Source: a virus. Taken from it: a stretch of DNA of 64,000 bases. A model generated the notes under the pieces. The model did not search any database and was not told the origin of the DNA. It was given only the letters and a program-made list of their open reading frames with translations. This document shows positions 1 through 64,000 of the stretch, in pieces (position 1 is the first letter of the stretch; each line of letters starts with the position of its first letter). The stretch covers positions 124,001 through 188,000 of the IMG/VR virus record IMGVR_UViG_3300044632_001003. One strand, written 5' to 3'. Position numbers and translations under genes: made by a program.

Positions 1-546
1 AGTACAATCAGAAGCAGACCAAGATTCTTCTTCAGAATAGACTTGCTCAATACATCCACTAATCAACTCAAAAGTATCATCAACCGTTACATCAGTAATA
101 TTAAAGTTGTTTTTAATAAACTGACTCAATGAAGGATATCTCATCCTCATTGTTAGATTATCATCTAACTTAATATCTCTGGTATGATTTGGATTGGTTT
201 GAACTTGGATTTCGTCCAAGTTAATTGACACTGGAACTTGAGTAACTTCATCATCAGGGCAGGTGATTAGAACATCTACTGTCTCACCTACTGACTTTCC
301 TCTGATGTTAAGGAACAGATACTCAATATCAAAAGTAGCCAGGTCTTCTACTTTTACACCTTTTGTCAAAATGCAATTTGAGATAACTGTTTTAATTGCA
401 TTTGTGATTTGCTTATCATCTTGACTTTCCATTGCGATGATAAGAATTTTTTCTTCTTTAACAAGAAATGGTCTATATTTAATTGTTTTTTTAGAAGATG
501 GTAATGTCAACTCATAAGTCGGAGTTGCAATTGTTGGTAAAGGCAT
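1..546 (-). CDS. 26: Baseplate hub subunit gp26-like (3' end cut by window)
   Basis: Read by hand from the reverse strand: an ATG at 546 opens a frame that runs out of the window after 182 codons (begins MPLPTIATPTYELTLPSSKK). The sequence resembles the T4-baseplate (gp26) family of hub assembly proteins, which are about 200 residues long, so only the last few residues should be missing. The open segment contains a run typical of the family, with a basic N-terminus (KKTIKYRPFLVKEEKILI) and a C-rich middle (VISNCILTK, VLITCPDD). It lies 29 nt downstream of the gp54-like gene on the same strand and has its own late promoter at 572-579. Family assignment is from memory of cyanophage gp26 proteins. 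Confidence 0.72.
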   Translation of the reverse strand, partial: MPLPTIATPTYELTLPSSKKTIKYRPFLVKEEKILIIAMESQDDKQITNAIKTVISNCILTKGVKVEDLATFDIEYLFLNIRGKSVGETVDVLITCPDDEVTQVPVSINLDEIQVQTNPNHTRDIKLDDNLTMRMRYPSLSQFIKNNFNITDVTVDDTFELISGCIEQVYSEEESWSASDCT

Positions 547-571
547 AATAACCTATAATATTGTCAGTAAT

Positions 572-579
572 TTATTTAT
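572..579 (-). promoter_or_regulatory. T4-type late promoter for gp26
   Basis: ATAAATAA on the minus strand, 26 nt before the gp26 ATG. It overlaps the TAA stop codon (576-578) of the upstream gene. Confidence 0.6.
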
Positions 580-1445
580 GAACCAAATCCTGGTGGATAT
601 TGTCCAATTTCTCCAGCAACAAAGTCAGGTTTTTGATTCCAATCAATACTACTCCCAGTAGTTGCCGCACCCTCTCCTCCATAAATTGGATAAGATTGTG
701 ATAATCTAATAGCGTTCGCTTCATCCGCACTCAGTGGTGCGACTTTACCAGATGCATACAGTAAAGATGATTCTCCAGTTTTATTATTATCAACTCCTCT
801 TTTTTGGTCAATGGCAGAAATTGGCCCACAAACATAGCGAGTGAATTCAAAAGTTGCAGATGCAGTCAAAGTTCTAGAGCTATCATATGAAACATTAATA
901 TTACCAACATTAGAGGGGAACATTCCAAAAAATGTGTATTCAATATTTTTACGATAGTCTCTATCAAACTTAACGATTTTTGTCGATTCCATCTTATAGT
1001 ATTCGGGGTATTGCATTCTGATAAAATAATTCTTTCTTCCTTGACTGACAGCATCAGCATTTGTTCCAACTGGATTATGAGATCCGCTTGCAATAAATTC
1101 TGCCCAGTGCTCTAGAAATTTCAATACTTTATAATCACTATCAATATAGAACCCTAAATTAACTTGCCCATAAATTCTACTATGGGCAATCTTTTCTTGA
1201 ATGCCCATGTAGTTTCCTGCAATATTTGCAGTTGCCAAACTTCCATATGGAAGTTCTGCAGAGTAACATAACAATCCAACATCACCGCTTATAAATCTAG
1301 AATCAACACCTCTGTTAGCCAAATAAGATGATAACGCACCATCTTTTGGTGGTGCTCCAAACTTGACTTCATAATGTGAGGTTTGAGCTAGATTTGTTAA
1401 TACTCTTTTAAATTCTGATATTTTTCTTGGTCTAGGTGCTGGCAC
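576..1445 (-). CDS. 54: Tail-tube initiator gp54-like baseplate protein
   Basis: A 289-residue protein that looks like the phage tail-tube fold (gp19/gp54 group): an N-terminal helix (KISEFKRVLTNLAQ), a segment LPYGSLATANIAGNY resembling the loop where T4 gp54 carries a small-residue stretch, a helix-plus-strand core (GQVNLGFYIDSDYKVLKFLEHW), and a C-terminal beta pair (YTFFGMFPSNVGNINVSYD, ASATFEFTRYV). In T4, gp54 sits on the gp48 cap and starts tube polymerisation. Here gp48 lies close by on the other strand, which fits. The last ~65 residues, after the tube-like core, are low-complexity and may be a lineage-specific tail. Another tube-like baseplate protein is possible. Confidence 0.65.
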   Translation of the reverse strand: MPAPRPRKISEFKRVLTNLAQTSHYEVKFGAPPKDGALSSYLANRGVDSRFISGDVGLLCYSAELPYGSLATANIAGNYMGIQEKIAHSRIYGQVNLGFYIDSDYKVLKFLEHWAEFIASGSHNPVGTNADAVSQGRKNYFIRMQYPEYYKMESTKIVKFDRDYRKNIEYTFFGMFPSNVGNINVSYDSSRTLTASATFEFTRYVCGPISAIDQKRGVDNNKTGESSLLYASGKVAPLSADEANAIRLSQSYPIYGGEGAATTGSSIDWNQKPDFVAGEIGQYPPGFGS

Positions 1446-1446
1446 T

Positions 1447-1454
1447 CTAAATAC
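1447..1454 (+). promoter_or_regulatory. Late promoter for the gp4-gp53 block
   Basis: CTAAATAC on the plus strand, 28 nt before the gp4 ATG. It is the plus half of a divergent pair with the element at 1475-1482. Confidence 0.5.
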
Positions 1455-1474
1455 CTATATTATGAGTCTTTTAG

Positions 1475-1482
1475 TTATTTAG
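1475..1482 (-). promoter_or_regulatory. Late promoter for the gp54-like gene
   Basis: CTAAATAA on the minus strand, 29 nt before the gp54-like ATG at 1445. It directly abuts the gp4 start codon on the other strand. Confidence 0.5.
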
Positions 1483-1920
1483 ATGTCTTATAAGGGAAAA
1501 TATCAACCATCTTATCCTGAAAAATACAAAGGAGATCCAACAAATATCATTTATCGTTCCCTCTGGGAAAGAAAATTTATGAAATACTGCGATCTCAATG
1601 AAAATATTTTAGAGTGGGGAAGTGAAGAAATTGCCCTTCCATATCGTTCCCCAATTGACCGCCGCATTCATAGATATTTTCCAGATTTTTATATTAAAGT
1701 AAAAGAATCAAATAATGTTATTAAAAAATATTTGATTGAAATAAAACCCAAAAGACAGACTATTCCCCCACAAAATCCAGGCAGACAAACTAAAACATAC
1801 ATCCGTGAAGCATATGAGTATGCAAAAAATCAATCAAAGTGGGCTGCTGCAAAAGAATTCTGTGCTGACCGTGGGTGGAGTTTTAAAATTATAACAGAAG
1901 ATGAGTTAGGTATTAAATAA
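1483..1920 (+). CDS. 4: Head completion protein gp4
   Basis: 145 residues, close to T4 gp4/50 (150). Diagnostic segments are NIIYRSLWERKFMKYCD, then SPIDRRIHRYFPDFYIKV and YLIEIKPK. The last two form a TnsA/PD-(D/E)XK-like arrangement (D in PDFY, E-x-K in LIEIKPK), consistent with the idea that gp4 trims or seals the packaged DNA end before tail joining. The first gene of the only plus-strand block; its stop overlaps the start of the next gene (TAATG). There is no clear Shine-Dalgarno sequence, so a late promoter close upstream probably gives a short leader. Confidence 0.85.
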   Translation: MSYKGKYQPSYPEKYKGDPTNIIYRSLWERKFMKYCDLNENILEWGSEEIALPYRSPIDRRIHRYFPDFYIKVKESNNVIKKYLIEIKPKRQTIPPQNPGRQTKTYIREAYEYAKNQSKWAAAKEFCADRGWSFKIITEDELGIK

Positions 1921-2330
1921 TGCCGAGAAAAACTCTTAAAGACAAACAAGAGAAGCAACAAAAACTTCAACAAAATAAAGCAGTCAAAAATAGGGTTTTG
2001 CCACTTGTAGAAAGTATTAATGGCACTGAAGACCCTGATGATTTGATGCAGGAACTCATGGGACTTTTATCTGAGTCAAGCACTGCACCACAAGTAGGTA
2101 AATACTATACTTTTGTTTATTCGCCAAAAACATCTGGAATTACTTATGATGAATATCCTTTGGTTGCAGTAACTGAAGTTTTAAAATGGGGATTCAAAGG
2201 ATTTAATTTTCACTGGAATGATGGAAGGCAATATACCTGGAAAGAAATCATTGGTGGTGTGTATAATATTCTAGATGAAGAAATAACTGATGTACGAAAG
2301 ATACCTTTTGGAAAAATACGATCTAAATAG
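1920..2330 (+). CDS. Conserved-looking cyanophage protein between gp4 and gp48
   Basis: 136 residues; I do not recognise a T4 counterpart. The N-terminus is a basic, Gln/Lys-rich helix (KTLKDKQEKQQKLQQNKAVKNR), followed by an acidic helix (DDLMQELMGLLSES) and a compact alpha/beta C-terminal part rich in aromatics (YYTFVYSP, GFKGFNFHWNDGRQYTW, GVYNILDEE). It is translationally coupled to gp4 (overlapping TAATG) and 14 nt ahead of gp48, so a virion-assembly role is likely by context only. Confidence 0.7.
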   Translation: MPRKTLKDKQEKQQKLQQNKAVKNRVLPLVESINGTEDPDDLMQELMGLLSESSTAPQVGKYYTFVYSPKTSGITYDEYPLVAVTEVLKWGFKGFNFHWNDGRQYTWKEIIGGVYNILDEEITDVRKIPFGKIRSK

Positions 2331-2344
2331 TTAGAAAAAGATAA

Positions 2345-3367
2345 ATGGTAGTTAAGCCCTGGGAAGTCCAACGAAGCTCAACAACAAGTAACCCACCATC
2401 TTCTTCTGCTGGGTCATCTGCCCCAGCTAAGCCAGATAAACAGCAAGCTCAAAAATCCAATAAGAAGACAGCATATAGATATCCATTTGATAGAATTGAT
2501 GATGGTGATGACTACTTATTAATAGAAGTTATTGATTTTGTTCCTGGTGGATTACAAAGACAAGGTGCCGAGTCTTTAGCATTAGTTACAACAGATCAAA
2601 CTCTAGCAAAAAACAAGCAAAAAGTACTTAGTCGAATTATTTTACCTATTCCAGAAGGTGTTGGAGATACCAATAATGCAGACTGGTCAAATAGTAACGT
2701 AAATCCATTTGATGCTACTTTGATTGGAGCATTCAATCAATTTTTGGGACAATCTGCTGGGGGAAATCTTCCAGGTGCTTTTGGTGACATGGCTAAAAAT
2801 CTTGCTGGTTCTGGATCTGCTTTAGCACTATCTGCAGAAGGAGGAAAGGCATTTATGGCATCAATGTCTGCTAAAGCAGCCGCAGCGATAACAGGAAATG
2901 CTAACGCCCAGGGACTAATTAATAGAGCACTTGGTGCAACATTAAACCCAAATAGCCAACTCTTATTTAACAGTGTGGCTCAAAGATCTTTTGGATTTAG
3001 TTGGGACTTAGTTCCAAGGTCTAAAAAGGAATCGGATGAAGTAAAAAATATAATAAGAATATTTAAATCCTACATGTCTGCAAGAAAAGGTGCTCAGGCT
3101 CAACCAGGTGGTGGATTCTTTATTGGGTCTCCAAGTGTATTCCAATTAACTTACATGACAGGTCAAAAACCACATGCATTTTTGAACCAGTTCAAACCAA
3201 TGGCATTAACTGGGATGTCAGTTAATTATACAGGATCTGGAACTTATGCAACATATGGTGATTCAACACCAGTTCATATGCAATTAACACTTAATATGAG
3301 CGAACTTACACCAATTTATGCTGAAGATTATGATACAAAAGAAGGAAAAGATGGAGTAGGATACTAA
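2345..3367 (+). CDS. 48: Baseplate tail-tube cap gp48
   Basis: 340 residues (T4 gp48 is 364). The core of the family is visible: the segment RSFGFSWDLVPRSKKESDEV matches the T4 stretch in which an F-x-W-D-L-x-PR-S motif precedes a helix (IRIFKSYMSARKG), followed by FFIGSPSVFQLTYMTG, the small-residue strand MALTGMSVNYTGSGTY and the terminal MQLTLNMSELTPIY. The N-terminal 45 residues are Ser/Pro/Ala/Gln-rich linker. It caps the baseplate hub and receives gp54 and then the gp19 tube. Immediately followed by gp53 (2 nt apart). Confidence 0.85.
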   Translation: MVVKPWEVQRSSTTSNPPSSSAGSSAPAKPDKQQAQKSNKKTAYRYPFDRIDDGDDYLLIEVIDFVPGGLQRQGAESLALVTTDQTLAKNKQKVLSRIILPIPEGVGDTNNADWSNSNVNPFDATLIGAFNQFLGQSAGGNLPGAFGDMAKNLAGSGSALALSAEGGKAFMASMSAKAAAAITGNANAQGLINRALGATLNPNSQLLFNSVAQRSFGFSWDLVPRSKKESDEVKNIIRIFKSYMSARKGAQAQPGGGFFIGSPSVFQLTYMTGQKPHAFLNQFKPMALTGMSVNYTGSGTYATYGDSTPVHMQLTLNMSELTPIYAEDYDTKEGKDGVGY

Positions 3368-3368
3368 G

Positions 3369-4025
3369 ATGGCATACTTTAGAGAACTACCAGATTTAGA
3401 ATATCAATCACCATTCTCGGATAGAAACTCTTCATTAGATTATGTAAGGGCAAAAAATATCTTTAGAAGAGTAAAAATCAGAGACGACTTACAGAAAGTT
3501 TTTACAATATTCAACAAATATACCATTTCTGATGGTGCAAGACCTGATACAGTTGCAGAGGCACTATATGGAAAGTCAGAATTTGACTGGGTTGTACTCA
3601 TCAGTGCTGGGATAGTTAATGTAAGAGATGAGTGGCCACTCTCAAACTATGATTTGTACAATTACAGTTATGAAAAATATGGAGATAATCTCAATGACAC
3701 TAAATTTTATGAAACAATAGAAGTCAGAGATCCTAATGGAAGATTAATTCTCCCTGCTGGAAAAGTTGTTGATGCTAACTTTACAATTCCAGACCCAGCG
3801 AATAAAGTTCAAAATTTACAACAATCTAAAGTTGTTGTAGCAATTAATAATTATGAATATGAAGTTCGTAAGAATGAGGCAAAAAGAAACATTTATGTAT
3901 TAAAATCAGAATACTTACCAAGTTTCTTAACTGATATTAGAAAGATTATGACATATACAGAATCATCTCAATTTATTGATTCTAAGTTAATTAAGGCATC
4001 TAATACTAGAATCAAGTCACCATAA
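3369..4025 (+). CDS. 53: Baseplate wedge subunit gp53
   Basis: 218 residues (T4 gp53 is 196). Family features: N-terminal FRELPDLEY, the helix-turn segment KNIFRRVKIRDDLQKVFTIFNKYTI, and the hallmark DTVAEALYGKSEFDWVVLI followed by DEWPLSNYDL, in which a LysM-like fold lies in T4 gp53. In T4, gp53 staples neighbouring wedges together. The C-terminal segment (NEAKRNIYVLKSEYL) is also family-typical. Last gene of the plus block and convergent with gp32. Confidence 0.88.
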   Translation: MAYFRELPDLEYQSPFSDRNSSLDYVRAKNIFRRVKIRDDLQKVFTIFNKYTISDGARPDTVAEALYGKSEFDWVVLISAGIVNVRDEWPLSNYDLYNYSYEKYGDNLNDTKFYETIEVRDPNGRLILPAGKVVDANFTIPDPANKVQNLQQSKVVVAINNYEYEVRKNEAKRNIYVLKSEYLPSFLTDIRKIMTYTESSQFIDSKLIKASNTRIKSP

Positions 4026-4045
4026 AAAAGGGGGCATATGCCCCC
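4024..4045 (-). terminator. Rho-independent terminator of gp32
   Basis: Perfect hairpin, GGGGG and CCCCC arms around CATATG. On the minus strand it is followed by six T residues, so it ends gp32 transcripts. On the plus strand it lies just after the gp53 stop but has no T tract. Confidence 0.88.
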
Positions 4046-4051
4046 AGTGTA

Positions 4052-4975
4052 TCAGTCTTCGGCAAGACGGGCGAAGTAGGACAGAGCATCATCATCCTCA
4101 TCTTCTTCAACCGCAGCAGCACGACGGGTGGGTTGAAGATTGTTGAGTTCAGTACGAAGATCCTCAGTTAGTTCGCGGGTCGAACCACGGGTGTTGTCCT
4201 CATCAAGATCTTCGGGGTCCTGATAACGAGGAGTACCTTTGGAACCAAGCACATAGTCAAGACGCTTCTTCAGTTCATCATAGGTCTTGAATTGGTCGGC
4301 AGCAACGAGTTCGGCAAGCGAATACTGCTTCTTCCACACTGCTTCCATTGCATCATCATCGTCCAGCAGAGGAGCAGCAGCAGCAAACTCACTAGAATCA
4401 TAGTTACGATAACCAGCAACGTTCTTCGCCTTCAGTTTGAAGTTGGCACCTTGCCAGAAGTCAAACGGATCGATTGCTTCCTCATCTTCAAACTCGGGTT
4501 GCATCGCAGCAGTCAGTTTGTCGAAGATCTTTTTACCGAACTTGAACAGGAAGACCTTACCTTCGTTCGCAGGGTTGGCAGGATCTTTCACAACGTAAAT
4601 GTTGCTCACATAAGTCAGTTTGCGCTTCTGCTTACGTGCCAGTTCCTTACCAGCATCAGTACCATTGTTCCACAGTTCAGAGTTGTACTCAGACACTGGA
4701 TCCTTCTGACCCAGAGTAGTCAGAGAGTTCTCAATATACCAACCACCAGGACCTTGGAATGCGTGACTGTAGAGTTTCACGAACGGAAGGTCCTCACCGT
4801 TCGGAGCAGGGAGGAAACGGATTACGGCATAACCATTGCCGCTCTTATCTACATCCAGTTTCCAGATGCGGTCATCACTAGAACCGCTACCAGTATTCAT
4901 TTTTTCAACTTCTTTGACCAGTTTAGCGGTCAGAGAGCCCAATTTAGATTGCTTCTTAAGGTCAGCAAAAGACAT
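4052..4975 (-). CDS. 32: Single-stranded DNA-binding protein gp32
   Basis: 307 residues (T4 gp32 is 301). The N-terminus (FADLKKQSKLGSLTAKLVKE) corresponds to the cooperativity B domain. The OB core has the aromatic/basic strands YAVIRFLPAPNGEDLPFVKLY, WYIENSLTTLGQKDPVSEYN and the basic KELARKQKRKLTYVSNIYVV. The C-terminus is strongly acidic (VEEDEDDDALSYFARLAED), as expected for the tail that recruits gp59 and the polymerase. The protein has no cysteine at all, so the zinc ribbon of T4 gp32 (three Cys and one His) cannot be formed. It has a consensus sigma70 promoter and a GAGGT ribosome binding site 8 nt before ATG. Confidence 0.93.
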   Translation of the reverse strand: MSFADLKKQSKLGSLTAKLVKEVEKMNTGSGSSDDRIWKLDVDKSGNGYAVIRFLPAPNGEDLPFVKLYSHAFQGPGGWYIENSLTTLGQKDPVSEYNSELWNNGTDAGKELARKQKRKLTYVSNIYVVKDPANPANEGKVFLFKFGKKIFDKLTAAMQPEFEDEEAIDPFDFWQGANFKLKAKNVAGYRNYDSSEFAAAAPLLDDDDAMEAVWKKQYSLAELVAADQFKTYDELKKRLDYVLGSKGTPRYQDPEDLDEDNTRGSTRELTEDLRTELNNLQPTRRAAAVEEDEDDDALSYFARLAED

Positions 4976-5019
4976 TTGGATTACCTCGGATAGTTTGGAT
5001 TCGGGGGATTTACTTGGAT

Positions 5020-5048
5020 ATTATAGCGAAGATTGAATCACCTGTCAA
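5020..5048 (-). promoter_or_regulatory. Consensus sigma70 promoter of gp32
   Basis: TTGACA at 5043-5048, a 17-bp spacer and TATAAT at 5020-5025 on the minus strand, both boxes perfect. The -35 box lies inside the 3' end of the upstream gene. The leader to the gp32 ATG is about 40 nt. Confidence 0.88.
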
Positions 5049-5370
5049 TGAATTGTTTGAGGGATTCAATGGTCTTATTCATACTACTGAACAGTACTTG
5101 CATATCAGTCTCTGGTGGAAAACCCATCAATGCGACTGATTTGCGTAGGTTCTCTTTCATCTCAACCGCTTGTGGATCATCTGAAAGAGACAGTCTAGTA
5201 TACATCACTCTCTGCTTTTCTAGCAAGAGTTCTAACTTTTCAATGTGTTCCAGTTTGGTCTCACGGGGCATCATACCAAAAGTGAGAATACTTCCGTATA
5301 TCTCCTCTTGTAACTTATTGATTTCTTTCAGTTCATCTTGAATAATATCGGAGTCAAAAAAGTTACTCAT
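5038..5370 (-). CDS. DUF1825 family protein
   Basis: 110 residues, nearly all helical. It matches my memory of the DUF1825 family, found in cyanobacteria and their myoviruses: N-terminal FFDSDIIQDELKEINKLQEE, central KLEHIEKLELLLEKQRVMYTRLSLSDDP and C-terminal MKENLRKSVALMGFPPETDMQ. The function is unknown. It sits between gp59 and gp32 in the replication block, under a late-type element overlapping the stop of the preceding gene. Its own 3' end contains the -35 box of the gp32 promoter. Host origin is likely, since the family is otherwise cyanobacterial. Confidence 0.85.
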   Translation of the reverse strand: MSNFFDSDIIQDELKEINKLQEEIYGSILTFGMMPRETKLEHIEKLELLLEKQRVMYTRLSLSDDPQAVEMKENLRKSVALMGFPPETDMQVLFSSMNKTIESLKQFIDR

Positions 5371-5412
5371 CTATGATTTCCCTTAAAATCTTCTTGTACT
5401 GGAATACGTCAA

Positions 5413-5420
5413 TATTTATG
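5413..5420 (-). promoter_or_regulatory. Late promoter for the DUF1825 gene
   Basis: CATAAATA on the minus strand, overlapping the TAA stop (5416-5418) of the upstream gene, 42 nt before the DUF1825 ATG. Confidence 0.5.
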
Positions 5421-5721
5421 AATTATTCTTTAATGCTCTTTTTCTTTCTCTTGCCCGTTCCTTACGGTTTTCCCTATCTTTTTGATTTTCCCAATATCTC
5501 TTTTTCTCCCTAGCTCGTCTAGCTAAAACTTGCTCCTCAGTCAAACCTTTTGCCCATCTCTTCTTTTCATAATCTGGATTTTTATCTCTCCACTTTTTTC
5601 TAGATTGTTCTTTTTGAACCTCTCTAGATGGAAAATTTTCCCAATTTTCGTCCTTTATATCTTCTATAAAATCAGGACCATCAATATTAAGAGCAAGATT
5701 AATACTCGATACATTTAACAT
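5416..5721 (-). CDS. Highly charged helical protein of unknown function
   Basis: 101 residues. The first 30 are acidic; the remainder is a Lys/Arg/Glu-rich helix (WRDKNPDYEKKRWAKGLTEE, then RRAREKKRYWENQKDRENRK). Such helical repeats of the form Y-W-E-N-x-x-K-x-x-x-R occur in the linker regions of phage HNH and endonuclease VII-type homing nucleases, but no HNH or zinc motif follows. It could be a nuclease remnant or a DNA/RNA-binding protein. Preceded by a strong dual promoter in an inverted repeat. Confidence 0.6.
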   Translation of the reverse strand: MLNVSSINLALNIDGPDFIEDIKDENWENFPSREVQKEQSRKKWRDKNPDYEKKRWAKGLTEEQVLARRAREKKRYWENQKDRENRKERARERKRALKNNS

Positions 5722-5730
5722 ATTCTTTTA

Positions 5731-5780
5731 GTAGGGGTAATATTATTTAGGCGGGACTTACGCAAGTCAAATACCCCTAC
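5731..5780 (-). promoter_or_regulatory. Dual early/late promoter inside a 9-bp inverted repeat
   Basis: On minus: TTGACT (5765-5770), 17 bp, AATAAT (5742-5747), with the late box CTAAATAA (5743-5750) lying over the -10. The whole is framed by GTAGGGGTA (5731-5739) and its complement (5772-5780). A second stem, GACTT/AAGTC (5755-5768), holds the -35. The symmetry suggests an operator or a structured leader. Confidence 0.6.
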
Positions 5781-5800
5781 CCGACTTTGCTGCCCGCACT

Positions 5801-6394
5801 CTATGAAATTATTTCTCTAAGAATTTTTTTATAGTTAAAAATATCTATTTGAAGAAATGGTGAATATTTTTTAATTTTAAGAGAAACACACTCCCACACT
5901 GGGTCCAAAAGTTTTTCATCAAACGTCTTCCCGAACAGGAATATTTTATCATATATGACCAGTGTTTCAAGGCTAATCTTCCCGCTCAGGAATTTTTTTA
6001 GAACGGGTGGATGTCCTTTGGAACAATTCAACGCATCCTCTAATTTTGTTTCCGAGAACAATTCGTTGCTTTGCTCTTTGAACAAGTAAGTCAAACTCTG
6101 CTGTCGTCTCATCCATTCTTGATATGTTCTTTCTCCTTCGTTTATTAAAGAACCAATCCATAAATTACTCGGGTTGTCTGCTTCTACAAAGTTTGATACT
6201 AAGAAATCTACGACTTCTTTATCAGAATATTTGCGACTTGTCTTCTCGAACCAGTATTTGTCCTTGCGTTTGTTGAAGGATGTCATACTGGCACGGGTCT
6301 TCGCACCATATTTAAAGAAATCGTATTTTGGGTTTGTGAAATGATTTTTAAGTGACAAATAATGTTGATAAGTTTCAAAGGGTGTCACGATCAT
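5801..6394 (-). CDS. 59: Loader of DNA helicase gp59
   Basis: 197 residues (T4 gp59 is 217). The N-terminal domain is recognisable by YQHYLSLKNHFTNPKYDFFKYGAK followed by FNKRKDKYWFEKTSRKYSDK, matching the T4 pattern of K-x-H-x-N-G-K-Y-D-x-x-K-Y and K-R-R-D-K-Y-F-F-x-K-L. Later, NLWIGSLINEGERTY and FLSGKISLETLVIYDKIF also align. It recruits helicase gp41 to gp32-coated forks. Starts inside the gp33 stop (ATGA overlap), so the two are translationally coupled, as 33 and 59 are neighbours in T4. Confidence 0.9.
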   Translation of the reverse strand: MIVTPFETYQHYLSLKNHFTNPKYDFFKYGAKTRASMTSFNKRKDKYWFEKTSRKYSDKEVVDFLVSNFVEADNPSNLWIGSLINEGERTYQEWMRRQQSLTYLFKEQSNELFSETKLEDALNCSKGHPPVLKKFLSGKISLETLVIYDKIFLFGKTFDEKLLDPVWECVSLKIKKYSPFLQIDIFNYKKILREIIS

Positions 6395-6651
6395 AAAGGC
6401 AATCTTGCTCTTGATGTTTTCTTCATAAAGTTAAGACGAGTGGCATCCCACTTGAGTCTTTCTTTTAAAGGTTTTGAAATGAGTTTCGTAACTGATTCTA
6501 CCTCAAGACTATTGACTTCGCAATAGTGACAAATAGCATCAATATAATTCAGATTTTCTTCAGCAACAATTTTCTCAATCTCAAGAGCAAACTTGGAAGG
6601 GGTTAAAAATTTACTTTCTATTGCCTGTTCTAATTCTTTATTTGGTTCCAT
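6391..6651 (-). CDS. 33: Late promoter coactivator gp33
   Basis: 86 residues from the ATG at 6651. A longer frame goes back to 6756 but would lie wholly inside the upstream nuclease gene, so I chose the internal ATG, giving a 14-nt overlap. The segment IEKIVAEENLNYIDAICHYCE matches T4 gp33 (I-E-K-M-V-E-E-x-x-M-S-Y-L-E-A), and the C-terminal basic helix (KERLKWDATRLNFMKK) is where gp33 contacts the beta flap of RNA polymerase and the sliding clamp. Its presence agrees with the ATAAATA/CTAAATA late promoters in this window. Confidence 0.85.
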   Translation of the reverse strand: MEPNKELEQAIESKFLTPSKFALEIEKIVAEENLNYIDAICHYCEVNSLEVESVTKLISKPLKERLKWDATRLNFMKKTSRARLPL

Positions 6652-7318
6652 AGAGTTCCAGTTTATCTCTAACAAACTTTCTAATGTATTCTGTGAGAAG
6701 TTTGATGTATTTTGATTTGTCTCGTTCTTCATAGACGACGCATTCTCCATTTTCACAAGCCATAATGATTACAAGTTTTTTGACTGAAATACCAGTCAGT
6801 TCGTAGAGCATACAACCATATGCCATACACTGAACAAAATAATGTTCAATCCACTCGCGTGGTTTTGGTTTTTTAGAAGTCTTAAAGTCGATTATCGCTA
6901 ACTCGCCGTCATATTCGGCAATACAATCAACTGTCCCAGCAATGCCTAGTTGCTTACTATATAGGGACCCTTCAAGGGCGTAAATATTATTTATACGATT
7001 TAAATCAGTTTTTGCAATCTTAAAAAGAAAATCAGAGATTGGTTGAACTTCTGGTAGTTCTTCATTTTTGAGATGATGTTCCACAAGAAGGTGCATATCA
7101 GTTCCACGACTTGTTGCCGCTTTTGTGACACGCTCTGCTTCTTCTTCACCAACTTTTTTACGCCACTTAATAAAGATTTCTTTATTAAAATGACTGGTCA
7201 CCGAAGTGATGGAGACCAGTCGTACAAGTTCTTCTTCGTCAGGAACTTTATAATAACGAACACCATCTATAGTCTCCCTTTCAAGTTCAGGGAGCGTCAC
7301 ATCAACATGTTTGAACAT
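6638..7318 (-). CDS. PD-(D/E)XK exonuclease-like protein
   Basis: 226 residues. The catalytic signature is clear: GTVDCIAEYDGELAIIDFKTSK gives the D (GTVD) and the D-x-K (DFKTSK) of a RecB/Cas4-like nuclease fold. Upstream, SRGTDMHLLVEHHL is the usual helix with a His or Glu before the core (G-T-x-x-H). The following helix HYFVQCMAYGCMLYELTG contains the conserved Gln-x-x-x-Y. It lies between phoH and gp33, where T4 has rnh/dsbA, and overlaps phoH by one base. It may process DNA ends during replication or host DNA breakdown. Confidence 0.8.
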   Translation of the reverse strand: MFKHVDVTLPELERETIDGVRYYKVPDEEELVRLVSITSVTSHFNKEIFIKWRKKVGEEEAERVTKAATSRGTDMHLLVEHHLKNEELPEVQPISDFLFKIAKTDLNRINNIYALEGSLYSKQLGIAGTVDCIAEYDGELAIIDFKTSKKPKPREWIEHYFVQCMAYGCMLYELTGISVKKLVIIMACENGECVVYEERDKSKYIKLLTEYIRKFVRDKLELYGTK

Positions 7319-8076
7319 TACATACCTGCTTCCATTTTTGCGATGATGTATTCTTTAACAAGTCCAGAACGAACAATATCTTCTACACCAAATTCAATTA
7401 TATCAAAAGAAGGCATTTTACGCAAGATGTTCATAAAATCTACAATACCATTACGTTCATTTGTTTTTTGCAAGTCTGATTGAGTAGCATCACCACAGAA
7501 ACAAATTTTGGTATTTTCACCCACACGAGTAATAATAGAATCGAGTTCGTGGAAGTTTAGATTTTGGAATTCATCAACAATGACGATAGCATTATCAAGA
7601 GTTGTTCCACGGAGGAATGAAGTGCTCCAGAACTTAATAGTTTCTTGTGACTTCAAATTGCCATAGAGCATTTCAAAGTCAGCATCAGAAGGCATCTGGA
7701 ACATATACTTCACCATATTCTTATAAGGAATCTGGTAAATGTCTGCTTTATCTTCATGAGATCCAGGAAGGAATCCAATCTCACGAGTTGCTACAAGAGA
7801 ACGAACGATATAAACTTTTTCATAAGGGGTTCTTTCATCAAGAACATCCATTAAAGCATTATAAAGAGTAATAAAAGTTTTACCAGTTCCAGCACATCCA
7901 TAAGCAACTAAATGCTTTTCATCTTGATAGGAATCAAAAAACTTTTTCTGATTATCTGTAATTGGTTCAATATCGACCAAGTAATCAGAACTTAGAGGCT
8001 TTCTCCTCTTCATTTGCTTTGCAGTCAAACCAACACCAATAGGTTGGATGTCATTGCCTCTTTTTCTTCTTGCCAT
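7318..8076 (-). CDS. phoH: PhoH-like ATPase
   Basis: 252 residues, a compact PhoH family member. Walker A is AYGCAGTGKTFI (about residues 57-68); Walker B is NAIVIVDEFQNL; FCGDATQSDL follows as the sensor-like motif, then FGVEDIVRSGLV, the typical C-terminal signature. PhoH homologs are frequent in marine phages. The biochemical role is uncertain: an RNA helicase-like ATPase is one view, and phosphate-starvation response is inferred only from the bacterial name. Overlaps both neighbours by one base. Confidence 0.93.
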   Translation of the reverse strand: MARRKRGNDIQPIGVGLTAKQMKRRKPLSSDYLVDIEPITDNQKKFFDSYQDEKHLVAYGCAGTGKTFITLYNALMDVLDERTPYEKVYIVRSLVATREIGFLPGSHEDKADIYQIPYKNMVKYMFQMPSDADFEMLYGNLKSQETIKFWSTSFLRGTTLDNAIVIVDEFQNLNFHELDSIITRVGENTKICFCGDATQSDLQKTNERNGIVDFMNILRKMPSFDIIEFGVEDIVRSGLVKEYIIAKMEAGM

Positions 8077-8324
8077 TAGAGTTTCTTTACAGTAGAACCA
8101 GGAGCTTTTGCTGCTTTTGCAAGCACATCATTCCATCCAGGATTGCGATTGATAAGTTTGTCCCTCCACTCACCAACTTCTCCAGCGCCAGGACAAGTTG
8201 ATGGGTCAGACCAATCTCTGTCCCAATCTGGATTATCTTTTTTCCACTGGTCCCAGGCGTGGATACTCATTTCCACTTCTTTCTGTTCGCCAGTGGTTTT
8301 GTTAATAACAGGATAAGTCGCCAT
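8076..8324 (-). CDS. Conserved small cyanophage protein, Trp-rich
   Basis: 82 residues. The sequence (ATYPVINKTTGEQKEVEMSI, DQWKKDNPDWDRDWSDPSTC, GWNDVLAKAAKAPGS) is one I recall as widely conserved in marine T4-like phages next to phoH. No assigned function. It begins like a short zinc-ribbon protein of the FmdB type but has only one Cys, so no metal site. One-base overlap with phoH and its own late promoter. Confidence 0.8.
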   Translation of the reverse strand: MATYPVINKTTGEQKEVEMSIHAWDQWKKDNPDWDRDWSDPSTCPGAGEVGEWRDKLINRNPGWNDVLAKAAKAPGSTVKKL

Positions 8325-8346
8325 AAAGTTACGAAATCAAGATAAT

Positions 8347-8354
8347 TTATTTAG
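8347..8354 (-). promoter_or_regulatory. Late promoter for the phoH operon
   Basis: CTAAATAA on minus, 22 nt before the ATG at 8324. Confidence 0.5.
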
Positions 8355-8364
8355 AATGAAAGTT

Positions 8365-8739
8365 TTACTCTTCTACTGTTTCCACATCAACAACTTCTTG
8401 AGATTCCCAAGGTAAAGTATCATACTTTTCGGTTGTTGATGCTGATTTTTGAGCATCAATTATAGAAGATAATCTGAATTGCTTATTCGCAATCTCTTCT
8501 TCCCCAATTAAAGTCTCAACCCAAGAAATAATTTGTTCCTCAGTTAAATCAGAATACTCAGTAAAATCATCTTCAGCAGCTGAAGGCAATTCTAGAGTAC
8601 CTCTTTCATCAGCAGTAAAAGTAGTTTCATTCACTTTTTCTGTAGCAGTGTAAATCCATTCTACAGAACTAACTGCACCAGATAATCCTGCAGTATTATA
8701 ATTCAATGCATGAATTTTCCAAGAATATTTGACAGACAT
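8365..8739 (-). CDS. Cyanophage hypothetical protein, acidic
   Basis: 124 residues. The start (VKYSWKIHALNYNTAGLSGA) followed by beta-strand residues (SSVEWIYTATEK) and an acidic helix (LTEEQIISWVETLIGEEEI) is a pattern I associate with a conserved cyanophage family, without function. The C-terminus is acidic (VVDVETVEE). Driven by a late promoter that overlaps the thyX stop, so it can be expressed apart from thyX; a structural or late-phase role is possible. Confidence 0.7.
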   Translation of the reverse strand: MSVKYSWKIHALNYNTAGLSGAVSSVEWIYTATEKVNETTFTADERGTLELPSAAEDDFTEYSDLTEEQIISWVETLIGEEEIANKQFRLSSIIDAQKSASTTEKYDTLPWESQEVVDVETVEE

Positions 8740-8761
8740 CTTTGAACATTTAAGAGTAAAA

Positions 8762-8769
8762 TTATTTAT
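8762..8769 (-). promoter_or_regulatory. Late promoter overlapping the thyX stop
   Basis: ATAAATAA on minus. Its TAA is the thyX stop codon (8762-8764). It lies 22 nt before the next ATG at 8739. Confidence 0.55.
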
Positions 8770-9400
8770 TCCACTCTAACGCTTCTGAGACTGATGGAAA
8801 TTGTTCGGTAAATATTTTCTTACACTCAAGAGCAATATCCATGTGTTCTTTCTGAGTTCCATTTGCAGAACGAAGATTGATATAATGAATCCATGACCTG
8901 CATGATCCCGACATATAAATGCGTGTAGGCGTCGCTAAGGGCAGTACAAACCTTGCACACTCCTTTGCTACTCCATGAGCAAGAAGTTCCTTATAGAGTT
9001 GCATAGAGTGTGCAAAATGGTCTTGAATCTTACTCTGTAGAGTCAGTTTCTCATACTCAGAAATGTCGTCAATAGAGTTCTGACGATTCTTGGTATCTTG
9101 ACGACGAAGTTCAGGTACAGGAATATAATCGCTCAACAAAGAAGAATCTGCATAACGCTGCGAAAATTCTTGATATGTGAAAGAACGGTGCCTCAAAATT
9201 TGAGCTGCGATACCACGATTTGTTTCGATCTCAAGAGTCATAAAAGACTGCTCAAAAACAGACCAATGATTATGCTTAATGCAATAAGCAAGCAACTTGG
9301 CATAGTTTTCGTTGTCTTGATTCGCAGGGTTGCTAACTCTAGCAACATATGCCATTGTTTTTTCTGCATCTGGGGTCACGCTAATGAGTTTTACTGTCAT
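8762..9400 (-). CDS. thyX: FAD-dependent thymidylate synthase ThyX
   Basis: 212 residues. The ThyX signature RHR-x7-S is present as RHRSFTYQEFSQRY (about residues 71-84). HWSVFEQSFMTLEIET before it and the later ECARFVLPLATPTRIYMSGS and SWIHYINLRS stretches are also characteristic; the last two build the dUMP/FAD pocket. It makes dTMP from dUMP using methylene-tetrahydrofolate and NADPH, replacing T4 td. Marine cyanobacteria also carry thyX. Its ATG overlaps the stop of the preceding small gene. Confidence 0.95.
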   Translation of the reverse strand: MTVKLISVTPDAEKTMAYVARVSNPANQDNENYAKLLAYCIKHNHWSVFEQSFMTLEIETNRGIAAQILRHRSFTYQEFSQRYADSSLLSDYIPVPELRRQDTKNRQNSIDDISEYEKLTLQSKIQDHFAHSMQLYKELLAHGVAKECARFVLPLATPTRIYMSGSCRSWIHYINLRSANGTQKEHMDIALECKKIFTEQFPSVSEALEWNK

Positions 9401-9564
9401 TTCTTTCCAAATCCTTTTGATGTTTTTGCTTCGAGTTCTGAAAGTTCTTCTTCCAGAATCCTTAATTGTGATTTCATTTCAATCAATTGCTCAGCAGAAT
9501 ATAAATGCTCTTGTTTAATCAATCTACGGAGCAATTTCATCATTTTTCTTGCCCTATTAGTCAT
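9397..9564 (-). CDS. Small basic coiled-coil protein upstream of thyX
   Basis: 55 residues, start ATG at 9564, found by reading the strand directly. The protein is a basic helix (NRARKMMKLLRRLIKQEHLY) followed by an amphipathic Glu/Leu helix (MKSQLRILEEELSELEAKTS) with heptad-like spacing. Its TGA overlaps the thyX ATG, and its start lies 8 nt inside the preceding small gene. The double overlap supports it as real. Function unknown; a small dimeric nucleic-acid-binding protein would fit. Confidence 0.62.
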   Translation of the reverse strand: MTNRARKMMKLLRRLIKQEHLYSAEQLIEMKSQLRILEEELSELEAKTSKGFGKK

Positions 9565-9730
9565 CTAAATCAGAATCCTCAAAAATTTCGTCGTAATCTA
9601 ACATTGGTCTTTTTCTGACTTCTGGATTTGTATAAGAATATGCAGATACATCAGAATAAACTTCTGCTTTCAGAGAATCAACCAAGAGTTCTAGATTACG
9701 GACAATAAGTTTTAGTTTGTCTTTATCCAT
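9557..9730 (-). CDS. Small acidic hypothetical protein
   Basis: 57 residues from ATG at 9730: a helix (DKDKLKLIVRNLELLVDSLK), a Tyr/Ser middle (YSDVSAYSYTNPEVRKR) and an acidic end (LDYDEIFEDSDLDD). It is the first gene after the composite promoter at 9752-9780, with a leader of roughly 15 nt, and is coupled to the next small gene. No recognisable family. Confidence 0.58.
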   Translation of the reverse strand: MDKDKLKLIVRNLELLVDSLKAEVYSDVSAYSYTNPEVRKRPMLDYDEIFEDSDLDD

Positions 9731-9751
9731 AAGATACTATTCTCTTTCAAT

Positions 9752-9780
9752 ATTTTAACATAAAAAAAGGAGGGAATCAA
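9752..9780 (-). promoter_or_regulatory. Sigma70 promoter whose -35 lies in a terminator loop
   Basis: TTGATT (9775-9780), 17 bp, TAAAAT (9752-9757) on minus. The -35 is the loop of the terminator at 9762-9786 and the spacer contains its T tract. Confidence 0.6.
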
Positions 9781-9786
9781 CCCTCC
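9762..9786 (-). terminator. Rho-independent terminator
   Basis: GGAGGG and CCCTCC arms with loop TTGATT, followed by seven T on the minus strand. Ends the small-gene transcript 9793-10500. Confidence 0.85.
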
Positions 9787-9792
9787 TTTACT

Positions 9793-9894
9793 TCAAGCAA
9801 CTTGTGGTTGCTTCGCCATATTCAGTTGTGCGTTATGAAGGAGTTTTTCCTTTTTTGCTTTGAGTTTGAGATAGCGAACGAAGTAAGTGTTCAT
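9793..9894 (-). CDS. 33-residue protein with strong ribosome binding site
   Basis: ATG at 9894, six bases after GGGAGGT. The product (NTYFVRYLKLKAKKEKLLHN then AQLNMAKQPQVA) is a basic amphipathic helix. Its ATG overlaps the TGA of the preceding gene (AAATGA), and the stop is directly before a terminator. Strong translation signals make it likely to be expressed despite its size. Function unknown. Confidence 0.6.
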   Translation of the reverse strand: MNTYFVRYLKLKAKKEKLLHNAQLNMAKQPQVA

Positions 9895-10055
9895 TTTGCA
9901 CCTCCCTTAGTTTTAGACATAGAGAGTTTGTTTCCATTTTCATCAACGTAAAACATAGTACCACGATAAATTTCTACGTGGGGTTCAATTTTAAACGTTT
10001 GATTTGGACGTTCTGCGGTATCATATTCGACACCACGATATACGACTTTAGACAT
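9891..10055 (-). CDS. Small DUF4278-like protein
   Basis: 54 residues, ATG at 10055, preceded by AAGGAG with a 7-nt gap. The sequence has the pattern of the cyanobacterial DUF4278 family: an initial Y-R-G-V-x-Y (VVYRGVEYD) and a second Y-R-G-x-x-[FW] (EIYRGTMFYVD). This family is nearly confined to cyanobacteria and their phages, and its function is not known. Assignment is from motif memory. The last residues overlap the next ribosome binding site and start codon. Confidence 0.7.
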   Translation of the reverse strand: MSKVVYRGVEYDTAERPNQTFKIEPHVEIYRGTMFYVDENGNKLSMSKTKGGAK

Positions 10056-10094
10056 TAGGTTTTCTCCTTAATTTTGAGGCTAAAGAGCGTTCCT

Positions 10095-10247
10095 TCAGTC
10101 GGCTTTTGCGTCTATGAATTTACAAGTTCTTGGAGATCCTTCTTTAAAGATCTGAATAAGTTCAGATCTTGCAGGCTCATCCATTTTTAGTTTTACATTA
10201 CTAATAAGTCTTTGAGCCTCAATGCAAGTCCAGAGAATTGTTTCCAT
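10095..10247 (-). CDS. 50-residue hypothetical protein
   Basis: ATG at 10247. The product starts METILWTCIEAQRLISNVKL and ends CKFIDAKAD. The opening (a hydrophobic run, then a Trp/Cys helix) is like the part of the neighbouring 68-residue protein that reads ISCDAAWELMDIVK, so the two may be distant relatives, one with and one without a signal peptide. No clear ribosome binding site. Confidence 0.48.
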   Translation of the reverse strand: METILWTCIEAQRLISNVKLKMDEPARSELIQIFKEGSPRTCKFIDAKAD

Positions 10248-10293
10248 AGATGAACGATCCGTTCCGAGTCGGCTTACTTCCGTCCTATTCAGT

Positions 10294-10500
10294 TTAGCAC
10301 TTAAGTCTTATAACGTCCTTTCGGAGTTCTGATAGCAATCGGTCTTCTTTTCTTTGGTCTACTACATCGTCGTTTTTAACGATGTCCATTAGTTCCCACG
10401 CTGCGTCGCAACTTATAGTCACTTGATTAGATTTGGCAAGTTGAGGCGTAGAAATAGAAAGAAGTGGAACCCATGCTAAAAGCAAAAGTGCTTTAGTCAT
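10294..10500 (-). CDS. Small protein with N-terminal signal peptide
   Basis: 68 residues. TKALLLLAWVPLLSISTPQL is a short basic-hydrophobic signal sequence with a possible cleavage near residues 19-22. The remainder (NQVTISCDAAWELMDIVKND, EDRLLSELRKDVIRLKC) is an exported helical domain with two Cys that could pair. It might reach the periplasm or membrane of the host. First gene behind a good sigma70 promoter, so an early, envelope-directed role is conceivable but unproven. Confidence 0.62.
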   Translation of the reverse strand: MTKALLLLAWVPLLSISTPQLAKSNQVTISCDAAWELMDIVKNDDVVDQRKEDRLLSELRKDVIRLKC

Positions 10501-10511
10501 AGGATGAACGT

Positions 10512-10550
10512 TAGGGGATTATTATACCCCTATTCACACTATATAGTCAA
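10512..10550 (-). promoter_or_regulatory. Sigma70 promoter flanked by TAGGGG half-sites
   Basis: TTGACT (10545-10550), 18 bp, TATAAT (10521-10526) on minus. The -10 is the loop of an inverted repeat TAGGGG/CCCCTA (10512-10517 and 10527-10532). The same half-site frames the promoter at 5731-5780. Confidence 0.68.
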
Positions 10551-10601
10551 GTTTTATTTTGAAATAGTAACAATAGATACAAAAATGTATCTCTATTATA
10601 C

Positions 10602-10635
10602 TAAAAGGCGTGAAGATTTATGAAAACCTTCGCGC
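10602..10635 (-). terminator. Probable terminator with late-type sequence in the loop
   Basis: GCGYGAAG/CTTCGCGC arms (10608-10615 and 10628-10635, one G-T pair), then TTTT on minus. The loop contains CATAAATC, close to a late promoter. It follows the 117-residue gene. Confidence 0.5.
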
Positions 10636-10676
10636 AAGAAAAATTTTGGCGGAAATTTTTTACCCCAAAAAGAAAA

Positions 10677-11030
10677 TCACTTTCGCTTTTTGGTTTTGGG
10701 TGCTTGATAACCCCATAACTTTGGATTGATTCTTCCATACCCAAAGTCAATACTCTTTAGATTTTCACGAAACTTGTCCCAGTACATATCAAACAAACGA
10801 ATTCGTGATCCTCTAGTTAAATCAAAACAAATTTCCTCATCAACAATATACTTTACGATGTAAGCATCATTCGGTGCTTCTTTAGTACAGACATCAGCAT
10901 ATGAACCATTTTCAATTAAAATATCACAACCATAGCGTGACTTACAGGTTTCTTTTTCTGCTGGTGTCCAATAGTCCATATGCTTTTCCGTATTGTGGGT
11001 TTCTTCAACTACATCACGAACCTGACTCAC
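10677..11030 (-). CDS. Hypothetical protein coupled to the 199-residue gene
   Basis: 117 residues if started at GTG 11030. An ATG at 11045 is in frame, but the GTG is six bases after GGGGAGG and forms a GTGA overlap with the upstream stop, so I prefer it. The product has no recognised family: SQVRDVVEETHNTEKHMDYW, then four scattered Cys (K-E-T-C-K, Y-G-C-D, D-V-C-T, E-I-C-F) and a basic end (APKTKKRK). It may be redox-sensitive or bind metal, but no classic motif is formed. Confidence 0.62.
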   Translation of the reverse strand: MSQVRDVVEETHNTEKHMDYWTPAEKETCKSRYGCDILIENGSYADVCTKEAPNDAYIVKYIVDEEICFDLTRGSRIRLFDMYWDKFRENLKSIDFGYGRINPKLWGYQAPKTKKRK

Positions 11031-11626
11031 GAACGACCTCCCCACTTAATATCAGGATAAGCTTGTGAAACTACTTCCCTGGTGAGTTTGTATTTGTCTG
11101 TCAGTTTTTTATCCTTAGTAAGAATAACAATTTCTGCTTCAAGAGGATGAAGACCTTGAAGAATGTTAATAAACATTGTTTCTCTACGAAGAGAACTCAA
11201 TCCATCGTTACCACCCTTTACAAAATTATAAAACTTATTATATTCCTTACGAATTGATGAGCGTCCCTGGTCCTGAGAACCTAAAGAACTACTTCCCAAC
11301 TCACCCATCTTAGAAACAGCATCTGTAATCTTTCCAGACAGAGTTCCGCTGAATGAAGTTTGTTCATCAGTACCTGCATAAGGTACATCTCCTGGGGGAA
11401 GAATAGAAACAACCGTCTCATCAAAGTTCCAAATAAAAAGAGTCTTCAGAGCAGGATGAGAATACTTTTGAAGTACTTCTACCTTTTTTGCTGTACTTTT
11501 TTGCTTACATGCAAGACTTAAAATCTCAAAAATAAATGGATTTGAAGGAAGATCGGGAATAGGAGATTCCTTCTTAACCGTAAATTTTGATTCAGTCTTC
11601 TTCGTCGCCGTTGTCTTCGTAGTCAT
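11027..11626 (-). CDS. Conserved cyanophage protein (possibly DUF6433)
   Basis: 199 residues from ATG at 11626 (a longer frame to 11650 lacks a better signal). The body is one I recall as conserved among marine T4-like phages: PFIFEILSLACKQKSTAKKV, ALKTLFIWNFDETVVSILP, EVPYAG-type segment (GDVPYAGTDEQTS), IRKEYNKFYNFVKGGNDGLS, RRETMFINILQGLHPLEAE and a KWGGRS end. No function is established. The Ser/Gly-rich stretch at residues 100-125 is probably a linker. Overlaps both neighbours. Confidence 0.72.
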   Translation of the reverse strand: MTTKTTATKKTESKFTVKKESPIPDLPSNPFIFEILSLACKQKSTAKKVEVLQKYSHPALKTLFIWNFDETVVSILPPGDVPYAGTDEQTSFSGTLSGKITDAVSKMGELGSSSLGSQDQGRSSIRKEYNKFYNFVKGGNDGLSSLRRETMFINILQGLHPLEAEIVILTKDKKLTDKYKLTREVVSQAYPDIKWGGRS

Positions 11627-11819
11627 GATAGTTCTCAAAGTTAAATGCAATCACCTCATCTGGAATTAGATTTCCTTGTCCATCAAACATTTCGGGGTGA
11701 GGTCGTGGAATTTCCCGATAGTTCATCATATATTCTCTTGCAACCCATCCTCCCATTATTCCAACTATAAAAAATAATACGGTTAAAAAAGAACCGAAAA
11801 CTAAACTAGTTGCTAACAT
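11592..11819 (-). CDS. Small membrane protein with acidic tail
   Basis: 75 residues. One transmembrane helix (LVFGSFLTVLFFIVGIMGGW, residues ~5-24) is followed by AREYMMNYREIPRPHPEMFD and the acidic C-terminus (NYHDYEDNGDEED). The PHPEMFD-x-x-G-N-x-I-P-D-E segment is one I have seen repeatedly in cyanophage small membrane proteins. Likely sits in the host inner or thylakoid membrane with the tail in the cytoplasm. Preceded by GGGAG 8 nt before ATG; its 3' end overlaps the next gene. Confidence 0.72.
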   Translation of the reverse strand: MLATSLVFGSFLTVLFFIVGIMGGWVAREYMMNYREIPRPHPEMFDGQGNLIPDEVIAFNFENYHDYEDNGDEED

Positions 11820-11841
11820 AGTTTTTCTCCCTCGGGAACTA

Positions 11842-12015
11842 CTACTTTTTCCTTACTTTAATGGAAAACTCAAAGTAGATGGTTACTTCCCGTCTCAGAA
11901 AGCAAACCAACTTCTCGAATATAATATGAAAATCTTTGGGTTGCTTTCTTTTTCCTCCATTAAGAATAAATTCAACTCCACGATTAATGTGGATGTCTTT
12001 ATTTATGTCCGCCAT
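11842..12015 (-). CDS. 57-residue basic hypothetical protein
   Basis: ATG at 12015, in a TGATG overlap with the glutaredoxin stop. The product (ADINKDIHINRGVEFILNGG, KRKQPKDFHIIFEKLVCFLR, EVTIYFEFSIKVRKK) is basic with one Cys. The coupled start is the main evidence. The codons for D-I-N-K contain CATAAATA, so a late-type element may be embedded for the downstream membrane gene. Confidence 0.58.
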   Translation of the reverse strand: MADINKDIHINRGVEFILNGGKRKQPKDFHIIFEKLVCFLRREVTIYFEFSIKVRKK

Positions 12016-12251
12016 CAAACAATTTTTTGCTCTTGTAAAAACTTAACTGTATCAGTACATCCTCCTAATTTTTTATCATCAACAACAATTTGGGGAAATG
12101 TACTCCCCTCACCAAACTCGGAGTAAAATTCCTCTGCGGTAAAGTCCTTGTCAAGAGTATACACCACATGTGTCATCTTTGTCAACTTCATTACGCTTTT
12201 AATTTTGTCACAATATGGACAACCTGGTTTTGAATAGATTGTAAAGTTCAT
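12015..12251 (-). CDS. nrdC: Glutaredoxin
   Basis: 78 residues, standard for a monothiol/dithiol glutaredoxin. The active site CPYC is at residues 11-14 (YSKPGCPYCDKIKSVM). TFPQIVVDDKKLGGCTDTVKF supplies the cis-Pro (TFPQ) and the G-G-C-T-D glutathione-binding motif. Probable electron donor to ribonucleotide reductase, as T4 nrdC. The start has no strong Shine-Dalgarno, but a dual early/late promoter lies just upstream. Confidence 0.93.
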   Translation of the reverse strand: MNFTIYSKPGCPYCDKIKSVMKLTKMTHVVYTLDKDFTAEEFYSEFGEGSTFPQIVVDDKKLGGCTDTVKFLQEQKIV

Positions 12252-12256
12252 ATTTC

Positions 12257-12286
12257 TTTATAATTTTTGTATAAGTATTTAATCAA
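12257..12286 (-). promoter_or_regulatory. Possible early/late promoter of glutaredoxin
   Basis: TTGATT (12281-12286), 18 bp, TATAAA (12257-12262) on minus, with ATTAAATA between them. It overlaps the stop of the upstream gene. Confidence 0.42.
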
Positions 12287-12878
12287 AAAAGAACATGTGC
12301 CACAAGCGGCAGTTTTGAAGGCAGTCTCCAAAATATTCAGATGCTGAGTGAATATTTCCACCACTAAAAAGAACTAATCTGTTATAGACATTTCCTGCAA
12401 CATCTACTGGTTCATATGGAGTTCTATCAAGAAATGTTCTTTGATTAAAGACTTTAAGACCTTGACCTGCTGCCCAATCAATTTGAGAATTATGGTGAAT
12501 CTTAGTTTCTTTATGCCTCCACATGGTAGTTCCACATTGTGGTGGAGCATCGGGTGTTAGATAAACCATACCAGCCCAAGTCTGGTCATCGCAGTGATAA
12601 ACAAGTTTTTCCCCAGACCAATTATGCTGAAAGCGACCATTCATTCCATGGTCTTCCCACTTGATAATTGGTTGTCCAAGAAGATCTTCAAATGCTTCTT
12701 TTGTTCCAGGAATGAAAAATTGCTTACGAGTTCTCCTGCCAATGTATCCAGCATCATCAAAGAAATCTTGCTCTAGAGCAAATTTTCTTACAGCATCTGG
12801 ATCTCTATAGAAATTATCAACAATGATTACTCTCTGAGATTTTCTATATTCAGGATTAACACTTAATAGTTGATTCAT
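12279..12878 (-). CDS. 2OG-Fe(II) oxygenase-like protein (DUF6445 type)
   Basis: 199 residues. The pattern is that of a double-stranded beta-helix dioxygenase: KLVYHCDDQTWAGMVYLTPD gives the first His and an Asp two residues later (H-x-D), TTMWRHKET follows, then LVLFSGGNIHSASEYFGD gives the distal His, and NCRLWHMFFFD the 2-oxoglutarate-binding Arg. I associate this arrangement with the DUF6445 group. Last gene of the 16.5-12.3 kb operon, two bases after a GT2 gene, so a tailoring role on a sugar or surface ligand is possible. Confidence 0.6.
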   Translation of the reverse strand: MNQLLSVNPEYRKSQRVIIVDNFYRDPDAVRKFALEQDFFDDAGYIGRRTRKQFFIPGTKEAFEDLLGQPIIKWEDHGMNGRFQHNWSGEKLVYHCDDQTWAGMVYLTPDAPPQCGTTMWRHKETKIHHNSQIDWAAGQGLKVFNQRTFLDRTPYEPVDVAGNVYNRLVLFSGGNIHSASEYFGDCLQNCRLWHMFFFD

Positions 12879-12879
12879 A

Positions 12880-13662
12880 TTAGAATCCTAGGTGCTTACT
12901 ACGAACAAAATCCAAATCAAATGTTGTTGCAGAAATAAATTGTTCTTTACCCTCAAATGGCAATTCAGTTGGACCACAAATCCTCCAATCTTTACCCCAC
13001 TTTTCAGTAAGGTAATCAATATTCATTGCATTAGATGCTTCAAGTTTTTCTTTCAGAGATGGATCATTCTTTTTAGTTTGACTTCCATGGGTGTAATACT
13101 CTTGCTTCTCACCAAACCCATGATAGTACATACTATTCAATTCCATAACTTTACGAATTGGTCGATGCATGAAACGCATAATCATATCAGCATCTTCACA
13201 ATAGGCAGGATATAGATTTTCATCAAAAAGACCAAATGCCCTAATGATATTTTCTCTAATCAGGAATAAATCCCAACTACCAACACCATAGTCACCTTTG
13301 TTACCATGAACCATTCCGATCATTTCATCAGAATTGACAGTATTCACCATCTCTTCTAAGAATCCTGGACCAAAGGATACGTCATCATTGCAGATAATCC
13401 AGTAGGGGGACATCAGATAACACTTGATAATCAAGTTCCAAGATCCAGCAACTCCAAGATTGCCAGGAAGGTGGGCAACCTTAACTTTTTTCACATACTT
13501 ATGCTTGATACTTGCCAGTTTATCCAAGTCTTCATCAAGTTCTCCTCGACCATTATTATTAACAATGAATACTTCATCGACAGGATAGTCGATGCTCATG
13601 AGTAAACGACTAACCCAGAATGTACTATTAACAACAGGTACTCCAATTACAGGTATAGACAT
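12880..13662 (-). CDS. Family 2-like glycosyltransferase
   Basis: 260 residues with a GT-A fold. N-terminal strand PVIGVPVVNSTFWVSRLLMS, then VDEVFIVNNNGRG, LPGNLGVAGSWNLIIKCY (the usual N-x-G-x-x-x-x-W-N segment), and the metal-binding NDDVSFGPGF (D-D-x, equivalent to DXD). The later FDENLYPAYCEDADMIMRF is the ED acceptor-site motif (CEDAD). Transfers a sugar from a nucleotide donor; donor and acceptor unknown. In an operon with a glycosidase/phosphorylase-like protein and a methyltransferase fusion, suggesting surface-glycan chemistry. Confidence 0.85.
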   Translation of the reverse strand: MSIPVIGVPVVNSTFWVSRLLMSIDYPVDEVFIVNNNGRGELDEDLDKLASIKHKYVKKVKVAHLPGNLGVAGSWNLIIKCYLMSPYWIICNDDVSFGPGFLEEMVNTVNSDEMIGMVHGNKGDYGVGSWDLFLIRENIIRAFGLFDENLYPAYCEDADMIMRFMHRPIRKVMELNSMYYHGFGEKQEYYTHGSQTKKNDPSLKEKLEASNAMNIDYLTEKWGKDWRICGPTELPFEGKEQFISATTFDLDFVRSKHLGF

Positions 13663-13666
13663 AAGA

Positions 13667-15559
13667 TTACAGAGAATTTAACATGTACTTTTCAGCTTTT
13701 TTAGTTTCACCATCAACGCAAATCATTTTCTGAATGATTTTTTCATCAACCAATTCTGGATGCACCCACCAGTCTTCATAAGGTCTATTATCATCGGGTG
13801 AAATATTATCTACAACTAATTTATAACCAAAAGACTCAAGGTACTTTCGAGACTTATCTCTGAAAGATTTTGTCTCATCACAATAGTAGTCATGCTCATA
13901 AGTAATGACAGCAAAGCGATGAGTCTCAAAAGGCATCGTCAGGAGTATCTTGTAGGTGACCTCAGGAGGGTCGCAATCAAGTTGTAGGTAGTCGATATCG
14001 GTTGGCATGTCTAACCCATTCAGGAACCGCTCGTAATTGACTTTGAGGGCATCTTTGAGTAAGCATGTATGCTTTCTCTCCTGATTATGGGCATTAACAA
14101 AGTTTTCATCAATATCAAGGGCAACACCGTTCCATCCATATTTTGTTTCTAATAATGCAGTATTGTTTCCATAGAAAGCATTGCCTGCTCCAATTTCAAG
14201 GTATGTTCCATTCTTCTTACCATTGAGCATGGAAAGAACAAACATATCCTGATAAGATTCTGCATAGTTCTTTTCAACCTCTTTAGAACCTTTAAACTTA
14301 AATCTTAATTTACCATGATTCTTTTTAGAATACCAATTCAACTTTGGTAATCCAGATGATTTATCACCAGTGAGTTTTTCAAGATTAGAAATAACTGCTT
14401 GGCGATGCACTTCATCAAGTTCATAGTTGTCAAGCAAGTCCTGCAACATATCACGAGACTCATCACATAGACCACACCACCAAGATGATATGGCTTTCTC
14501 AAATAGAATTCCATAAAATCCTGGATAATCTACCTTAGTGCGTAGTGGTGGTGGATTCCTATCACAAAACTCTTCAGCAACACAAGCAGTTAGATAACAA
14601 TCTTTCCAACTTCCATCCTGATCAGAGCGTTCATAGTATCTCGCAAGAAGAAAATGACCTTCAGGGCGAGATGGGATAACTGTGATTGCATTCTGAATCA
14701 AACCCTTAACAGTAAATTTACGAGTTCCTTGTTTGTCATAACACATCGAAGCACGAATAAGGCACTCATACTGAAGTAGTTTATCATCAGACCTTTCAGT
14801 AGTTCTCAGATAATATGACATTGCAGCAGCAGTCTGCCCAATTTCATCATAGAAAATAGCCAACTCATAGTTAATCTCAGGATCATCTGGATTTTGAATA
14901 TAAGTTTCCAGAAGATTGATTAGATATGACTCATCAACAATATCGTTTTCTGTGTTTTTCATTAATACTTTCGATGCAAACTGGTCAGGAGTAATTAAAT
15001 TCAACCACTTCTTTCTATTTCTAGAAAAATTAGCAAAGTCTAATTTCTGAAATGCATTATCAAAAACTAACTTTTCTTGTTTGCCAACTTGAATGACTCC
15101 ACATCCATAATCAGCATCCACAACGCACATAGAAAGATCATCTCTTTCTTGTCTCAGAGTTACAAATGCTTTCCAACAATCTCCGTTCCAAATCCCACCA
15201 CGGAAGGGAATAACCTGATGCTCTTCCAGTTCTGGGTTCATATCGTGGCAGACAATGTATCCACCAGGATTCAAAATCTTTAGTGAATTTATTATGTCAC
15301 GATATACTTGGTCAGCATGATGCAATCCATCGATAAAAATTACATCAAAGTTCTCAGTATTTTTTTCAAAGAAATCATCTGAAGTTGCAAAAATTGTAGC
15401 TGGAGAAGTCAGTTCAGGATCGACACCAACCTTATAATCGCATTTGATTTCCCTGAAATTCTCTCCTGCAGAGACACCAATCTCAAGATACTTTTTTGCT
15501 TTAACTTTATCAATTAGGGATTGAATAATATCAGTTCTCTTCATCGTACTTTCCAGCAA
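13667..15559 (-). CDS. Three-domain fusion: methyltransferase, TPR-like linker, FkbM methyltransferase
   Basis: 630 residues. Residues 1-~155 form a class I SAM methyltransferase (KYLEIGVSAGENF as motif I, DVIFIDGLHHADQVYRDI, LNPGGYIVCHDMNP). Residues ~205-400 are helical repeats resembling TPR (YLINLLETYIQNPDDPEINY, YELAIFYDEIGQTAAAMSYY). Residues ~440-630 are a second, FkbM-like methyltransferase (GTYLEIGAGNAFYGNNTALL, GVALDIDENFVNAHNQER, DIDYLQLDCDPPE). The start overlaps the upstream gene by 29 nt; ATG at 15544 is an alternative. Two methyltransferases joined by a scaffold are unusual. Probably acts on glycans. Confidence 0.75.
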   Translation of the reverse strand: MLESTMKRTDIIQSLIDKVKAKKYLEIGVSAGENFREIKCDYKVGVDPELTSPATIFATSDDFFEKNTENFDVIFIDGLHHADQVYRDIINSLKILNPGGYIVCHDMNPELEEHQVIPFRGGIWNGDCWKAFVTLRQERDDLSMCVVDADYGCGVIQVGKQEKLVFDNAFQKLDFANFSRNRKKWLNLITPDQFASKVLMKNTENDIVDESYLINLLETYIQNPDDPEINYELAIFYDEIGQTAAAMSYYLRTTERSDDKLLQYECLIRASMCYDKQGTRKFTVKGLIQNAITVIPSRPEGHFLLARYYERSDQDGSWKDCYLTACVAEEFCDRNPPPLRTKVDYPGFYGILFEKAISSWWCGLCDESRDMLQDLLDNYELDEVHRQAVISNLEKLTGDKSSGLPKLNWYSKKNHGKLRFKFKGSKEVEKNYAESYQDMFVLSMLNGKKNGTYLEIGAGNAFYGNNTALLETKYGWNGVALDIDENFVNAHNQERKHTCLLKDALKVNYERFLNGLDMPTDIDYLQLDCDPPEVTYKILLTMPFETHRFAVITYEHDYYCDETKSFRDKSRKYLESFGYKLVVDNISPDDNRPYEDWWVHPELVDEKIIQKMICVDGETKKAEKYMLNSL

Positions 15560-16532
15560 TAAAATCTTCTACAACCTGAGGAGAAACTCTCAGCACATAA
15601 GCGGCATTATCTTGGAATCCAAAAGTCATTAGTAAGTCACCTTTATAGTAGCACATGCCCGTACAAAATTCAACATGGGCATCCATGAAAGAAAAGTCTT
15701 TAGAGAATCCTTGTATCTGCCAATTTTTATCCCATACAAGAAATCTGTGACGATACAATCCATCCTTTCTACCAACTTCACTCTTAAACAAATCAACTTC
15801 GTGTGTAAGAGCGAAGTAATAATTGTCTCCAAGGGGAAGCACATGAGAACCACCACGTACATCTCTGGGGATATCCACCATTTGAGTGAGAGCAATAGTC
15901 TCAGAAGTCCCTGCAGTAGGATTAACCTTGACAACTTCGGTAGGATTTGACCACTTTACATAGTGCCAATCCATATCGGGAATGGGCATCCAATTCTTTT
16001 CACAATAAGAATTAGGATCTTTGGGTGGTTCAATACGAACTCTTGAAACCTCTTTGACATAATCTTCTCCAACAACAATCTTGGACAGTTCCATTCTTCC
16101 CTGACCATTTGTTGTTGTATCCCTTCTTACACCAGAAATATACAAGTCTCCTCCCCAACGGAAAAGTCTAGCATCTTCTAGACCAACAAAATCCCAAAGA
16201 GGTTCTTTATCTAACTCAGAAGTATCAATCTTATTGACTCTCGTTATTTTTAAACTATCATCCAACTCCAAATAATAATTCGTAGTCCTTAGGTGCATAT
16301 CATTTTCAGGATGCACATAAGTCAAAGGACCCCACTGATGCTGAAAAGTTTTCTTTTCAGAGTGGTAGAATGTATAGTTCACATGGCGAAGATTTACCAT
16401 TAACTTACCATTATCATTGTAAATGGAAGGATTCATTAATCCCGTGCCATTTGTAAGATAAGAAGGAATGATTAAAGGATGAATACTACCACCATTATCT
16501 AAAGCAATTTTTGCAAAATGCATACACTTCAA
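15531..16532 (-). CDS. Five-bladed propeller, GH130-like glycosidase/phosphorylase
   Basis: 333 residues. Repeated blade motifs fit the GH130/GH43-type five-bladed propeller: GLMNPSIYNDNGKLMVNLRHV, DFVGLEDARLFRWGGDLYIS (the E-D-A-R-L pattern seen in GH130), VRGGSHVLPLGDNYYFALTH and EFCTGMCYYKGDLLMTFGFQ ending in NAAYVLRV. GH130 enzymes act on beta-mannosides with phosphate. Here a sugar-processing or sugar-binding role is inferred from fold only. First gene of its operon behind a good sigma70 promoter. Confidence 0.68.
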   Translation of the reverse strand: MKCMHFAKIALDNGGSIHPLIIPSYLTNGTGLMNPSIYNDNGKLMVNLRHVNYTFYHSEKKTFQHQWGPLTYVHPENDMHLRTTNYYLELDDSLKITRVNKIDTSELDKEPLWDFVGLEDARLFRWGGDLYISGVRRDTTTNGQGRMELSKIVVGEDYVKEVSRVRIEPPKDPNSYCEKNWMPIPDMDWHYVKWSNPTEVVKVNPTAGTSETIALTQMVDIPRDVRGGSHVLPLGDNYYFALTHEVDLFKSEVGRKDGLYRHRFLVWDKNWQIQGFSKDFSFMDAHVEFCTGMCYYKGDLLMTFGFQDNAAYVLRVSPQVVEDFIAGKYDEEN

Positions 16533-16547
16533 CTAAGGTTATTATCA

Positions 16548-16576
16548 ATTATACCAAATATATATGGGTTTTACAA
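16548..16576 (-). promoter_or_regulatory. Sigma70 promoter of the 12.3-16.5 kb glycan operon
   Basis: TTGTAA (16571-16576), 17 bp, TATAAT (16548-16553) with TTGG before the -10, on minus, about 16 nt upstream of the ATG at 16532. It lies just after the RCC1 gene. Confidence 0.68.
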
Positions 16577-16579
16577 GTA

Positions 16580-18754
16580 TCAGGTTGCAACCCTGGATAA
16601 GTTATAAGAATGTACGGACGATTGAGTGGAGTATCTTCCAGGATCGAATGAAGCAGGCCAAGTTTGGTTACCAACATAAAATAGTCTATCATCCTGACAA
16701 ATTGCCCACCATCCATCACCCTGAGATCCTTGTATTGATGCAATGGCTGAGAACCAGTTTGCTTGCAAGTTGCCTGCGGACTGAGTAGCATCAAATTCCC
16801 ATGGAAGTTTGTTTCGGTTATCCATTGTTTGACGGCCACTTCTAAAACTGACACCCTTTGCTCTACCTGGATCTGTTGTGGTATTACCACCGATAGTAAG
16901 ACATCTTTGGTTAGAAGTTAGGAATAATCCAAGTCTCCATTCATCATTTCCAGTACCAACTCTACTAATATCAATAACATCATTAGAACCACTATAAACT
17001 GGAACTGGGTATTGAAGATTTGTGTTTGACCATGGAAAATCACCAGTATTTTGGTTTTCTGCCAGGAGTTGATCAAGTGAAGTAAATCTATGGTAAGATT
17101 GCACACCAACACCATAAATCATTCCCGTACTTCTCTGTTTAATAAACAATCTTGGATTATTCTGGTCATTACTTAGCCAAAAATCTTCAACATCATTGTA
17201 TAAGTCTGTAATATTCCATAAGCTCCTAAGACCAGATCCTGACACCTCAAGAGATCTAGCTCTATCCCACCAAACTTTTTGCATTGGAGAAAATCCTGTT
17301 CCACCATTTGGCTCATCCCCATCGTATGAACCAGAACTATAAAGGTTGGAACCAATCCAATTAAGAAGTCCAGCCATGTGCAAAACACCATCATTTGTAA
17401 GGACAACTGTAGTATAGTAAGTATTATATCCAGCAGTTGCTATTTTTTTAATTCCGCCATGCTTTTCCCAATTATATAAAACTTTTCTTGGAGCACCAGT
17501 GTATTGGTCATTACCAACACCAAGTTGGTCATTACCATTCCATCCCCAACCCCATAGATTGCCATCTTCATCTTGAGCAAACCCATACTGATAGTTACCA
17601 CCAGCTAACCAAAAATCTAAAAGTTTTCGGTTATCAAAATATTGCTGAGGAATTCTAGCTGGAACATAGCTATTAAACCAGTTATTATTATACCTAAAGT
17701 TTCTACCTAGTCCAGAGTATCCGTTATATCCCCAAGTCCATAGCCGACCATCAATATCCAGAGCACCATTAACACTACTTGAGTTGTTAGCATTAGACGA
17801 AGAACTTGTTCCAATCTTAATTGCCTGAATATCCCTTAAAAATCCCTGACCTCTACTCCCTTGAGAAGCCTGATACTGTTGAATTTGTTGGTTATAATCG
17901 AAACCACCACCAGTATTGTTTGTTCGACCAACTCTTCTCGAATAATATCTGTTAGTTGTTCCACCATCACCATGCTCCCCTGAACCCATCCAACCAGCCC
18001 AGAAAACTTCTCCATTATCAAATAAGAATCCATACATGTGTTGGTCATCACCAACGATTTGAATACATCTTGGTCTTGACCAAGTTGTACCCTGAGTTAC
18101 ACTAGAGTTTCTATAATTATCATAGTGGTCCCACCACTGGAATGTTGATTCAGCTGGATTATGTTGAGACGCACCAACTCCATATTCAGACCCACCATAT
18201 CCATAGCTACTATGGCGACCTATATGAACTGCTTCAAACTCACCATTAATAAACGAATATCCCTGGTTAGATAAAGCACCATTATCTATTCTTCCAGGAA
18301 TATGCCCCATATTTCTATCATTCCAACCCATAGGGTTGCGATTATTAAATTGTAGGATTCTATTTTCTTTATTCTGATTTGAACTAGCACTAATTCTTTG
18401 CCAATATGTTGTTGCTGATGTTCTTTCGTAGATAGGATGAATCATCCTACCATGCTTCATACAAACATAACGATCGCCATTATAATTTACTACATCTCCT
18501 GGATAGTAAGTTCCATTCTCCATCCACTGACCAGTCCACATATAACCAGAGGAATATCTATCCCATCCCTGCGTATCATTTTCTGGTTTATATTTTTCAC
18601 CATATAAATTATTTTCAGCATACTTATCGGTTTTACAAATATAAGCGGCACCATTAACTCTTATAACATCATTTTTAGTATAAGAAACTCCTTCTCTCCA
18701 CTCTCCACGGTAATTTAGAGTTAAATTATTAGCAAGACTAGTTAGCTTTTCCAT
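16580..18754 (-). CDS. RCC1-propeller adhesin paralog 1
   Basis: 724 residues. Two N-terminal modules (residues ~15-45 and ~70-100) have the pattern of carbohydrate-binding repeats: YRGEWREGVSYTKNDVIRVN then AAYICK; GQWMENGTYYPGDVVNYNGD then RYVCM. From ~210 the protein is a seven-bladed RCC1-type propeller with repeats such as GRLWTWGYNGYSGLGRN, GNLWGWGWNGNDQLGVGN and GVLHMAGLL. Two more such genes follow on the same strand. A distal tail-fibre or receptor-binding role is inferred from the adjacent fibre genes and binding modules. Confidence 0.8.
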   Translation of the reverse strand: MEKLTSLANNLTLNYRGEWREGVSYTKNDVIRVNGAAYICKTDKYAENNLYGEKYKPENDTQGWDRYSSGYMWTGQWMENGTYYPGDVVNYNGDRYVCMKHGRMIHPIYERTSATTYWQRISASSNQNKENRILQFNNRNPMGWNDRNMGHIPGRIDNGALSNQGYSFINGEFEAVHIGRHSSYGYGGSEYGVGASQHNPAESTFQWWDHYDNYRNSSVTQGTTWSRPRCIQIVGDDQHMYGFLFDNGEVFWAGWMGSGEHGDGGTTNRYYSRRVGRTNNTGGGFDYNQQIQQYQASQGSRGQGFLRDIQAIKIGTSSSSNANNSSSVNGALDIDGRLWTWGYNGYSGLGRNFRYNNNWFNSYVPARIPQQYFDNRKLLDFWLAGGNYQYGFAQDEDGNLWGWGWNGNDQLGVGNDQYTGAPRKVLYNWEKHGGIKKIATAGYNTYYTTVVLTNDGVLHMAGLLNWIGSNLYSSGSYDGDEPNGGTGFSPMQKVWWDRARSLEVSGSGLRSLWNITDLYNDVEDFWLSNDQNNPRLFIKQRSTGMIYGVGVQSYHRFTSLDQLLAENQNTGDFPWSNTNLQYPVPVYSGSNDVIDISRVGTGNDEWRLGLFLTSNQRCLTIGGNTTTDPGRAKGVSFRSGRQTMDNRNKLPWEFDATQSAGNLQANWFSAIASIQGSQGDGWWAICQDDRLFYVGNQTWPASFDPGRYSTQSSVHSYNLSRVAT

Positions 18755-18763
18755 AGATTATTG

Positions 18764-19492
18764 TTATTCTGGAGATGAAGTTGGAGACCATCTAGTAAAG
18801 TTAATCATATCATTAGGATCAGATGGTGGTGGTATATCTTCTACTTTTGTTATTTGTAAAATAGTTTGCTCTTCACTGGAAGGAGTTGTTGATATACCCA
18901 AGTAGTTTAGATATTCTGGGTCTTCAAAGTATTTATCCCTAATATTAGGATTACGCTGTAGTATTCTACGACAATAATCATCACCTAAAGATTCAGATAG
19001 TGACTCTGAAGTTTCAAATCTTATATCAAATAATTCTTCTTCAGTTGTATTAGAAAGTATTTCCAAATCACCACTATATCTTTCTTGTTCTGGATTATCT
19101 GGATCCATAATCGCATCCACATCTGGAATATAAAATGCGGTTTTCAAAATATCCATTGTATAGTTTGGATGAATCGAATAATAACTCCTTTGTTCTGTAT
19201 TTGGAGATGTTTGTGCAACGATTGTTGTATTAGCAACTCCAATCATGTTGCCAGATCTAAGTAATAAAATAACCTCAGGCTCAATCTGAAAATCTGGGTC
19301 TCTGACTTCAATTTCAGTTTTTTGCATTTCTTCTCCAATCTTTTCACCACCCTCATCAAAAATATAACAACATACATAATCGGTTCTGATACCAATAATA
19401 GGAGGTTCCTTTGGAAGACCAATATCGGGCCAGTTCATTGCATCATATGCTGAATTAATGGATATAATTTTTCTTTCAGTATTGATAGCCAT
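18764..19492 (-). CDS. Hypothetical protein between RCC1 genes
   Basis: 242 residues, no family recognised. The start (AINTERKIISINSAYDAMNW) is followed by a mixed alpha/beta region with repeated Pro (PDIGLPKEPPIIG) and an acidic, Ser/Thr-rich second half (NTTEEELFDIRFETSESLSE). It has a GGAGG ribosome binding site 8 nt before ATG, like its neighbours, and lies 9 nt ahead of the next gene. It could be a fibre-assembly chaperone or a minor fibre subunit; context is the only evidence. Confidence 0.6.
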   Translation of the reverse strand: MAINTERKIISINSAYDAMNWPDIGLPKEPPIIGIRTDYVCCYIFDEGGEKIGEEMQKTEIEVRDPDFQIEPEVILLLRSGNMIGVANTTIVAQTSPNTEQRSYYSIHPNYTMDILKTAFYIPDVDAIMDPDNPEQERYSGDLEILSNTTEEELFDIRFETSESLSESLGDDYCRRILQRNPNIRDKYFEDPEYLNYLGISTTPSSEEQTILQITKVEDIPPPSDPNDMINFTRWSPTSSPE

Positions 19493-19504
19493 TTTGTTTC
19501 CTCC

Positions 19505-22009
19505 TTAACCTGCCCAATTCAATGATGGAACTGTCCCATAAACGGTTCCACGATAAGAAGCGAATCCCCAGTCATAGTTACGTCCTGTTTGCATTACTTC
19601 TCCATTATCAAATAAGGTTTGACTTCTAACATTATGATTCACTCCAAGAGTTCCCTCATAATCTCCTGTGCTACTTATATCTATACAAGCGGACCCACCC
19701 CAAGGATGAGAATCATATGCTGTCATTGGATTTGCCATATAATATGGAGCATGGATTTTTCTTGCAACAGCGTATTGTGATTGTCCATTTTGTTGGTGCC
19801 TTGCATTATTGTTTGCGATTGTAGAATCTCTACCAATTCCACCAACACCATATCCATTCCAACCTGTTGCATAGACATAACCCTTTTGATCAAGGAAGTG
19901 TTGTGTCGTGCCACCCGATCTACCAGCAGAAGACATACAAACAATATTTGTAAGTGCTTGTGTTGAAGTATTTCCTGGACCAAGAATAATGTTTGGAGAT
20001 GTTCTAGAAGATGGTGCAGAACCTGTAGTTAAATTGTAATGACCATCATAACCAACACCATAAGTATTTCCATTCTGAGTTCTATACCAAATATGCCCAT
20101 ATCCACCATCATCAATATCTACCCATACATTTACAATTTGTGCAGCACCAGTCCATGATGTTCTTCTTGTAATTGTTGAAGAGTTACTGTTATTCGTTGT
20201 AGTGCCATCACCCAATTGACCATATCCATTGTATCCACATGTCCAAACGTATCCTTGACCATCAAGAAGTGCGATGGTATAAAGATTTTCTGAAGAAGCA
20301 ACAACAAGTTTTTGAATACCACCATAAGTGTTCCAATTGACGGGAACTTTGAGAGGAGTATATGAGCGGTCAGAATCCCTGAATCCACTGTTTGTTGGAT
20401 ACATCAATTGACCTTGATGATTGTATCCCCAAGACCAAAGGTTTCCTGCTTCATCAAGTGCGTATGAAGTTCTATGTCCAGCCCAAATATCTACGATTCT
20501 ATTTCCACCGAAGAAGAAATCTTTATTCATTGTATGAATCAACCAGGCACGGTTGTTCACACCCATACCATTATCTTCAAAATAATAAATGTCTGGAGAA
20601 TTACCACTACCAGAAGTGGTTCCAGAGTCAGAAGAAATACCACACTGACCTGTATCGTTTCTACCCCAGCAGTGAATCTCACCATATTCATCAAGAGCAA
20701 TACAATGGGCATCACCGTCTCTAGATTGATGTCCACCAGTTACAAGTTTTACGATTGAACGATTCTTGAATGCTTTTCTAGGAATTGTAAATGCAGCTTG
20801 AGTTGCCTGACCATCATCGTTGGAGTAACCGTCACGACCATGGTTTGACTGACCTGAAACATGAACTCCGCCATCAGAAGTTAGGTGCCACCTATTATCA
20901 TTCCAAGCTTGCATAGATTGGATAATTCTAGGTGTTCTTCTCGTCATATGGAATGGGTTATTTCCAAAGTTTGCCCATTCACCACTGTTAAAATCAATGT
21001 GATATGGTACATCATTTTCTTGAGCCTCGATGTGAGCACCACCATCACTATGCATATAAGCATTACTAGTTCCACTCTCAGCCATAATGACGCCCTCGCC
21101 ATTAATAAACTGCTCAGAGTTTCTATATGACATATGACCTTTATTCCATCCTGGATTCCATCTCCAGGCATGGACTGAAGTTGATCCGATTCCTAAAGAT
21201 GTATTCCAAGGAATATTTCCATTCCATCTATTAACCGTTCCCCATTGTGGTCCAAGAATATATGGATGACCTTTCCATCCAAAAGGTTGGTTATTGACAA
21301 ATCCAAGGCAACGGTCTGATGGCATTAAGTCATCACCTCTTGAAAATACTTCCCATGCGCCAAGATGATCAAATAAGGGATCAACGTTTGAATGTCCTAC
21401 ACCACAAATGTAAGATGAATTCCTTCTCTTAACAATATCTCCAGGATAATATGTGGTTCTTTGTGACCATGTTCCAACATGAGCTGTTCCATCAGAATAT
21501 AAGTCCCAATCAACTTCATTGGTTGCAATCTCATATTGACCCATCATTCTTCTTGGTCCAAGAACAATTGGGTCATTAGTTACAACTGCAGTATTGAGCC
21601 CAACACTCGTTAGATATAGGACAGCAGTTGTTGAGGTAACTGTACCAATTGAGGTAATCCCAGCATAAGTATCAAAGTGTTTTGAGTAAAGTCTTAAACC
21701 TGTTCTAGGAGACTGATTCCATGGACCTTTTGGTGCCTCGGGATAATATGATGTTACAATTCCTGCTGTTTGAGTTTGAGGATTAAATCCTGTAAAAGTA
21801 ACAGTAACAATGCTTGTTTGAATCCCCAAACTAGCAATTGATCCATTTAAAGTTGGAAGTACAATTGGAGCATGTGCTTTGGGGACATCATTTTTGTAGA
21901 TATAAAGTCTATCTTCAAAGGTTACAATGTCACCTTTGCTATAAGTTGTAGCAGGAACGTATGCTCCTCTATGAACAAATTTAACTTTTCCTAGTGTTAC
22001 GACGGCCAT
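19505..22009 (-). CDS. RCC1-propeller adhesin paralog 2
   Basis: 834 residues, same design as its neighbours: N-terminal carbohydrate-binding-like modules (FVHRGAYVPATTYSKGDIVT then RLYIYKN; GTWSQRTTYYPGDIVKRRNS then SYICG), then a long RCC1 propeller from about residue 400 (GEIHCWGRNDTGQCGISSDS, AGNLWSWGYNHQGQLMYP, GYVWTCGYNGYGQLGDGTTT, YVYATGWNGYGVGGIGRD). Blade sequences are more regular than in paralog 1. The opening Gly/Tyr modules and blades differ enough between paralogs to suggest different ligands. Confidence 0.8.
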   Translation of the reverse strand: MAVVTLGKVKFVHRGAYVPATTYSKGDIVTFEDRLYIYKNDVPKAHAPIVLPTLNGSIASLGIQTSIVTVTFTGFNPQTQTAGIVTSYYPEAPKGPWNQSPRTGLRLYSKHFDTYAGITSIGTVTSTTAVLYLTSVGLNTAVVTNDPIVLGPRRMMGQYEIATNEVDWDLYSDGTAHVGTWSQRTTYYPGDIVKRRNSSYICGVGHSNVDPLFDHLGAWEVFSRGDDLMPSDRCLGFVNNQPFGWKGHPYILGPQWGTVNRWNGNIPWNTSLGIGSTSVHAWRWNPGWNKGHMSYRNSEQFINGEGVIMAESGTSNAYMHSDGGAHIEAQENDVPYHIDFNSGEWANFGNNPFHMTRRTPRIIQSMQAWNDNRWHLTSDGGVHVSGQSNHGRDGYSNDDGQATQAAFTIPRKAFKNRSIVKLVTGGHQSRDGDAHCIALDEYGEIHCWGRNDTGQCGISSDSGTTSGSGNSPDIYYFEDNGMGVNNRAWLIHTMNKDFFFGGNRIVDIWAGHRTSYALDEAGNLWSWGYNHQGQLMYPTNSGFRDSDRSYTPLKVPVNWNTYGGIQKLVVASSENLYTIALLDGQGYVWTCGYNGYGQLGDGTTTNNSNSSTITRRTSWTGAAQIVNVWVDIDDGGYGHIWYRTQNGNTYGVGYDGHYNLTTGSAPSSRTSPNIILGPGNTSTQALTNIVCMSSAGRSGGTTQHFLDQKGYVYATGWNGYGVGGIGRDSTIANNNARHQQNGQSQYAVARKIHAPYYMANPMTAYDSHPWGGSACIDISSTGDYEGTLGVNHNVRSQTLFDNGEVMQTGRNYDWGFASYRGTVYGTVPSLNWAG

Positions 22010-22022
22010 GATTTATACCTCC

Positions 22023-24521
22023 TTACATGTGTGTATATCTAATGTGATTTATATTGCCTCTACCACCTTGTGATACAAGTCCTCCACAATATCCATTATT
22101 ACCTGTATTACCATTTTGTGTCCCAAATACTTGACCAGTTCTAAGGTCTGCATAGAATCCATTCTTTGAAGCAGATGTTCCAGATACATCATAGAACCAG
22201 TTGCCCCATGCAGCATAAGGCTCATACATATTATTTTTTAGTCGAAAGTTGGCATCAATTCTGTTTGGATCTTGGTCACCTCTTGCATTATAAGAATCAT
22301 TTTGACAGTTGCCAGATACACCATTATCAAATCCACCATGGAACCATTGACCAAGATTGTTCTTGGCTCTAGCAGCAAATGTTGAGTCATAACGATAAAT
22401 TGCAACTTGAATGTGTGAACTGCTATGACCTTGATTAGAAGTCACAGACATTACATTTGTTGCGTTACTTCCATTATTAATTTGAACGTTTTGAAGTGTT
22501 GATTGATTGGTTGTACTGTTTTGAGAAATACTTAAATTATAATATCCATTATAACCACAAGAGTATAAAGTATTGTTGATAATCGAACTTCCCCTTGTGA
22601 GGTACATGAACATGTGACTGTTTCCACCTAGTTGCCAAACATCAATACAGTCAGTAAATGCAGTTCCTTGTCCTGTACCTTTGTTTCCTGATGTGCTAAC
22701 AGGGTTTGATGCACCAGAGTACCCACTTGTTCTTACCTGAACAGGAACATATGTATTGAAGGTATGGTTGTGCCCTAGACCCCCATAACCATTATATCCC
22801 CAAGTAAAGACTGTGCCATTACCTTTGAGTAGAGCACAAGTTCCATGAGAACCACCACCGTTTATACTGAACTTTCTAACCCTACCGTTGGTTCCAGTTA
22901 ATGTTCCAATATCATTGGCATCAACACGAACGAGAACTGATTGGTTTGTTGTGTTTCCATTTCCAATTTGTCCATATCCATTGTATCCACATGCATACAA
23001 GTGGCCCAGATCAGTTAGAACATACAGTTGTCCATAGTTTCCACCAGTTGCCCAGATTGAAACAACTCTACCATAAACACCAGCACTAAAAGTAATCTGA
23101 GTTGGAACCTGTCTGTTAGTGGTATCATTAAGACCTAATTGACCATAACCATTGTATCCCCATGACCAGATTTCTCTACTTCCGTCAGTGGGATTTTCAA
23201 TCAGTGCATACATTGCATGGGATTCGTTGTTATCTCCACCAGATGCAGCAGCAATACGAATTGCTCTCTTACCCCTCAAAGCAGTGGTTCCAGAAATATT
23301 AATATTGAAATATCCACATCTTACTGGTTGTTGCGTGAAATTATTAGTATAGTTACCTCCACTATTTCCATTACCATTATATCCCATATAATGAACTTCG
23401 CCATTATTAAAAAGAACTAATGTATTATATCCACCACTTTCAACTTGAATAACTTTTGGATATTCACCATCTGGAGTTGGTAAGACACCATCAAGATAAT
23501 CAAGATTCACAAACTGAGCCATTGCCAACATATTATCGGTTGGACTCTGACCATCTGTGGAAGTGCCTCCAGATGTATAAACACTTTCTCCAATATTTAC
23601 GAATTGATGTCTGCGATTTACATATCGCATATTGTATCTACACTGGTGCGTTCCATACGCCTTAGCAGGTCCAATACTATCACCCATTCCAACTAAAACT
23701 GTTCTTCCTGTTGCACCATCAGTTGAGTTAGTCGTGACGTTACAACCAAATGTTGGTAATGCACCACCACCATAAACACCAGTGTATCCTGTAACAGTTG
23801 TATCTACACTGATGGTTGGAGTTGAAGTATAACCACTTCCAGGATCAATAATATCACATTGAAAAACAGCTAGAGTTGCAGCATTAACATGGGCAACACC
23901 AACAAACCCACTTCCACCACCACCAGAAGCAGTCAATCTTAACATAGCAGTGCTTGGACTTCCTGTTCTACCATTAACAGTATTTGTTTCTCTAATTAAA
24001 GACCCTGCAGTGTTGTAGAAAACGGTATTGATTGTTCCAATAACTGACTGACTTCTTGCATTCCACAGTGGCTTGTAGGGTGGAGTATATCCCTCATTCA
24101 TCCCCGCGAGGAATGCATTCTTTCGATACATTCCACCTTCAGATAATAATGCCCATTGAGTACCATCGTTTGTCAGTGGGTTATAGTTTGTATTTGCTTG
24201 CTTACAAATATAAGTATAGGTATCATAGTATTTCCATATAGAGTTGTATGCATATTCTGGATATACAGTTACAATATCATTTAATTGATATGCCGTTCCA
24301 GAATTCCATTCGCCCCTTTCTCTTGTCAAACCAGAAAGTTTTTCCCAAATTGCTGAAGAAGCAACTCCTGGAACTTGAGAACCACTAGAGTTTGCTGTCT
24401 TACAAAGATATTGGGAACCAACATAAGTTACGATATCATCTACGGTATATGATGATGAGGTATTATATTCACCTCTAACATTATACCTAACTTTTCCAAT
24501 AATACTTGTTGTAATTGCCAT
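22023..24521 (-). CDS. RCC1-propeller adhesin paralog 3
   Basis: 832 residues. Two N-terminal modules (RGEYNTSSSYTVDDIVTYVG then SQYLCKT; GEWNSGTAYQLNDIVTVYPE) are followed by an Ig-like stretch rich in Gly/Thr (residues ~190-270, GGGGSGFVGVAHVNAATLAV) not seen in the others, then RCC1 blades from about 350 (GEVHYMGYNGNGNSGGN, REIWSWGYNGYGQLGLNDTT, GHLYACGYNGYGQIGNGNTT, GTVFTWGYNGYGGLGHNHTF, TLYSCGYNGYYNLSISQN). The closest to the collagen fibre gene (4 nt apart). Confidence 0.8.
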   Translation of the reverse strand: MAITTSIIGKVRYNVRGEYNTSSSYTVDDIVTYVGSQYLCKTANSSGSQVPGVASSAIWEKLSGLTRERGEWNSGTAYQLNDIVTVYPEYAYNSIWKYYDTYTYICKQANTNYNPLTNDGTQWALLSEGGMYRKNAFLAGMNEGYTPPYKPLWNARSQSVIGTINTVFYNTAGSLIRETNTVNGRTGSPSTAMLRLTASGGGGSGFVGVAHVNAATLAVFQCDIIDPGSGYTSTPTISVDTTVTGYTGVYGGGALPTFGCNVTTNSTDGATGRTVLVGMGDSIGPAKAYGTHQCRYNMRYVNRRHQFVNIGESVYTSGGTSTDGQSPTDNMLAMAQFVNLDYLDGVLPTPDGEYPKVIQVESGGYNTLVLFNNGEVHYMGYNGNGNSGGNYTNNFTQQPVRCGYFNINISGTTALRGKRAIRIAAASGGDNNESHAMYALIENPTDGSREIWSWGYNGYGQLGLNDTTNRQVPTQITFSAGVYGRVVSIWATGGNYGQLYVLTDLGHLYACGYNGYGQIGNGNTTNQSVLVRVDANDIGTLTGTNGRVRKFSINGGGSHGTCALLKGNGTVFTWGYNGYGGLGHNHTFNTYVPVQVRTSGYSGASNPVSTSGNKGTGQGTAFTDCIDVWQLGGNSHMFMYLTRGSSIINNTLYSCGYNGYYNLSISQNSTTNQSTLQNVQINNGSNATNVMSVTSNQGHSSSHIQVAIYRYDSTFAARAKNNLGQWFHGGFDNGVSGNCQNDSYNARGDQDPNRIDANFRLKNNMYEPYAAWGNWFYDVSGTSASKNGFYADLRTGQVFGTQNGNTGNNGYCGGLVSQGGRGNINHIRYTHM

Positions 24522-24525
24522 ATTA

Positions 24526-27500
24526 TTATACCGCTGTCGTTACTTGTAAGTATCCAGTCGAACTGATGGACATTGATATGGATGCTGTAAGAGCAAAGAA
24601 ATCGGCAAGGATTGGTGCTCTTGTATCACGAACAAGTGGGTTAGTGTCATTTGCTTCATAAGTATCAGAACCTGTAATTGCAGTCAATCTGAGGTTTCCA
24701 TAATCAGAAACATCATTCTTATCAGTATTTATAGCCAAATAATGATAGGCGTTTGTGCCCGTATTATTTACCCAAACGGTTCCCGTTCCCGTTGAGGATA
24801 GAAGTTGTCCTGAAGTTCCTGCACTGTTTGTTCCATCACGAAGTCTATTCTTGAGTTGGATATTTTGTTCAATAATAGTATCACCAGCATTATCCATGGT
24901 AACTGCAAGAGTTCCCCCTGGAGTTGTATTGCTTGTAATATCACTTGTGTTGTTTGTATAGAATCTAAATCTACCTCCAACTGCTGTTCTACCAGCAACA
25001 AGGTAGTTGTCACCATTATTTCCAAAAGCAATACCATTCCACCAGAAGGTTCCAGAGTAACTATTATCCGCTGAAGTATATGCGACTCTATGGAAAGATC
25101 CACCTACAGGTTGCCCAAAATTACCAGAAGAAGTTAATAAACCAAGTGTTGTGTAAGAAAGTGATCTACCAGCAGATCCTGCAGCAGCATTATAGAATGT
25201 AAATCCTTGGTTGAATAGTAAATATGAGGAGGTATCGGTTCCTGGAGCAATATAAGATCCACTAGTTGTAGTATGCCTTACGTTATAACCAATACCACCA
25301 TAAGAACCACCAGAATAACCAGCGACAAGACCACGACCTTCAGTGCCACCAGAACCTAAGTTAATATTGTAAGTTCCAGTGAAGTCATAGTGGTTTGATG
25401 CAGCAATGTTAGCAACACTCAAAACATTAGTGCTTGCATTAAACGCAAATGCAGTCGCAGTTGATCTACTCTTAGGTGTTGCATTAGACCCAAGAGTTGA
25501 GACCATGACAGGATATAGAGTCGTGGTCGAAGTATCATCTATCGATAGAATTGCATTCGAAGGTCCAATTAGACCTTGAGTGCCCTGAGTTCCTTGAGTT
25601 CCATTATTACCTTGAATACCCTGAGGTCCTGTGGTCCCCTGAAAACCTTGAATTCCCTGCCGACCCTGAATACCTTGAGTCCCTTGAGGACCTGTAATTC
25701 CTTGGATACCTTGAGCACCAGTAATACCCTGAGTACCCTGAACACCTTGAATACCTTGCGAACCCATAGGTCCAAAGGCAAGATTATTGAATGCAAGGTT
25801 TGAAGTATAAATTGAGCTATCAAGGAATAAAGCACTTCCTGGAGAGCGATTAACTTGTCTCAGTAGAGTTCCATTCAGATAATAGCGAACGGTTGTTCCA
25901 TCATAAAGAACGTATGCAGTATCCGTAGCAGTGTATGTTCCTGACGAATAAACAGAAGTTCCACCCTCATAAATTGAGACTGTTCCATTATCAAAGTAGA
26001 AAGCATAATCAATCGATGAGAAACTAGTATCAGTTGTTGGGTCTGAGTTAAGACCAAACATTGCAAAACCAGTTGTTGAAGATATTCTTGCGGTTGCATA
26101 GACACCAAGAACATATCCCTGAACAGAATAGACTGAGGAATCCCAAGAAGCGTTTGTGCCACCAGTCTTTGTGAATGTTGAAGAGTCTGTAGTAGATTGA
26201 GTTACATTAACAAGAACAGGAGTCCAATCGGAACCACCACGAGTTCCAGTAATACCTTGTACTCCTTGAGAACCAGTGGTTCCTTGCGTTCCTTGAGAAC
26301 CAGTGGTTCCTTGTGTTCCAGTTGTGCCTTGAATACCTTGCCTACCCTGAATACCTTGAGCACCCTGAGTTCCCAAAGTTCCAGAAATACCCTGAATACC
26401 CTGAGTACCTTGAGTTCCAGTCTGTCCCTGAATACCCTGAGTACCTTGAGTTCCAGTCTGTCCCTGAATACCCTGAGTTCCTTGAACTCCCTGGATTCCT
26501 TGACGACCTTGAACACCCTGAGCACCAGTTGCACCATCAATACCCTGTCTGCCTTGTAATCCTTGAGAACCTTGGGTGCCATTTGCACCAGCAGTTCCTT
26601 GAGCACCTAAGACGCCTTGAATACCCTGAACACCTTGATTTCCAAGTGTTCCCTGAACACCTTGAACACCCTGCTCACCAGTAGTTCCTTGTGTGCCTTG
26701 ACGACCTTGAACACCTTGGAATCCTTGAGAACCATCAGTTCCCTGAGTACCTTGGCGACCTTGAACACCCTGAGCTCCAGTATCTCCAGTGATACCCTGA
26801 AGACCCTGGCGACCCTGAATACCTTGATCACCTTGAACACCTTGAACACCTTGAGTTCCTTGAATACCCTGACCACCAACTGTACCCTGAGTTCCAACTG
26901 TTCCTTGAGAACCTGTTACACCTTGGAATCCTTGAATACCTTGAGCTCCTGTGGTTCCTTGGGCACCTGTAATTCCCTGAACACCTTGCTCACCTTTAAT
27001 ACCTTGAGCACCCTGCTGACCAGTCGTTCCTTGGATGCCCTGAATACCCTGACCACCAGTGGTTCCTTGTGTTCCCTGCTGACCTACTGTACCTTGAGTA
27101 CCTAATAGACCCTGAACACCTTGAACACCTTGAATACCTTGACGACCTTGAGTGCCTTGCTCACCTTGGATTCCTTGAGCCCCCTGTCTTCCTTGAACAC
27201 CCTGGATACCTTGCTCACCTTGTGTCCCCTGAGTTCCCTGAACACCTTGTTCTCCAAAATTACCTTGAATACCCTGAATACCTTGACGACCTTGTGTGCC
27301 TTGGACACCTTGAATTCCTTGCTGACCAAGATCACCTGTTCTACTAAATTCTACAGAAAGTAGTTCATTGTTAGAAGGTAAAGTTCCAGAAATAAAGGTA
27401 ACACCAATAGTATAGTAACCAGTACTATTAGTTACTGAATCAATTTGCCATACATTAACTATTGTTCCAGTTGGAGAAGCTGATGTAATTACTAAGTATC

Positions 27501-30500
27501 CCTTGACAGTACTTGTTGAATCATCCCAGATTCCATACCAACCAGTTTGTAAGTTTGAATAATAATCTTGGTTATCAATATAAATTGCATTTACTGATCC
27601 AATTGTTCCGCTGTTATACCTGATGAATCCAGTGCCTGGGTCAGAATTTGTTGTAGTTGTACTAAATTGATAATTAACACCACCCTTGTTTCCAGAAATA
27701 CCTTGGATACCTTGATATCCTTGAATACCTTGTGTCCCCTGTACTCCCTGCTCACCCTGAATGCCTTGAGTTCCTTGGTCTCCTACTGTTCCTTGAGTAC
27801 CTTGGCGACCTTGAACACCCTGAACACCTTGACGACCCTGAACACCTTGAGCACCATCAGTTCCTTGAGTACCTACATCACCCTGAATACCTTGGCGACC
27901 CTGAATACCTTGGCGACCCTGAAGACCTTGAGTTCCTTGTTCGCCTTGAAGACCCTGCTCACCTTGAGTTCCTTGAACACCCTGGATTCCCTGACGACCC
28001 TGAGTTCCTTGAATACCTTGAGTACCCTGAATACCCTGAGTACCTTGCTCACCCTGAACGCCTTGGATGCCTTGAGTACCTTGAGTACCTTGAGTACCTT
28101 GAACACCTTGGATACCTTGACGACCTTGAGTGCCTTGAACGCCCTGAACACCTTGAGCGCCAGTAATACCCTGAGTTCCTTGCTCACCCTGAATACCTTG
28201 AACACCTTGAGTACCTTGCTCACCCTGAATACCTTGAACACCCTGAGTACCTTGGGTTCCTTGAGTGCCTTGGACACCCTGACGACCTTGAAGACCCTGC
28301 TGACCTTGAACGCCTTGAACACCCTGAACACCTTGAGTGCCTTGGACACCTTGAACACCCTGGCGACCTTGGAGAGCAACTTCTTCAATCAGCGACCAGG
28401 TTACTCCAACTCCTGTAGAGGTAAGAACTGAAGTCGTTGTTCCAACTTGATTAACAGTATCATAAAGTGGTCCCTTAAATGCAACTCCACTAAAGGCAGT
28501 AATTAATCCAGCAGAACTAAACTGTGAAGCATGTAATACTGTAGTTGTTGTAATTCCAAGAGTGCTGATTCCACTGACATTTACTCCAGTGAGTTTTGGA
28601 GTTTGAGCAACAGATACAATTCCCGAAGAAACCGTTAAATTAGTTGCATCAAATGCAGCAATACCTTTTGTAGTATCAGTTGCAAATGTATGAGTATTGC
28701 TTGTAATAACGCCAGTTACTCTTCCATAAGAATCAACATTAATTTGAGTAACAAAAGAAGTATCACCGCTTGTTAGTGAAGACTTAGAAGTTGCAACAGT
28801 TGCTAAATCAATATCGTCAGCATTAACAACAATTCTTGATGTACTTGCTGTACCGACAGCCAGTTCAGTGACAAGACTATTATAAAGACCAGCACCAGCA
28901 AGAGTTTGAGTTGGAGCTGTGAATTGTGTCCATTCTAATGCCGATGTACCAACACCGACATTACCCCTTGTGATATGAACCCAACCAGTGCCGCCATTAA
29001 TTACACCATCACCAATGAATGTAAAGTCACCAGGAGCAATTTCAGCATCTTCATCATAATTTGCATCTCTGACTAATTCCCAAGAAGTAGATCCACTACC
29101 AGCTCTTGTGATGTTGTAAATACCATTTTCAAATAAATTCGTTTGATCTTTAACAAGAATTCTTTCATCAAATATAGATGTAACACCATCAACTATAAGT
29201 GTTCCAATCCCAACACCCCACAGCTTTGCTCCAACTCCAGCAAAACCATTATCATAATATGAAGAAAGATTTGAAGTCGTTGCAACAGACACAGACTTCT
29301 GAATTGTAATCGCAGACTGGAAGTTGTCCAGATAGTTCTTCGTTACAAGTTCATTGGTTGCACTTGGAATGGTCTCAGTTGCAAAGAAACGATAACCATA
29401 AACATTACTTGAAATTCCAGCCTCACCATTTACGGTGAGGGTTCTGTTCATCACATTGGTTCCAACACCAACACGATTTGCTGCAGAATCATAAACAAGA
29501 GTTGCAGCACCAGCAAAAATTCCGTTATCATTATATTGGACTTGCTGGTTACTACCTGCAGCAGTGGTTGCCTGAACAGTGATTGTTGAAATATTTCCAG
29601 AAGAGCTGGCAGTAATTCCACTACCAACGAAATTGACAATCGTTACAGCTCCAAGAGTTCCTACCTGAACACCTTCATCTTGAATTGTAATACCTGTGAT
29701 TGCATTTGCAGGAGCACCATCTACCCAATCAATGCCATCTGCAGTTGAGATAAGAACCTGACCACTTGTTCCAGCTTGATTATTCTTATCGTAAAGTGCT
29801 CCCTGAAGTCTGATTGCACCAGCAACATCTAAATGTCTAGATGGTAATGTTGTATTAATACCAACATAACCAGTCAAACCTTCAACGAATACATCATCAT
29901 TTAAGTTGATATCAACATCAGATCCATCTCCAAGTTTTACATAATCTTGTGCTCCTTCAAAAATATCAACTAATTGAACTCCACCAGCATTGATTCTGAT
30001 TCTATCTTCCGTTAATCTAATAAAAGTATCATCAGAAATATCTTGATAGCGATAAATGTATTGACCGACATAGATGTCTGTTCCGAATGTGGCAATACCA
30101 GTTACATTAAGAGATCCTCCAAGGGCATCAGAAATACTTACTCCAGCAAAAGTTGCATTAGAAAGAACAGTAAGATCTTGAGTTCTTACTTCTCCATAAA
30201 CATCAAGTTCTGTAGTTGCAAGGCTTGTGCCAATACCAACTTTTCCATCCTGAAGAATTGAAATTGCTTCTACTTGAGCCCCAGTTTGGTTATCAGATAA
30301 AATTGAAAGTGACTTATTGTTACCACTTCTTGTTCCAAAATACTTAATATTAAATCCATAGTCTGCACTATTTCCACTTATACCATTAGCAAGACCATTG
30401 ACTCTGAAAATATCAACATCCTTTGATACTACAGAAGTTCTAATGATTGACCCAGTAGGAGTTGCTACCCCATAGTCAAATCTTAGTTCGTTATCACCAA

Positions 30501-31647
30501 TATCAAGATTATCAGCAAATGTTGAAACACCAGTAATTGAAAGTTGATTGGCAAACTGAGTTCCATAAACAGTCGAACCAGTTGCAACAGTTTCTAACTT
30601 TTTGGAATTATCGTAATAGAGTTCTACTGATCCATTCCTTATGAATGAACCCATAGTTTCACCCTCAGTGGTTGCAATAACAACTGCAGCACCATTAGTT
30701 TCCAATCTTAAATTACCAGCACCAATATCCCTAATGTAGGATTGACCAGATGAATGATAAATATCCAAAGATGGAGTGTTTCCAAAATACAATCTATCAT
30801 TATCACCAAAGTATGCAGAGGCACCAAATGATACGTTGCCAGAGAATGTGCTTAGACCAGATACAAAAATATTCTGTGCATCTAGTGCCTTACTTACAGT
30901 AAGACCACCACCTAGAGTGGATACTCCACTTACTGACAGTCTTGTCAGATCTGCAATTCCACCAATAACAGAAGTTGAAATTCCAGATAGGGGAGCATAA
31001 GTTGCAATACCAGCAACCTCAGCGTATGTTGCAATGCCAGCAACTTCAGAATACGTTGAGAATCCTGCTTGGCCCGAATATGTAGATACACCAGCTACAA
31101 AAGCATAGGTTGCCACACCTGCATTTGTGGCATAACCAGAAAACGTAGAGATTCCAGAAATTTGTGCGTAGGTTGAAAACCCAGCTTGACCAGAATATGT
31201 AGAGAATCCAGCCTTTGGTGCATAAGTTGCTACGCCAGCAGAAGCGGCATAAGTTGCTACACCAGCAGAAGTCGCATAATCAGAAAATGTAGCGATTCCA
31301 GAAACTTCAGAATAAGTGGAGAAACCTGCTTGACCAGAATACGTTGAGAATCCTGCGGTAGGAGTATAAGTTGCAATTCCAGCAGAAGAAGCATATGTAG
31401 AGACACCTGCTGTCTTTGCATATCCAGCAGTTGTTGCTTCACCCTCAAAAGATCCAACAAAAGAACTAGCGGTAACAATACCAGTGATTTCTGCACCACC
31501 TTTAACATACAAGTCACTAGTTGCATTGGTTGTGCCAATACCGACTCTACCAGTTATTTGTAATACTGATCTACTTTCGGTATAATCAGGAATACCAATG
31601 CGTACAAGTTCGTTTCTACCGCTGAGATATCTTATTGGACCTGCCAT
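24526..31647 (-). CDS. Giant collagen-like fibre protein
   Basis: 2373 residues, among the longest phage fibres. Residues ~70-220 hold a repeated motif A-G-[FVI]-[SA]-T-Y. Residues ~220-1090 are beta-repeat fibre segments of the G-V-S-T-F-x-G and G-I-G-T-x-x-P type. Three collagen-like blocks (G-x-Q repeats, almost no Pro) occupy about 1091-1319, 1437-1797 and 1960-2029. Between them lie a beta domain (1319-1437) shared with the 945-residue fibre and a lectin-like beta sandwich (1802-1960). The C-terminal 345 residues are a probable head domain. Likely a distal or side fibre; trimeric by analogy with collagen. Confidence 0.88.
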   Translation of the reverse strand: MAGPIRYLSGRNELVRIGIPDYTESRSVLQITGRVGIGTTNATSDLYVKGGAEITGIVTASSFVGSFEGEATTAGYAKTAGVSTYASSAGIATYTPTAGFSTYSGQAGFSTYSEVSGIATFSDYATSAGVATYAASAGVATYAPKAGFSTYSGQAGFSTYAQISGISTFSGYATNAGVATYAFVAGVSTYSGQAGFSTYSEVAGIATYAEVAGIATYAPLSGISTSVIGGIADLTRLSVSGVSTLGGGLTVSKALDAQNIFVSGLSTFSGNVSFGASAYFGDNDRLYFGNTPSLDIYHSSGQSYIRDIGAGNLRLETNGAAVVIATTEGETMGSFIRNGSVELYYDNSKKLETVATGSTVYGTQFANQLSITGVSTFADNLDIGDNELRFDYGVATPTGSIIRTSVVSKDVDIFRVNGLANGISGNSADYGFNIKYFGTRSGNNKSLSILSDNQTGAQVEAISILQDGKVGIGTSLATTELDVYGEVRTQDLTVLSNATFAGVSISDALGGSLNVTGIATFGTDIYVGQYIYRYQDISDDTFIRLTEDRIRINAGGVQLVDIFEGAQDYVKLGDGSDVDINLNDDVFVEGLTGYVGINTTLPSRHLDVAGAIRLQGALYDKNNQAGTSGQVLISTADGIDWVDGAPANAITGITIQDEGVQVGTLGAVTIVNFVGSGITASSSGNISTITVQATTAAGSNQQVQYNDNGIFAGAATLVYDSAANRVGVGTNVMNRTLTVNGEAGISSNVYGYRFFATETIPSATNELVTKNYLDNFQSAITIQKSVSVATTSNLSSYYDNGFAGVGAKLWGVGIGTLIVDGVTSIFDERILVKDQTNLFENGIYNITRAGSGSTSWELVRDANYDEDAEIAPGDFTFIGDGVINGGTGWVHITRGNVGVGTSALEWTQFTAPTQTLAGAGLYNSLVTELAVGTASTSRIVVNADDIDLATVATSKSSLTSGDTSFVTQINVDSYGRVTGVITSNTHTFATDTTKGIAAFDATNLTVSSGIVSVAQTPKLTGVNVSGISTLGITTTTVLHASQFSSAGLITAFSGVAFKGPLYDTVNQVGTTTSVLTSTGVGVTWSLIEEVALQGRQGVQGVQGTQGVQGVQGVQGQQGLQGRQGVQGTQGTQGTQGVQGIQGEQGTQGVQGIQGEQGTQGITGAQGVQGVQGTQGRQGIQGVQGTQGTQGTQGIQGVQGEQGTQGIQGTQGIQGTQGRQGIQGVQGTQGEQGLQGEQGTQGLQGRQGIQGRQGIQGDVGTQGTDGAQGVQGRQGVQGVQGRQGTQGTVGDQGTQGIQGEQGVQGTQGIQGYQGIQGISGNKGGVNYQFSTTTTNSDPGTGFIRYNSGTIGSVNAIYIDNQDYYSNLQTGWYGIWDDSTSTVKGYLVITSASPTGTIVNVWQIDSVTNSTGYYTIGVTFISGTLPSNNELLSVEFSRTGDLGQQGIQGVQGTQGRQGIQGIQGNFGEQGVQGTQGTQGEQGIQGVQGRQGAQGIQGEQGTQGRQGIQGVQGVQGLLGTQGTVGQQGTQGTTGGQGIQGIQGTTGQQGAQGIKGEQGVQGITGAQGTTGAQGIQGFQGVTGSQGTVGTQGTVGGQGIQGTQGVQGVQGDQGIQGRQGLQGITGDTGAQGVQGRQGTQGTDGSQGFQGVQGRQGTQGTTGEQGVQGVQGTLGNQGVQGIQGVLGAQGTAGANGTQGSQGLQGRQGIDGATGAQGVQGRQGIQGVQGTQGIQGQTGTQGTQGIQGQTGTQGTQGIQGISGTLGTQGAQGIQGRQGIQGTTGTQGTTGSQGTQGTTGSQGVQGITGTRGGSDWTPVLVNVTQSTTDSSTFTKTGGTNASWDSSVYSVQGYVLGVYATARISSTTGFAMFGLNSDPTTDTSFSSIDYAFYFDNGTVSIYEGGTSVYSSGTYTATDTAYVLYDGTTVRYYLNGTLLRQVNRSPGSALFLDSSIYTSNLAFNNLAFGPMGSQGIQGVQGTQGITGAQGIQGITGPQGTQGIQGRQGIQGFQGTTGPQGIQGNNGTQGTQGTQGLIGPSNAILSIDDTSTTTLYPVMVSTLGSNATPKSRSTATAFAFNASTNVLSVANIAASNHYDFTGTYNINLGSGGTEGRGLVAGYSGGSYGGIGYNVRHTTTSGSYIAPGTDTSSYLLFNQGFTFYNAAAGSAGRSLSYTTLGLLTSSGNFGQPVGGSFHRVAYTSADNSYSGTFWWNGIAFGNNGDNYLVAGRTAVGGRFRFYTNNTSDITSNTTPGGTLAVTMDNAGDTIIEQNIQLKNRLRDGTNSAGTSGQLLSSTGTGTVWVNNTGTNAYHYLAINTDKNDVSDYGNLRLTAITGSDTYEANDTNPLVRDTRAPILADFFALTASISMSISSTGYLQVTTAV
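25560..25765 (-). repeat. Collagen-like block 3
   Basis: Gly-x-Gln triplets (QG-I-QG-V-type), encoded as repeats of CAAGGT and similar codons. Short block next to the C-terminal head domain. Confidence 0.9.
26255..27335 (-). repeat. Collagen-like block 2
   Basis: About 120 Gly-x-Gln triplets with I, V, T, R and A in the variable places. Proline is almost absent, unlike animal collagen. Confidence 0.9.
27690..28373 (-). repeat. Collagen-like block 1
   Basis: About 76 Gly-x-Gln triplets, the longest uninterrupted run of V-QG and I-QG units. The near-identical 9-nt units make it a recombination and slippage hotspot. Confidence 0.9.
30980..31440 (-). repeat. A-G-x-x-T-Y repeat array in the giant fibre
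   Basis: Some twenty units of A-G-[FVI]-[SA]-T-Y joined by short variable segments. They come in two alternating kinds (SAGVATY and QAGFSTY). On the DNA the units are roughly 24 nt long. Confidence 0.8.
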
Positions 31648-31660
31648 TTTATTCTACGAA

Positions 31661-32002
31661 TTAGAGGTTAGAAGTTTCTAGAATACTAGTTAAAAATTTC
31701 AAATTCGTTGCATTACTACCAGAGGTAACCAGAGAGTCTCCAGTTTCTAATACTAATTTTCCTGCAAGTAGATTAACAGTGTCATTAGGTGCAATAGGAA
31801 TATCCTTAATTAAAGGAGTGTCAGATCCATCTCTGCGGAAATTTAATGTCATTGTATAAGTCGTAGCTCCCATATTTGTGCATTGAGCCAAAAGAACTAC
31901 TCCTGTGTATCCAACAGGAGCAGTATAAACTACTGCGTTTGAAGTTCCTACGGTTTGTGTTACCGTCTGAAAAGTATTTACTGCTGCCGATGCTGCTGCC
32001 AT
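31661..32002 (-). CDS. Small beta-rich virion protein
   Basis: 113 residues, all-beta in character: TFQTVTQTVGTSNAVVYTAP, VGYTGVVLLAQCTNMGATTY and NLLAGKLVLETGDSLVTSG. This strand-loop pattern is like a small decoration or fibre-connector protein of the kind I recall in cyanophage fibre loci. Between the beta-helix fibre and the giant fibre, four bases after the former, so a joint or collar between fibre segments is plausible. Confidence 0.65.
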   Translation of the reverse strand: MAAASAAVNTFQTVTQTVGTSNAVVYTAPVGYTGVVLLAQCTNMGATTYTMTLNFRRDGSDTPLIKDIPIAPNDTVNLLAGKLVLETGDSLVTSGSNATNLKFLTSILETSNL

Positions 32003-32006
32003 TTAA

Positions 32007-34538
32007 TTAATCTCCTCCTAGAGCTAGAATGAATGGGGTAACCTGACTGAACAAACTCTTAACATAAATTGCTCCAGAAATTGTTCCTGTAGTTTGGTCG
32101 ATTATAACACCATCACCAATTCTGAAGTTACCATCTTGGTCAGTGCTCGTATAAATGACCTCACCACCATCAATCTTTACAACTTCATTTTCTTGAACTG
32201 TCACTCCACCCTTAGAAGGTCTTGCAGTTTCAATTGCATTTCCAGCACCAATATACTCAAAAGAATGTGAAGAAGCGATTTGCAAACTTTGTCTAGCAAA
32301 ATATGCAGTTAATCCTGCTCCAACATCATTATTTAGATTCTGTACCAGAGAGACTGTTGTGATTCCAGATGATGGAAGAGTTGCAGAATCAATCAAATAA
32401 TAAATTGGAGATAGCACTGGTTCTGCAGTTGCTGTTACTCCACCACCAACAGGGGCAGCAATTGTAATTACTGGAGGACTATCTAACTCATACTGGAATC
32501 CAGTTGTAAGTATGTTAATACTATCAACTCCACCAAGAGAATTAAGATTTGCAGTAAGCTGAGCAGGAATTGCGTTACCAGGACCAGTTGGTGCAGTAAC
32601 AGTAACCAAAGGTGGTGTTGAATATCCTGCTCCAGGATTTGTAACTGTTGCGGACTGAACTGAGTAATACTTCTTATCAAAATAAACTGATTGTCCAGAA
32701 TAAGGTCTGAATGTACCAACCCCAGAGAGAACGACAACATTATCACCCCTTGTTGTCAGGGTTGTAAGTCCTGCGGTATATCTATCAGTTGATTTTGTAG
32801 TTTCATCACCCACACCTTCAGATACAAGACCTTCTCTACCAAATGAAGAGTTAGAGTTTGTAAGGTCTAACTGTCCGCCTTGTCCAGTATAAATTGCACG
32901 GTCAGTACAAATAGTAAAGATAGAAACCAACTGAGCATAAGCACCGTTTGTGATGGAAACACCAATTCCACCTTGATTATATTGTGTATAGGAATCAACG
33001 TGGAATGCACCCTGAATACCAATGTCTCCTTGGTCTCCTACTTCAGAGTTGAATCCATCAATTTTAGCTCCAATACTATTAGGAATAAAGTTGGTGCAGT
33101 TTCTAACATAAGGTCCTTTTGTAACTGGACCAGTTCCTTGCAGAGGACTTAATGAAGATGTTAGAATTCCTGAGTTAATTGCACCATTATTACCAGGATA
33201 GTTTGTATTGATTCCACTTGCAGAAAGTCCGACATCAATAATAGTAGTAACAATCCCAACGCAAGAATAAATTGCAGATACAACGTTAGCACAACTATTC
33301 ACACTATTATTAAATCCAGTTAGAGGATCAGCTTGCATTGATAGATCCTTTACCTGAGTAAATTCATTCTGATAATTTGTATATTTCTCAACTGTTCCAC
33401 CAGACGTATAGAAGTGGTCCAATGTGGATACACCAACCACAACTTCAAACGTATTAACTCCAACAACACTCTTGACTGGGAAAATATATCCGAAAGAACC
33501 ATCTGGATAAATGACTGTTCCAGGTCCAGAATTACAAGTAAATCCTAGACCGATAATTTTTACAGGATCATCCTTTAAAAGTCCGTGATTTGCTACGGTA
33601 ATTGTTGTAACACCAGTTGTTCTATCATAAGTTGCATTAGTAACTGATAGACTTCCAATACCAGCAGACTTACTACCCCAAGTAGCGTTATTGATAATCG
33701 ATCTAACAATGCCTGCAGAGTATTGAATTGCATCAATCGTTTCTGTCTTTACACCAACAATATGTTGAATTGCACCACCATTGTAATATGACTTACCTGC
33801 ACCTACACACTTGGAGTTGCCACCTCTGGTAATGTCGTGGCAAACACAATTCCAAATTGAACGAATATCTTCGATACAATTATTGACTGTTCCAATTCCG
33901 ATATTGAATGCAGGATTTCTATAATCTGTGCTTGTAATATACCCTACTGTTTCTCTAGCAATAAATTCAATATTATTACGAATCATTCGAGCAGCATCAA
34001 AATATCTGTCTGCTGCAGTTCCTAATAGTGGTCTTAGTGAAACAACCGCCGCACCATTTGTCGATGGTTGCCCCATAAAACTGATGTTTGTTATATGGCA
34101 ACCATTGCCCATATAAAACAAATCTTTTGATGGGTCAGATGGAGTAACTATACAGTTTCTAAGTTCTGCACCTTCGATTCCAAGGTTATCACACATGTTG
34201 ATAGGATTACTCTCAACATATGTTCCAGGGAAAATCCTTATCGTATCATATGGACCAGAAGCAGAAACTGCGGCACCAATTGTCCTTTTTGAATCAATTT
34301 GGTTCAGACCAGTATTATCATCCGAACCATTCATTGTAACGAATAGTGTCTTACCAGCGGTTGTTGCTGCACCAGCTTCTACAATTCTGGTGCCAATCCC
34401 AACCCCGTTTCTATCCTGCTTTAAAAGAATTCTACCGTCATATGTGTTAATGGCTAGCTCACCTAGAGGAAGTTGCTCTAAAGTTGGCTTCTTACCAGGG
34501 ACTGCTGATCTTTTAAACCTAATAATTGGATCGGCCAT
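32007..34538 (-). CDS. Fibre/structural protein with parallel beta-helix-like repeats
   Basis: 843 residues. The N-terminal 45 residues (DPIIRFKRSAVPGKKPTLEQ, LGELAINTYDGRIL) are the baseplate-anchoring segment common to cyanophage fibre proteins. Residues ~65-175 read as a pectate-lyase-like beta-helix start (GPYDTIRIFPGTYVESNPIN, ELRNCIVTPS, NGCHITNISFMG). Later, repeats such as GAYAQLVSIFTICTDRAIYT and the C-terminal domain ending TGTISGAIYVKSLFSQVTPF resemble the same family. Likely proximal part of a tail fibre, first gene of the adhesin operon. Confidence 0.75.
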   Translation of the reverse strand: MADPIIRFKRSAVPGKKPTLEQLPLGELAINTYDGRILLKQDRNGVGIGTRIVEAGAATTAGKTLFVTMNGSDDNTGLNQIDSKRTIGAAVSASGPYDTIRIFPGTYVESNPINMCDNLGIEGAELRNCIVTPSDPSKDLFYMGNGCHITNISFMGQPSTNGAAVVSLRPLLGTAADRYFDAARMIRNNIEFIARETVGYITSTDYRNPAFNIGIGTVNNCIEDIRSIWNCVCHDITRGGNSKCVGAGKSYYNGGAIQHIVGVKTETIDAIQYSAGIVRSIINNATWGSKSAGIGSLSVTNATYDRTTGVTTITVANHGLLKDDPVKIIGLGFTCNSGPGTVIYPDGSFGYIFPVKSVVGVNTFEVVVGVSTLDHFYTSGGTVEKYTNYQNEFTQVKDLSMQADPLTGFNNSVNSCANVVSAIYSCVGIVTTIIDVGLSASGINTNYPGNNGAINSGILTSSLSPLQGTGPVTKGPYVRNCTNFIPNSIGAKIDGFNSEVGDQGDIGIQGAFHVDSYTQYNQGGIGVSITNGAYAQLVSIFTICTDRAIYTGQGGQLDLTNSNSSFGREGLVSEGVGDETTKSTDRYTAGLTTLTTRGDNVVVLSGVGTFRPYSGQSVYFDKKYYSVQSATVTNPGAGYSTPPLVTVTAPTGPGNAIPAQLTANLNSLGGVDSINILTTGFQYELDSPPVITIAAPVGGGVTATAEPVLSPIYYLIDSATLPSSGITTVSLVQNLNNDVGAGLTAYFARQSLQIASSHSFEYIGAGNAIETARPSKGGVTVQENEVVKIDGGEVIYTSTDQDGNFRIGDGVIIDQTTGTISGAIYVKSLFSQVTPFILALGGD

Positions 34539-34587
34539 TTAACACATTCGGTATCTACCAGAAGGAACAGTATTTACTATTCTGGTT

Positions 34588-34595
34588 TATTTATA
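34588..34595 (-). promoter_or_regulatory. Consensus T4 late promoter of the adhesin operon
   Basis: Exact TATAAATA on minus, 49 nt before the 843-residue protein ATG. A second weaker AGTAAATA follows. Probably drives genes down to 16580, as no other late promoter is seen. Confidence 0.7.
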
Positions 34596-34600
34596 AAAAT

Positions 34601-34972
34601 CTACGAAGCATTATTTCTTCTTGGTCTGTATTTAAACAGATTAAGAGGAGGGTCTGGTTTCATCCATTCTTCTATTTTATTAAATCTTTCTTCACTATAA
34701 AAGTCTTGCTGAACAAACCATAATTTCCAGTGCTCATGTCCCTTCGACTGGTTACAATCATGACAGCAACAGACTACGTTTTTTGTAAAGTCTGCTCCAC
34801 CTTTTGATTGAGGGATAATGTGATCAATTGTGAGTCTCTCCTCCGACCCACAATAAGCACATTGATGATTCCACTGTTCTTTTATATGTTGCCTCCACAT
34901 TCGTTTCGCCTCCCCAGAACTTGTTGCGTGTAACTGAAACAAGTATTCTTTTGGAGAGTGTAGAGGTCCCAT
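34601..34972 (-). CDS. HNH endonuclease
   Basis: 123 residues. Full HNH module: CAYCGSEERLTIDHIIPQS gives the zinc Cys pair and the DH, KGGADFTKNVVCCCHDCNQS gives the Asn and second Cys pair, KGHEHWKLWF ends it. A classic small HNH protein, most likely a homing endonuclease. It sits ahead of the adhesin operon, where homing genes could help spread the fibre cassette. It has its own late promoter. Confidence 0.88.
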   Translation of the reverse strand: MGPLHSPKEYLFQLHATSSGEAKRMWRQHIKEQWNHQCAYCGSEERLTIDHIIPQSKGGADFTKNVVCCCHDCNQSKGHEHWKLWFVQQDFYSEERFNKIEEWMKPDPPLNLFKYRPRRNNAS

Positions 34973-34990
34973 AAGCGATTGCGATTTGAA

Positions 34991-34998
34991 TTATTTAT
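34991..34998 (-). promoter_or_regulatory. Late promoter of the HNH gene
   Basis: ATAAATAA on minus. It overlaps the TAA stop of the upstream methyltransferase-like gene (34995-34997). Confidence 0.55.
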
Positions 34999-35582
34999 CC
35001 AACATACTCAATAATGTAAAGACCCCTTAGAGATTCGATTACGTGGGTCTTCTTAATAATGTGGCGGTTATCATAAACAAATCTTTGGGCAGCATCTCTA
35101 CCACTCCTTTCACTAAAGAAGTCACTAACCAATACAACTCTTGCCTTACCTTTAGTTAATTCAAGGTCATGATATCTTCCTTCAAAAGTTGTATCGCCAT
35201 CAATATGAATCAGATAATAACTATCGTCTAAAGATTCTAGTTCTTGACTATTAATTGTTTCGACTCTTATATCAATATTTTCTGCAAGAGATTCTGTCAA
35301 ATTCTCTTCAGTCCGAGTAGCAGATTCACTATCCAGTTCATATCCAACAATTTTATTTAAAGTGGTCGAACCCAAAGATAAAGAATAAAGACTGTATCCA
35401 TTTCTTGTTCCGATTTCTAAAATACTATCTGGGTCATAATATTTTGAAATAGCATAGAAGAGTTCATAATGACTCCCAGAATTGATATAATCACTATGAC
35501 CTTCTTCTTCTCTTTCAAAGAAGAATTCCTCATCACCAACTTCAAATATTGATGCTGGTTTTAAACTATAAATCTCTTCCAT
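34995..35582 (-). CDS. Class I methyltransferase-like protein
   Basis: 195 residues. Motif I is SILEIGTRNGYSLYSLSLGS, motif II region KIVGYELDSESATRTEENLT, then YYLIHIDGDTTFEGRYHDLE and ARVVLVSDFFSERSG, which resemble the Methyltransf_24 group. The N-terminus has Phe/Glu-rich segment (EFFFEREEEGHSDYINSG). Substrate unknown; other members in this window work beside glycosyltransferases. Preceded by a late promoter embedded in the stop of the next small gene. Confidence 0.75.
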   Translation of the reverse strand: MEEIYSLKPASIFEVGDEEFFFEREEEGHSDYINSGSHYELFYAISKYYDPDSILEIGTRNGYSLYSLSLGSTTLNKIVGYELDSESATRTEENLTESLAENIDIRVETINSQELESLDDSYYLIHIDGDTTFEGRYHDLELTKGKARVVLVSDFFSERSGRDAAQRFVYDNRHIIKKTHVIESLRGLYIIEYVG

Positions 35583-35603
35583 CTGAATACAGACTCTTTA
35601 AAA

Positions 35604-35611
35604 TTATTTAT
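35604..35611 (-). promoter_or_regulatory. Late promoter overlapping the stop of the 40-residue gene
   Basis: ATAAATAA on minus. Its TAA (35604-35606) is the stop of the small gene upstream. 22 nt before the ATG at 35582. Confidence 0.55.
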
Positions 35612-35726
35612 TCTTTGATCCAATAACAAAAACAAGTTCCTTCAGTGTTATAAAAATATAATGGATCTCATCGTAATAAGTAATGTCTTGATCTCTTTCA
35701 AGAAAGTGTTGTATCTTTTTTAGCAT
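35604..35726 (-). CDS. 40-residue hypothetical protein
   Basis: ATG at 35726, one base after the preceding stop (TAA-A-ATG). The product starts LKKIQHFLERDQDITYYDEI and ends HYIFITLKELVFVIGSKNK. It is mixed basic/hydrophobic with a hydrophobic C-terminal helix (FITLKELVFVIG). The tight coupling is the support. No family recognised. Confidence 0.5.
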   Translation of the reverse strand: MLKKIQHFLERDQDITYYDEIHYIFITLKELVFVIGSKNK

Positions 35727-35727
35727 T

Positions 35728-36024
35728 TTACACAACCACTGGTTCTGCTTGACTTTCTGGAAGTTTGATTTGTGGCAGTTCTTTCACTTCCCAAGAACCG
35801 CCAACTCCACCATCCATATTCACAACAATCTCATTAGTTGGTAATGCCTTTGGAATCTCAACATCCACAACAGGTCCCATCAGAAACTTATTACGAGTAT
35901 AAGTTCTGTTATGTGGATCAAAGGAAACCATTTCAAGAGCATCAGACTCTTCGCCACAGTCCAGAATCTTTCTTCCAGTTCTTTTATCAATCACTGAAAA
36001 ATACTCATCACGATACTTGTTCAT
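35728..36024 (-). CDS. Hypothetical protein of the aldolase operon
   Basis: 98 residues, two halves: NKYRDEYFSVIDKRTGRKIL, CGEESDALEMVSFDPHNRTY and then a strand-rich MGPVVDVEIPKALPTNEIVV and MDGGVGGSWEVKELPQIKL. It has the look of a conserved cyanophage protein but I cannot name it. Overlaps the preceding 41-residue gene by 17 nt. Confidence 0.62.
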   Translation of the reverse strand: MNKYRDEYFSVIDKRTGRKILDCGEESDALEMVSFDPHNRTYTRNKFLMGPVVDVEIPKALPTNEIVVNMDGGVGGSWEVKELPQIKLPESQAEPVVV

Positions 36025-36133
36025 CTTTTATTTCCTTTTCTTCATTATAAGATGGTTCTGGTTTTCTGTAAAGACCTGGCCAAGTATCACGAATAATCTC
36101 TGCGAGTTTATAGGGTGTTTCTGATGTTATCAT
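36008..36133 (-). CDS. 41-residue hypothetical protein
   Basis: ATG at 36133 forms an ATGA overlap with the aldolase stop. The product (ITSETPYKLAEIIRDTWPGL, YRKPEPSYNEEKEIKDEQVS) is a helix with Trp-Pro-Gly-Leu-Tyr turn, then an acidic end. The coupled start and the 17-nt overlap with the next gene support it. No family recognised. Confidence 0.55.
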   Translation of the reverse strand: MITSETPYKLAEIIRDTWPGLYRKPEPSYNEEKEIKDEQVS

Positions 36134-36795
36134 TCTTCAAAGTACATATTACGACGATAGTTTTCTCCAGGACAGTTTTCAATATGTTCAACTTCTTCTT
36201 GTGGTAAGAAATGAACACCACCAAGAAGTTTGGCACCAACAAAAATCTCAGCAGACTTCTCACACATCAAACTTGCAGATGCACAATCTTTCTGATAAGG
36301 AGATGCTGTAATGATGCCGTGATTTTTGAGAAGAATTAGTTTAGGAAAATATCCTTCCTCATTCACAAACTTGGTTACATATTCCTCAACCAATGCAAGA
36401 ATTCTTTCTCCAGGAGGAGCATAAGGAACTAAACAAGACTTAGGACCATTTCTTACAATTTGATCTGGAAACCAACGATGATTCGCAAAATCATCTGCTG
36501 CATCAGAACAAAGAATCTGTGTGGTATATGGTGGATGACTATGAGCGATATAGTTAATCTCTGGAAAAGTTTTCATAATCCAAGCGTGAAACAGTGTCTC
36601 AATACTTGGTTTCTTATGACTTAATTCTATCTGTGCTCCATTTGTATTACATAAGGTCAAATCTTCTTCGGAGAGTGTATGAAGACTTGTACCACTTGCC
36701 TTAATTAAAAAAGTATCTTTATCAACTCTTTCAGATACATTACCTTCCCCACAAATCGTATAATCTGCAATCGTATGTGCCAGATCTAATATCAT
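36130..36795 (-). CDS. Class II aldolase/adducin family enzyme
   Basis: 221 residues. GEGNVSERVDKDTFLIKASG is the typical phosphate-binding start (G-N-x-S, then K-x-S-G). FPEINYIAHSHPPYTTQIL contains the His-x-His zinc ligands, and ILLKNHGIITASPYQKD gives the third His (N-H-G). The class includes fuculose-1-phosphate aldolase and ribulose-5-phosphate 4-epimerase. A usual catalytic Glu is probably E73 (SIETLFHAW). A second, AraD-like member lies at 59752-60444, so this is a separate activity. Confidence 0.85.
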   Translation of the reverse strand: MILDLAHTIADYTICGEGNVSERVDKDTFLIKASGTSLHTLSEEDLTLCNTNGAQIELSHKKPSIETLFHAWIMKTFPEINYIAHSHPPYTTQILCSDAADDFANHRWFPDQIVRNGPKSCLVPYAPPGERILALVEEYVTKFVNEEGYFPKLILLKNHGIITASPYQKDCASASLMCEKSAEIFVGAKLLGGVHFLPQEEVEHIENCPGENYRRNMYFEE

Positions 36796-36821
36796 AGTTT
36801 ATAGAACAAAACCTTGAAATT

Positions 36822-36829
36822 TTATTTAT
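36822..36829 (-). promoter_or_regulatory. Late promoter of the class II aldolase operon
   Basis: ATAAATAA on minus, 26 nt before the ATG at 36795. Confidence 0.55.
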
Positions 36830-36884
36830 TAAAACATAACTTAATGGTTGTCTGGAAATCAATACAAAATACTTAAAAGGACAT

Positions 36885-36911
36885 AAAAAAGGAGGAGTCA
36901 AGCCCCTCCTT
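36885..36911 (-). terminator. Terminator after the psbD operon
   Basis: AAGGAGG/CCTCCTT arms and six T on minus. The TGA of the 44-residue gene lies inside the loop, which also reads CTTGACT. Confidence 0.82.
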
Positions 36912-37032
36912 GTGAATATGCAGGTTGCAGGATTCCTCCATCTTGGTCATCATCGTCATCGTGGTCTTCAGTAAAAATAACGATAAGTGCGAATGCGAAG
37001 ATGACCAAGTATAGAAGATACTGTGCGGTCAC
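36898..37032 (-). CDS. 44-residue membrane protein coupled to psbD
   Basis: GTG start at 37032 overlapping the psbD stop (GTGA). One hydrophobic helix ([17 protein letters not shown], residues ~4-20) is followed by an acidic segment (EDHDDDDDQ) and a Gly-rich tail. It ends within a terminator. The size and topology resemble a photosystem-type single-helix subunit or assembly factor, but no family is recognised. The coupling to D2 makes co-expression certain if translated. Confidence 0.68.
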
Positions 37033-38090
37033 AGTGCGTTGCCTCTTGGTAGAACTTCCTCTGGGAACACAAAGTTCTCATGAGGTTGATCTACTGGTGC
37101 CATCCACGCTCTAAGTCCCTCATTAAGGAGGATATTCTTCGTATAGAACGTCTCAAACTCTGGATCCTCTGCCGCTCTAATCTCCTGAGATACAAAGTCG
37201 TAAGCACGGAGGTTAAGAGCAAGACCGATGATGCCGATAGAAGAAGTCCAGAGACCCATAACTGGAACGAAAAGCATAAAGAAGTGCAACCAACGCTTAT
37301 TACTAAAAGCAATACCGAAGATCTGAGACCAGAATCGGTTCGCAGTAACCATAGAATACGTCTCTTCCTCTTGAGTTGGTTCAAATGCTTTGAAAGTGTT
37401 TGCTTGATCACTATCTTCAAATAACGTGTTTTCTACTGTTGCTCCATGAATCGCACAGAGTAGTGCTCCACCCAGAATACCAGCAACTCCCATCATATGG
37501 AAGGGGTTGAGAGTCCAGTTGTGGAAACCCTGAAGAAACAGAAGGAACCTGAAGATAGCAGCAACTCCAAAAGAAGGTGCGAAGAACCAACTGGATTGAC
37601 CAAGAGGATACATCAAGAATACAGAAACGAATACTGCGATGGGACCAGAGAATGCGATTGCGTTATAAGGACGGATACCTACAAGACGGGCAATCTCAAA
37701 CTGACGAAGCATAAACCCTATAAGAGCGAAGGCTCCGTGGAGTGCCACAAAAGGCCAGAGTCCCCCAAGTTGGCACCACCTGACGAAATCCCCTTGAGCC
37801 TCAGGACCCCAGAGCAGAAGAAGAGAATGACCCATAGCGTCTGCTGGAGTACTAACTGCCGCAGTAAGAAAGTTTGCACCCTCAAGATAGGAACTTGCCA
37901 ACCCGTGAGTATACCAACTCGTAACGAAAGTTGTCCCAGTAAGCCAACCACCAAGAGCAAGGTAAGCAGTGGGAAAAAGAAGAAGTCCAGACCAGCCAAC
38001 AAAAACGAAACGGTCTCTCTTAAGCCAGTCGTCGAGTACATCGAACCATCCCCTTTGTTGAATTGGTTTTGAAAGTGTAGAAGAAGTCAT
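37029..38090 (-). CDS. psbD: Photosystem II D2 protein
   Basis: 353 residues, full length. Recognised by [20 protein letters not shown], the five-helix body, [20 protein letters not shown] and the end [16 protein letters not shown]. The ligands are all present, including the pheophytin/quinone helix [20 protein letters not shown] and the non-haem iron His in [16 protein letters not shown]. Phage D2 replaces the host protein during infection so that electron flow goes on. Preceded by AAAGGAGG 3 nt from ATG and by a dual promoter. No frameshift or intron seen. Confidence 0.98.
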
Positions 38091-38110
38091 AGCCTCCTTT
38101 TGTTATTTCT

Positions 38111-38146
38111 CATATTTATCTTAACATTTTTTAACAAAGAGGTCAA
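38111..38146 (-). promoter_or_regulatory. Dual early/late promoter of psbD
   Basis: TTGACC (38141-38146), 17 bp, TAAGAT (38118-38123), with late box GATAAATA (38112-38119) adjoining the -10, on minus. Confidence 0.72.
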
Positions 38147-38152
38147 TGAGTA

Positions 38153-38590
38153 TTAGTGCTCATCCCTATGCCGTTTAACATACTCAATCATATTTCTAAT
38201 TAATTCAACATCTTCATTTACATAACCAATAGTTCTGTTGCAGACATTGCAGAGAAGTCCACGAACCTCACCAGTTTTATGATTGTGGTCAACATAAAAA
38301 ACATCTACTCCACCACCTCTACCAGATTTTCTACCTTTCGGGTCAGTGGAATTGCAAATAGCACACTTATGCCCTTGCTTTTCTAACAGAGTATTATATT
38401 CCTCAATACCAATACCATAAACTCTTTTCAAATTTTCATCCCTCTTTTTTACTGGGTCATAATTTTCTTGTTGCTTTTTTACATAACATTTTTTACATTT
38501 TCCGTGATGCCCATATGGACTACCATTTCTTACAGTTTGATAAAAGTCTGTAAGTGGTTTTAACTGATTGCAGATTTTACAAGTTTTCAT
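38153..38590 (-). CDS. Endonuclease VII-like HNH nuclease between psbA and psbD
   Basis: 145 residues. The N-terminus carries a zinc pair (CKICNQLKPLTDF and CKKCYVKKQQ). The C-terminal half is the recombination endonuclease VII signature: HKCAICNSTDPKGRKSGRG, VDVFYVDHNHKTGEVRGLLC and NVCNRTIGYVNEDVEL. In this group the DH-N-H residues cut DNA. A free-standing homing gene next to psbA is known from marine cyanophages. It has a sigma70 promoter and a late box. Confidence 0.9.
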   Translation of the reverse strand: MKTCKICNQLKPLTDFYQTVRNGSPYGHHGKCKKCYVKKQQENYDPVKKRDENLKRVYGIGIEEYNTLLEKQGHKCAICNSTDPKGRKSGRGGGVDVFYVDHNHKTGEVRGLLCNVCNRTIGYVNEDVELIRNMIEYVKRHRDEH

Positions 38591-38612
38591 AGTCGGTTTA
38601 TTTGTTAAAGTT

Positions 38613-38641
38613 ATTATACCATAACTTTAAGTATTTAGCAA
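38613..38641 (-). promoter_or_regulatory. Sigma70 promoter of the psbA-psbD nuclease gene
   Basis: TTGCTA (38636-38641), 17 bp, TATAAT (38613-38618) with GG before it, on minus. The late box CTAAATAC overlaps the -35 region. Confidence 0.65.
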
Positions 38642-38642
38642 T

Positions 38643-38664
38643 AAAAAAGACCCCTTTCGGGGTC
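38643..38664 (-). terminator. Rho-independent terminator of psbA
   Basis: GACCCC/GGGGTC arms with GAAA loop and six T on minus. A textbook terminator directly after psbA. Confidence 0.95.
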
Positions 38665-38686
38665 TCCGTTAGAAAATTCTAACTTA

Positions 38687-39769
38687 TCAACCAATCGCAG
38701 GAGCAGTCAAGGCAACAGGAGTTGCTTCGGCAGCAGCGAGGTCCAGAGGAAAGTTATGGGCGTTTCTCTCATGCATCACTTCCATTCCGAGTCCAGCACG
38801 GTTCAGGACATCTGCCCAAGTGTTGAGCACACGACCCTGACTATCCAGGATACTCTGATTGAAATTCAGTCCGTTGAGATTAAAAGCCATCGTGGAAACA
38901 CCAAGAGCGGTGAACCAGATGCCTACAACAGGCCAGGCAGCAAGGAAGAAGTGCAGCGAACGTGAGTTATTGAACGAAGCATATTGGAAAATAAGGCGTC
39001 CAAAGTAACCGTGAGCAGCAACGATGTTATAGGTCTCTTCTTCTTGACCAAACTTGTAACCATAGTTCTGGGACTCGTTCTCAGTGGTTTCACGAACCAG
39101 CGAGGAAGTAACCAGAGAACCGTGCATTGCACTGAACAGAGAACCACCGAAGACACCAGCAACTCCAAGCATATGGAAGGGGTGCATCAGGATGTTGTGC
39201 TCTGCCTGGAACACAAGCATGTAGTTGAAAGTACCAGAGATACCCAGAGGCATCGCATCAGAGAACGAACCTTGACCGAAAGGATAGACCAGGAACACTG
39301 CACTCGCAGCAGCAACAGGTGCGCTATAAGCAACACAGATCCATGGACGCATACCAAGACGGTAGGAAAGTTCCCACTCACGACCCATATAAGCATAGAT
39401 ACCGATCAGGAAGTGGAACACAACCAGTTGGAAAGGACCACCGTTGTAAAGCCACTCATCTAGGGAAGCAGCTTCCCAGATGGGGTAAAAGTGCAGTCCA
39501 ATAGCATTGGACGAAGGAATCACAGCACCAGAGATGATGTTGTTTCCGTACATGAGTGAACCAGCAACGGGTTCACGGATACCATCGATATCCACAGGGG
39601 GAGCACCGATGAATGCGATGATGAAGCAAGTCGTAGCAGCAAGCAGACAGGGAATCATCAGAACGCCAAACCAACCCACATAGAGGCGGTTATCGGTTGA
39701 AGTAACCCAGTTGCAGAACTGTTCCCAAATATTCGATTGTGATTTTTGACGTGAAAGAGTAGCAGTCAT
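38687..39769 (-). CDS. psbA: Photosystem II D1 protein, E130-type
   Basis: 360 residues, complete and uninterrupted by an intron. Markers: [20 protein letters not shown], the donor-side [19 protein letters not shown], the acceptor His region [20 protein letters not shown], and C-terminal [11 protein letters not shown] before a short processed tail ([16 protein letters not shown]). Position 131 here, equal to 130 in the standard numbering, is Glu (GREWELSYR), as in the high-light D1:2 form. The protein is one residue longer at its N-terminus. Supplies D1 for repair of photodamaged photosystem II while host synthesis is shut off. Confidence 0.98.
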
Positions 39770-39930
39770 TTGTAATAAACAGGTAGTAAGACCATCAGGG
39801 AAATGGTGGAGATACTATGCTCCCCGCACCCTTAGCGGGGATATGAGAGACGTAATTTATACACCCATAGGTCTCGGTTAGCGGGTGTTGCAAACATTAA
39901 GGATTTGTTACATTCTTTAACGTGTTGATG

Positions 39931-39964
39931 TATTTATATTAACACAAAAAAACACCCCCGTCAA
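39931..39964 (-). promoter_or_regulatory. Dual early/late promoter of psbA
   Basis: TTGACG (39959-39964), 17 bp, TAATAT (39936-39941), merged with an exact late box TATAAATA (39931-39938), on minus. The -35 is in the loop of the terminator at 39945-39971. A second TATAAATT lies nearer the gene. Confidence 0.65.
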
Positions 39965-39971
39965 GGGGGTG
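39945..39971 (-). terminator. Terminator of the virion operon 39991-42915
   Basis: CACCCCC/GGGGGTG arms with TTGAC in the loop, then seven T on minus. Confidence 0.93.
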
Positions 39972-39990
39972 TGCCAGTTTTGGAATTGTC

Positions 39991-40203
39991 CTACTTGCTA
40001 TAGACTCCTCTTGGGAACACTTGTCCTGTTTGAGGTCTTCTTCCTGTTAAGAATCCAGGTCTTGTTTCATTAAAACTAATATCTCTATTTTCCTGAACTG
40101 GAATACTATTATTTACGGTAAAAGTTGTCTGAACTCCAACTGGAGAAGTTGAAGCAAATCCAACAACAGCAGTTCCTAGATTAGGAATTGAAAAATCTGC
40201 CAT
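39991..40203 (-). CDS. Small virion protein
   Basis: 70 residues (ADFSIPNLGTAVVGFASTSP, FTVNNSIPVQENRDISFNET, RPQTGQVFPRGVYSK). Beta and turn-rich; I recall related short proteins at the end of cyanophage structural operons but no function. One-base overlap with the 515-residue gene, and followed directly by a terminator. Confidence 0.68.
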   Translation of the reverse strand: MADFSIPNLGTAVVGFASTSPVGVQTTFTVNNSIPVQENRDISFNETRPGFLTGRRPQTGQVFPRGVYSK

Positions 40204-41750
40204 CAGACCTTCCTCGCACAGAAGAGAATTCCAGCGGTCTCATTGGACTTGTTATAAGAACCAGTAATCACAGTATAAACTTCAGAACCACTGATTGTGA
40301 TTGTATCTCCCTGTTTGATATCTTGTCCCGATGCAGTTAGTTTGAAATCAATCAATACAAAATCATCAGGCATATAATAAGGACAAGGAATTAGATTTCC
40401 ATTAATAGGAATACCTTTAATTACAGATGCATATGTTGTAATTGGATATCTATTTCCATAAGTTCTTGTGGAACTCTCAATGGTTAAAGTTCCTGTATTT
40501 TTAAAACTACTATTCCTTGAAAAGATTGTTGCTTCATTAGAACTAGGATCTTCATAGTCATTACCAGCAGTTCCACCTCCAGTCGAATTTGTATATGACG
40601 TTTGAGATGATGCTATTGAATAATTTTGAGCAGCCAGTCCATAGCGACTATTTTCACTATAAATCTGAGACCATCCTGCTTCTGCTGATCTTAAGCTTAT
40701 ATTCTGTTCAGTAAGATACTTCATTCCAGTTAGATAAGTTCTAAATCCAAGATGAGCAGAATCTCCACCATTTGTATTAATAGAAGGTCTAGGCATAACA
40801 ACAGTAAGTCCAGCAGAAAATACTTCATCAAAATTATATAAACTTGAAGTGAAATTATGGACAATAAATGTTGAAAACGTACTATCGTTCAGTGTTCCAG
40901 AGACTGTTGGTTGTGAATAGGAAAGAACGGCAAAATTAGGATCAATACCAGAACGATAAATGTTTAGATTAAGGTCATGAGTTGTTGGTGAGTTTAATGT
41001 TGCAAATCTAAAAACATCTTCATATTGTGCAGAAATTTGTGCATAAGCATCATTGGATCGATCCAATGATGTCTGAGTACCTAGCGATTCTCTAGAGATA
41101 TCTAAAAATTCTGTTCCCCTAAAAGAATCTCTATAGTATCCACCTCTATTGTTAACGTTATCTACATTGTATGGGAAAAATGATGATCCAGCAACTAATG
41201 TCATTTGATAGTTACTATAAACCTTAAATCCCCTATAGGTTACTCCAAATCTTTTGTTTGTATCAAAGTCCTGTTTTAATACTCCCCAAGGACGAGTGCT
41301 ATCATTAGAAGGTGTGAAGTTTTTATCAAAAAATTGATTGGTTGATCCATATCCAACTGGAGATGCACCACCATCAACATTTACAGTAATTCCTATCGCA
41401 ACCGCAGATCCGCCACCAATATCAGCAGCAGATAGAGTTACATATTCTCCTTGAACATAATTTTCTCCTGGACGATTGACATAAACAGCAGATATTGAAC
41501 CACTAGTTCTACTAATATCAAATGTTGCTCCTGTCCCAATACCAGTTGTAGTTGCGACAGGAACATCATAATAATATGTACCAGAAGATCCAACCGTTCC
41601 ACCACCACTATAAGAACTAATACTGGTCACAAGTCCTGATATCTGAGTTCCGTGCAATTCTAACCAAGTGAATGCTTGCTCCAACTGATCAATCACATCA
41701 GTTCTTGCCCATCCTACTGATTTTGTAAATGTTGTAGTCGTAATAGCCAT
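40203..41750 (-). CDS. Virion structural protein, fibre-like
   Basis: 515 residues. Rich in Ser, Thr, Gly and Tyr, all-beta in character. The start (TTTFTKSVGWARTDVIDQLE, AFTWLELHGTQISGLVTSI) and the jelly-roll-like segments (RPGENYVQGEYVTLSAADIG, YYRDSFRGTEFLDISRESLG) resemble a conserved cyanophage virion protein. No enzymatic motif. The C-terminal DDFVLIDFKLTASGQDIKQG forms a small domain. Likely a fibre or base-associated decoration protein, by operon context with a fibre gene and a tail protease. Confidence 0.65.
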   Translation of the reverse strand: MAITTTTFTKSVGWARTDVIDQLEQAFTWLELHGTQISGLVTSISSYSGGGTVGSSGTYYYDVPVATTTGIGTGATFDISRTSGSISAVYVNRPGENYVQGEYVTLSAADIGGGSAVAIGITVNVDGGASPVGYGSTNQFFDKNFTPSNDSTRPWGVLKQDFDTNKRFGVTYRGFKVYSNYQMTLVAGSSFFPYNVDNVNNRGGYYRDSFRGTEFLDISRESLGTQTSLDRSNDAYAQISAQYEDVFRFATLNSPTTHDLNLNIYRSGIDPNFAVLSYSQPTVSGTLNDSTFSTFIVHNFTSSLYNFDEVFSAGLTVVMPRPSINTNGGDSAHLGFRTYLTGMKYLTEQNISLRSAEAGWSQIYSENSRYGLAAQNYSIASSQTSYTNSTGGGTAGNDYEDPSSNEATIFSRNSSFKNTGTLTIESSTRTYGNRYPITTYASVIKGIPINGNLIPCPYYMPDDFVLIDFKLTASGQDIKQGDTITISGSEVYTVITGSYNKSNETAGILFCARKV

Positions 41751-41757
41751 TTGTTAC

Positions 41758-42915
41758 TTATGCCTCCAGTTGAAGAAGTGTTAGATTTACAGAAATACTT
41801 GAAGTGACTCCAGAAAGATTCGTGATTGCTGCATAAACTGTAGTATCAGCAGGGTTATTCAAATTACCACCCATTACAAAAGGAGATATGATTTGCGTTG
41901 TTGAAATGCCTGTGGTGATAACCTCAGCAATCACTCCACTTCCAGGTGATGGATCAATACCAATCGAACGAGAGGCATCAGCAGAGCGAGATGCACTATC
42001 AGTATATAGTCTCAACCAACCTGCAGTAGAAAGACCAACCTTCATTAATGAGTAAGACTTAAATCCAGTAATATTAGTATTGCCAATTCCATTATTTGGA
42101 ATTGATGTTGTAACTCCAGATACTATTGTCCTTGATTTAAGAGTATTAGATCCAGAGAATGATGTTGCTGTGACTACACCAGTAAAGGATGCTTGAGTTC
42201 CAAATAAAGACGCAGAATGAGTGGCAATTCCAACAAATGTAGAAACACCAGAAACACTTAATTGGTTGGTAAAGGTAGTTCCATTGATTGTTACACCAGC
42301 ACCGAGAGTTTCAAACTTTTTAACATCATCATAATAAAGTTCGTTGGCACCATTCGCAACAAATCTTGCAATACCACCACCAGTTGAAGCATTACTAATA
42401 TAAAATTCTGCATTATCAAGTAATTGATATATAACTCGACTTCCTCCAGTTCCACCAGTCTGTTGAAAATTGAAAGTTACATCATCATTAGCAGCACTAT
42501 ATGAGAGTGAAAAAACATTTTCATCAGTAGGTGTTTTTAATGATAAAATTCCATTGTAAATATCGACATTAGTTCTAAATGTAGAAACACCAACAACATC
42601 CAGTTGCTTAGAAAATAAAGTAGATCCAGTAACTGTAGTGATTCCAGCAAATGTAGAAACACCAGAAACATTTAGATTACTTAAATTTGTCTGTCCTCTA
42701 ACATCCAAGTCCCCTGTTGGAACTGTCGTGCCTATACCAATTGATTTTCCAGTTCCAACAATAATATTGGAGGTTACCTGACCACCAATGGTTACATCTG
42801 TGCTGATTGCGACAGTGACAGCATTAAGATTTAAATTATTAGGACTAGTTAAGTTTGGAGTGCCAGAAGCACCAATCAGATCTATCTGTTTTACTCCAAA
42901 TTTCTTATCTGCCAT
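41758..42915 (-). CDS. Fibre protein with G-V-S-T-F repeats
   Basis: 385 residues. The start (ADKKFGVKQIDLIGASGTPN) leads into fibre-type beta repeats (LDVRGQTNLSNLNVSGVSTF, KQLDVVGVSTFRTNVDIYNG, NQLSVSGVSTFVGIATHSAS) identical in style to those in the giant fibre at residues 220-1090. It ends in a compact domain (SLMKVGLSTAGWLRLYTDSA, VVITTGISTTQII-like EVITTGISTTQIIS). A short side-fibre or a connector that shares ancestry with the long one. Confidence 0.75.
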   Translation of the reverse strand: MADKKFGVKQIDLIGASGTPNLTSPNNLNLNAVTVAISTDVTIGGQVTSNIIVGTGKSIGIGTTVPTGDLDVRGQTNLSNLNVSGVSTFAGITTVTGSTLFSKQLDVVGVSTFRTNVDIYNGILSLKTPTDENVFSLSYSAANDDVTFNFQQTGGTGGSRVIYQLLDNAEFYISNASTGGGIARFVANGANELYYDDVKKFETLGAGVTINGTTFTNQLSVSGVSTFVGIATHSASLFGTQASFTGVVTATSFSGSNTLKSRTIVSGVTTSIPNNGIGNTNITGFKSYSLMKVGLSTAGWLRLYTDSASRSADASRSIGIDPSPGSGVIAEVITTGISTTQIISPFVMGGNLNNPADTTVYAAITNLSGVTSSISVNLTLLQLEA

Positions 42916-42928
42916 TTCTCTTTTTTAA

Positions 42929-42936
42929 GTATTTAG
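42929..42936 (-). promoter_or_regulatory. Late promoter overlapping the subtilase stop
   Basis: CTAAATAC on minus. Its TAA (42933-42935) is the stop of the protease gene. 13 nt before the ATG at 42915. Confidence 0.5.
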
Positions 42937-44990
42937 GATTGGGTGAATAAAATGCCAGACATCTGGACACCAGAAATTGAACTCTGCTGATTAGTTGCAA
43001 AAGGGTTTCGAAGGACTTTCTTAGGAGCACCTCTCAAACTACCATTACCACGAACATTATAAGAATCATTAGTACTAGATGCAGAATCAAAAGTAGCATT
43101 ATAAGTCTGTGACCAATATCCCGTAGAATTTGGGTCTGGATATGGATCTGACAAATTGATTTCTACACTTCCATGTCTATCTAACCACTCATGTACATCT
43201 GCTTGCGTTGCTTTTCGATTTGATTCAAGATACAAAGCAATTGCTGAACAAGTATTTGGTCCTGCAGAGCTGGTGCCATTAAACCAAGTATCATAAAAAG
43301 TTATATTATCCTGTCTCGCAAAATCTTCATATGTGGATGTATATCCTGCAGCCATGGTCATTTCTGCAGGTGCCCAAACATTAATCATTGGACCAGAGTT
43401 AGAATAACAAACTCTCCTGATTGCATATGGAGTAGATCCTTGCTTTGAATCTGCTGGCTCTACAGAACAATCTAAAGCACCCACTCGTATAGTTCCTTTT
43501 TTCCTCTCATGAATGCCAGTGAATCCTCTACTAACCCCCCCACAACGATTAACATAATTCGTTGTGGAACTATACCAATTATTAAAATCTACATCAGTTT
43601 CATCAGAAAACTTTTGATTTTGATTTCCTGCAGATGTTACAACGATACATCCAGCAGCAATGGCATTTTCTGCTGAAGCACTTGTTGTTGCAGAATGTGG
43701 AGTATATTCACCGCTGCCAGAATAAGCAGATAAAGCGGTTCCCCCACCAGTATTATAAGTAAAAGATTTTGTATTTCTGCAAGCACCAGCATTTGCCTGA
43801 ACAGTGAAACTACTTCCATTGCCAGTATAACTTAATGTTGCACCTCGATATCCATGACTATATGGAGTACCATTTGTATTACCAGTTGTTGAAGTCTGAC
43901 CCCAACTATTATTAATAATCGTAGGATCTGGATTTCCATTCTGAGCAATTCTTTTTGCCTGGTGCCAAATAGTACAAATATCCAGTGCTGATGACCCAGC
44001 AATATATCCACCTACTCCACTAAGAGAAATTCTAATATTCCATAAGTTGCACTCAAATGCTAATCCAAAAGATTTACCACCGATTTGAGAAGCACAAGCA
44101 GTCCCATGACCATCAACCAATTGATTACTACTCGCATTAGAAGTTTTAGTTGCTACATGAGGAACAGTATATAAAGCAGTTACCGAAACTGTTCCTAAAC
44201 TTTGAAACGCAGCAGAGCGACTAGCTGCAGTGCTCCACCATGCAGCAGCTGCAGTTGTCACAATACCAACTCCAAGATTCACGCCATCCACAATCTTAGT
44301 ATAAGTTAAACCCCTACTTGTAAAGTAATCAGGATCAACTTTATATGGACCATCAAGAATTACATCTTTAACTCTATAAGTTCCATCTGGACTTTGAAAT
44401 TCTGGATGCAAATGAGCAACTCCAGAATCAATAATGACTGCATCAACTCCTCTACCCGTCAAAGAATATTCAACATCACTCTCAGCATACGTTGTGCTAG
44501 TAACACCAACTCCTTTAAATGGCAAACTCGTGGGATTAGTAACAAATAAGTGAGACCAATTAGAACGAGTCTCATTTAGAAAATAAGTTGTCTCAGTATC
44601 AAAAGCAGCGACTAATTCAGGTTTATTAAATGCAATTGGTTTTTTATATCTTAGAGTATCGGTCGATTGTGGTTGCGGATACTTTTCTGGATTCAATTCC
44701 ACACTTTCAATTTTAGGATGAGACTTGAGAACTTCTGCCTCTTCCTGACTCATCAAATAAATCGAAGTTCTAAGAGAATGTTCTTGAGTGTTTATGCAGG
44801 GTATTGCCCTATTTGGAATTCCATCAATCTCATTTTCATTGATGATGTAACCATGAATCTCTTCCCAATCTCCAGCATCCTCAACAACAACAATATATTC
44901 ATCAATAGGGTCTGGAGAATACTCTATGACAGGAGTTTCTGGAGATAGAACAATCTCAACATCTTCTGATATGGGAAGTAATCGTGTCAT
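42933..44990 (-). CDS. Subtilisin-like serine protease (S8) with propeptide
   Basis: 685 residues. The catalytic triad is intact: Asp188 (DAVIIDSGVAHLHPEF), His295 (VDGHGTACASQIGG) and Ser574 (NGTSSAGPNTCSA). Asn456 (VTSAGNQNQ) would be the oxyanion residue, and IINNSWGQT is present. Residues ~31-101 resemble an Inhibitor I9 propeptide (EYIVVVEDAG, LMSQEEAEVLKSHPKIESVE), so the enzyme is probably made as a zymogen. There is no signal peptide. It lies between two fibre genes; a virion-borne protease acting on fibres, on the host surface or on maturation is likely. Confidence 0.9.
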   Translation of the reverse strand: MTRLLPISEDVEIVLSPETPVIEYSPDPIDEYIVVVEDAGDWEEIHGYIINENEIDGIPNRAIPCINTQEHSLRTSIYLMSQEEAEVLKSHPKIESVELNPEKYPQPQSTDTLRYKKPIAFNKPELVAAFDTETTYFLNETRSNWSHLFVTNPTSLPFKGVGVTSTTYAESDVEYSLTGRGVDAVIIDSGVAHLHPEFQSPDGTYRVKDVILDGPYKVDPDYFTSRGLTYTKIVDGVNLGVGIVTTAAAAWWSTAASRSAAFQSLGTVSVTALYTVPHVATKTSNASSNQLVDGHGTACASQIGGKSFGLAFECNLWNIRISLSGVGGYIAGSSALDICTIWHQAKRIAQNGNPDPTIINNSWGQTSTTGNTNGTPYSHGYRGATLSYTGNGSSFTVQANAGACRNTKSFTYNTGGGTALSAYSGSGEYTPHSATTSASAENAIAAGCIVVTSAGNQNQKFSDETDVDFNNWYSSTTNYVNRCGGVSRGFTGIHERKKGTIRVGALDCSVEPADSKQGSTPYAIRRVCYSNSGPMINVWAPAEMTMAAGYTSTYEDFARQDNITFYDTWFNGTSSAGPNTCSAIALYLESNRKATQADVHEWLDRHGSVEINLSDPYPDPNSTGYWSQTYNATFDSASSTNDSYNVRGNGSLRGAPKKVLRNPFATNQQSSISGVQMSGILFTQS

Positions 44991-44991
44991 A

Positions 44992-47829
44992 TTAGAGTAG
45001 TGTAGTTCTTACAAATCTATAGGTTGTTAATCCTGTAACACCTGCCTCTGGAGTTGCTTGTAATTTACACACTCCAGCAGAGACTGTAGCTCCAACAGAA
45101 ACAACAATCGATGGGTCATACATGATTGCATATTCTTGTGAATATGCGGTGGTTCCGTTTTGCATGACAAGAACTTTCTGAGATTGAATATAAGTTCCAT
45201 ATCCAACATGGAGTGTATATTCTGCTGTCTTAAAGTCAGTTGTTGCGATTGTAAAGCTATCAATATCAGTTGCAACTCCAACAGTAGAATTGAAGGTTCC
45301 AAATCCTGTTGATACTCCGTATCTCTCAACTTGTAGTTTTGATACTGGATTTGTTGTAGCAATGCCAACATTGGAAAGTGTATGAATGCCAACGCCAGTT
45401 GCTACCCAGTAAGATTCTCCACCCCCACCACCAGCTCCTGCAGGTCCTTGAACACCCTGAATTCCTTGGGCGGCGGCAGAACCTGCTATACCCTGTGTTC
45501 CCTGGGATCCAGTAATACCTTGAATTCCTTGTGTTGCTGTTCCAGTAGTTCCCTGAACACCTTGAGTTCCTTGAGTTCCTGCTCCAGTAATACCTTGGAT
45601 ACCTTGAGTTCCCTGAGTTCCTTGAATACCTTGAATACCTTGAATACCTTGAGAACCTTGTGTCCCTGCACCAGCGATGCCCTGAATACCCTGAGTTCCT
45701 TGAGTTCCTGTTCCAGAAATACCCTGGATTCCCTGAGTTCCTTGAACACCCTGAATACCTTGAGTTCCTGCTCCAGTAATACCTTGGATTCCTTGAATAC
45801 CTTGGATACCTTGAGTTCCCTGTGAAGCTTGTGTTCCTTGGACACCCTGAACACCTTGGGTTCCCTGAATACCTTGAGAAGCAAAGGCACCATCATTTCC
45901 CTGAATACCCTGAGCACCAGGTCCTCCAGTTGCCCCACCAGTTCCCTGAGAACCTTGAATCCCTTGACTTCCAGTTCCAGTTGTACCCTGAGTTCCATTA
46001 GAACCCTGAGTACCTTGAATACCTTGAACCGTCGCATCAGAACCCTGAACACCTTGAGTCCCTTGAACACCTTGCCCACCAACAACACCTTGAATACCTT
46101 GATATCCTTGGGCAGCTGCTTCACCTGATATTCCCTGATTTCCCTGAGTTCCATTAGACCCAGCGACACCTTGAATACCTTGATATCCCTGGAAAGTTGC
46201 AGATCCATCATTTCCCTGGACACCTTGACCACCTTGAAGACCCTGGTTACCCTGAACACCTTGAGAACCAGTTGCACCATTGGCACCTTGGATTCCCCCA
46301 GAACCTTGAGTTCCACCCTCACCCTGAACACCCTGAGTTCCTTGAGTTCCTGCCCCTATAGTGCCCTGAATACCCTGAACACCTTGACGACCTTGTGTTC
46401 CTTGAGTTCCACCGTATCCCTGAACACCCTGAATACCCTGGCGTCCTTGTGACCCCTGAGTACCTTGAGTTCCTCCAGAACCTTGAGTTCCTGCTGTACC
46501 TTGAGCTCCAGACCCAGTAACACCTTGAATACCTTGAGTTCCTTGAGTACCGCTATCCCCCTTATCACCAGTTCTAGCAAAAGTAATAATTACATCTTCA
46601 TCGTTAGAAAATGAAGAAGCACTTGCGGTGCTTATACCACAAGGAATTTTAAAATATCCTGTTCCTTCTACACTTGACCCAGTAATAACAAATAAAGCAA
46701 AATCAGAAGCGTTTGATTTATTTGTTATTCTAAAATGACCCTTTATTGATGAAGTAGAATCATCAATCGTTCTTAGATAATCCTGAATATCAGTAGCATT
46801 ATCATCCTGGTCATCAATATAAAGTTCGGTTGCTATACCGACAGAAGCATTGTTTAACTTTAATCTACCAGATCCAGGGTCTGTATCTGAAGTATTAGAG
46901 TCAAAAGTAAAGTCAAATGTTACGCCACCAAAATTACCAGTAGTTCCCTGAATACCCTGAACACCTTGAGTTCCTTGAATTCCTTGAACTGTTGATGCAC
47001 TACCTTGGATACCCTGAACACCTTGAGATCCATTTGTTCCACCTACACCTTGGATACCCTGAACACCTTGAGTTCCATTTGTTCCATTTGCGCCATCTAC
47101 ACCTTGGATACCTTGAATACCTTGAGTCCCTGGACCACCGCCACCTACTACTGTCTCAAATACAAATTTTCCTAAAGTATGATCATACTTTAAATACTTA
47201 CCATCATAAGCAGAAGCATTTGTTGCAATACCAACAACGTCATCAAGATACTTTAGTTTAGTTTCACCACCGCCACCAACTGTAGCAATTTGCTCCTGAA
47301 TACGATTGATGAATAAATTATAGTGCTTATTCAGGTCTTCAATCGTTACAAAATTTTGATCTAATGGTGTCAGTGGATCTGTAGTAACTGTTTCTGGTGG
47401 TTGATTTAACAAACCCTCTTGAAGGTCATTATAAATTCTTAAGACCTTATCTACTTTCTTTTCAATACTTGGAATATTAAAAAGAAAATTTTCAGATATC
47501 TCATCAAAAATTTGCTTTCTCAATAAAGAAAGTTCTTCTTCTACAGAATTAATATGCCCCTTTACCTTCTTAATTGAATTATTATTTACCTTTGATTCTC
47601 TTACAACAGAAATTTCTTCCGTTAGAATATCATTTTTTGCAGGAACAGCATCCTCTCTCCAACTATATTTTACAACTTCATTCTCCTTATTTTTTTGCTC
47701 ATACAAAAAATTCTTGTCACTGTCATTAACGGCAACATCGGTCTTTTTTAATTCAGATTCCAACATCTTAAGTTTTTCATCCAAGTTGGAACCCTTGGAA
47801 TGTCTTATACTCTTCTTAAAAATACCCAT
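44992..47829 (-). CDS. Collagen-like virion protein with helical N-terminus
   Basis: 945 residues. Residues 1-~230 are a charged helical anchor (GIFKKSIRHSKGSNLDEKLK, SVEEELSLLRKQIFDEISEN, KKVDKVLRIYNDLQEGLL) of a type conserved in cyanophages. A first collagen-like block (~232-297, QG-I-QG-V), a beta domain (~297-421) also found in the giant fibre, and a long block (~421-800) follow. The end (~800-945) is a beta domain starting SYWVATGVGIHTLSNVGIAT. First gene of the operon that includes the protease. Likely forms a long trimeric side fibre. Confidence 0.85.
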   Translation of the reverse strand: MGIFKKSIRHSKGSNLDEKLKMLESELKKTDVAVNDSDKNFLYEQKNKENEVVKYSWREDAVPAKNDILTEEISVVRESKVNNNSIKKVKGHINSVEEELSLLRKQIFDEISENFLFNIPSIEKKVDKVLRIYNDLQEGLLNQPPETVTTDPLTPLDQNFVTIEDLNKHYNLFINRIQEQIATVGGGGETKLKYLDDVVGIATNASAYDGKYLKYDHTLGKFVFETVVGGGGPGTQGIQGIQGVDGANGTNGTQGVQGIQGVGGTNGSQGVQGIQGSASTVQGIQGTQGVQGIQGTTGNFGGVTFDFTFDSNTSDTDPGSGRLKLNNASVGIATELYIDDQDDNATDIQDYLRTIDDSTSSIKGHFRITNKSNASDFALFVITGSSVEGTGYFKIPCGISTASASSFSNDEDVIITFARTGDKGDSGTQGTQGIQGVTGSGAQGTAGTQGSGGTQGTQGSQGRQGIQGVQGYGGTQGTQGRQGVQGIQGTIGAGTQGTQGVQGEGGTQGSGGIQGANGATGSQGVQGNQGLQGGQGVQGNDGSATFQGYQGIQGVAGSNGTQGNQGISGEAAAQGYQGIQGVVGGQGVQGTQGVQGSDATVQGIQGTQGSNGTQGTTGTGSQGIQGSQGTGGATGGPGAQGIQGNDGAFASQGIQGTQGVQGVQGTQASQGTQGIQGIQGIQGITGAGTQGIQGVQGTQGIQGISGTGTQGTQGIQGIAGAGTQGSQGIQGIQGIQGTQGTQGIQGITGAGTQGTQGVQGTTGTATQGIQGITGSQGTQGIAGSAAAQGIQGVQGPAGAGGGGGESYWVATGVGIHTLSNVGIATTNPVSKLQVERYGVSTGFGTFNSTVGVATDIDSFTIATTDFKTAEYTLHVGYGTYIQSQKVLVMQNGTTAYSQEYAIMYDPSIVVSVGATVSAGVCKLQATPEAGVTGLTTYRFVRTTLL
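45430..46565 (-). repeat. Collagen-like block, long
   Basis: About 125 Gly-x-Gln-type triplets with insertions such as T-G-A-G-T. DNA unit of about 9 nt, repeated with variation; almost no Pro. Confidence 0.9.
46945..47133 (-). repeat. Collagen-like block, short
   Basis: About 20 triplets (QG-I-QG-V, N-G-T type) ahead of the shared beta domain. Confidence 0.85.
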
Positions 47830-47858
47830 TAATATAAAGGTTTTCTTTTTAATAATAG

Positions 47859-47893
47859 TATTTATTATACCCTGTATTCCTCTATTTTATCAA
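47859..47893 (-). promoter_or_regulatory. Dual early/late promoter of the collagen-protease operon
   Basis: TTGATA (47888-47893), 18 bp, TATAAT (47864-47869), fused with late box AATAAATA (47859-47866). The TAA of the upstream stop is within it. On minus. Confidence 0.65.
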
Positions 47894-48029
47894 GAACTTT
47901 GTTGAGATAATGATGGGCTAACCACTTAGGATCATATCCAGACTTATTCATCCACTCTTTATCCAAGTCTGCCTTTAATTTAATAACCTCACACTTGATA
48001 ATATCTTTGGTCAGGTGTCCGCGTGGCAT
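47865..48029 (-). CDS. 54-residue basic protein conserved in cyanophages
   Basis: ATG at 48029. The product begins PRGHLTKDIIKCEVIKLKAD, then LDKEWMNKSGYDPKWLAHHY and LNKVLDKIEEYRV, a two-helix basic protein. The P-R-G-H-L opening and the Y-L-N-x-V-L-D end are a pattern I recall from small cyanophage proteins. No function. Its late promoter lies in the hairpin loop 48035-48068. Confidence 0.62.
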   Translation of the reverse strand: MPRGHLTKDIIKCEVIKLKADLDKEWMNKSGYDPKWLAHHYLNKVLDKIEEYRV

Positions 48030-48034
48030 AATAC

Positions 48035-48068
48035 TAAAAAACTCTGCTGCTTATTTAGCAACAGAGTT
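48035..48068 (-). terminator. Terminator after peroxiredoxin with a late promoter in its loop
   Basis: AACTCTG and CAGAGTT arms (48040-48068) and six T on minus. The loop contains CTAAATAA (48051-48058), a late promoter for the next gene. Confidence 0.78.
48051..48058 (-). promoter_or_regulatory. Late promoter inside the terminator loop
   Basis: CTAAATAA on minus, 21 nt before the ATG at 48029. Single-stranded in the folded RNA but double-stranded in DNA. Confidence 0.5.
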
Positions 48069-48088
48069 AAATATTATGAAGTCTTATA

Positions 48089-48616
48089 TCAAACAGTAGT
48101 GCCAACCTTCACATTTGCTGACACATACTCTAGAACATTTTCTGGAGTAGTCTGCTCATAAGGGTCGGTGTCGGCGTTGTCCCGTTGCCCCACTTCCACG
48201 AATAGTTTCTCGATGACTCCGTTATCCACGACCGCAGCATAACGCCAAGAGCGATCACCGAAACCAAGGTTAGACTTGCTGACAAGCATTCCCATAGAAC
48301 GTGTGAAGTAAGCATTGCCGTCTGGGATGAGTTTGACATTAGCAATATTCTGGTCCTTAGCCCAGGCATTCATTACAAACCCATCATTAACAGAGATGCA
48401 ATAAATGTCATCAATGCCAAGTCCAATAAAATCTTCGTACTTCTCTTCAAATCCAGGCAGCTGATAAGCAGAGCAAGTAGGAGTGAATGCACCAGGCAGA
48501 CTGAAAATAACCACACGCTTACCATCAAAAAGTTCCGAAGTTGTACGATTTACAAACTCACCAGACTCACGAAAGGTGAATTGAACTTGAGGAACTTGAT
48601 ATCCTTCGCTACGCAT
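48089..48616 (-). CDS. Peroxiredoxin (Prx5 type)
   Basis: 175 residues from ATG at 48616, chosen because GGAGG lies six bases before it (a longer frame to 48634 would overlap hli). The peroxidatic site is VVIFSLPGAFTPTCSAYQLP, with the conserved P-G-A-F-T-P-T-C. IYCISVNDGFVMNAWAKDQN carries a second Cys, and the Arg partner is in FGDRSWRYAAVVDNG. Reduces peroxides with thioredoxin or glutaredoxin; it follows two hli genes and ferredoxin in one operon, pointing to protection from oxidative stress during infection. Confidence 0.92.
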   Translation of the reverse strand: MRSEGYQVPQVQFTFRESGEFVNRTTSELFDGKRVVIFSLPGAFTPTCSAYQLPGFEEKYEDFIGLGIDDIYCISVNDGFVMNAWAKDQNIANVKLIPDGNAYFTRSMGMLVSKSNLGFGDRSWRYAAVVDNGVIEKLFVEVGQRDNADTDPYEQTTPENVLEYVSANVKVGTTV

Positions 48617-48627
48617 TTTAACCTCCA

Positions 48628-48747
48628 TCACCAAACACCAGGAATTACTTGACCAGTGAAAGCATAAGAGGCAACAGCTGCAACGAAACCAAGCATTGCC
48701 AGACGAGAATTGAGGATTTCTGCCTCAGGGGTAAAACCGAATTTCAT
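48628..48747 (-). CDS. hli: High-light-inducible protein (HLIP) 1
   Basis: 39 residues, too short for ordinary gene finders. The chlorophyll-binding helix is complete: EILNSRLAMLGFVAAVASYA, with the E-x-x-x-x-R pair and TGQVIPGVW end typical of one-helix LHC-like proteins. Protects photosystems by quenching excess energy. Preceded by AAGGAG 8 nt from ATG; it overlaps the upstream stop (ATGA) and lies 11 nt before the peroxiredoxin start. Confidence 0.9.
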   Translation of the reverse strand: MKFGFTPEAEILNSRLAMLGFVAAVASYAFTGQVIPGVW

Positions 48748-49019
48748 TTTTTTTCTCCTTGATAGGGGTGTTGTTGTTTAAGTTCTGGATTGGGTTGGGA
48801 GAAGACCATAGGACTTCTGGTTTTATTCTTGATAACAATAAAAGCGTCGTTCTGATAGGTTACGGTTCCAAATGGCTTCGCCCACTTTGCATTTGCGTCT
48901 GGGTGAGTCGCAGTTCCAGTTACTGCTACTCCACCAATCTCAACAGAGAGTTCATCATTCATATCCCACCCAAGTTCTTGAAGGGCAAGTGCAAACTGCC
49001 CAAGCATTCCAGCGGTCAC
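48744..49019 (-). CDS. Unknown protein between petF and hli
   Basis: 91 residues, no recognised family. [20 protein letters not shown] is an amphipathic helix, followed by a small beta part ([35 protein letters not shown]) and a basic/polar end. Both ends are ATGA overlaps, so it is strictly coupled to ferredoxin and hli. Position suggests a partner in electron transfer or light stress. The helix-plus-beta layout is compatible with a small binding domain. Confidence 0.65.
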
Positions 49020-49306
49020 AGGTTTTCCTCTTGCTCAGTGAGAATCACACAATCGCTAGTAGGATAGGCAACACATGTGAGTACCCAACCGTCAGCAATT
49101 TGGTCATCATCCAGGAAAGACTGTTCTTCATTATCGACGGTGCCACTAATCAGTTTTCCAGCACAGGCAGAGCAAGCACCTGCCTTACAGGAGGAAGGAA
49201 GATCGACACCTGCGTCTTCTGCTGCTTCAAGAATGTACTGATCACCTTCACACTGGATGGTGGTCTCAGTGCCATCGGGAGAGCGGAGAGTAACATTATA
49301 AGCCAT
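49016..49306 (-). CDS. petF: 2Fe-2S ferredoxin
   Basis: 96 residues, plant-type. The cluster ligands are [13 protein letters not shown] (C-x4-C-x2-C) and the fourth Cys in [13 protein letters not shown]. The start ([20 protein letters not shown]) and the end ([10 protein letters not shown]) match cyanobacterial PetF. It carries electrons from photosystem I to FNR, nitrogen/sulfur enzymes or ribonucleotide reductase and bilin reductases. Its stop overlaps the next gene. Confidence 0.97.
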
Positions 49307-49309
49307 AGT

Positions 49310-49396
49310 TTAATAAGTTTCTGATAGTTGATTTACGGAGTGTGCCAGTAATACGAGAAAGGCAACACTAGTAATTGTAAAGATAATTGAAGTCAT
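49310..49396 (-). CDS. 28-residue membrane peptide ahead of petF
   Basis: ATG at 49396, then TSIIFTITSVAFLVLLAHSV and NQLSETY, one transmembrane helix. It lies between hli and petF, four bases ahead of petF. Too short for a family call, and no strong ribosome binding site is seen. It may be a small photosystem-like helix or spurious; the length and topology fit single-helix thylakoid peptides. Confidence 0.38.
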   Translation of the reverse strand: MTSIIFTITSVAFLVLLAHSVNQLSETY

Positions 49397-49409
49397 TGTC
49401 AATCAATTG

Positions 49410-49604
49410 TCAGAAGATTCCGAAGAAGAACTTGTCAGTGAGAGCATAAGAAATAAACCCAGCAATAATGCCGACCATTGCCCAACGCCCATTAGTTTTC
49501 TCCTTTACTTGATTGGGCGTATCCATCCCATAATTTTCATAGTACATTACGGGCTCTTTAGCAAACATATTTTGCTGCCCATACTCATTCGTTGTTACAG
49601 TCAT
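49410..49604 (-). CDS. hli: High-light-inducible protein (HLIP) 2
   Basis: 64 residues. The LHC-like helix is EKTNGRWAMVGIIAGFISYA followed by LTDKFFFGIF, with the E-x-x-N-x-R pair that binds chlorophyll. The first 30 residues (VTTNEYGQQNMFAKEPVMYY) form an N-terminal extension. First gene of the redox operon, about 29 nt downstream of the -10. It differs from HLIP 1 by length, suggesting separate acquisition. Confidence 0.93.
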   Translation of the reverse strand: MTVTTNEYGQQNMFAKEPVMYYENYGMDTPNQVKEKTNGRWAMVGIIAGFISYALTDKFFFGIF

Positions 49605-49632
49605 CGTTACATTCGTTAAGAATTGTTACACA

Positions 49633-49661
49633 ATTATATAGCAAAAATAAAGGGGCGTCAA
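49633..49661 (-). promoter_or_regulatory. Sigma70 promoter of the hli-petF-prx operon
   Basis: TTGACG (49656-49661), 17 bp, TATAAT (49633-49638) on minus. The -35 box is the loop of the terminator at 49643-49670. Confidence 0.78.
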
Positions 49662-49670
49662 GCCCCCTTT
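49643..49670 (-). terminator. Terminator of the large glycan operon
   Basis: AAAGGGGGC and GCCCCTTT arms around TTGAC, then ATTTTT on minus. Ends transcription from 63457 to 49707 and holds the -35 for hli. Confidence 0.82.
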
Positions 49671-49706
49671 GTTACGGTTTCCCGATTTATTAAGTATAAA
49701 TGCTTA

Positions 49707-50498
49707 CTATTTGCCTTCCCAACCAGGTGGAAGAGTTCCATAGTAAGGATTCAATTCGAAAAATTGATTCCAATCATCAATCTTATTGGATTCGTTTTTC
49801 CAAAAATCCCACAGACCATCATAACTTGATTTATGAAATACATCTACATGTTCTGTATGGATTGTTGATCCAAGTTCAATCTTATAAAGAAATAAAGGGA
49901 TTGCATAAGTATTGCCAGAGTTATAAATCAAGTCATCTGCAACTGCCCTTGGCTTAACTCCATTATCCAGTTTATATTTGTCACCTCTAACATGCAGTTC
50001 AATTAACTTTTGTGCGTGACGACGAGTAATCAAATAACATGCCGTAGAAAAATCATTTACAAAACGACGATGAATTGGAATATTAATTTGTGCTGGATTA
50101 ATAATCGCAAGTTGAACCACATCATAAGCATACGGAATTTTGGAAAAGAAATCTTTCCAAGTAAATGGCCAATATGAAACTGTGGAAATATCACAATCAT
50201 CCTCCATGATTAAAGCACATGGAGCATCAGAGGTCTCAACAAAATGCTTAAGAACTTTCAGGTGAGAAGTTACACATCCAACCTCTCCCGAATTCATCAT
50301 GTCAGGATATCGACCTTTTAGAATTGAACCTAGATCATCTTCTCTACCATCATAAGCAGAGATTCTCTCAAAGTTTTCAATTTCCCAGTACTTAAACTGA
50401 CCTTCCATATATTGTGCCCTTTCTGGTTGCCCATCAAGATTGATATAATAGATGGGAGGAAGACCTTTAAGTTTATACGCTGCTTTATTCTTGTCCAT
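49707..50498 (-). CDS. Family 25-like glycosyltransferase 1
   Basis: 263 residues. Opening strand PIYYINLDGQPERAQYMEGQ, followed by GEVGCVTSHLKVLKHFVETS and ALIMEDDCDI, the standard E-D-D metal site of GT25. DVVQLAIINPAQINIP and STACYLITRRHAQKLIELH follow. Members add galactose or other sugars to lipooligosaccharide or collagen. Last gene of the operon and followed by a terminator. Overlaps its neighbour by 14 nt. Confidence 0.85.
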   Translation of the reverse strand: MDKNKAAYKLKGLPPIYYINLDGQPERAQYMEGQFKYWEIENFERISAYDGREDDLGSILKGRYPDMMNSGEVGCVTSHLKVLKHFVETSDAPCALIMEDDCDISTVSYWPFTWKDFFSKIPYAYDVVQLAIINPAQINIPIHRRFVNDFSTACYLITRRHAQKLIELHVRGDKYKLDNGVKPRAVADDLIYNSGNTYAIPLFLYKIELGSTIHTEHVDVFHKSSYDGLWDFWKNESNKIDDWNQFFELNPYYGTLPPGWEGK

Positions 50499-51204
50499 GG
50501 TTCAATATGTTGTTTAAAATTTCGACCTTTTGATTGAATACATTTACCTTACCATCCCATAAAGTTCCACCTCTAAAGTGAAGAAACTTCCCATTCATAA
50601 AAGTTTCCATATTAATAAGAGTTTGACCACGATAATCACCCTCAAATACACAGTCTATAGATTCTGGGGTAATATTATTTTCGTTTAAAAAGTTATAAGA
50701 TTCTCCACCAGTATCACACAGTTGCCCACCAAACGATCCTGGAAAAAATCTTGGTCTCCCAGACATCTCTTTTAATTTAGGCATATTTAAAAGAGTAAAT
50801 CCTGGCCAAAGATAATTAACATCTTCTCGACTTTGCATATATGAAGATATAACTTTATCTTCCATATAATTGACCATATCAAACTTTTCCATCAAAAAGC
50901 AATCACTATCCACAAGGAAAACAACATCATCCATACAAGACCTATAGATGATATTATCAAGTGCATATTGAATTGCATTTGCGTGAGATGCCGAAGGTCC
51001 AGCAACATCTGAATTCATATTCTTGATGTATGTTGCATCATACATCTCACAAATTCTCATGAACTCATTGCTAATATCTGGATCCTTTGAATCATCTATT
51101 GCAAAAAGACGATAATCACACGTCAGATTTTCTTGGAACTGAATGCATTGCAATTCCAAGAACTGAGGAAAATTAACAACTGGAGAAAAAATACTTAGTT
51201 TCAT
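50485..51204 (-). CDS. GT-A type glycosyltransferase-like protein
   Basis: 239 residues. KLSIFSPVVNFPQFLELQCI, then YRLFAIDDSKDPDISNEFMR, and the metal site DVVFLVDSDCFLMEKFDM (D-x-D). A Rossmann-like first half and a receptor-binding second half (PGSFGGQLCDTGGESYNFL, LHFRGGTLWDGKVN) are typical. No subfamily call. ATGA overlap with the methyltransferase-like gene upstream. Confidence 0.7.
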   Translation of the reverse strand: MKLSIFSPVVNFPQFLELQCIQFQENLTCDYRLFAIDDSKDPDISNEFMRICEMYDATYIKNMNSDVAGPSASHANAIQYALDNIIYRSCMDDVVFLVDSDCFLMEKFDMVNYMEDKVISSYMQSREDVNYLWPGFTLLNMPKLKEMSGRPRFFPGSFGGQLCDTGGESYNFLNENNITPESIDCVFEGDYRGQTLINMETFMNGKFLHFRGGTLWDGKVNVFNQKVEILNNILNHGQE

Positions 51205-51920
51205 TTCTTCTGGAGAACTACCTGATATTCGTCCATTACCAATTCAAATCCATTATCAATCAGATAAGGAATTGAATATTTTGCCTTACCATAATCAGAT
51301 TCATCTTCAGCAATAATCTTAGGAGTTGTATTCCTAACATCATCAATCAGAATAATTCCTTTGTCGCTGATTAAATCCCTTTCAACGATAATCTTAGATT
51401 CTCTCAAATGAAGTTCTGCAGTTGGTTCAATGGGAGTCATATCCCCAGTGTCCATGTACAGAAAATCAATCTTACCTTCACCGAGTTCTAGAAACTCCTC
51501 AGAGGACATAACAACATGCTCAATGTTATCAAGACCTTCAGTTACAACTTTACTTCTACGAATATGACGTGGTTCCAAATCAACAGTGATGAAATCAATA
51601 TCTGTTCCCTGAATTAATTCACCAACAACACGGGTGAAGCAACCCGCTGCCCAGTCCCACACATCAGGATTTTCTGGTTGCCAAAACTTAATATCATCAC
51701 TATTGCATCCAGGAAACTTACCATCAACAAAACTGCGAGTTGTTCCAAGTTCAACAATTGTAGTAAAACCATTCTCTACAACTTGGTCCCAGCAATACTT
51801 CATTGTATCGTAACGGAACTTAGGAACTCTTCCGTAATACTTTTTAAATTCTTCATCAGTAGTATATTTTGCGTGAGCATTATCCATATACTCTTTATAC
51901 TTTTCTAATGCATTAGACAT
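51201..51920 (-). CDS. Class I SAM methyltransferase-like protein
   Basis: 239 residues. Motif I is FTTIVELGTTRSFVDGKFPG, acidic motif II DIDFITVDLEPRHIRRSKVV, then VMSSEEFLELGEGKIDFLYM, and DKGIILIDDVRNTTPKI, typical of the Methyltransf_24 group. An unusually long N-terminal helix region (LEKYKEYMDNAHAKYTTDEE) precedes it. Probably an O-methylation of a sugar, by operon context. Overlaps its upstream gene by 8 nt. Confidence 0.72.
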   Translation of the reverse strand: MSNALEKYKEYMDNAHAKYTTDEEFKKYYGRVPKFRYDTMKYCWDQVVENGFTTIVELGTTRSFVDGKFPGCNSDDIKFWQPENPDVWDWAAGCFTRVVGELIQGTDIDFITVDLEPRHIRRSKVVTEGLDNIEHVVMSSEEFLELGEGKIDFLYMDTGDMTPIEPTAELHLRESKIIVERDLISDKGIILIDDVRNTTPKIIAEDESDYGKAKYSIPYLIDNGFELVMDEYQVVLQKK

Positions 51921-52935
51921 TATAGATTTTCCTCCATTGTTGTAGGGTTTTTTCCTTATGGGTTTTACTGCATTCTAACATTATAGCACAAATCTCTTCT
52001 CTGTGTGAAACAACAGTTCGAAATGCTTCTGGTATTTCAGAGAAGTCATCAATATAAACTGCAAACTTATCAAAGTATTCATTATACCATTCACATGTCT
52101 GAACAGTATTCTGATAGAGACCGCTACCAAACCAATAATTTGGTTGTCTCGAAAGTTTAAATATCAAATCCTCAGATGGAAGAATGACAGGCAATCCAAT
52201 GCCCATCATTTCAAATGCTGCAAGTTTAGAATACTGCTCTGGTAAAATAAAATATGCTTGATATTTCTTTGCAAGTTCAACAAGTCCAGAGTACCCCCTG
52301 TACTTACAAACATCTGCAACTAAATTATAGGAATCAAATAATTTTATACTATCTTGAAAAATTGTGTCATTATGATAGCGAGATATAAGCACATCTCCAC
52401 CTTTCAATTCATCTCCGTAATCCCCACCAAATCCGATTAATTTCAAATCATCTTCATCAGAAAGCGAAGTATCAATTGAATAACCAATAGGTCTCACAAC
52501 TTCTTCAGTGATATTCACTCCAAAGTGCTTTGCCCACACTCTTTCAAATTCAGTATATGGAATCACTTTTACATTATCCATTGTTGTTGCTTGAGCGAAC
52601 AAGGTATGATAATCACTATCACCTTGCATATCATAATTAAATCGATTACAGACCCAGATAATCAATTGGCCAGTAAATTCTTGAATATTCTCAAGAAAAA
52701 TTCGTGAAAGTGGAGCAGTGTCTGAGGTAATTACAAAATCAAAAGAATTAAAGTATTCTTTGTTCTTTTGCCAAACAGAGTTTGCATAATCTTTACTAAT
52801 CACATAATGATCTCTCTCAAGGATTTGGTTCCAAATTGAAAGTTTATTGGTTAAATCCAAACCCAATTCATTACAAACATATTGATGGTCCTTCAGGCAA
52901 CCATAATGGTGTGATAGATGTAGAACTTTTTTCAT
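51913..52935 (-). CDS. GT-B type glycosyltransferase-like protein
   Basis: 340 residues in two Rossmann-like halves. KKVLHLSHHYGCLKDHQYVC opens the first. The second contains LKLIGFGGDYGDELKGGDVL and the nucleotide-sugar motif LPEQYSKLAAFEMMGIGLPV, the family-4-like E-x-x-A-x-G-x-P variant (here A-x-M-M-G-I-G-L-P). The donor is unknown. Overlaps the SDR upstream by 4 nt. Confidence 0.75.
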   Translation of the reverse strand: MKKVLHLSHHYGCLKDHQYVCNELGLDLTNKLSIWNQILERDHYVISKDYANSVWQKNKEYFNSFDFVITSDTAPLSRIFLENIQEFTGQLIIWVCNRFNYDMQGDSDYHTLFAQATTMDNVKVIPYTEFERVWAKHFGVNITEEVVRPIGYSIDTSLSDEDDLKLIGFGGDYGDELKGGDVLISRYHNDTIFQDSIKLFDSYNLVADVCKYRGYSGLVELAKKYQAYFILPEQYSKLAAFEMMGIGLPVILPSEDLIFKLSRQPNYWFGSGLYQNTVQTCEWYNEYFDKFAVYIDDFSEIPEAFRTVVSHREEICAIMLECSKTHKEKTLQQWRKIYNV

Positions 52936-53831
52936 TGCTCAGAAATCCAATCCTCAAGTTTTATACTCGATTGCCACCCATAAACTCTCTTTATCTTAGA
53001 TACATTTGCCAAACTCTGCCTTGCTTCCGCAGGTCTTGGTGGAATGTGTGTAATATCACTGGAAATCATCTCAGCAATTTTTTTAATCGTTGTAGCCTTA
53101 CCAGTTCCAACATTATAGACTTGTCCATAAGTCTCAACATCCTTTTCAGCAACAGTAAGGTTTGCTGAGGCAATATCAGATACATGAATAAAGTCTCTAG
53201 TTTGTCTGCCATCACCAACAACAGTCAAGGTTTTTCCATCCTTTCTCTGATCTAGAAAAATTCCCATCACAGGAGCGTATTGACCCGTCTTTGGTTGGCG
53301 TGGTCCATAGACATTAAAGTATCTAAGAGTTACTGTCTTCACATTATATAAGTCAGCATACATCTTCATCAAATATTCACCAGACAACTTAGAAACTGAA
53401 TAAGGATTCAAAGGGTCTGGGGTATCAGTCTCTAAGCAAATTTTATCAGTCAGACCGTAGATTGCTGCTGTAGATGAAAATACAACTTTATCAACCTTAG
53501 CAACTCTTGCTGCTTCCAAAACGTGACAAAGACTTGATACATTATTGAGATATGCTTTGTCTGGATTCTCAATACAATAAGGAATGGAAACATCAGATGC
53601 TAGATGAAAAATGTAATCACATCCCCTACACATTTCTGTTAGAGTTCCAAGATTATCAGGAGAACTTAAATCAAACTGATAGTTTCTAGCACCAGGATTC
53701 CAATAATACTCATCATGACTATTGGCAGATTCATTGTCTATGACCATTACGTCGTAGTCATTTGCCAATAGTAAATCTACCAGATTAGATCCAATAAATC
53801 CTGCACCACCTGTAACTAATGCTTTTTTCAT
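52932..53831 (-). CDS. NAD-dependent sugar epimerase/dehydratase (SDR)
   Basis: 299 residues, extended SDR. Nucleotide-binding GGAGFIGSN at residues 8-16, VMVIDN for adenosine, YIFHLASDVSIPYCIENPDK, and catalytic Y-x-x-x-K in NPYSVSKLSGEYLMKM. RYFNVYGPRQPKTGQYAPVM is as in UDP-glucose 4-epimerase. Provides a modified NDP-sugar for the neighbouring transferases. Starts at the ATGA where the preceding frame ends. Confidence 0.9.
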   Translation of the reverse strand: MKKALVTGGAGFIGSNLVDLLLANDYDVMVIDNESANSHDEYYWNPGARNYQFDLSSPDNLGTLTEMCRGCDYIFHLASDVSIPYCIENPDKAYLNNVSSLCHVLEAARVAKVDKVVFSSTAAIYGLTDKICLETDTPDPLNPYSVSKLSGEYLMKMYADLYNVKTVTLRYFNVYGPRQPKTGQYAPVMGIFLDQRKDGKTLTVVGDGRQTRDFIHVSDIASANLTVAEKDVETYGQVYNVGTGKATTIKKIAEMISSDITHIPPRPAEARQSLANVSKIKRVYGWQSSIKLEDWISEQ

Positions 53832-54764
53832 AAGATTGCAAACATGTCCTTTAATCTACTTACATAGGTATGCCCATCTCTAATGAAGGACATCGCACTT
53901 CTCATTTTCTCTTCAGTGCAGTTTCTAGAATCTTCAACCAGTTTCTGATATAGATTTTCTAGATTGGAATCGGTTAAAGTGTTCTCCAAAAACATCGGCA
54001 ATTTCTGGATGATTTGAACCCGTCCATCTACCATAACTAATGTTCTTAAATAATCTACAAGGATAATATCTACCCTGCACCAAATGGGGAGCATCTCGTA
54101 TATCAACTGAAATATAAGAGTCTCTTACCATCTGAATGTTTTGATTGATGTCTGGAGCACTGTTAGAGTAAATACCAGACCATCCACCAGGATTCCTAAA
54201 ATACTTTCCGTGCCTTTCACAGATATTTTTAAACTCTAGGATATTCTGCCCGTTTGGAGTTCCGATAAAATAAATGCTATCTCTCGACTCATCAAACAAT
54301 TCAGGTTCAACTTGATCGATTTCATCGGGCAGTAAATCAGTTGCCCACATCGTTGTAATTGTCTTCGTCTTTGGATGAAAATAATGGTGCAAACTTATCT
54401 TCTGCAACTCATCATCACTTGACCAAGTAATATTATCTGCAGGATTCCAACGATCTGCAAAATAAACAAAGTTAAAATACCTTGGATGCGTTAAGCGATA
54501 TGGAGTATCTCTATCAGAAAGCCCAAAAGGCAAATCTGCATTGTGATTAAAATACACACAGTCATCTAAAACTGGCATATTCTTACAAACATTATGCTCA
54601 GTAATAAAAATAGATTCAGAAAAATCTACATTACTCACATCGTCATCATCATCAAACCATTCAACTTCATATCCAAGATAATCTGCTGCCCGCCAATATC
54701 CGAAATGTACATAAGAGTGAGTATGAGTTCCAATCTTATGTCCCCATATTACTACCTTTTTCAT
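53828..54764 (-). CDS. Glycosyltransferase-like gene with an internal frameshift
   Basis: The frame from ATG 54764 (VVIWGHKIGTHTHSYVHFGY, ESIFITEHNVCKNMPVLDD, PRYFNFVYFADRWNPADNIT) runs to a stop at 53934. At the AAAAA tract 53988-53992 a second frame continues as FLENTLTDSNLENLYQKLVE, then NCTEEKMRSAMSFIRDGHTY and SRLKDMFAIL, ending at 53828 with an ATGA overlap to the SDR like every other junction. Its helical end is what a GT-B transferase would carry after SYGRWTGSNHPEIADVFGE. So one gene of about 311 residues is read in two frames. A sequencing error, a recent mutation or programmed -1 slippage could explain it. Confidence 0.72.
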
Positions 54765-55405
54765 TCTTTAACCCTCAATGGTAACCAAAAACGTTGGTCG
54801 GGAGACATAAACTCTACTGAAGGATAATCTGTCAATTTACCATCCGTTCCGTTAGAACTGGTTTGATAGAACATAGGTTCATCAAAAGCATATACATCAT
54901 AATACTTTTGAACATCAGCAAATCCAATATCATGATGATCGGAAATCAAATACCCATGATAGGCAATTCGCTTGCACAAATCAACGTAGTCAGGATTGAT
55001 ATAGAGAATTGCATGGGCACTAACCATATTATAAATGCGAACTAAATCATCATACCCCTCTACTTTGTCCCACTGAACACAAGGTCCAGAGTGAGAGTTC
55101 ATTCTTCCCCATGAAGAAATTCCTAGATAAACAGCATCTGCCTCATCAGGAATCTCAATCTCATCTACAAAGTTAAGAGGAATGCAATCATCCTCTAAAA
55201 CAATAAAGGGAGAATCTACTTCCTCCAATGCCAAAGCATGGGAATAAGCACATCCCCTTTTACCTATTGGGTCTTTGAATGCAGAAACCCTAATAACATT
55301 TTTGAATCCTAGTTTTTCTAGATTCTCTTCCATCAACTCCCGCCTACGGGATTGTTCATCTAAGTTAATATAAACAACTGGTAGTTCTGTCAGTTTTAAC
55401 TTCAT
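54761..55405 (-). CDS. Family 25-like glycosyltransferase 2
   Basis: 214 residues. LPVVYINLDEQSRRRELMEE, GKRGCAYSHALALEEVDSPF and IVLEDDCIPL form the GT25 core (N-L-D, S-H, E-D-D). It is shorter than the other member and lacks the second basic region. MVSAHAILYINPDYVDLCKR is the acceptor-side strand. Overlaps both neighbours by four bases. Confidence 0.85.
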   Translation of the reverse strand: MKLKLTELPVVYINLDEQSRRRELMEENLEKLGFKNVIRVSAFKDPIGKRGCAYSHALALEEVDSPFIVLEDDCIPLNFVDEIEIPDEADAVYLGISSWGRMNSHSGPCVQWDKVEGYDDLVRIYNMVSAHAILYINPDYVDLCKRIAYHGYLISDHHDIGFADVQKYYDVYAFDEPMFYQTSSNGTDGKLTDYPSVEFMSPDQRFWLPLRVKE

Positions 55406-56262
55406 ACTTCACCTCTAAGGGCTCTCAATATACCTTCTTCTAAAGAAATTTTAGGAGTGTAAAAACTTAGCATTTTTGATGGATCACAAACCCGATATTG
55501 AACTCCAACAGGAGCAGTTGGAATATGATTCGGAGTTGGACTATATCCTTTCAATGAAGTGACTAAAGAAAACAGTTCATTGAAAGAAGTAGCAATGCCC
55601 CAACCAAGATTTACAGGACCTTGAATATCCTCTTTGATTGCAGTATCTACTGCTTCAATTATATCATGCATATGAATAAAATCCCTAACCTGATTTCCAT
55701 CTCCCCATATATCAAATGGGTCTGCAAGATTTCTAGCTCTATTAATATAAGATGGGAAAGGATAATCTAAATCTTGGTCGGTTCCATATCCACTAAAAGG
55801 TCTAAAGACATTAATCTTTATACCTTCTGCTTCTAAAAACTGCATCAAAAATTCACCCGTCAATTTAGACCAACCATAAGTCATATCAGGGTTATTGATA
55901 TCTGATAAATCAATATCAGTTTCCTTTAATTGATACTTCTGTGTCTGCAGTTTGGTTGGATAGGCAGCAGAAGATGAAAAGTAAATAATGCGTGTTGGTT
56001 TAGTTCGAAGTGCCCACTGACACATTTCGGAATCAATAGAAAGGTCAGTTGCTACTGATAAAGGATTATGTTCGATTGTCTGACGACCACCAACGATTGC
56101 TGCTAGATGGACTACTAAATCAAACTTATCCTCTGAAGTCTTGAAGTAATCTCTACAATCATTGCCATCTTTAATATCGATACCAACAATATCATGATCA
56201 ACATACTTCCTCATGAAGTATTTTCCGACAAATCCTTTATGTCCTGTGATTAATATTTTCAT
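55402..56262 (-). CDS. Nucleotide-sugar epimerase/reductase (SDR, GDP-fucose synthase-like)
   Basis: 286 residues, extended SDR: GHKGFVGKYFMRKY for NAD(P), DIVGIDIKDG, LVVHLAAIVGGRQTIEHNPL and catalytic YGWSKLTGEFLMQFL. RVIYFSSSAAYPTKLQT-like (RIIYFSSSAAYPTKLQTQKY) is near the active serine. It resembles WcaG-type GDP-L-fucose synthases, whose product would supply the GT11 transferase at 62055; the same fold also includes heptose epimerases. Function not settled. Confidence 0.82.
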   Translation of the reverse strand: MKILITGHKGFVGKYFMRKYVDHDIVGIDIKDGNDCRDYFKTSEDKFDLVVHLAAIVGGRQTIEHNPLSVATDLSIDSEMCQWALRTKPTRIIYFSSSAAYPTKLQTQKYQLKETDIDLSDINNPDMTYGWSKLTGEFLMQFLEAEGIKINVFRPFSGYGTDQDLDYPFPSYINRARNLADPFDIWGDGNQVRDFIHMHDIIEAVDTAIKEDIQGPVNLGWGIATSFNELFSLVTSLKGYSPTPNHIPTAPVGVQYRVCDPSKMLSFYTPKISLEEGILRALRGEV

Positions 56263-56954
56263 GCTCTGAGTTCAGAATGATTTTTCTTTAGGGCAATAAT
56301 TTTAGGAGCAAAGGGATAATCTGGATTTCCCATTTGTTCTTCGGCAAAACAATACGAAGGTGTCAGACTCAAAGTGGGTGGATTATCAATCAGGTAACGA
56401 TTCATCTGTGACTCATCATGCCACAAAGCAATCACACCATTCTCAAGGTCTTTAGTCACACGGTCTGCAAGAACCTCTGCCATCTCAAGAAATCTTTTAG
56501 TAGATCCACCATTGAATCCACCAGCGTAATAGTCCTCTCCTTCCTCACCCACAGGGACGTATGCCAGCGACTGTGGGTTTCTATCGTAAGACCTCTGCTC
56601 CTTAGGATAGAAGGACTGGTAGGGGTGCTGAGTGGCAACCAGGTCGCTTAGAACCTCATCACCAACCTTATCTACCAGACCCATATCCACATCAAAGTAG
56701 AAGCAATAATCAAACTGAGAGATAAACTCTTTTTCTTTTACAAAGTAGTTGTATCTCTTCAGAGTTGGCATTGGCCAAGGTTCGTGGTCAATCTGACAAA
56801 CTCGCACATTGTCAGATGCTTCAACTTCATGGTCTGTGAAAAGCAAACACTCAATCTCATGTCCATTGAGAAAGTTCTCTTCAATATTATCAAGAAGTCT
56901 TTCAACGAACTGAATATACTTGTTTGTTGCAATGGTCAGGATACAGATTTTCAT
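56259..56954 (-). CDS. Family 6-like glycosyltransferase (ABO/alpha-galactosyl type)
   Basis: 231 residues from ATG at 56954, chosen because GAGGT lies 6 nt before it (a TTG frame to 56966 is longer but would have no signal). Signature segments of GT6: YNYFVKEKEFISQFDYCFYF, the metal site FDVDM (a true D-x-D, unlike most bacterial members), YYAGGFNGGSTKRFLEMAE and ALWHDESQMNRYLIDNPPT then SLTPSYCFAE. It adds alpha-1,3-linked Gal or GalNAc in vertebrate relatives. Few phages carry this family; it is known from some cyanophages. Confidence 0.9.
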   Translation of the reverse strand: MKICILTIATNKYIQFVERLLDNIEENFLNGHEIECLLFTDHEVEASDNVRVCQIDHEPWPMPTLKRYNYFVKEKEFISQFDYCFYFDVDMGLVDKVGDEVLSDLVATQHPYQSFYPKEQRSYDRNPQSLAYVPVGEEGEDYYAGGFNGGSTKRFLEMAEVLADRVTKDLENGVIALWHDESQMNRYLIDNPPTLSLTPSYCFAEEQMGNPDYPFAPKIIALKKNHSELRA

Positions 56955-56955
56955 C

Positions 56956-57684
56956 TTACACCTCAATATAATTTACATTATCAAAAACAAAAAATCCCTT
57001 GTCTTTATGTTCTTGAACGGTTCCATGTAAAAAGCAATTGAGATTTACTTCGGAACCATACTTATATTTAATCGCTGCTGCCATGGAGTTTCCTCCAGAG
57101 TAGAGACAGAAATAATCCTTTGCACTATGAATGATATCAGCATACTGGAAAATACTCTCAATCTCAAGAGGATTATTTTCAAATTCAAATCCACCTGAAA
57201 GTGAAAGTGAATTTACATTTTTAAAAGTTACCAATAATGCATCATCAGGAATAGAAGATTCTACCAATGAAAATAATTTATCAGCATCATAAAATTCACC
57301 GACATCATTCTTCAATAAAGTATGTGCAGACAAATCAACAATCGTCTTATCTCTATATTCCTCTAAAAGATTTGGTTGATAATAGATTTCAGGATATCTA
57401 CCGTCACCTGCAAATCCATGCCGAATTTCTGCAGCAGAAACAATGTTGTCTGTTGTTCCATTTTTAAGATCGGGAGCACATGAACCAATGTTTGCATGAT
57501 TGGTTGCAACACCTTTTACATAAGGATTGTCTCTCCAACAAAATTCATAAATCTCAGGGTTTCTATATGTATTGTCAGCACTGATATAAAAATTATATCC
57601 CTTTTCTGCATACAATTTAGGTAGGGTAGTGAATTGAAGATTGTCACCTAATCCACCCCAAGGTTGTCCAAAAAATACGTTCAT
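56956..57684 (-). CDS. GT-B glycosyltransferase-like protein (GT9-type)
   Basis: 242 residues. The start FFGQPWGGLGDNLQFTTLPK with the G-G-L-G-D-N motif is that of family 9-like transferases such as heptosyltransferases. The second half has CLYSGGNSMAAAIKYKYGSE, where S-G-G-N-S-x-x-A binds the donor diphosphate. If its donor is a heptose, it would use the product of the enzymes at 58370-62058. One base separates it from the GT6 gene. Confidence 0.72.
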   Translation of the reverse strand: MNVFFGQPWGGLGDNLQFTTLPKLYAEKGYNFYISADNTYRNPEIYEFCWRDNPYVKGVATNHANIGSCAPDLKNGTTDNIVSAAEIRHGFAGDGRYPEIYYQPNLLEEYRDKTIVDLSAHTLLKNDVGEFYDADKLFSLVESSIPDDALLVTFKNVNSLSLSGGFEFENNPLEIESIFQYADIIHSAKDYFCLYSGGNSMAAAIKYKYGSEVNLNCFLHGTVQEHKDKGFFVFDNVNYIEV

Positions 57685-58373
57685 TTTCCTTTATTTACAA
57701 AGATAAAATCTGTTCCGAAATGAACTCCAGTATTTCCATAAGCCCTATAGAAATTGTGAGTTTTCAAAAAATTATTTACATCATCAAAAAGACACTGCCC
57801 ATCATACATTGGATTAATCTCCAACTCTGTATGAATCACCTGAACAGTTGAAAGAAGTTTTTCGCCCATTGATTCTAATGCAATTAACTCAGCACCCTGA
57901 AGGTCCATCCACATCAAATCAATATTCTCAATTCCATTTTCTTCACAAAAAGAATCTAGTCTCACACAATCAACTTCCAATTCTTTTTGGACGTATTTTT
58001 CAATATGGTCATATGTGCCATTTGCTTTATAAAGACTAGATGCACCTCTATTTCCATCAAACCAAGGAGTAACAGTTTTCTCAGGGTCAATAGGATAAAA
58101 AGTGCATATTCCATTGTAACTATTCACAGCTTTATTAATGACTGTAATGTTATCAATGTCTTTGGTATTCTCTAAACAAACTTGATAAGAATCTGGGTTT
58201 GCTTCAAATGCAAATATCCTTGCATTCTTATATCGTTTGGAGAATTCAATAGACTCCAAACAATGCAAAGAACCAACATCAAAAATTACAGAAACCTCAT
58301 TTGGATCTCTGAATTTTTGGTTGGCAAAAGTATAAAATGTATCTAAAGATGAGACTTGGTACTGGGTTGTCAT
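57681..58373 (-). CDS. FkbM-type methyltransferase
   Basis: 230 residues. SVIFDVGSLHCLESIEFSKR is motif I, ARIFAFEANPDSYQVCLENT is the FkbM F-E-x-N-P signature, and LDSFCEENGIENIDLMWMDL with QGAELIALESMG is the diagnostic L-D-x-F-x-x-x-x-x-I-x-x-I-D-x-x-x-x-D-x-Q-G block. It methylates a sugar or polyketide-like hydroxyl. Overlaps both neighbours by four bases. Confidence 0.92.
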   Translation of the reverse strand: MTTQYQVSSLDTFYTFANQKFRDPNEVSVIFDVGSLHCLESIEFSKRYKNARIFAFEANPDSYQVCLENTKDIDNITVINKAVNSYNGICTFYPIDPEKTVTPWFDGNRGASSLYKANGTYDHIEKYVQKELEVDCVRLDSFCEENGIENIDLMWMDLQGAELIALESMGEKLLSTVQVIHTELEINPMYDGQCLFDDVNNFLKTHNFYRAYGNTGVHFGTDFIFVNKGK

Positions 58374-58699
58374 TTAAAAAAGTCTTTGTCCGAAATTGCT
58401 TTATCATCAATATAATAATCACCGAAGGGTTTCCCTAACATAAGATTAGTAAATTTACAACCCCAGGAAACTAACTGATCATATGTTTCATTATAACATG
58501 CATCATATGCTATTCTAACAGAGTTTTTACCTCTGCCCATACCTCTTGCAGTGAAGTATATAATAGTATGCCCATCATCATACAATGAATTAACTTTAGC
58601 AATCCTATCATAGAAAGGTTCTGCTAAAGAATAATCACCATATGTTTGAGTGCATATGGTGTTATCAATATCTACAATATATGTTTTCAGTTCAGCCAT
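58370..58699 (-). CDS. HAD-family phosphatase-like protein
   Basis: 109 residues, a short capless HAD protein. Motif 1 is YIVDIDNTICTQTYGDYSLA with both Asp present, motif 2 IIYFTARGMG and motif 4 GDYYIDDKAIS. It is shorter than GmhB but has the chemistry to remove a phosphate from a sugar bisphosphate. It is tied to TalC upstream by a 13-nt overlap and to FkbM downstream by four. Role in a heptose pathway is inferred. Confidence 0.8.
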   Translation of the reverse strand: MAELKTYIVDIDNTICTQTYGDYSLAEPFYDRIAKVNSLYDDGHTIIYFTARGMGRGKNSVRIAYDACYNETYDQLVSWGCKFTNLMLGKPFGDYYIDDKAISDKDFFK

Positions 58700-59358
58700 G
58701 CAGAGAAGTCCTTATCAAAGCGTTCGATTGCTTCAGTGCTCTTAGGATGCTCAACCATCTCAAGAATAACGGGAAGACCAGTCGTTACGATATCGGCACC
58801 TTCTTTCCAAGCATCAGAAACATCAGTTTGAGTACGGATACTGCCAGCGATAATCTCACAATCTAGGGCGTTCTCATAAATGTAATTCTTGGTTCGGTCA
58901 AGAACCTTTGCAACATCTCCACCATGCTGCTTCAGGCGGCAGTAAAAGAGAGAAACGTAATGAGCACCAGCAGAAGCACACAGTTGCAGTTGCTGCTCAC
59001 TGTAGCAAGCAGTGGCATTGATTTGCACACCTGCCTTGGAAACAGTTTTGATTGCACGAAGACCATCAAATCCAACTGGAATTTTCACATGAAACTTATT
59101 GCAAAGAGGATAAAACCTTTCATACATTTCACTTGCTTGACGAACCATGCCCTCATAATCTAGGGCAAACACTTCAGCACTCAGAGAAAGATCTTCACTA
59201 CCACAATACTCAGCAAGTTTTTGAATTAGTGCATCAAAACTTCCCTTTGGTTCTTTAGCAATAATGGAAGGGTTGGTTGTTACACCTTGAATGGCACCCA
59301 TTTCATTTGCTTTAATAATTTCATCAAGATTAGCTGTATCAGCAAAAAGATAGTTCAT
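58687..59358 (-). CDS. talC: Transaldolase TalC
   Basis: 223 residues, TalC/FSA type. FADTANLDEIIKANEMGAIQ and GVTTNPSIIAKE are the opening, VKIPVGFDGLRAIKTVSKAG contains the Schiff-base Lys, INATACYSEQQLQLCASAGA and YVSLFYCRLKQHGGDVAKVL follow. It moves a dihydroxyacetone unit to make sedoheptulose-7-phosphate from erythrose-4-phosphate. Common in cyanophages as a pentose-phosphate auxiliary gene. Here it is locked in a glycan operon, between a cupin and a HAD phosphatase. Confidence 0.96.
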   Translation of the reverse strand: MNYLFADTANLDEIIKANEMGAIQGVTTNPSIIAKEPKGSFDALIQKLAEYCGSEDLSLSAEVFALDYEGMVRQASEMYERFYPLCNKFHVKIPVGFDGLRAIKTVSKAGVQINATACYSEQQLQLCASAGAHYVSLFYCRLKQHGGDVAKVLDRTKNYIYENALDCEIIAGSIRTQTDVSDAWKEGADIVTTGLPVILEMVEHPKSTEAIERFDKDFSAWLN

Positions 59359-59792
59359 TCGTCCTCTTTAAATACGTAGGTTTTTCCATCTTCAACGATG
59401 TTTGAATCTTCATCATCGTCTTTATTTGACCATTCTACCACAATAGTATCCTCCAATGCAATACGCATATGCATCAAACCAGGAGGAATATGAAATACAT
59501 CTCCTGCTTCTAAAATGATAGATTTATTTTTGGCACGACCAATTCTCATACCAACTTTAAGTTTTCCAGATTGAATATAATAATATTCATCTTTAGTGAC
59601 GTGATACTCCATACTACTTTGAGTACCCGCTTTCATAAAGACTTCTTTTAAGGTAAAGTCATCAGTAGCAAATACGGTAGTGATGTATCCCCAATACTTC
59701 TCTCTTTTTTCTTCACACTTAAGTACAAGAGGAAGTTCTTGCCTCCCGTAACTATTGTCCGTAGTATTTGTTGATTCCATTCTTTCGTTCAA
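59355..59792 (-). CDS. Cupin, mannose-6-phosphate isomerase-like
   Basis: 145 residues. KYWGYITTVFATDDFTLKEV then SSMEYHVTKDEYYYIQSGKL gives the metal-binding His-x-x-x-x-x-Glu of a cupin, and AGDVFHIPPGLMHMRIALED the second His. It resembles the C-terminal sugar isomerase domain of ManC-type proteins. The start is unsure: 59792 overlaps the previous gene by 41 nt, and an internal ATG is at 59780. Might isomerise or epimerise a sugar phosphate in this operon. Confidence 0.78.
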   Translation of the reverse strand: MNERMESTNTTDNSYGRQELPLVLKCEEKREKYWGYITTVFATDDFTLKEVFMKAGTQSSMEYHVTKDEYYYIQSGKLKVGMRIGRAKNKSIILEAGDVFHIPPGLMHMRIALEDTIVVEWSNKDDDEDSNIVEDGKTYVFKEDE

Positions 59793-60444
59793 AATGTTTT
59801 TTATACAAGTCTCTACTCAATCTACATGGTTGAATATGTGGATTGATTGAGGTGGTGTAGTAAGCCATTTCAGCAATTTCCTCTAACACTATAGCACATT
59901 CTAGTGTTCTTTTAGATGAATCTGAGAATACCATAACACCATGCCCAGGCAAAAGGATGGCAGGTATGTTAAGTGGATTTATTTTCTTAGATTGATAAAA
60001 ATCAACTACGCACTGTCCCAGATTCTTTTCATATTCATCAAGTTCAAACTTTTCTAGTTGTCTAGCAACTGGAATATCAGATAGAAAGTAATCGGCGTGA
60101 GTTGTCCCTAAAATAGGAATTGGTTTAAGTGCCTGTGCCCATGAAGTTGCAAACTTTGAATGACTATGAATAACTGATTTAATCTCTGGAAATGCCTTAT
60201 AAATTTCCAAATGAATTGCTGTATCGACAGAGGGTTTCATACCAGAAATTAATTTTCCAGTATAAAGTTCGACAATACAAAGTTGGCTAAACGTAAGTTT
60301 ATCAAACTCAATCCCAGAAGGTTTAATAACAATATGCTTACCATCTTCAGTAAGCACACTGGCATTTCCCCAAGTTAGTTTGACTAAACTGTTTTCCTTT
60401 AAACTTTTGTTCAGAGATAAACAATCTTCAATTGCCTTATTCAT
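59752..60444 (-). CDS. araD: Ribulose-5-phosphate 4-epimerase-like class II aldolase
   Basis: 230 residues from ATG at 60444 (a longer frame to 60498 lies in the kinase). SLVKLTWGNASVLTEDGKHI has the G-N-x-S phosphate site, KSVIHSHSKFATSWAQALKP the zinc His-x-His, and PGHGVMVFSDSSKRTLECAI a further His. The end RDLYKKHFERKNGINKYYGQ is the AraD-type Y-Y-G-Q terminus. Interconverts L-ribulose-5- and D-xylulose-5-phosphate in bacteria. Same superfamily as the enzyme at 36130, yet more AraD-like. Confidence 0.88.
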   Translation of the reverse strand: MNKAIEDCLSLNKSLKENSLVKLTWGNASVLTEDGKHIVIKPSGIEFDKLTFSQLCIVELYTGKLISGMKPSVDTAIHLEIYKAFPEIKSVIHSHSKFATSWAQALKPIPILGTTHADYFLSDIPVARQLEKFELDEYEKNLGQCVVDFYQSKKINPLNIPAILLPGHGVMVFSDSSKRTLECAIVLEEIAEMAYYTTSINPHIQPCRLSRDLYKKHFERKNGINKYYGQ

Positions 60445-61213
60445 GTAATGGTTTAGATACAAATTCAGCGGCGACTTGGTTAGCAAAAACTGGGTCACCA
60501 GTTGCTAGAAGAGCTGCATAAAAACAATCTCCTGCACCAATAGTATTTACCACATTTTCCACAGGCGTTGCTGGATAATTAACACCGTTCATCATGCAAC
60601 CATCTGCACCTTTTGTTACACAGATATTTGTTACCCGATCTACGTGTTTTGCTTCCTCTTGATTACAGACTAAGTAATCAACCGCCCAATACCTATCATA
60701 GTTTGATGTCTTACTCGATACCTGAGAAGAGGCATATGTAATTTTTCCAGAATCAGTTGCATGTTTGATGAATGATTCTGTAATAAATCCACAACGGTAA
60801 TCAGCAAAAGCAATGATATCAAACTCATCAATATCAAAATTTTCTAAGAACGATTTTGAAAACTCATTATTGACATCATTAACTTGTAGATGATTGTATC
60901 GACTATCTCCATGATTAACCCAGTATCTTGTTTTAGTATTATTACGACCCTGGAAAAAACTTTTTACTGGGAGATCATAATGCAACTCAAAAGTATCACA
61001 GTCTTTATCAGACATTGATGTTGCAAATGTTACGTCTCTACCAAATCCACGAAGAAACTTGGCAACATTAGCAGCGCCACCAAAATCATAACTGTGCTCT
61101 TCAATTACCGTTTTGATTGTTGGAGACTCTAGTGATAGTCCGATTGCCCTAAGTTCTAGAGTTTCATCAATGATGGTATCACCAACAATTAGATACTTTA
61201 AATTTTCTCGCAT
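60437..61213 (-). CDS. PfkB/RfaE1-type sugar kinase
   Basis: 258 residues. LIVGDTIIDETLELRAIGLS, SPTIKTVIEEHSYDFGGAAN (the G-G-A-A-N), NTKTRYWV, VCNQEEAKH and the ATP site PVENVVNTIGAGDCFYAALL with catalytic Asp in G-A-G-D. The family is the heptose-7-phosphate kinase half of HldE, somewhat shorter than usual (~310). Its partner nucleotidyltransferase half is fused to RpiB upstream. Overlaps it by 16 nt. Confidence 0.88.
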   Translation of the reverse strand: MRENLKYLIVGDTIIDETLELRAIGLSLESPTIKTVIEEHSYDFGGAANVAKFLRGFGRDVTFATSMSDKDCDTFELHYDLPVKSFFQGRNNTKTRYWVNHGDSRYNHLQVNDVNNEFSKSFLENFDIDEFDIIAFADYRCGFITESFIKHATDSGKITYASSQVSSKTSNYDRYWAVDYLVCNQEEAKHVDRVTNICVTKGADGCMMNGVNYPATPVENVVNTIGAGDCFYAALLATGDPVFANQVAAEFVSKPLHE

Positions 61214-62058
61214 GTTTCAAGTTCTCTAATTTTTTGCATGGTATTGGTTGTGGAATAGTCTCCAACCAAAGGATAAACTTTAACTTGTATAGACTCTGGA
61301 ATACAGTCTCTGCTTCTTACTTCATCAGCAGTCCATTCAGAACCCTTAACAATTACATCTGGAGAGAGTGTTTGATAGAATTCTTGAAGTTCTTCAGTTG
61401 AATCAAAAATGATGACTTCATCAACATAACGATTTGTCTCAAGAACCCTTCTACGATCTTCTTCATTATTAACAGGTCGATTGTCACCTTTGAGTTGTTT
61501 TACTCTGCGGTCAGAATCAATAGCAACAATCAGTTTTGTTCCCTGCAATCTAGCAAACTTCAAAAGTTCAATATGGCCCTTATGAAGGATATCAAAAACT
61601 CCATTTGTTAAAACAATGCCAGTATGTGAATCAATCTTTTCAACACGCTTGACATGACGACCTTCTCCCCATGCTTCATCTAACCACATTTTGCTCATCT
61701 CTCTCATTTCAATCTGAGAAGACAACCACGTACCCAAACAAAGAACATTGGAATCATTATGCTCTCTAGACTTAACCGCAGTGAGTTCATTATGAGCTAG
61801 AACAGCACGGACACCAGCAAAACGATTTGCAACGATACTCATACCAACACCAGTTCCACAGATAAGGATACCTCGGTCCGCCTCACGATTACTCACAATT
61901 GTAGATAACTGAGCTGCATAATCAACATAATCGACACTCACATCAGAAGTATAAGGTCCAATATCAATAACCCGATATCCTTCTCCCTTAAGATACATCT
62001 TTAGTTGTTCTTTGTTCTCGACCCCATTATGGTCAGAAGAAATAATGATCGTTTTCAT
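61198..62058 (-). CDS. Fusion of RpiB isomerase and RfaE2-type nucleotidyltransferase
   Basis: 286 residues. Residues 1-~130 are ribose-5-phosphate isomerase B: IIISSDHNGVENKEQLKMYL, GILICGTGVGMSIVANRFAG with the catalytic Cys, SREHNDSNVLCLGTWL with the His. From ~145 it is an RfaE2/cytidylyltransferase-like domain: IVLTNGVFDILHKGHIELLK (H-x-G-H), KQLKGDNRPVNNEEDRRRVL, DVIVKGSEW and the S-T-T-N-T end. The usual HldE is a kinase joined to this domain; here it is joined to an isomerase. The pair could isomerise a sugar phosphate and, after the kinase and phosphatase, activate it with ATP or CTP. Confidence 0.9.
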   Translation of the reverse strand: MKTIIISSDHNGVENKEQLKMYLKGEGYRVIDIGPYTSDVSVDYVDYAAQLSTIVSNREADRGILICGTGVGMSIVANRFAGVRAVLAHNELTAVKSREHNDSNVLCLGTWLSSQIEMREMSKMWLDEAWGEGRHVKRVEKIDSHTGIVLTNGVFDILHKGHIELLKFARLQGTKLIVAIDSDRRVKQLKGDNRPVNNEEDRRRVLETNRYVDEVIIFDSTEELQEFYQTLSPDVIVKGSEWTADEVRSRDCIPESIQVKVYPLVGDYSTTNTMQKIRELETCEKI

Positions 62059-62855
62059 AGAAATTCAAAGTTACCAAATGGATAATCAACTGTTGATTTA
62101 TTATAGCATTCTCCACCAAACCAATTTTTGGGGGCAATTACTTTTTTACTTTTTGCTAACCATGCACCCCACCAAGAGAATGATGAATTTGCAATGATGT
62201 GATAATCGCATAATGACATTAAGCAAAGATCAGCATCGGTTGTGTTTTCTTCTGATATCAAAAACCTATCATCTTTAAATAAATCCTGCTCTTTACACCA
62301 AGATTCATCATCAGAAAAAACAATAACAGGAAGTTCTGGTAGTTTAGAAAGTGCTTCCTGATAATAACTAATTGGTTGCACAGGATGATTTGGATTAGAG
62401 GTATAATCTCCTCTACGAATATGTAAAGAGATTACTTCACTATCAAAATTTTCTTTAAGAAATTCTTTACAATTAGAATACAACTCTTCATTAAATCTAA
62501 AGTCTTCTCGTATCTCATCTTCAATATGCTTGAAGTATTTTTCGGTTTGAAAGTATCCCATTAAATCTACATTATCTGGGCAATTGATGAATAATTCCTC
62601 ATCAAATTCATGCTTTCTTTCCCAAAAAGTATTGGCATCCTGTAGAGCACAATCATTATTTTTTTCTATATTTTCAAAAACATCGTATAAAATAACATCA
62701 GAATTTTTGACATTATCATCATGCTGCCCAAAAACATATCTAGGTGGAATGATAAATCCATATCCCCTATTTCTAGCAATTCCTTTTAAAGAAGCATATT
62801 GAAACATTTGATTGGCAAGTCTTCCAAGATTGCCAATATGATTGAGTGATATCAT
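62055..62855 (-). CDS. Family 11-like glycosyltransferase (alpha-1,2-fucosyl type)
   Basis: 266 residues. The GT11 block is IRRGDY-type: VISLHIRRGDYTSNPNHPVQ, with SISYYQEALSK next, IVFSDDESWCKE, and HIIANSSFSWWGAWLAKSKK plus APKNWFGG. HIGNLGRLANQMFQYASLKG is the N-terminal nucleotide-binding G-x-x-N-x-x-F-Q. Donor is probably GDP-fucose or another GDP-sugar, which fits the GDP-fucose synthase-like gene at 55402. ATGA overlap at both ends. Confidence 0.92.
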   Translation of the reverse strand: MISLNHIGNLGRLANQMFQYASLKGIARNRGYGFIIPPRYVFGQHDDNVKNSDVILYDVFENIEKNNDCALQDANTFWERKHEFDEELFINCPDNVDLMGYFQTEKYFKHIEDEIREDFRFNEELYSNCKEFLKENFDSEVISLHIRRGDYTSNPNHPVQPISYYQEALSKLPELPVIVFSDDESWCKEQDLFKDDRFLISEENTTDADLCLMSLCDYHIIANSSFSWWGAWLAKSKKVIAPKNWFGGECYNKSTVDYPFGNFEFL

Positions 62856-63439
62856 ACTTTATAATTAAATGAAATAGTAACTCTTGGATCAGTATTAAGA
62901 CCAGGAGGAACCATATGAACAGTGGATGATTGAAAAATTAACAAAGAACGTTCAACTGGTTCTATAGAATATGAATCTGAATTATACTCATTTCTGATAG
63001 AATGTGGGGTACAGTAATAAAAATTAGGATGGTGAAATACTATAGGTGCAGATCCCTCTGGTCTTTTACAGAAATATACTCCACTAATAGAAGATGGTAA
63101 ATGATGATGAAACTCTTGACTGTTTTTATTAGTATAAACATTCCACCACCACTCACTTAAAAAGAATTTATGATGGTCACAATTTAAAAATTTTGCGTAT
63201 TCATTAACTTTAGTATTGATTCTTTCAAATAGTAAGTCAAAAATTTTATTCTCATACCCAATATTAAATGAATTTTGTGGGCTATTTGCTCCCGAATACC
63301 AGGAGTCTATCCCTCTACCTTTAACAACATCCTTTTCTTTTAGAATGTGTTGATATATTCTCATATTTTCTTCTTCAGAAATGAGATCGTATGACCGATA
63401 AACTGAAGTTGGAAACAATAAATGAATATTATCCTGCAC
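62852..63439 (-). CDS. 2OG-Fe(II) oxygenase-like protein (unusual start)
   Basis: About 195 residues. The family pattern is HLLFPTSVYRSYDLISEEEN at the start, EWWWNVYTNKNSQEFHHHLP with the first iron His, SSISGVYFCKRPEGSAPIVF, and LLIFQSSTVHMVPPGLNTD then RVTISFNY with the second His and the Arg. The frame to 63523 cannot be the start because the promoter lies inside it. No ATG follows: candidates are GTG 63439, ATT 63427 (AGGA 5 nt before) and TTG 63418. First gene of the operon. Confidence 0.75.
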   Translation of the reverse strand: MQDNIHLLFPTSVYRSYDLISEEENMRIYQHILKEKDVVKGRGIDSWYSGANSPQNSFNIGYENKIFDLLFERINTKVNEYAKFLNCDHHKFFLSEWWWNVYTNKNSQEFHHHLPSSISGVYFCKRPEGSAPIVFHHPNFYYCTPHSIRNEYNSDSYSIEPVERSLLIFQSSTVHMVPPGLNTDPRVTISFNYKV

Positions 63440-63463
63440 AAATATATCACAATATATCAAATT

Positions 63464-63492
63464 ATTATAATAAAAAAGGGAGTTGTTGTCAA
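63464..63492 (-). promoter_or_regulatory. Perfect sigma70 promoter of the large glycan operon
   Basis: TTGACA (63487-63492), 17 bp, TATAAT (63464-63469) on minus, both consensus. The -35 is part of the terminator stem-loop at 63472-63497. Start of transcription near 63457. Confidence 0.92.
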
Positions 63493-63497
63493 CTCCC
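63472..63497 (-). terminator. Rho-independent terminator, shared with the operon promoter
   Basis: GGGAGTTG/CAACTCCC arms, loop ACAA, then six T on minus. Ends the transcript of the upstream membrane protein gene. Confidence 0.9.
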
Positions 63498-63517
63498 TTG
63501 ATTCTTTTCAGGCTCGC

Positions 63518-63649
63518 CACCAATTCTTTGACTGGAAATTGGAAACCAGGCGGGAGAGAGTCCCATCCGCACCACTTGCTTTTTTATGGGAAAGCAAGAA
63601 ACCAGAAGGGGTCAAATTTGACTCCACCACTTGGTTTTAAGAAACCAAG
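63518..63649 (-). repeat. Two and a half tandem units with covarying hairpins
   Basis: The plus strand shows CACCA at 63518, 63570 and 63625, each followed by a hairpin. The stems read CCAATT/AATTGG, CTTGCT/AGCAAG and CTTGGTT/AACCAAG, so arms differ yet stay complementary. After each of the first two comes GAAACCAG, then a smaller stem (GGGA/TCCC, or GTCAAATTTGAC). Spacing is 52 and 55 nt. Overlaps the 3' end of the membrane gene by 13 nt. Likely a structured RNA element. Confidence 0.6.
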
Positions 63650-63864
63650 AAAAGTTGGGTTAACTTTGATATTTCGGTGATACCAAAGAATGCTATCAGA
63701 AATAGCACATCCCAGAGTTTGAGTTTGATAGCAAAAGGAATACCGAGTAGTCCCCCAATAAACTTTATTATCAAACCATTTTTGAAATCTCCCCACAACA
63801 TGATTTGATAACCAAGTAGGAGAAGAAAGTTCCCGATATACCTCAGGATACTTGTTTTAGACAT
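63637..63864 (-). CDS. Small integral membrane protein
   Basis: 75 residues with three hydrophobic segments: YIGNFLLLLGYQIMLWG, LIIKFIGGLLGIPFAIKL and LWDVLFLIAFFGITEI. Basic residues between them (RYIG, KNGL, KLK) would set the topology. It resembles small cyanobacterial/cyanophage membrane proteins that I cannot name. Its end lies in the first hairpin of the structural repeat. Confidence 0.68.
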   Translation of the reverse strand: MSKTSILRYIGNFLLLLGYQIMLWGDFKNGLIIKFIGGLLGIPFAIKLKLWDVLFLIAFFGITEISKLTQLFLVS

Positions 63865-63890
63865 AAGGGGTTTGCTCCCGACCAGTGCTG

Positions 63891-64000
63891 TTATAGACCA
63901 TCCGTGTCTTCTTCATCGTCTCTTACATAACAAGGAACTCTATCTGGATCTAACCATTTCGCATACTCAATATCCTCCATTGCAGTAGAACATTGTAGAA
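63891..64000 (-). CDS. Partial or 29-residue acidic protein at the window edge
   Basis: The frame is open to 64000 and ends with TAA at 63891. The visible end reads LQCSTAMEDIEYAKWLDPDR then VPCYVRDDEEDTDGL. An internal ATG at 63980 would give 29 residues, but no ribosome binding site precedes it, so the true start is probably beyond the window. No family recognised. Confidence 0.5.
   Translation of the reverse strand, partial: LQCSTAMEDIEYAKWLDPDRVPCYVRDDEEDTDGL

Follow-up and report, generated by a model that had tools for sequence, protein, structure and literature searches.

The DNA analysed here (the window, 64,000 nucleotides) spans bases 124001-188000 of a 205,009-base IMG/VR record whose relatives are the T4-like cyanophages. 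Its minus strand holds nearly all of the genes and all four of the fused elements described below, each made up of a G+C-rich hairpin, then a T-rich tract and then a -10-like hexamer, with a -35 box (TTGATT, TTGACG, TTGACG and TTGACA at sites 1 to 4) in the loop or the loop-proximal stem and a -35 to -10 spacing of exactly 17 nt at every site. An earlier note on this DNA had reported these four sites with this spacing, and all of them are present at its coordinates and lie on the minus strand; the terminators near 4024 and 38643, which it took to be plain, are indeed free of a promoter (4030-4045 and 38648-38665). The G+C-rich hairpin and T-tract by which intrinsic terminators are recognised are found at the sites, with arms that covary between loci, and so are the features of a sigma70-type promoter, that is, hexamers 16-18 bp apart (here always 17) with a codirectional gene next.

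Site 1 reads AAAGGAGGG-TTGATT-CCCTCCTTT, 17 nt, TAAAAT. Its terminator hairpin (AAAGGAGGGTTGATTCCCTCCTTT, 9766-9789, dG -14.0; this and all features of the four sites given below are on the minus strand) is followed by a T-tract, with the -35 box TTGATT in the loop (9775-9780) and the -10 box TAAAAT 17 nt from it (9752-9757). A small upstream ORF (33 aa, 9793-9894) has its stop codon 3 nt before the hairpin, the ORF downstream (57 aa, phrog_878, 9557-9730) starts 14 nt past the predicted RNA start, and the downstream cluster includes a thyX-type thymidylate synthase gene (8762-9400). Site 2, ACACCCCC-TTGAC-GGGGGTGT, 17 nt, TAATAT, has the hairpin ACACCCCCTTGACGGGGGTGT (39952-39972, dG -14.9) followed by T7, a -35 box TTGACG that lies in the loop and the first base of the stem (39959-39964), and the -10 box TAATAT (39936-39941). 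A perfect match to the T4-late promoter, TATAAATA (39931-39938), overlaps this -10 box. Downstream of this fused promoter come a PhotoRC-II RNA (RF01717, 39807-39900) within the psbA leader and psbA itself, encoding photosystem II D1 (38687-39769). The promoters of sites 1 and 2 are weak, each matching the consensus at 9/12 positions (TTGATT 4/6; TAATAT 4/6).

Site 3 reads GGGGC-TTGAC-GCCCC, 17 nt, TATAAT; the hairpin GGGGGCTTGACGCCCCT (49651-49667, dG -10.6) runs into a T-rich tract, the -35 box TTGACG is in the loop (49656-49661), the -10 box TATAAT is at 49633-49638, and the gene downstream is hli, for a high-light-inducible protein (49410-49604). Site 4 consists of AGGGAGTTGACAACAACTCCCT, 17 nt, TATAAT, in which the hairpin (63477-63498, dG -13.4) is followed by a T-tract, the -35 box TTGACA occupies stem and loop (63487-63492) and the -10 box TATAAT is at 63464-63469. 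A wcaG RNA (RF01761, 63506-63606) ends 7 nt before this hairpin, and a 2OG-Fe(II) oxygenase gene, whose start codon is uncertain, lies downstream (62852-63430). Two further fused elements occur in the contig outside the window, at genome positions 83246 and 194623.

Two other observations concern the same stretch. A terminator hairpin at window position 36911 (minus strand), downstream of the second gene for a photosystem II reaction-centre protein (37029-38090), carries TTGACT in its loop and has no -10 box at the right distance; it may be an element in decay or one only half formed. Just past the fused promoters, the hli and psbA leaders both contain GAATGTAAC (about 49606-49614 and 39907-39915, minus strand), a string with three copies in the whole contig, counting either strand.

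Fused elements are enriched over chance

We compared the number of fused elements, with promoters called as consensus matches, against two null models. In the first, terminators are simulated that match the real ones in stem length, types of base pair, loop length and the first eight bases of the tail. Under it, 4 fused elements among the 12 strong terminators of the window compare with 0.34 simulated (P=0.001), and 29/202 strong terminators (14%) in 11 cyanophage genomes compare with 6.3 (sd 2.4, maximum 14 in 300 runs), so that the count across cyanophage genomes against shuffled controls proposed in the earlier note comes out in favour of the fusion. The second and harsher null swaps real tails among the terminators of the contig and gave a mean of 1.9 and never more than 5 over 300 runs, where 5 had been observed; since its extreme reaches the observed count, we take the window by itself as suggestive, and regard the 11-genome data and the orthologues described below as decisive. 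Among 160 related IMG/VR loci, which share ancestry, 84/304 distinct strong terminators (28%) were fused. The corresponding figures were 2/105 (1.9%) in the control set of T4, RB49 and KVP40 and 1/134 (0.7%) in 1.44 Mb of cyanobacterial host DNA. Syn9 has no fused element of the 17-nt register among its 13 strong terminators. Cultured phages in which such elements occur include S-PM2 (hli, 124301), S-SM2 (hli, 167141, and a wcaG site, 143541) and S-SKS1 (psbA, 28041).

The T-rich DNA that follows terminators often yields -10-like hexamers, and TTGA loops might arise at random, in which case the fused elements would be coincidental. T-rich tails do raise the rate of -10 boxes, which occur at the same offset in 23% of hairpins that lack TTGA or TTGC, and tail-swapping within one genome attains the observed count at its extreme. 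Against this, TTGAC is present in 54 hairpins and its reverse complement GTCAA in 5; in 48/54 TTGAC hairpins a -10 box lies 16-18 nt away, in 42 as a 5/6 match at exactly 17; and turning each hairpin into its reverse complement where it stands, so that stems and composition are unchanged, lowers the IMG/VR fused count from 84 to 33. With the excess over simulation, the low rates in the two control sets and the conservation of fused elements at thyX and hli, we consider coincidence highly improbable. Two other candidate origins were rejected: a preference for TTGA as a structural tetraloop, because 48/54 TTGAC hairpins also bear the -10 box, and descent from the host, in which only 1/134 terminators are fused.

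Conservation at thyX and hli and dependence on the upstream gene

Upstream of thyX, 57 of the 75 loci with enough sequence carry a fused element and 66 carry a terminator; several thyX loci that have lost the -35 box retain TGCTATAAT, an extended -10 box. Upstream of hli, 51/79 loci are fused. The hli promoter is present in 75/86 distinct loci, and persists as TTGACA-17-TATAAT in many loci that have no hairpin. At both genes the stem arms vary and covary between loci while TTGAC and TATAAT stay. Swapping arms among loci weakened the mean fold from -9.40 (own arms) to -7.50 (sd 0.23) kcal/mol at hli and from -11.64 to -8.09 (sd 0.25) kcal/mol at thyX, a comparison that ignores the relatedness of loci and in which the effect size counts rather than a P value.

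Whether hli has the hairpin depends on the orientation of its neighbour. Among 75 distinct loci, the hairpin is found in 50/62 whose upstream gene is codirectional and in 2/13 whose upstream gene is divergent (Fisher p=1.5e-5); with a single count per upstream-gene family, the figures are 13/5 and 1/5 (p=0.05). In about eight codirectional hli loci without a hairpin the upstream gene ends so close to the -35 box that hardly any space, or none, is left; in several the stop codon abuts the box or runs into it, and a 5' arm could not fit. An insulating terminator that arose on top of an older promoter would be expected to show the pattern seen at hli. This pattern also bears on the suggestion in the earlier note that the elements limit read-through, which gains indirect support because the RNA of the hairpin can form only in the upstream transcript and because the hairpin tracks a codirectional upstream gene. 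A crude genome-wide comparison of codirectional and convergent neighbours in 11 genomes found no difference between fused (19/3) and plain (75/7) terminators (p=0.44); gene maps in such comparisons are longest-ORF approximations.

The start codon lies 13-19 nt past the predicted RNA start in 18/44 elements, so that stop codon, terminator, promoter and leader fit into far fewer than 100 nt.

Late promoters, the psbA double promoter and a second register

The late promoter at site 2, upstream of psbA, has counterparts elsewhere: the T4-type late promoter (NATAAATA) is matched both at site 2 and in its cyanophage copies as TATAAATA. In the 11 cyanophage genomes, TATAAATA occurs within 12 nt of the stem at 20 terminators, against 0.2 expected, and 15 of these 20 begin exactly 5 nt past the terminator stem (examples are S-PM2 108063 and 136627, S-SRM01 168665 and 176267, S-SKS1 63738 and S-CAM1 122208, among others). 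We found no description in the searchable literature of a late promoter overlapping a T-tract or a sigma70 -10 box.

In 55/78 loci psbA has TTGACN-17 and then a -10 box sharing letters with a late box (most commonly TATGATAAATA); these overlapped sigma70 and T4-late promoters come from the psbA loci L018-L097. This contig has in addition a terminator hairpin laid over the sigma70/late double promoter. Wide conservation of that fused hairpin was considered and rejected: it is in the same place only in the near-identical locus L018 and in two others, L046 and L048, and L083 has it elsewhere. The conserved feature at psbA is the double promoter, not the fused hairpin.

Promoters also peak in a second register, just upstream of terminators, where the -10 box touches the 5' arm and the start codon often follows directly after the T-tract (TTTTTTATG), in genes such as glutaredoxin. 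The predicted RNA start in this register falls inside the 5' arm, and the promoter's own RNA therefore cannot form the full hairpin. Cases with an extended -10 box are L384:4247, L087:2131, L092:6106, S-SM2 168111, Syn9 168323 and S-PM2 138888, and elements of this register are often found downstream of psbA.

Structured RNAs beside fused elements

Structured RNAs were identified with Rfam covariance models, for which the gathering thresholds are 42 bits (RF01761) and 39 bits (RF01717). The wcaG RNA beside site 4 scores 100.7 bits and the PhotoRC-II RNA in the psbA leader 79.5 bits. Just upstream of the former, at 63615-63694 (minus strand), a degenerate wcaG-like match of 24.6 bits, below threshold, resembles a tandem relic.

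Both RNAs were described by Weinberg et al. 2010 (PMC2864571), where wcaG is a cis-regulatory riboswitch candidate in the leader of exopolysaccharide and high-light genes. The arrangement here differs from that description in that a terminator and a promoter intervene between the RNA and the gene. A terminator directly follows wcaG in 11/19 distinct loci, in 8 of which the -35 box lies inside that terminator, and a promoter starts at most 50 nt after the RNA in 11/19 loci, compared with 6.5% of random same-strand stretches. Either the terminator is the switch of wcaG, with the fused promoter as a bypass, or wcaG ends a separate upstream transcript. The 8/19 loci with a -35 box in the following terminator call into question the view of wcaG as a plain 5' leader. 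Fused elements place some long-known gene-control RNAs of phages in a different light, and make the leader role of wcaG a testable proposition.

A probable dual-coded operon boundary and its alternatives

Fused elements are present in this virus and in most of the sequenced relatives examined, as a shared stretch of about 40 letters. Their presence, enrichment, fixed 17-nt register, conservation at orthologous genes, arm covariation and, at hli, dependence on the neighbouring gene can all be read from the DNA itself. Each site is very probably a dual-coded operon boundary, in which a terminator is laid over a host-type -35 box and operons are insulated cheaply. RNA from the upstream gene would fold the stretch into an intrinsic terminator, and as double-stranded DNA the same stretch would serve as the host-type sigma70 promoter of the next gene. 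The -35 box of that promoter would be the hairpin loop or loop-proximal stem, as base identity is free in a loop, and its 17-bp spacer would be made of the 3' arm and the T-tract, the latter being tolerated there; the -10 box would then sit just past the T-tract. Judging from the box positions, the 3' end of the upstream RNA would fall about 7-9 nt beyond the stem and the 5' end of the new one about 24 nt beyond it. With the predicted start downstream of the hairpin, only the upstream transcript would contain hairpin RNA, and the new transcript would lack the hairpin and escape the terminator.

The genes insulated in this way would be early/middle and auxiliary genes (psbA, hli, the thyX operon, hsp20, glutaredoxin and 2OG oxygenases), and the purpose would be to shield them from codirectional upstream transcription with almost no extra DNA. 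Cyanomyoviruses have no alt, modA or modB, and their early genes are accordingly thought to be transcribed by host polymerase in its unmodified form (PMC2984593). We infer that these promoters are active, that transcripts do end at the hairpins in vivo, and that selection has favoured the elements for the insulation they give. If so, operon boundaries in this group of viruses, abundant in the sea and in fresh water, can be recognised by a simple rule, namely to look within the terminator for the next promoter; psbA and hli, photosynthesis genes of host origin, would be transcribed apart from their neighbours, which bears on their timing in infection.

Several other explanations deserve weighing against this dual-coded boundary. 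An inverted repeat around a -35 box is the kind of place where a repressor would naturally bind, and the hairpin might accordingly be an operator for a repressor or activator, with the T-tract incidental. We consider this very unlikely: pairing is conserved between loci while arm sequences are not, no conserved arm sequence was seen, and at hli the hairpin is missing beside divergent neighbours where the promoter is kept. A second reading draws on the promoter-early stem-loops (PeSLs), whose stem-loops are reported to terminate transcription in assays and whose copies are reported to mediate gene shuffling. These composite promoter-terminator motifs of T4-like myoviruses were reportedly described by Arbiol et al. 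in 2010 and Comeau et al. in 2014. The fused elements might likewise be mobile cassettes, copies of a repeated unit that let phages shuffle genes by homologous recombination. The ingredients are the same as those of PeSLs, KVP40 has five near-alike fused copies and S-SRM01 three alike ones (52015, 52419, 56767), and about 24 families are represented among the genes upstream of the hli element. The elements of this contig are, however, 40% alike outside the boxes, compared with 63% in KVP40, and their stems vary from site to site, leaving little homology for recombination; the mechanism has been judged unlikely for S-PM2 too (PMC4503421). Cassettes of this kind are thus an unlikely explanation.

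A further possibility concerns what becomes of the polymerase. After termination it may stay on the DNA and restart at the fused promoter, so that downstream output follows upstream transcription; the promoter, with its -35 box in the terminator, would recapture the released enzyme, and one operon would feed the next while their RNAs stay separate. In vitro, E. coli RNA polymerase re-initiates downstream after 37% of intrinsic termination events, and after 55% with added sigma70, and the authors expect the distance between terminator and promoter to matter (PMC6978380); here it is about 15 nt, and the hairpin is retained mainly where the upstream gene is codirectional. Plain insulation nevertheless fits the same data. 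Diffusion in both directions was reported (PMC6978380), which would make the overlap unnecessary for such a hand-over, a polymerase that lingered at the terminator would cover the -35 box, and RB49 has terminator and promoter apart. We regard this reading as quite unlikely, although, if it were true, genes at wcaG sites would respond both to the effect of the RNA on termination and to the upstream flow of polymerase. The interpretation put forward in the earlier note accordingly divides: fusion of terminator and promoter is borne out by the controls and by orthologous conservation, and the coupling of operons is no more than a physical possibility.

Comparison with known systems

Genes with their own signals are known from the morons of lambdoid phages, in which a gene is flanked by its own promoter and terminator (PMC1524935). 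In this contig psbA resembles a moron in being equipped with a promoter and a terminator of its own (38648-38665), but unlike in morons, the terminator at the start of psbA belongs to the upstream unit. Sigma70-type promoters of cyanomyoviruses, described for S-PM2 and Syn9 as TTGACA-17-TATAAT and thought to be used by the host polymerase (PMC2984593), have the same boxes as the fused elements; the difference from these early/middle promoters is that the -35 box here doubles as the terminator loop. Separately from these, we noted inverted-repeat spacers of 17 nt between -35 and -10 boxes without a T-tract, for example TTGACA-GGGGATCGGTGATCCCC-TATAAT, in RB49 (115005-115033, 117381-117409, 121708-121736 and 134521-134549), Syn9 (18628-18656) and Ma-LMM01 (35708-35736).

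The closest relatives of the fused elements are the PeSLs, with which they share the intergenic position in a T4-like phage and the combination of an intrinsic terminator with a sigma70-like promoter for the next gene. S-PM2, which has the fused hli element, has been searched for PeSLs, and few were found (PMC4503421). The most PeSL-like repeats that we saw in a cyanophage are the trio of S-SRM01, whose near-alike hairpin-promoter elements (GGGCACTTGA..CAGGTGCCC TTTCTGGTATAAT) form one alike group with a maximum identity of 0.88. The layout differs from that of RB49, where terminator, T-tract and a whole separate promoter stand in tandem in a dozen cases, with the -35 box 14-34 nt past the stem instead of inside the hairpin. 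The five alike copies of KVP40 do overlap: TTGAC is part of the hairpin, and TATTAT follows at 18 nt. Given the tandem PeSLs of RB49 and the overlapping copies of KVP40, the kind is a known one and its overlapping form exists outside the cyanophages. What sets the cyanophage elements apart from PeSLs is their fixed 17-nt overlap, their place at conserved orthologous genes, a hairpin that varies with gene order, and the dissimilarity of the copies, whose identity outside the boxes is 0.40 in this contig against 0.63 in KVP40. Judged by these features, we regard the fused elements as a compact, overlapping variant of the PeSL kind that is not derived from repeats.
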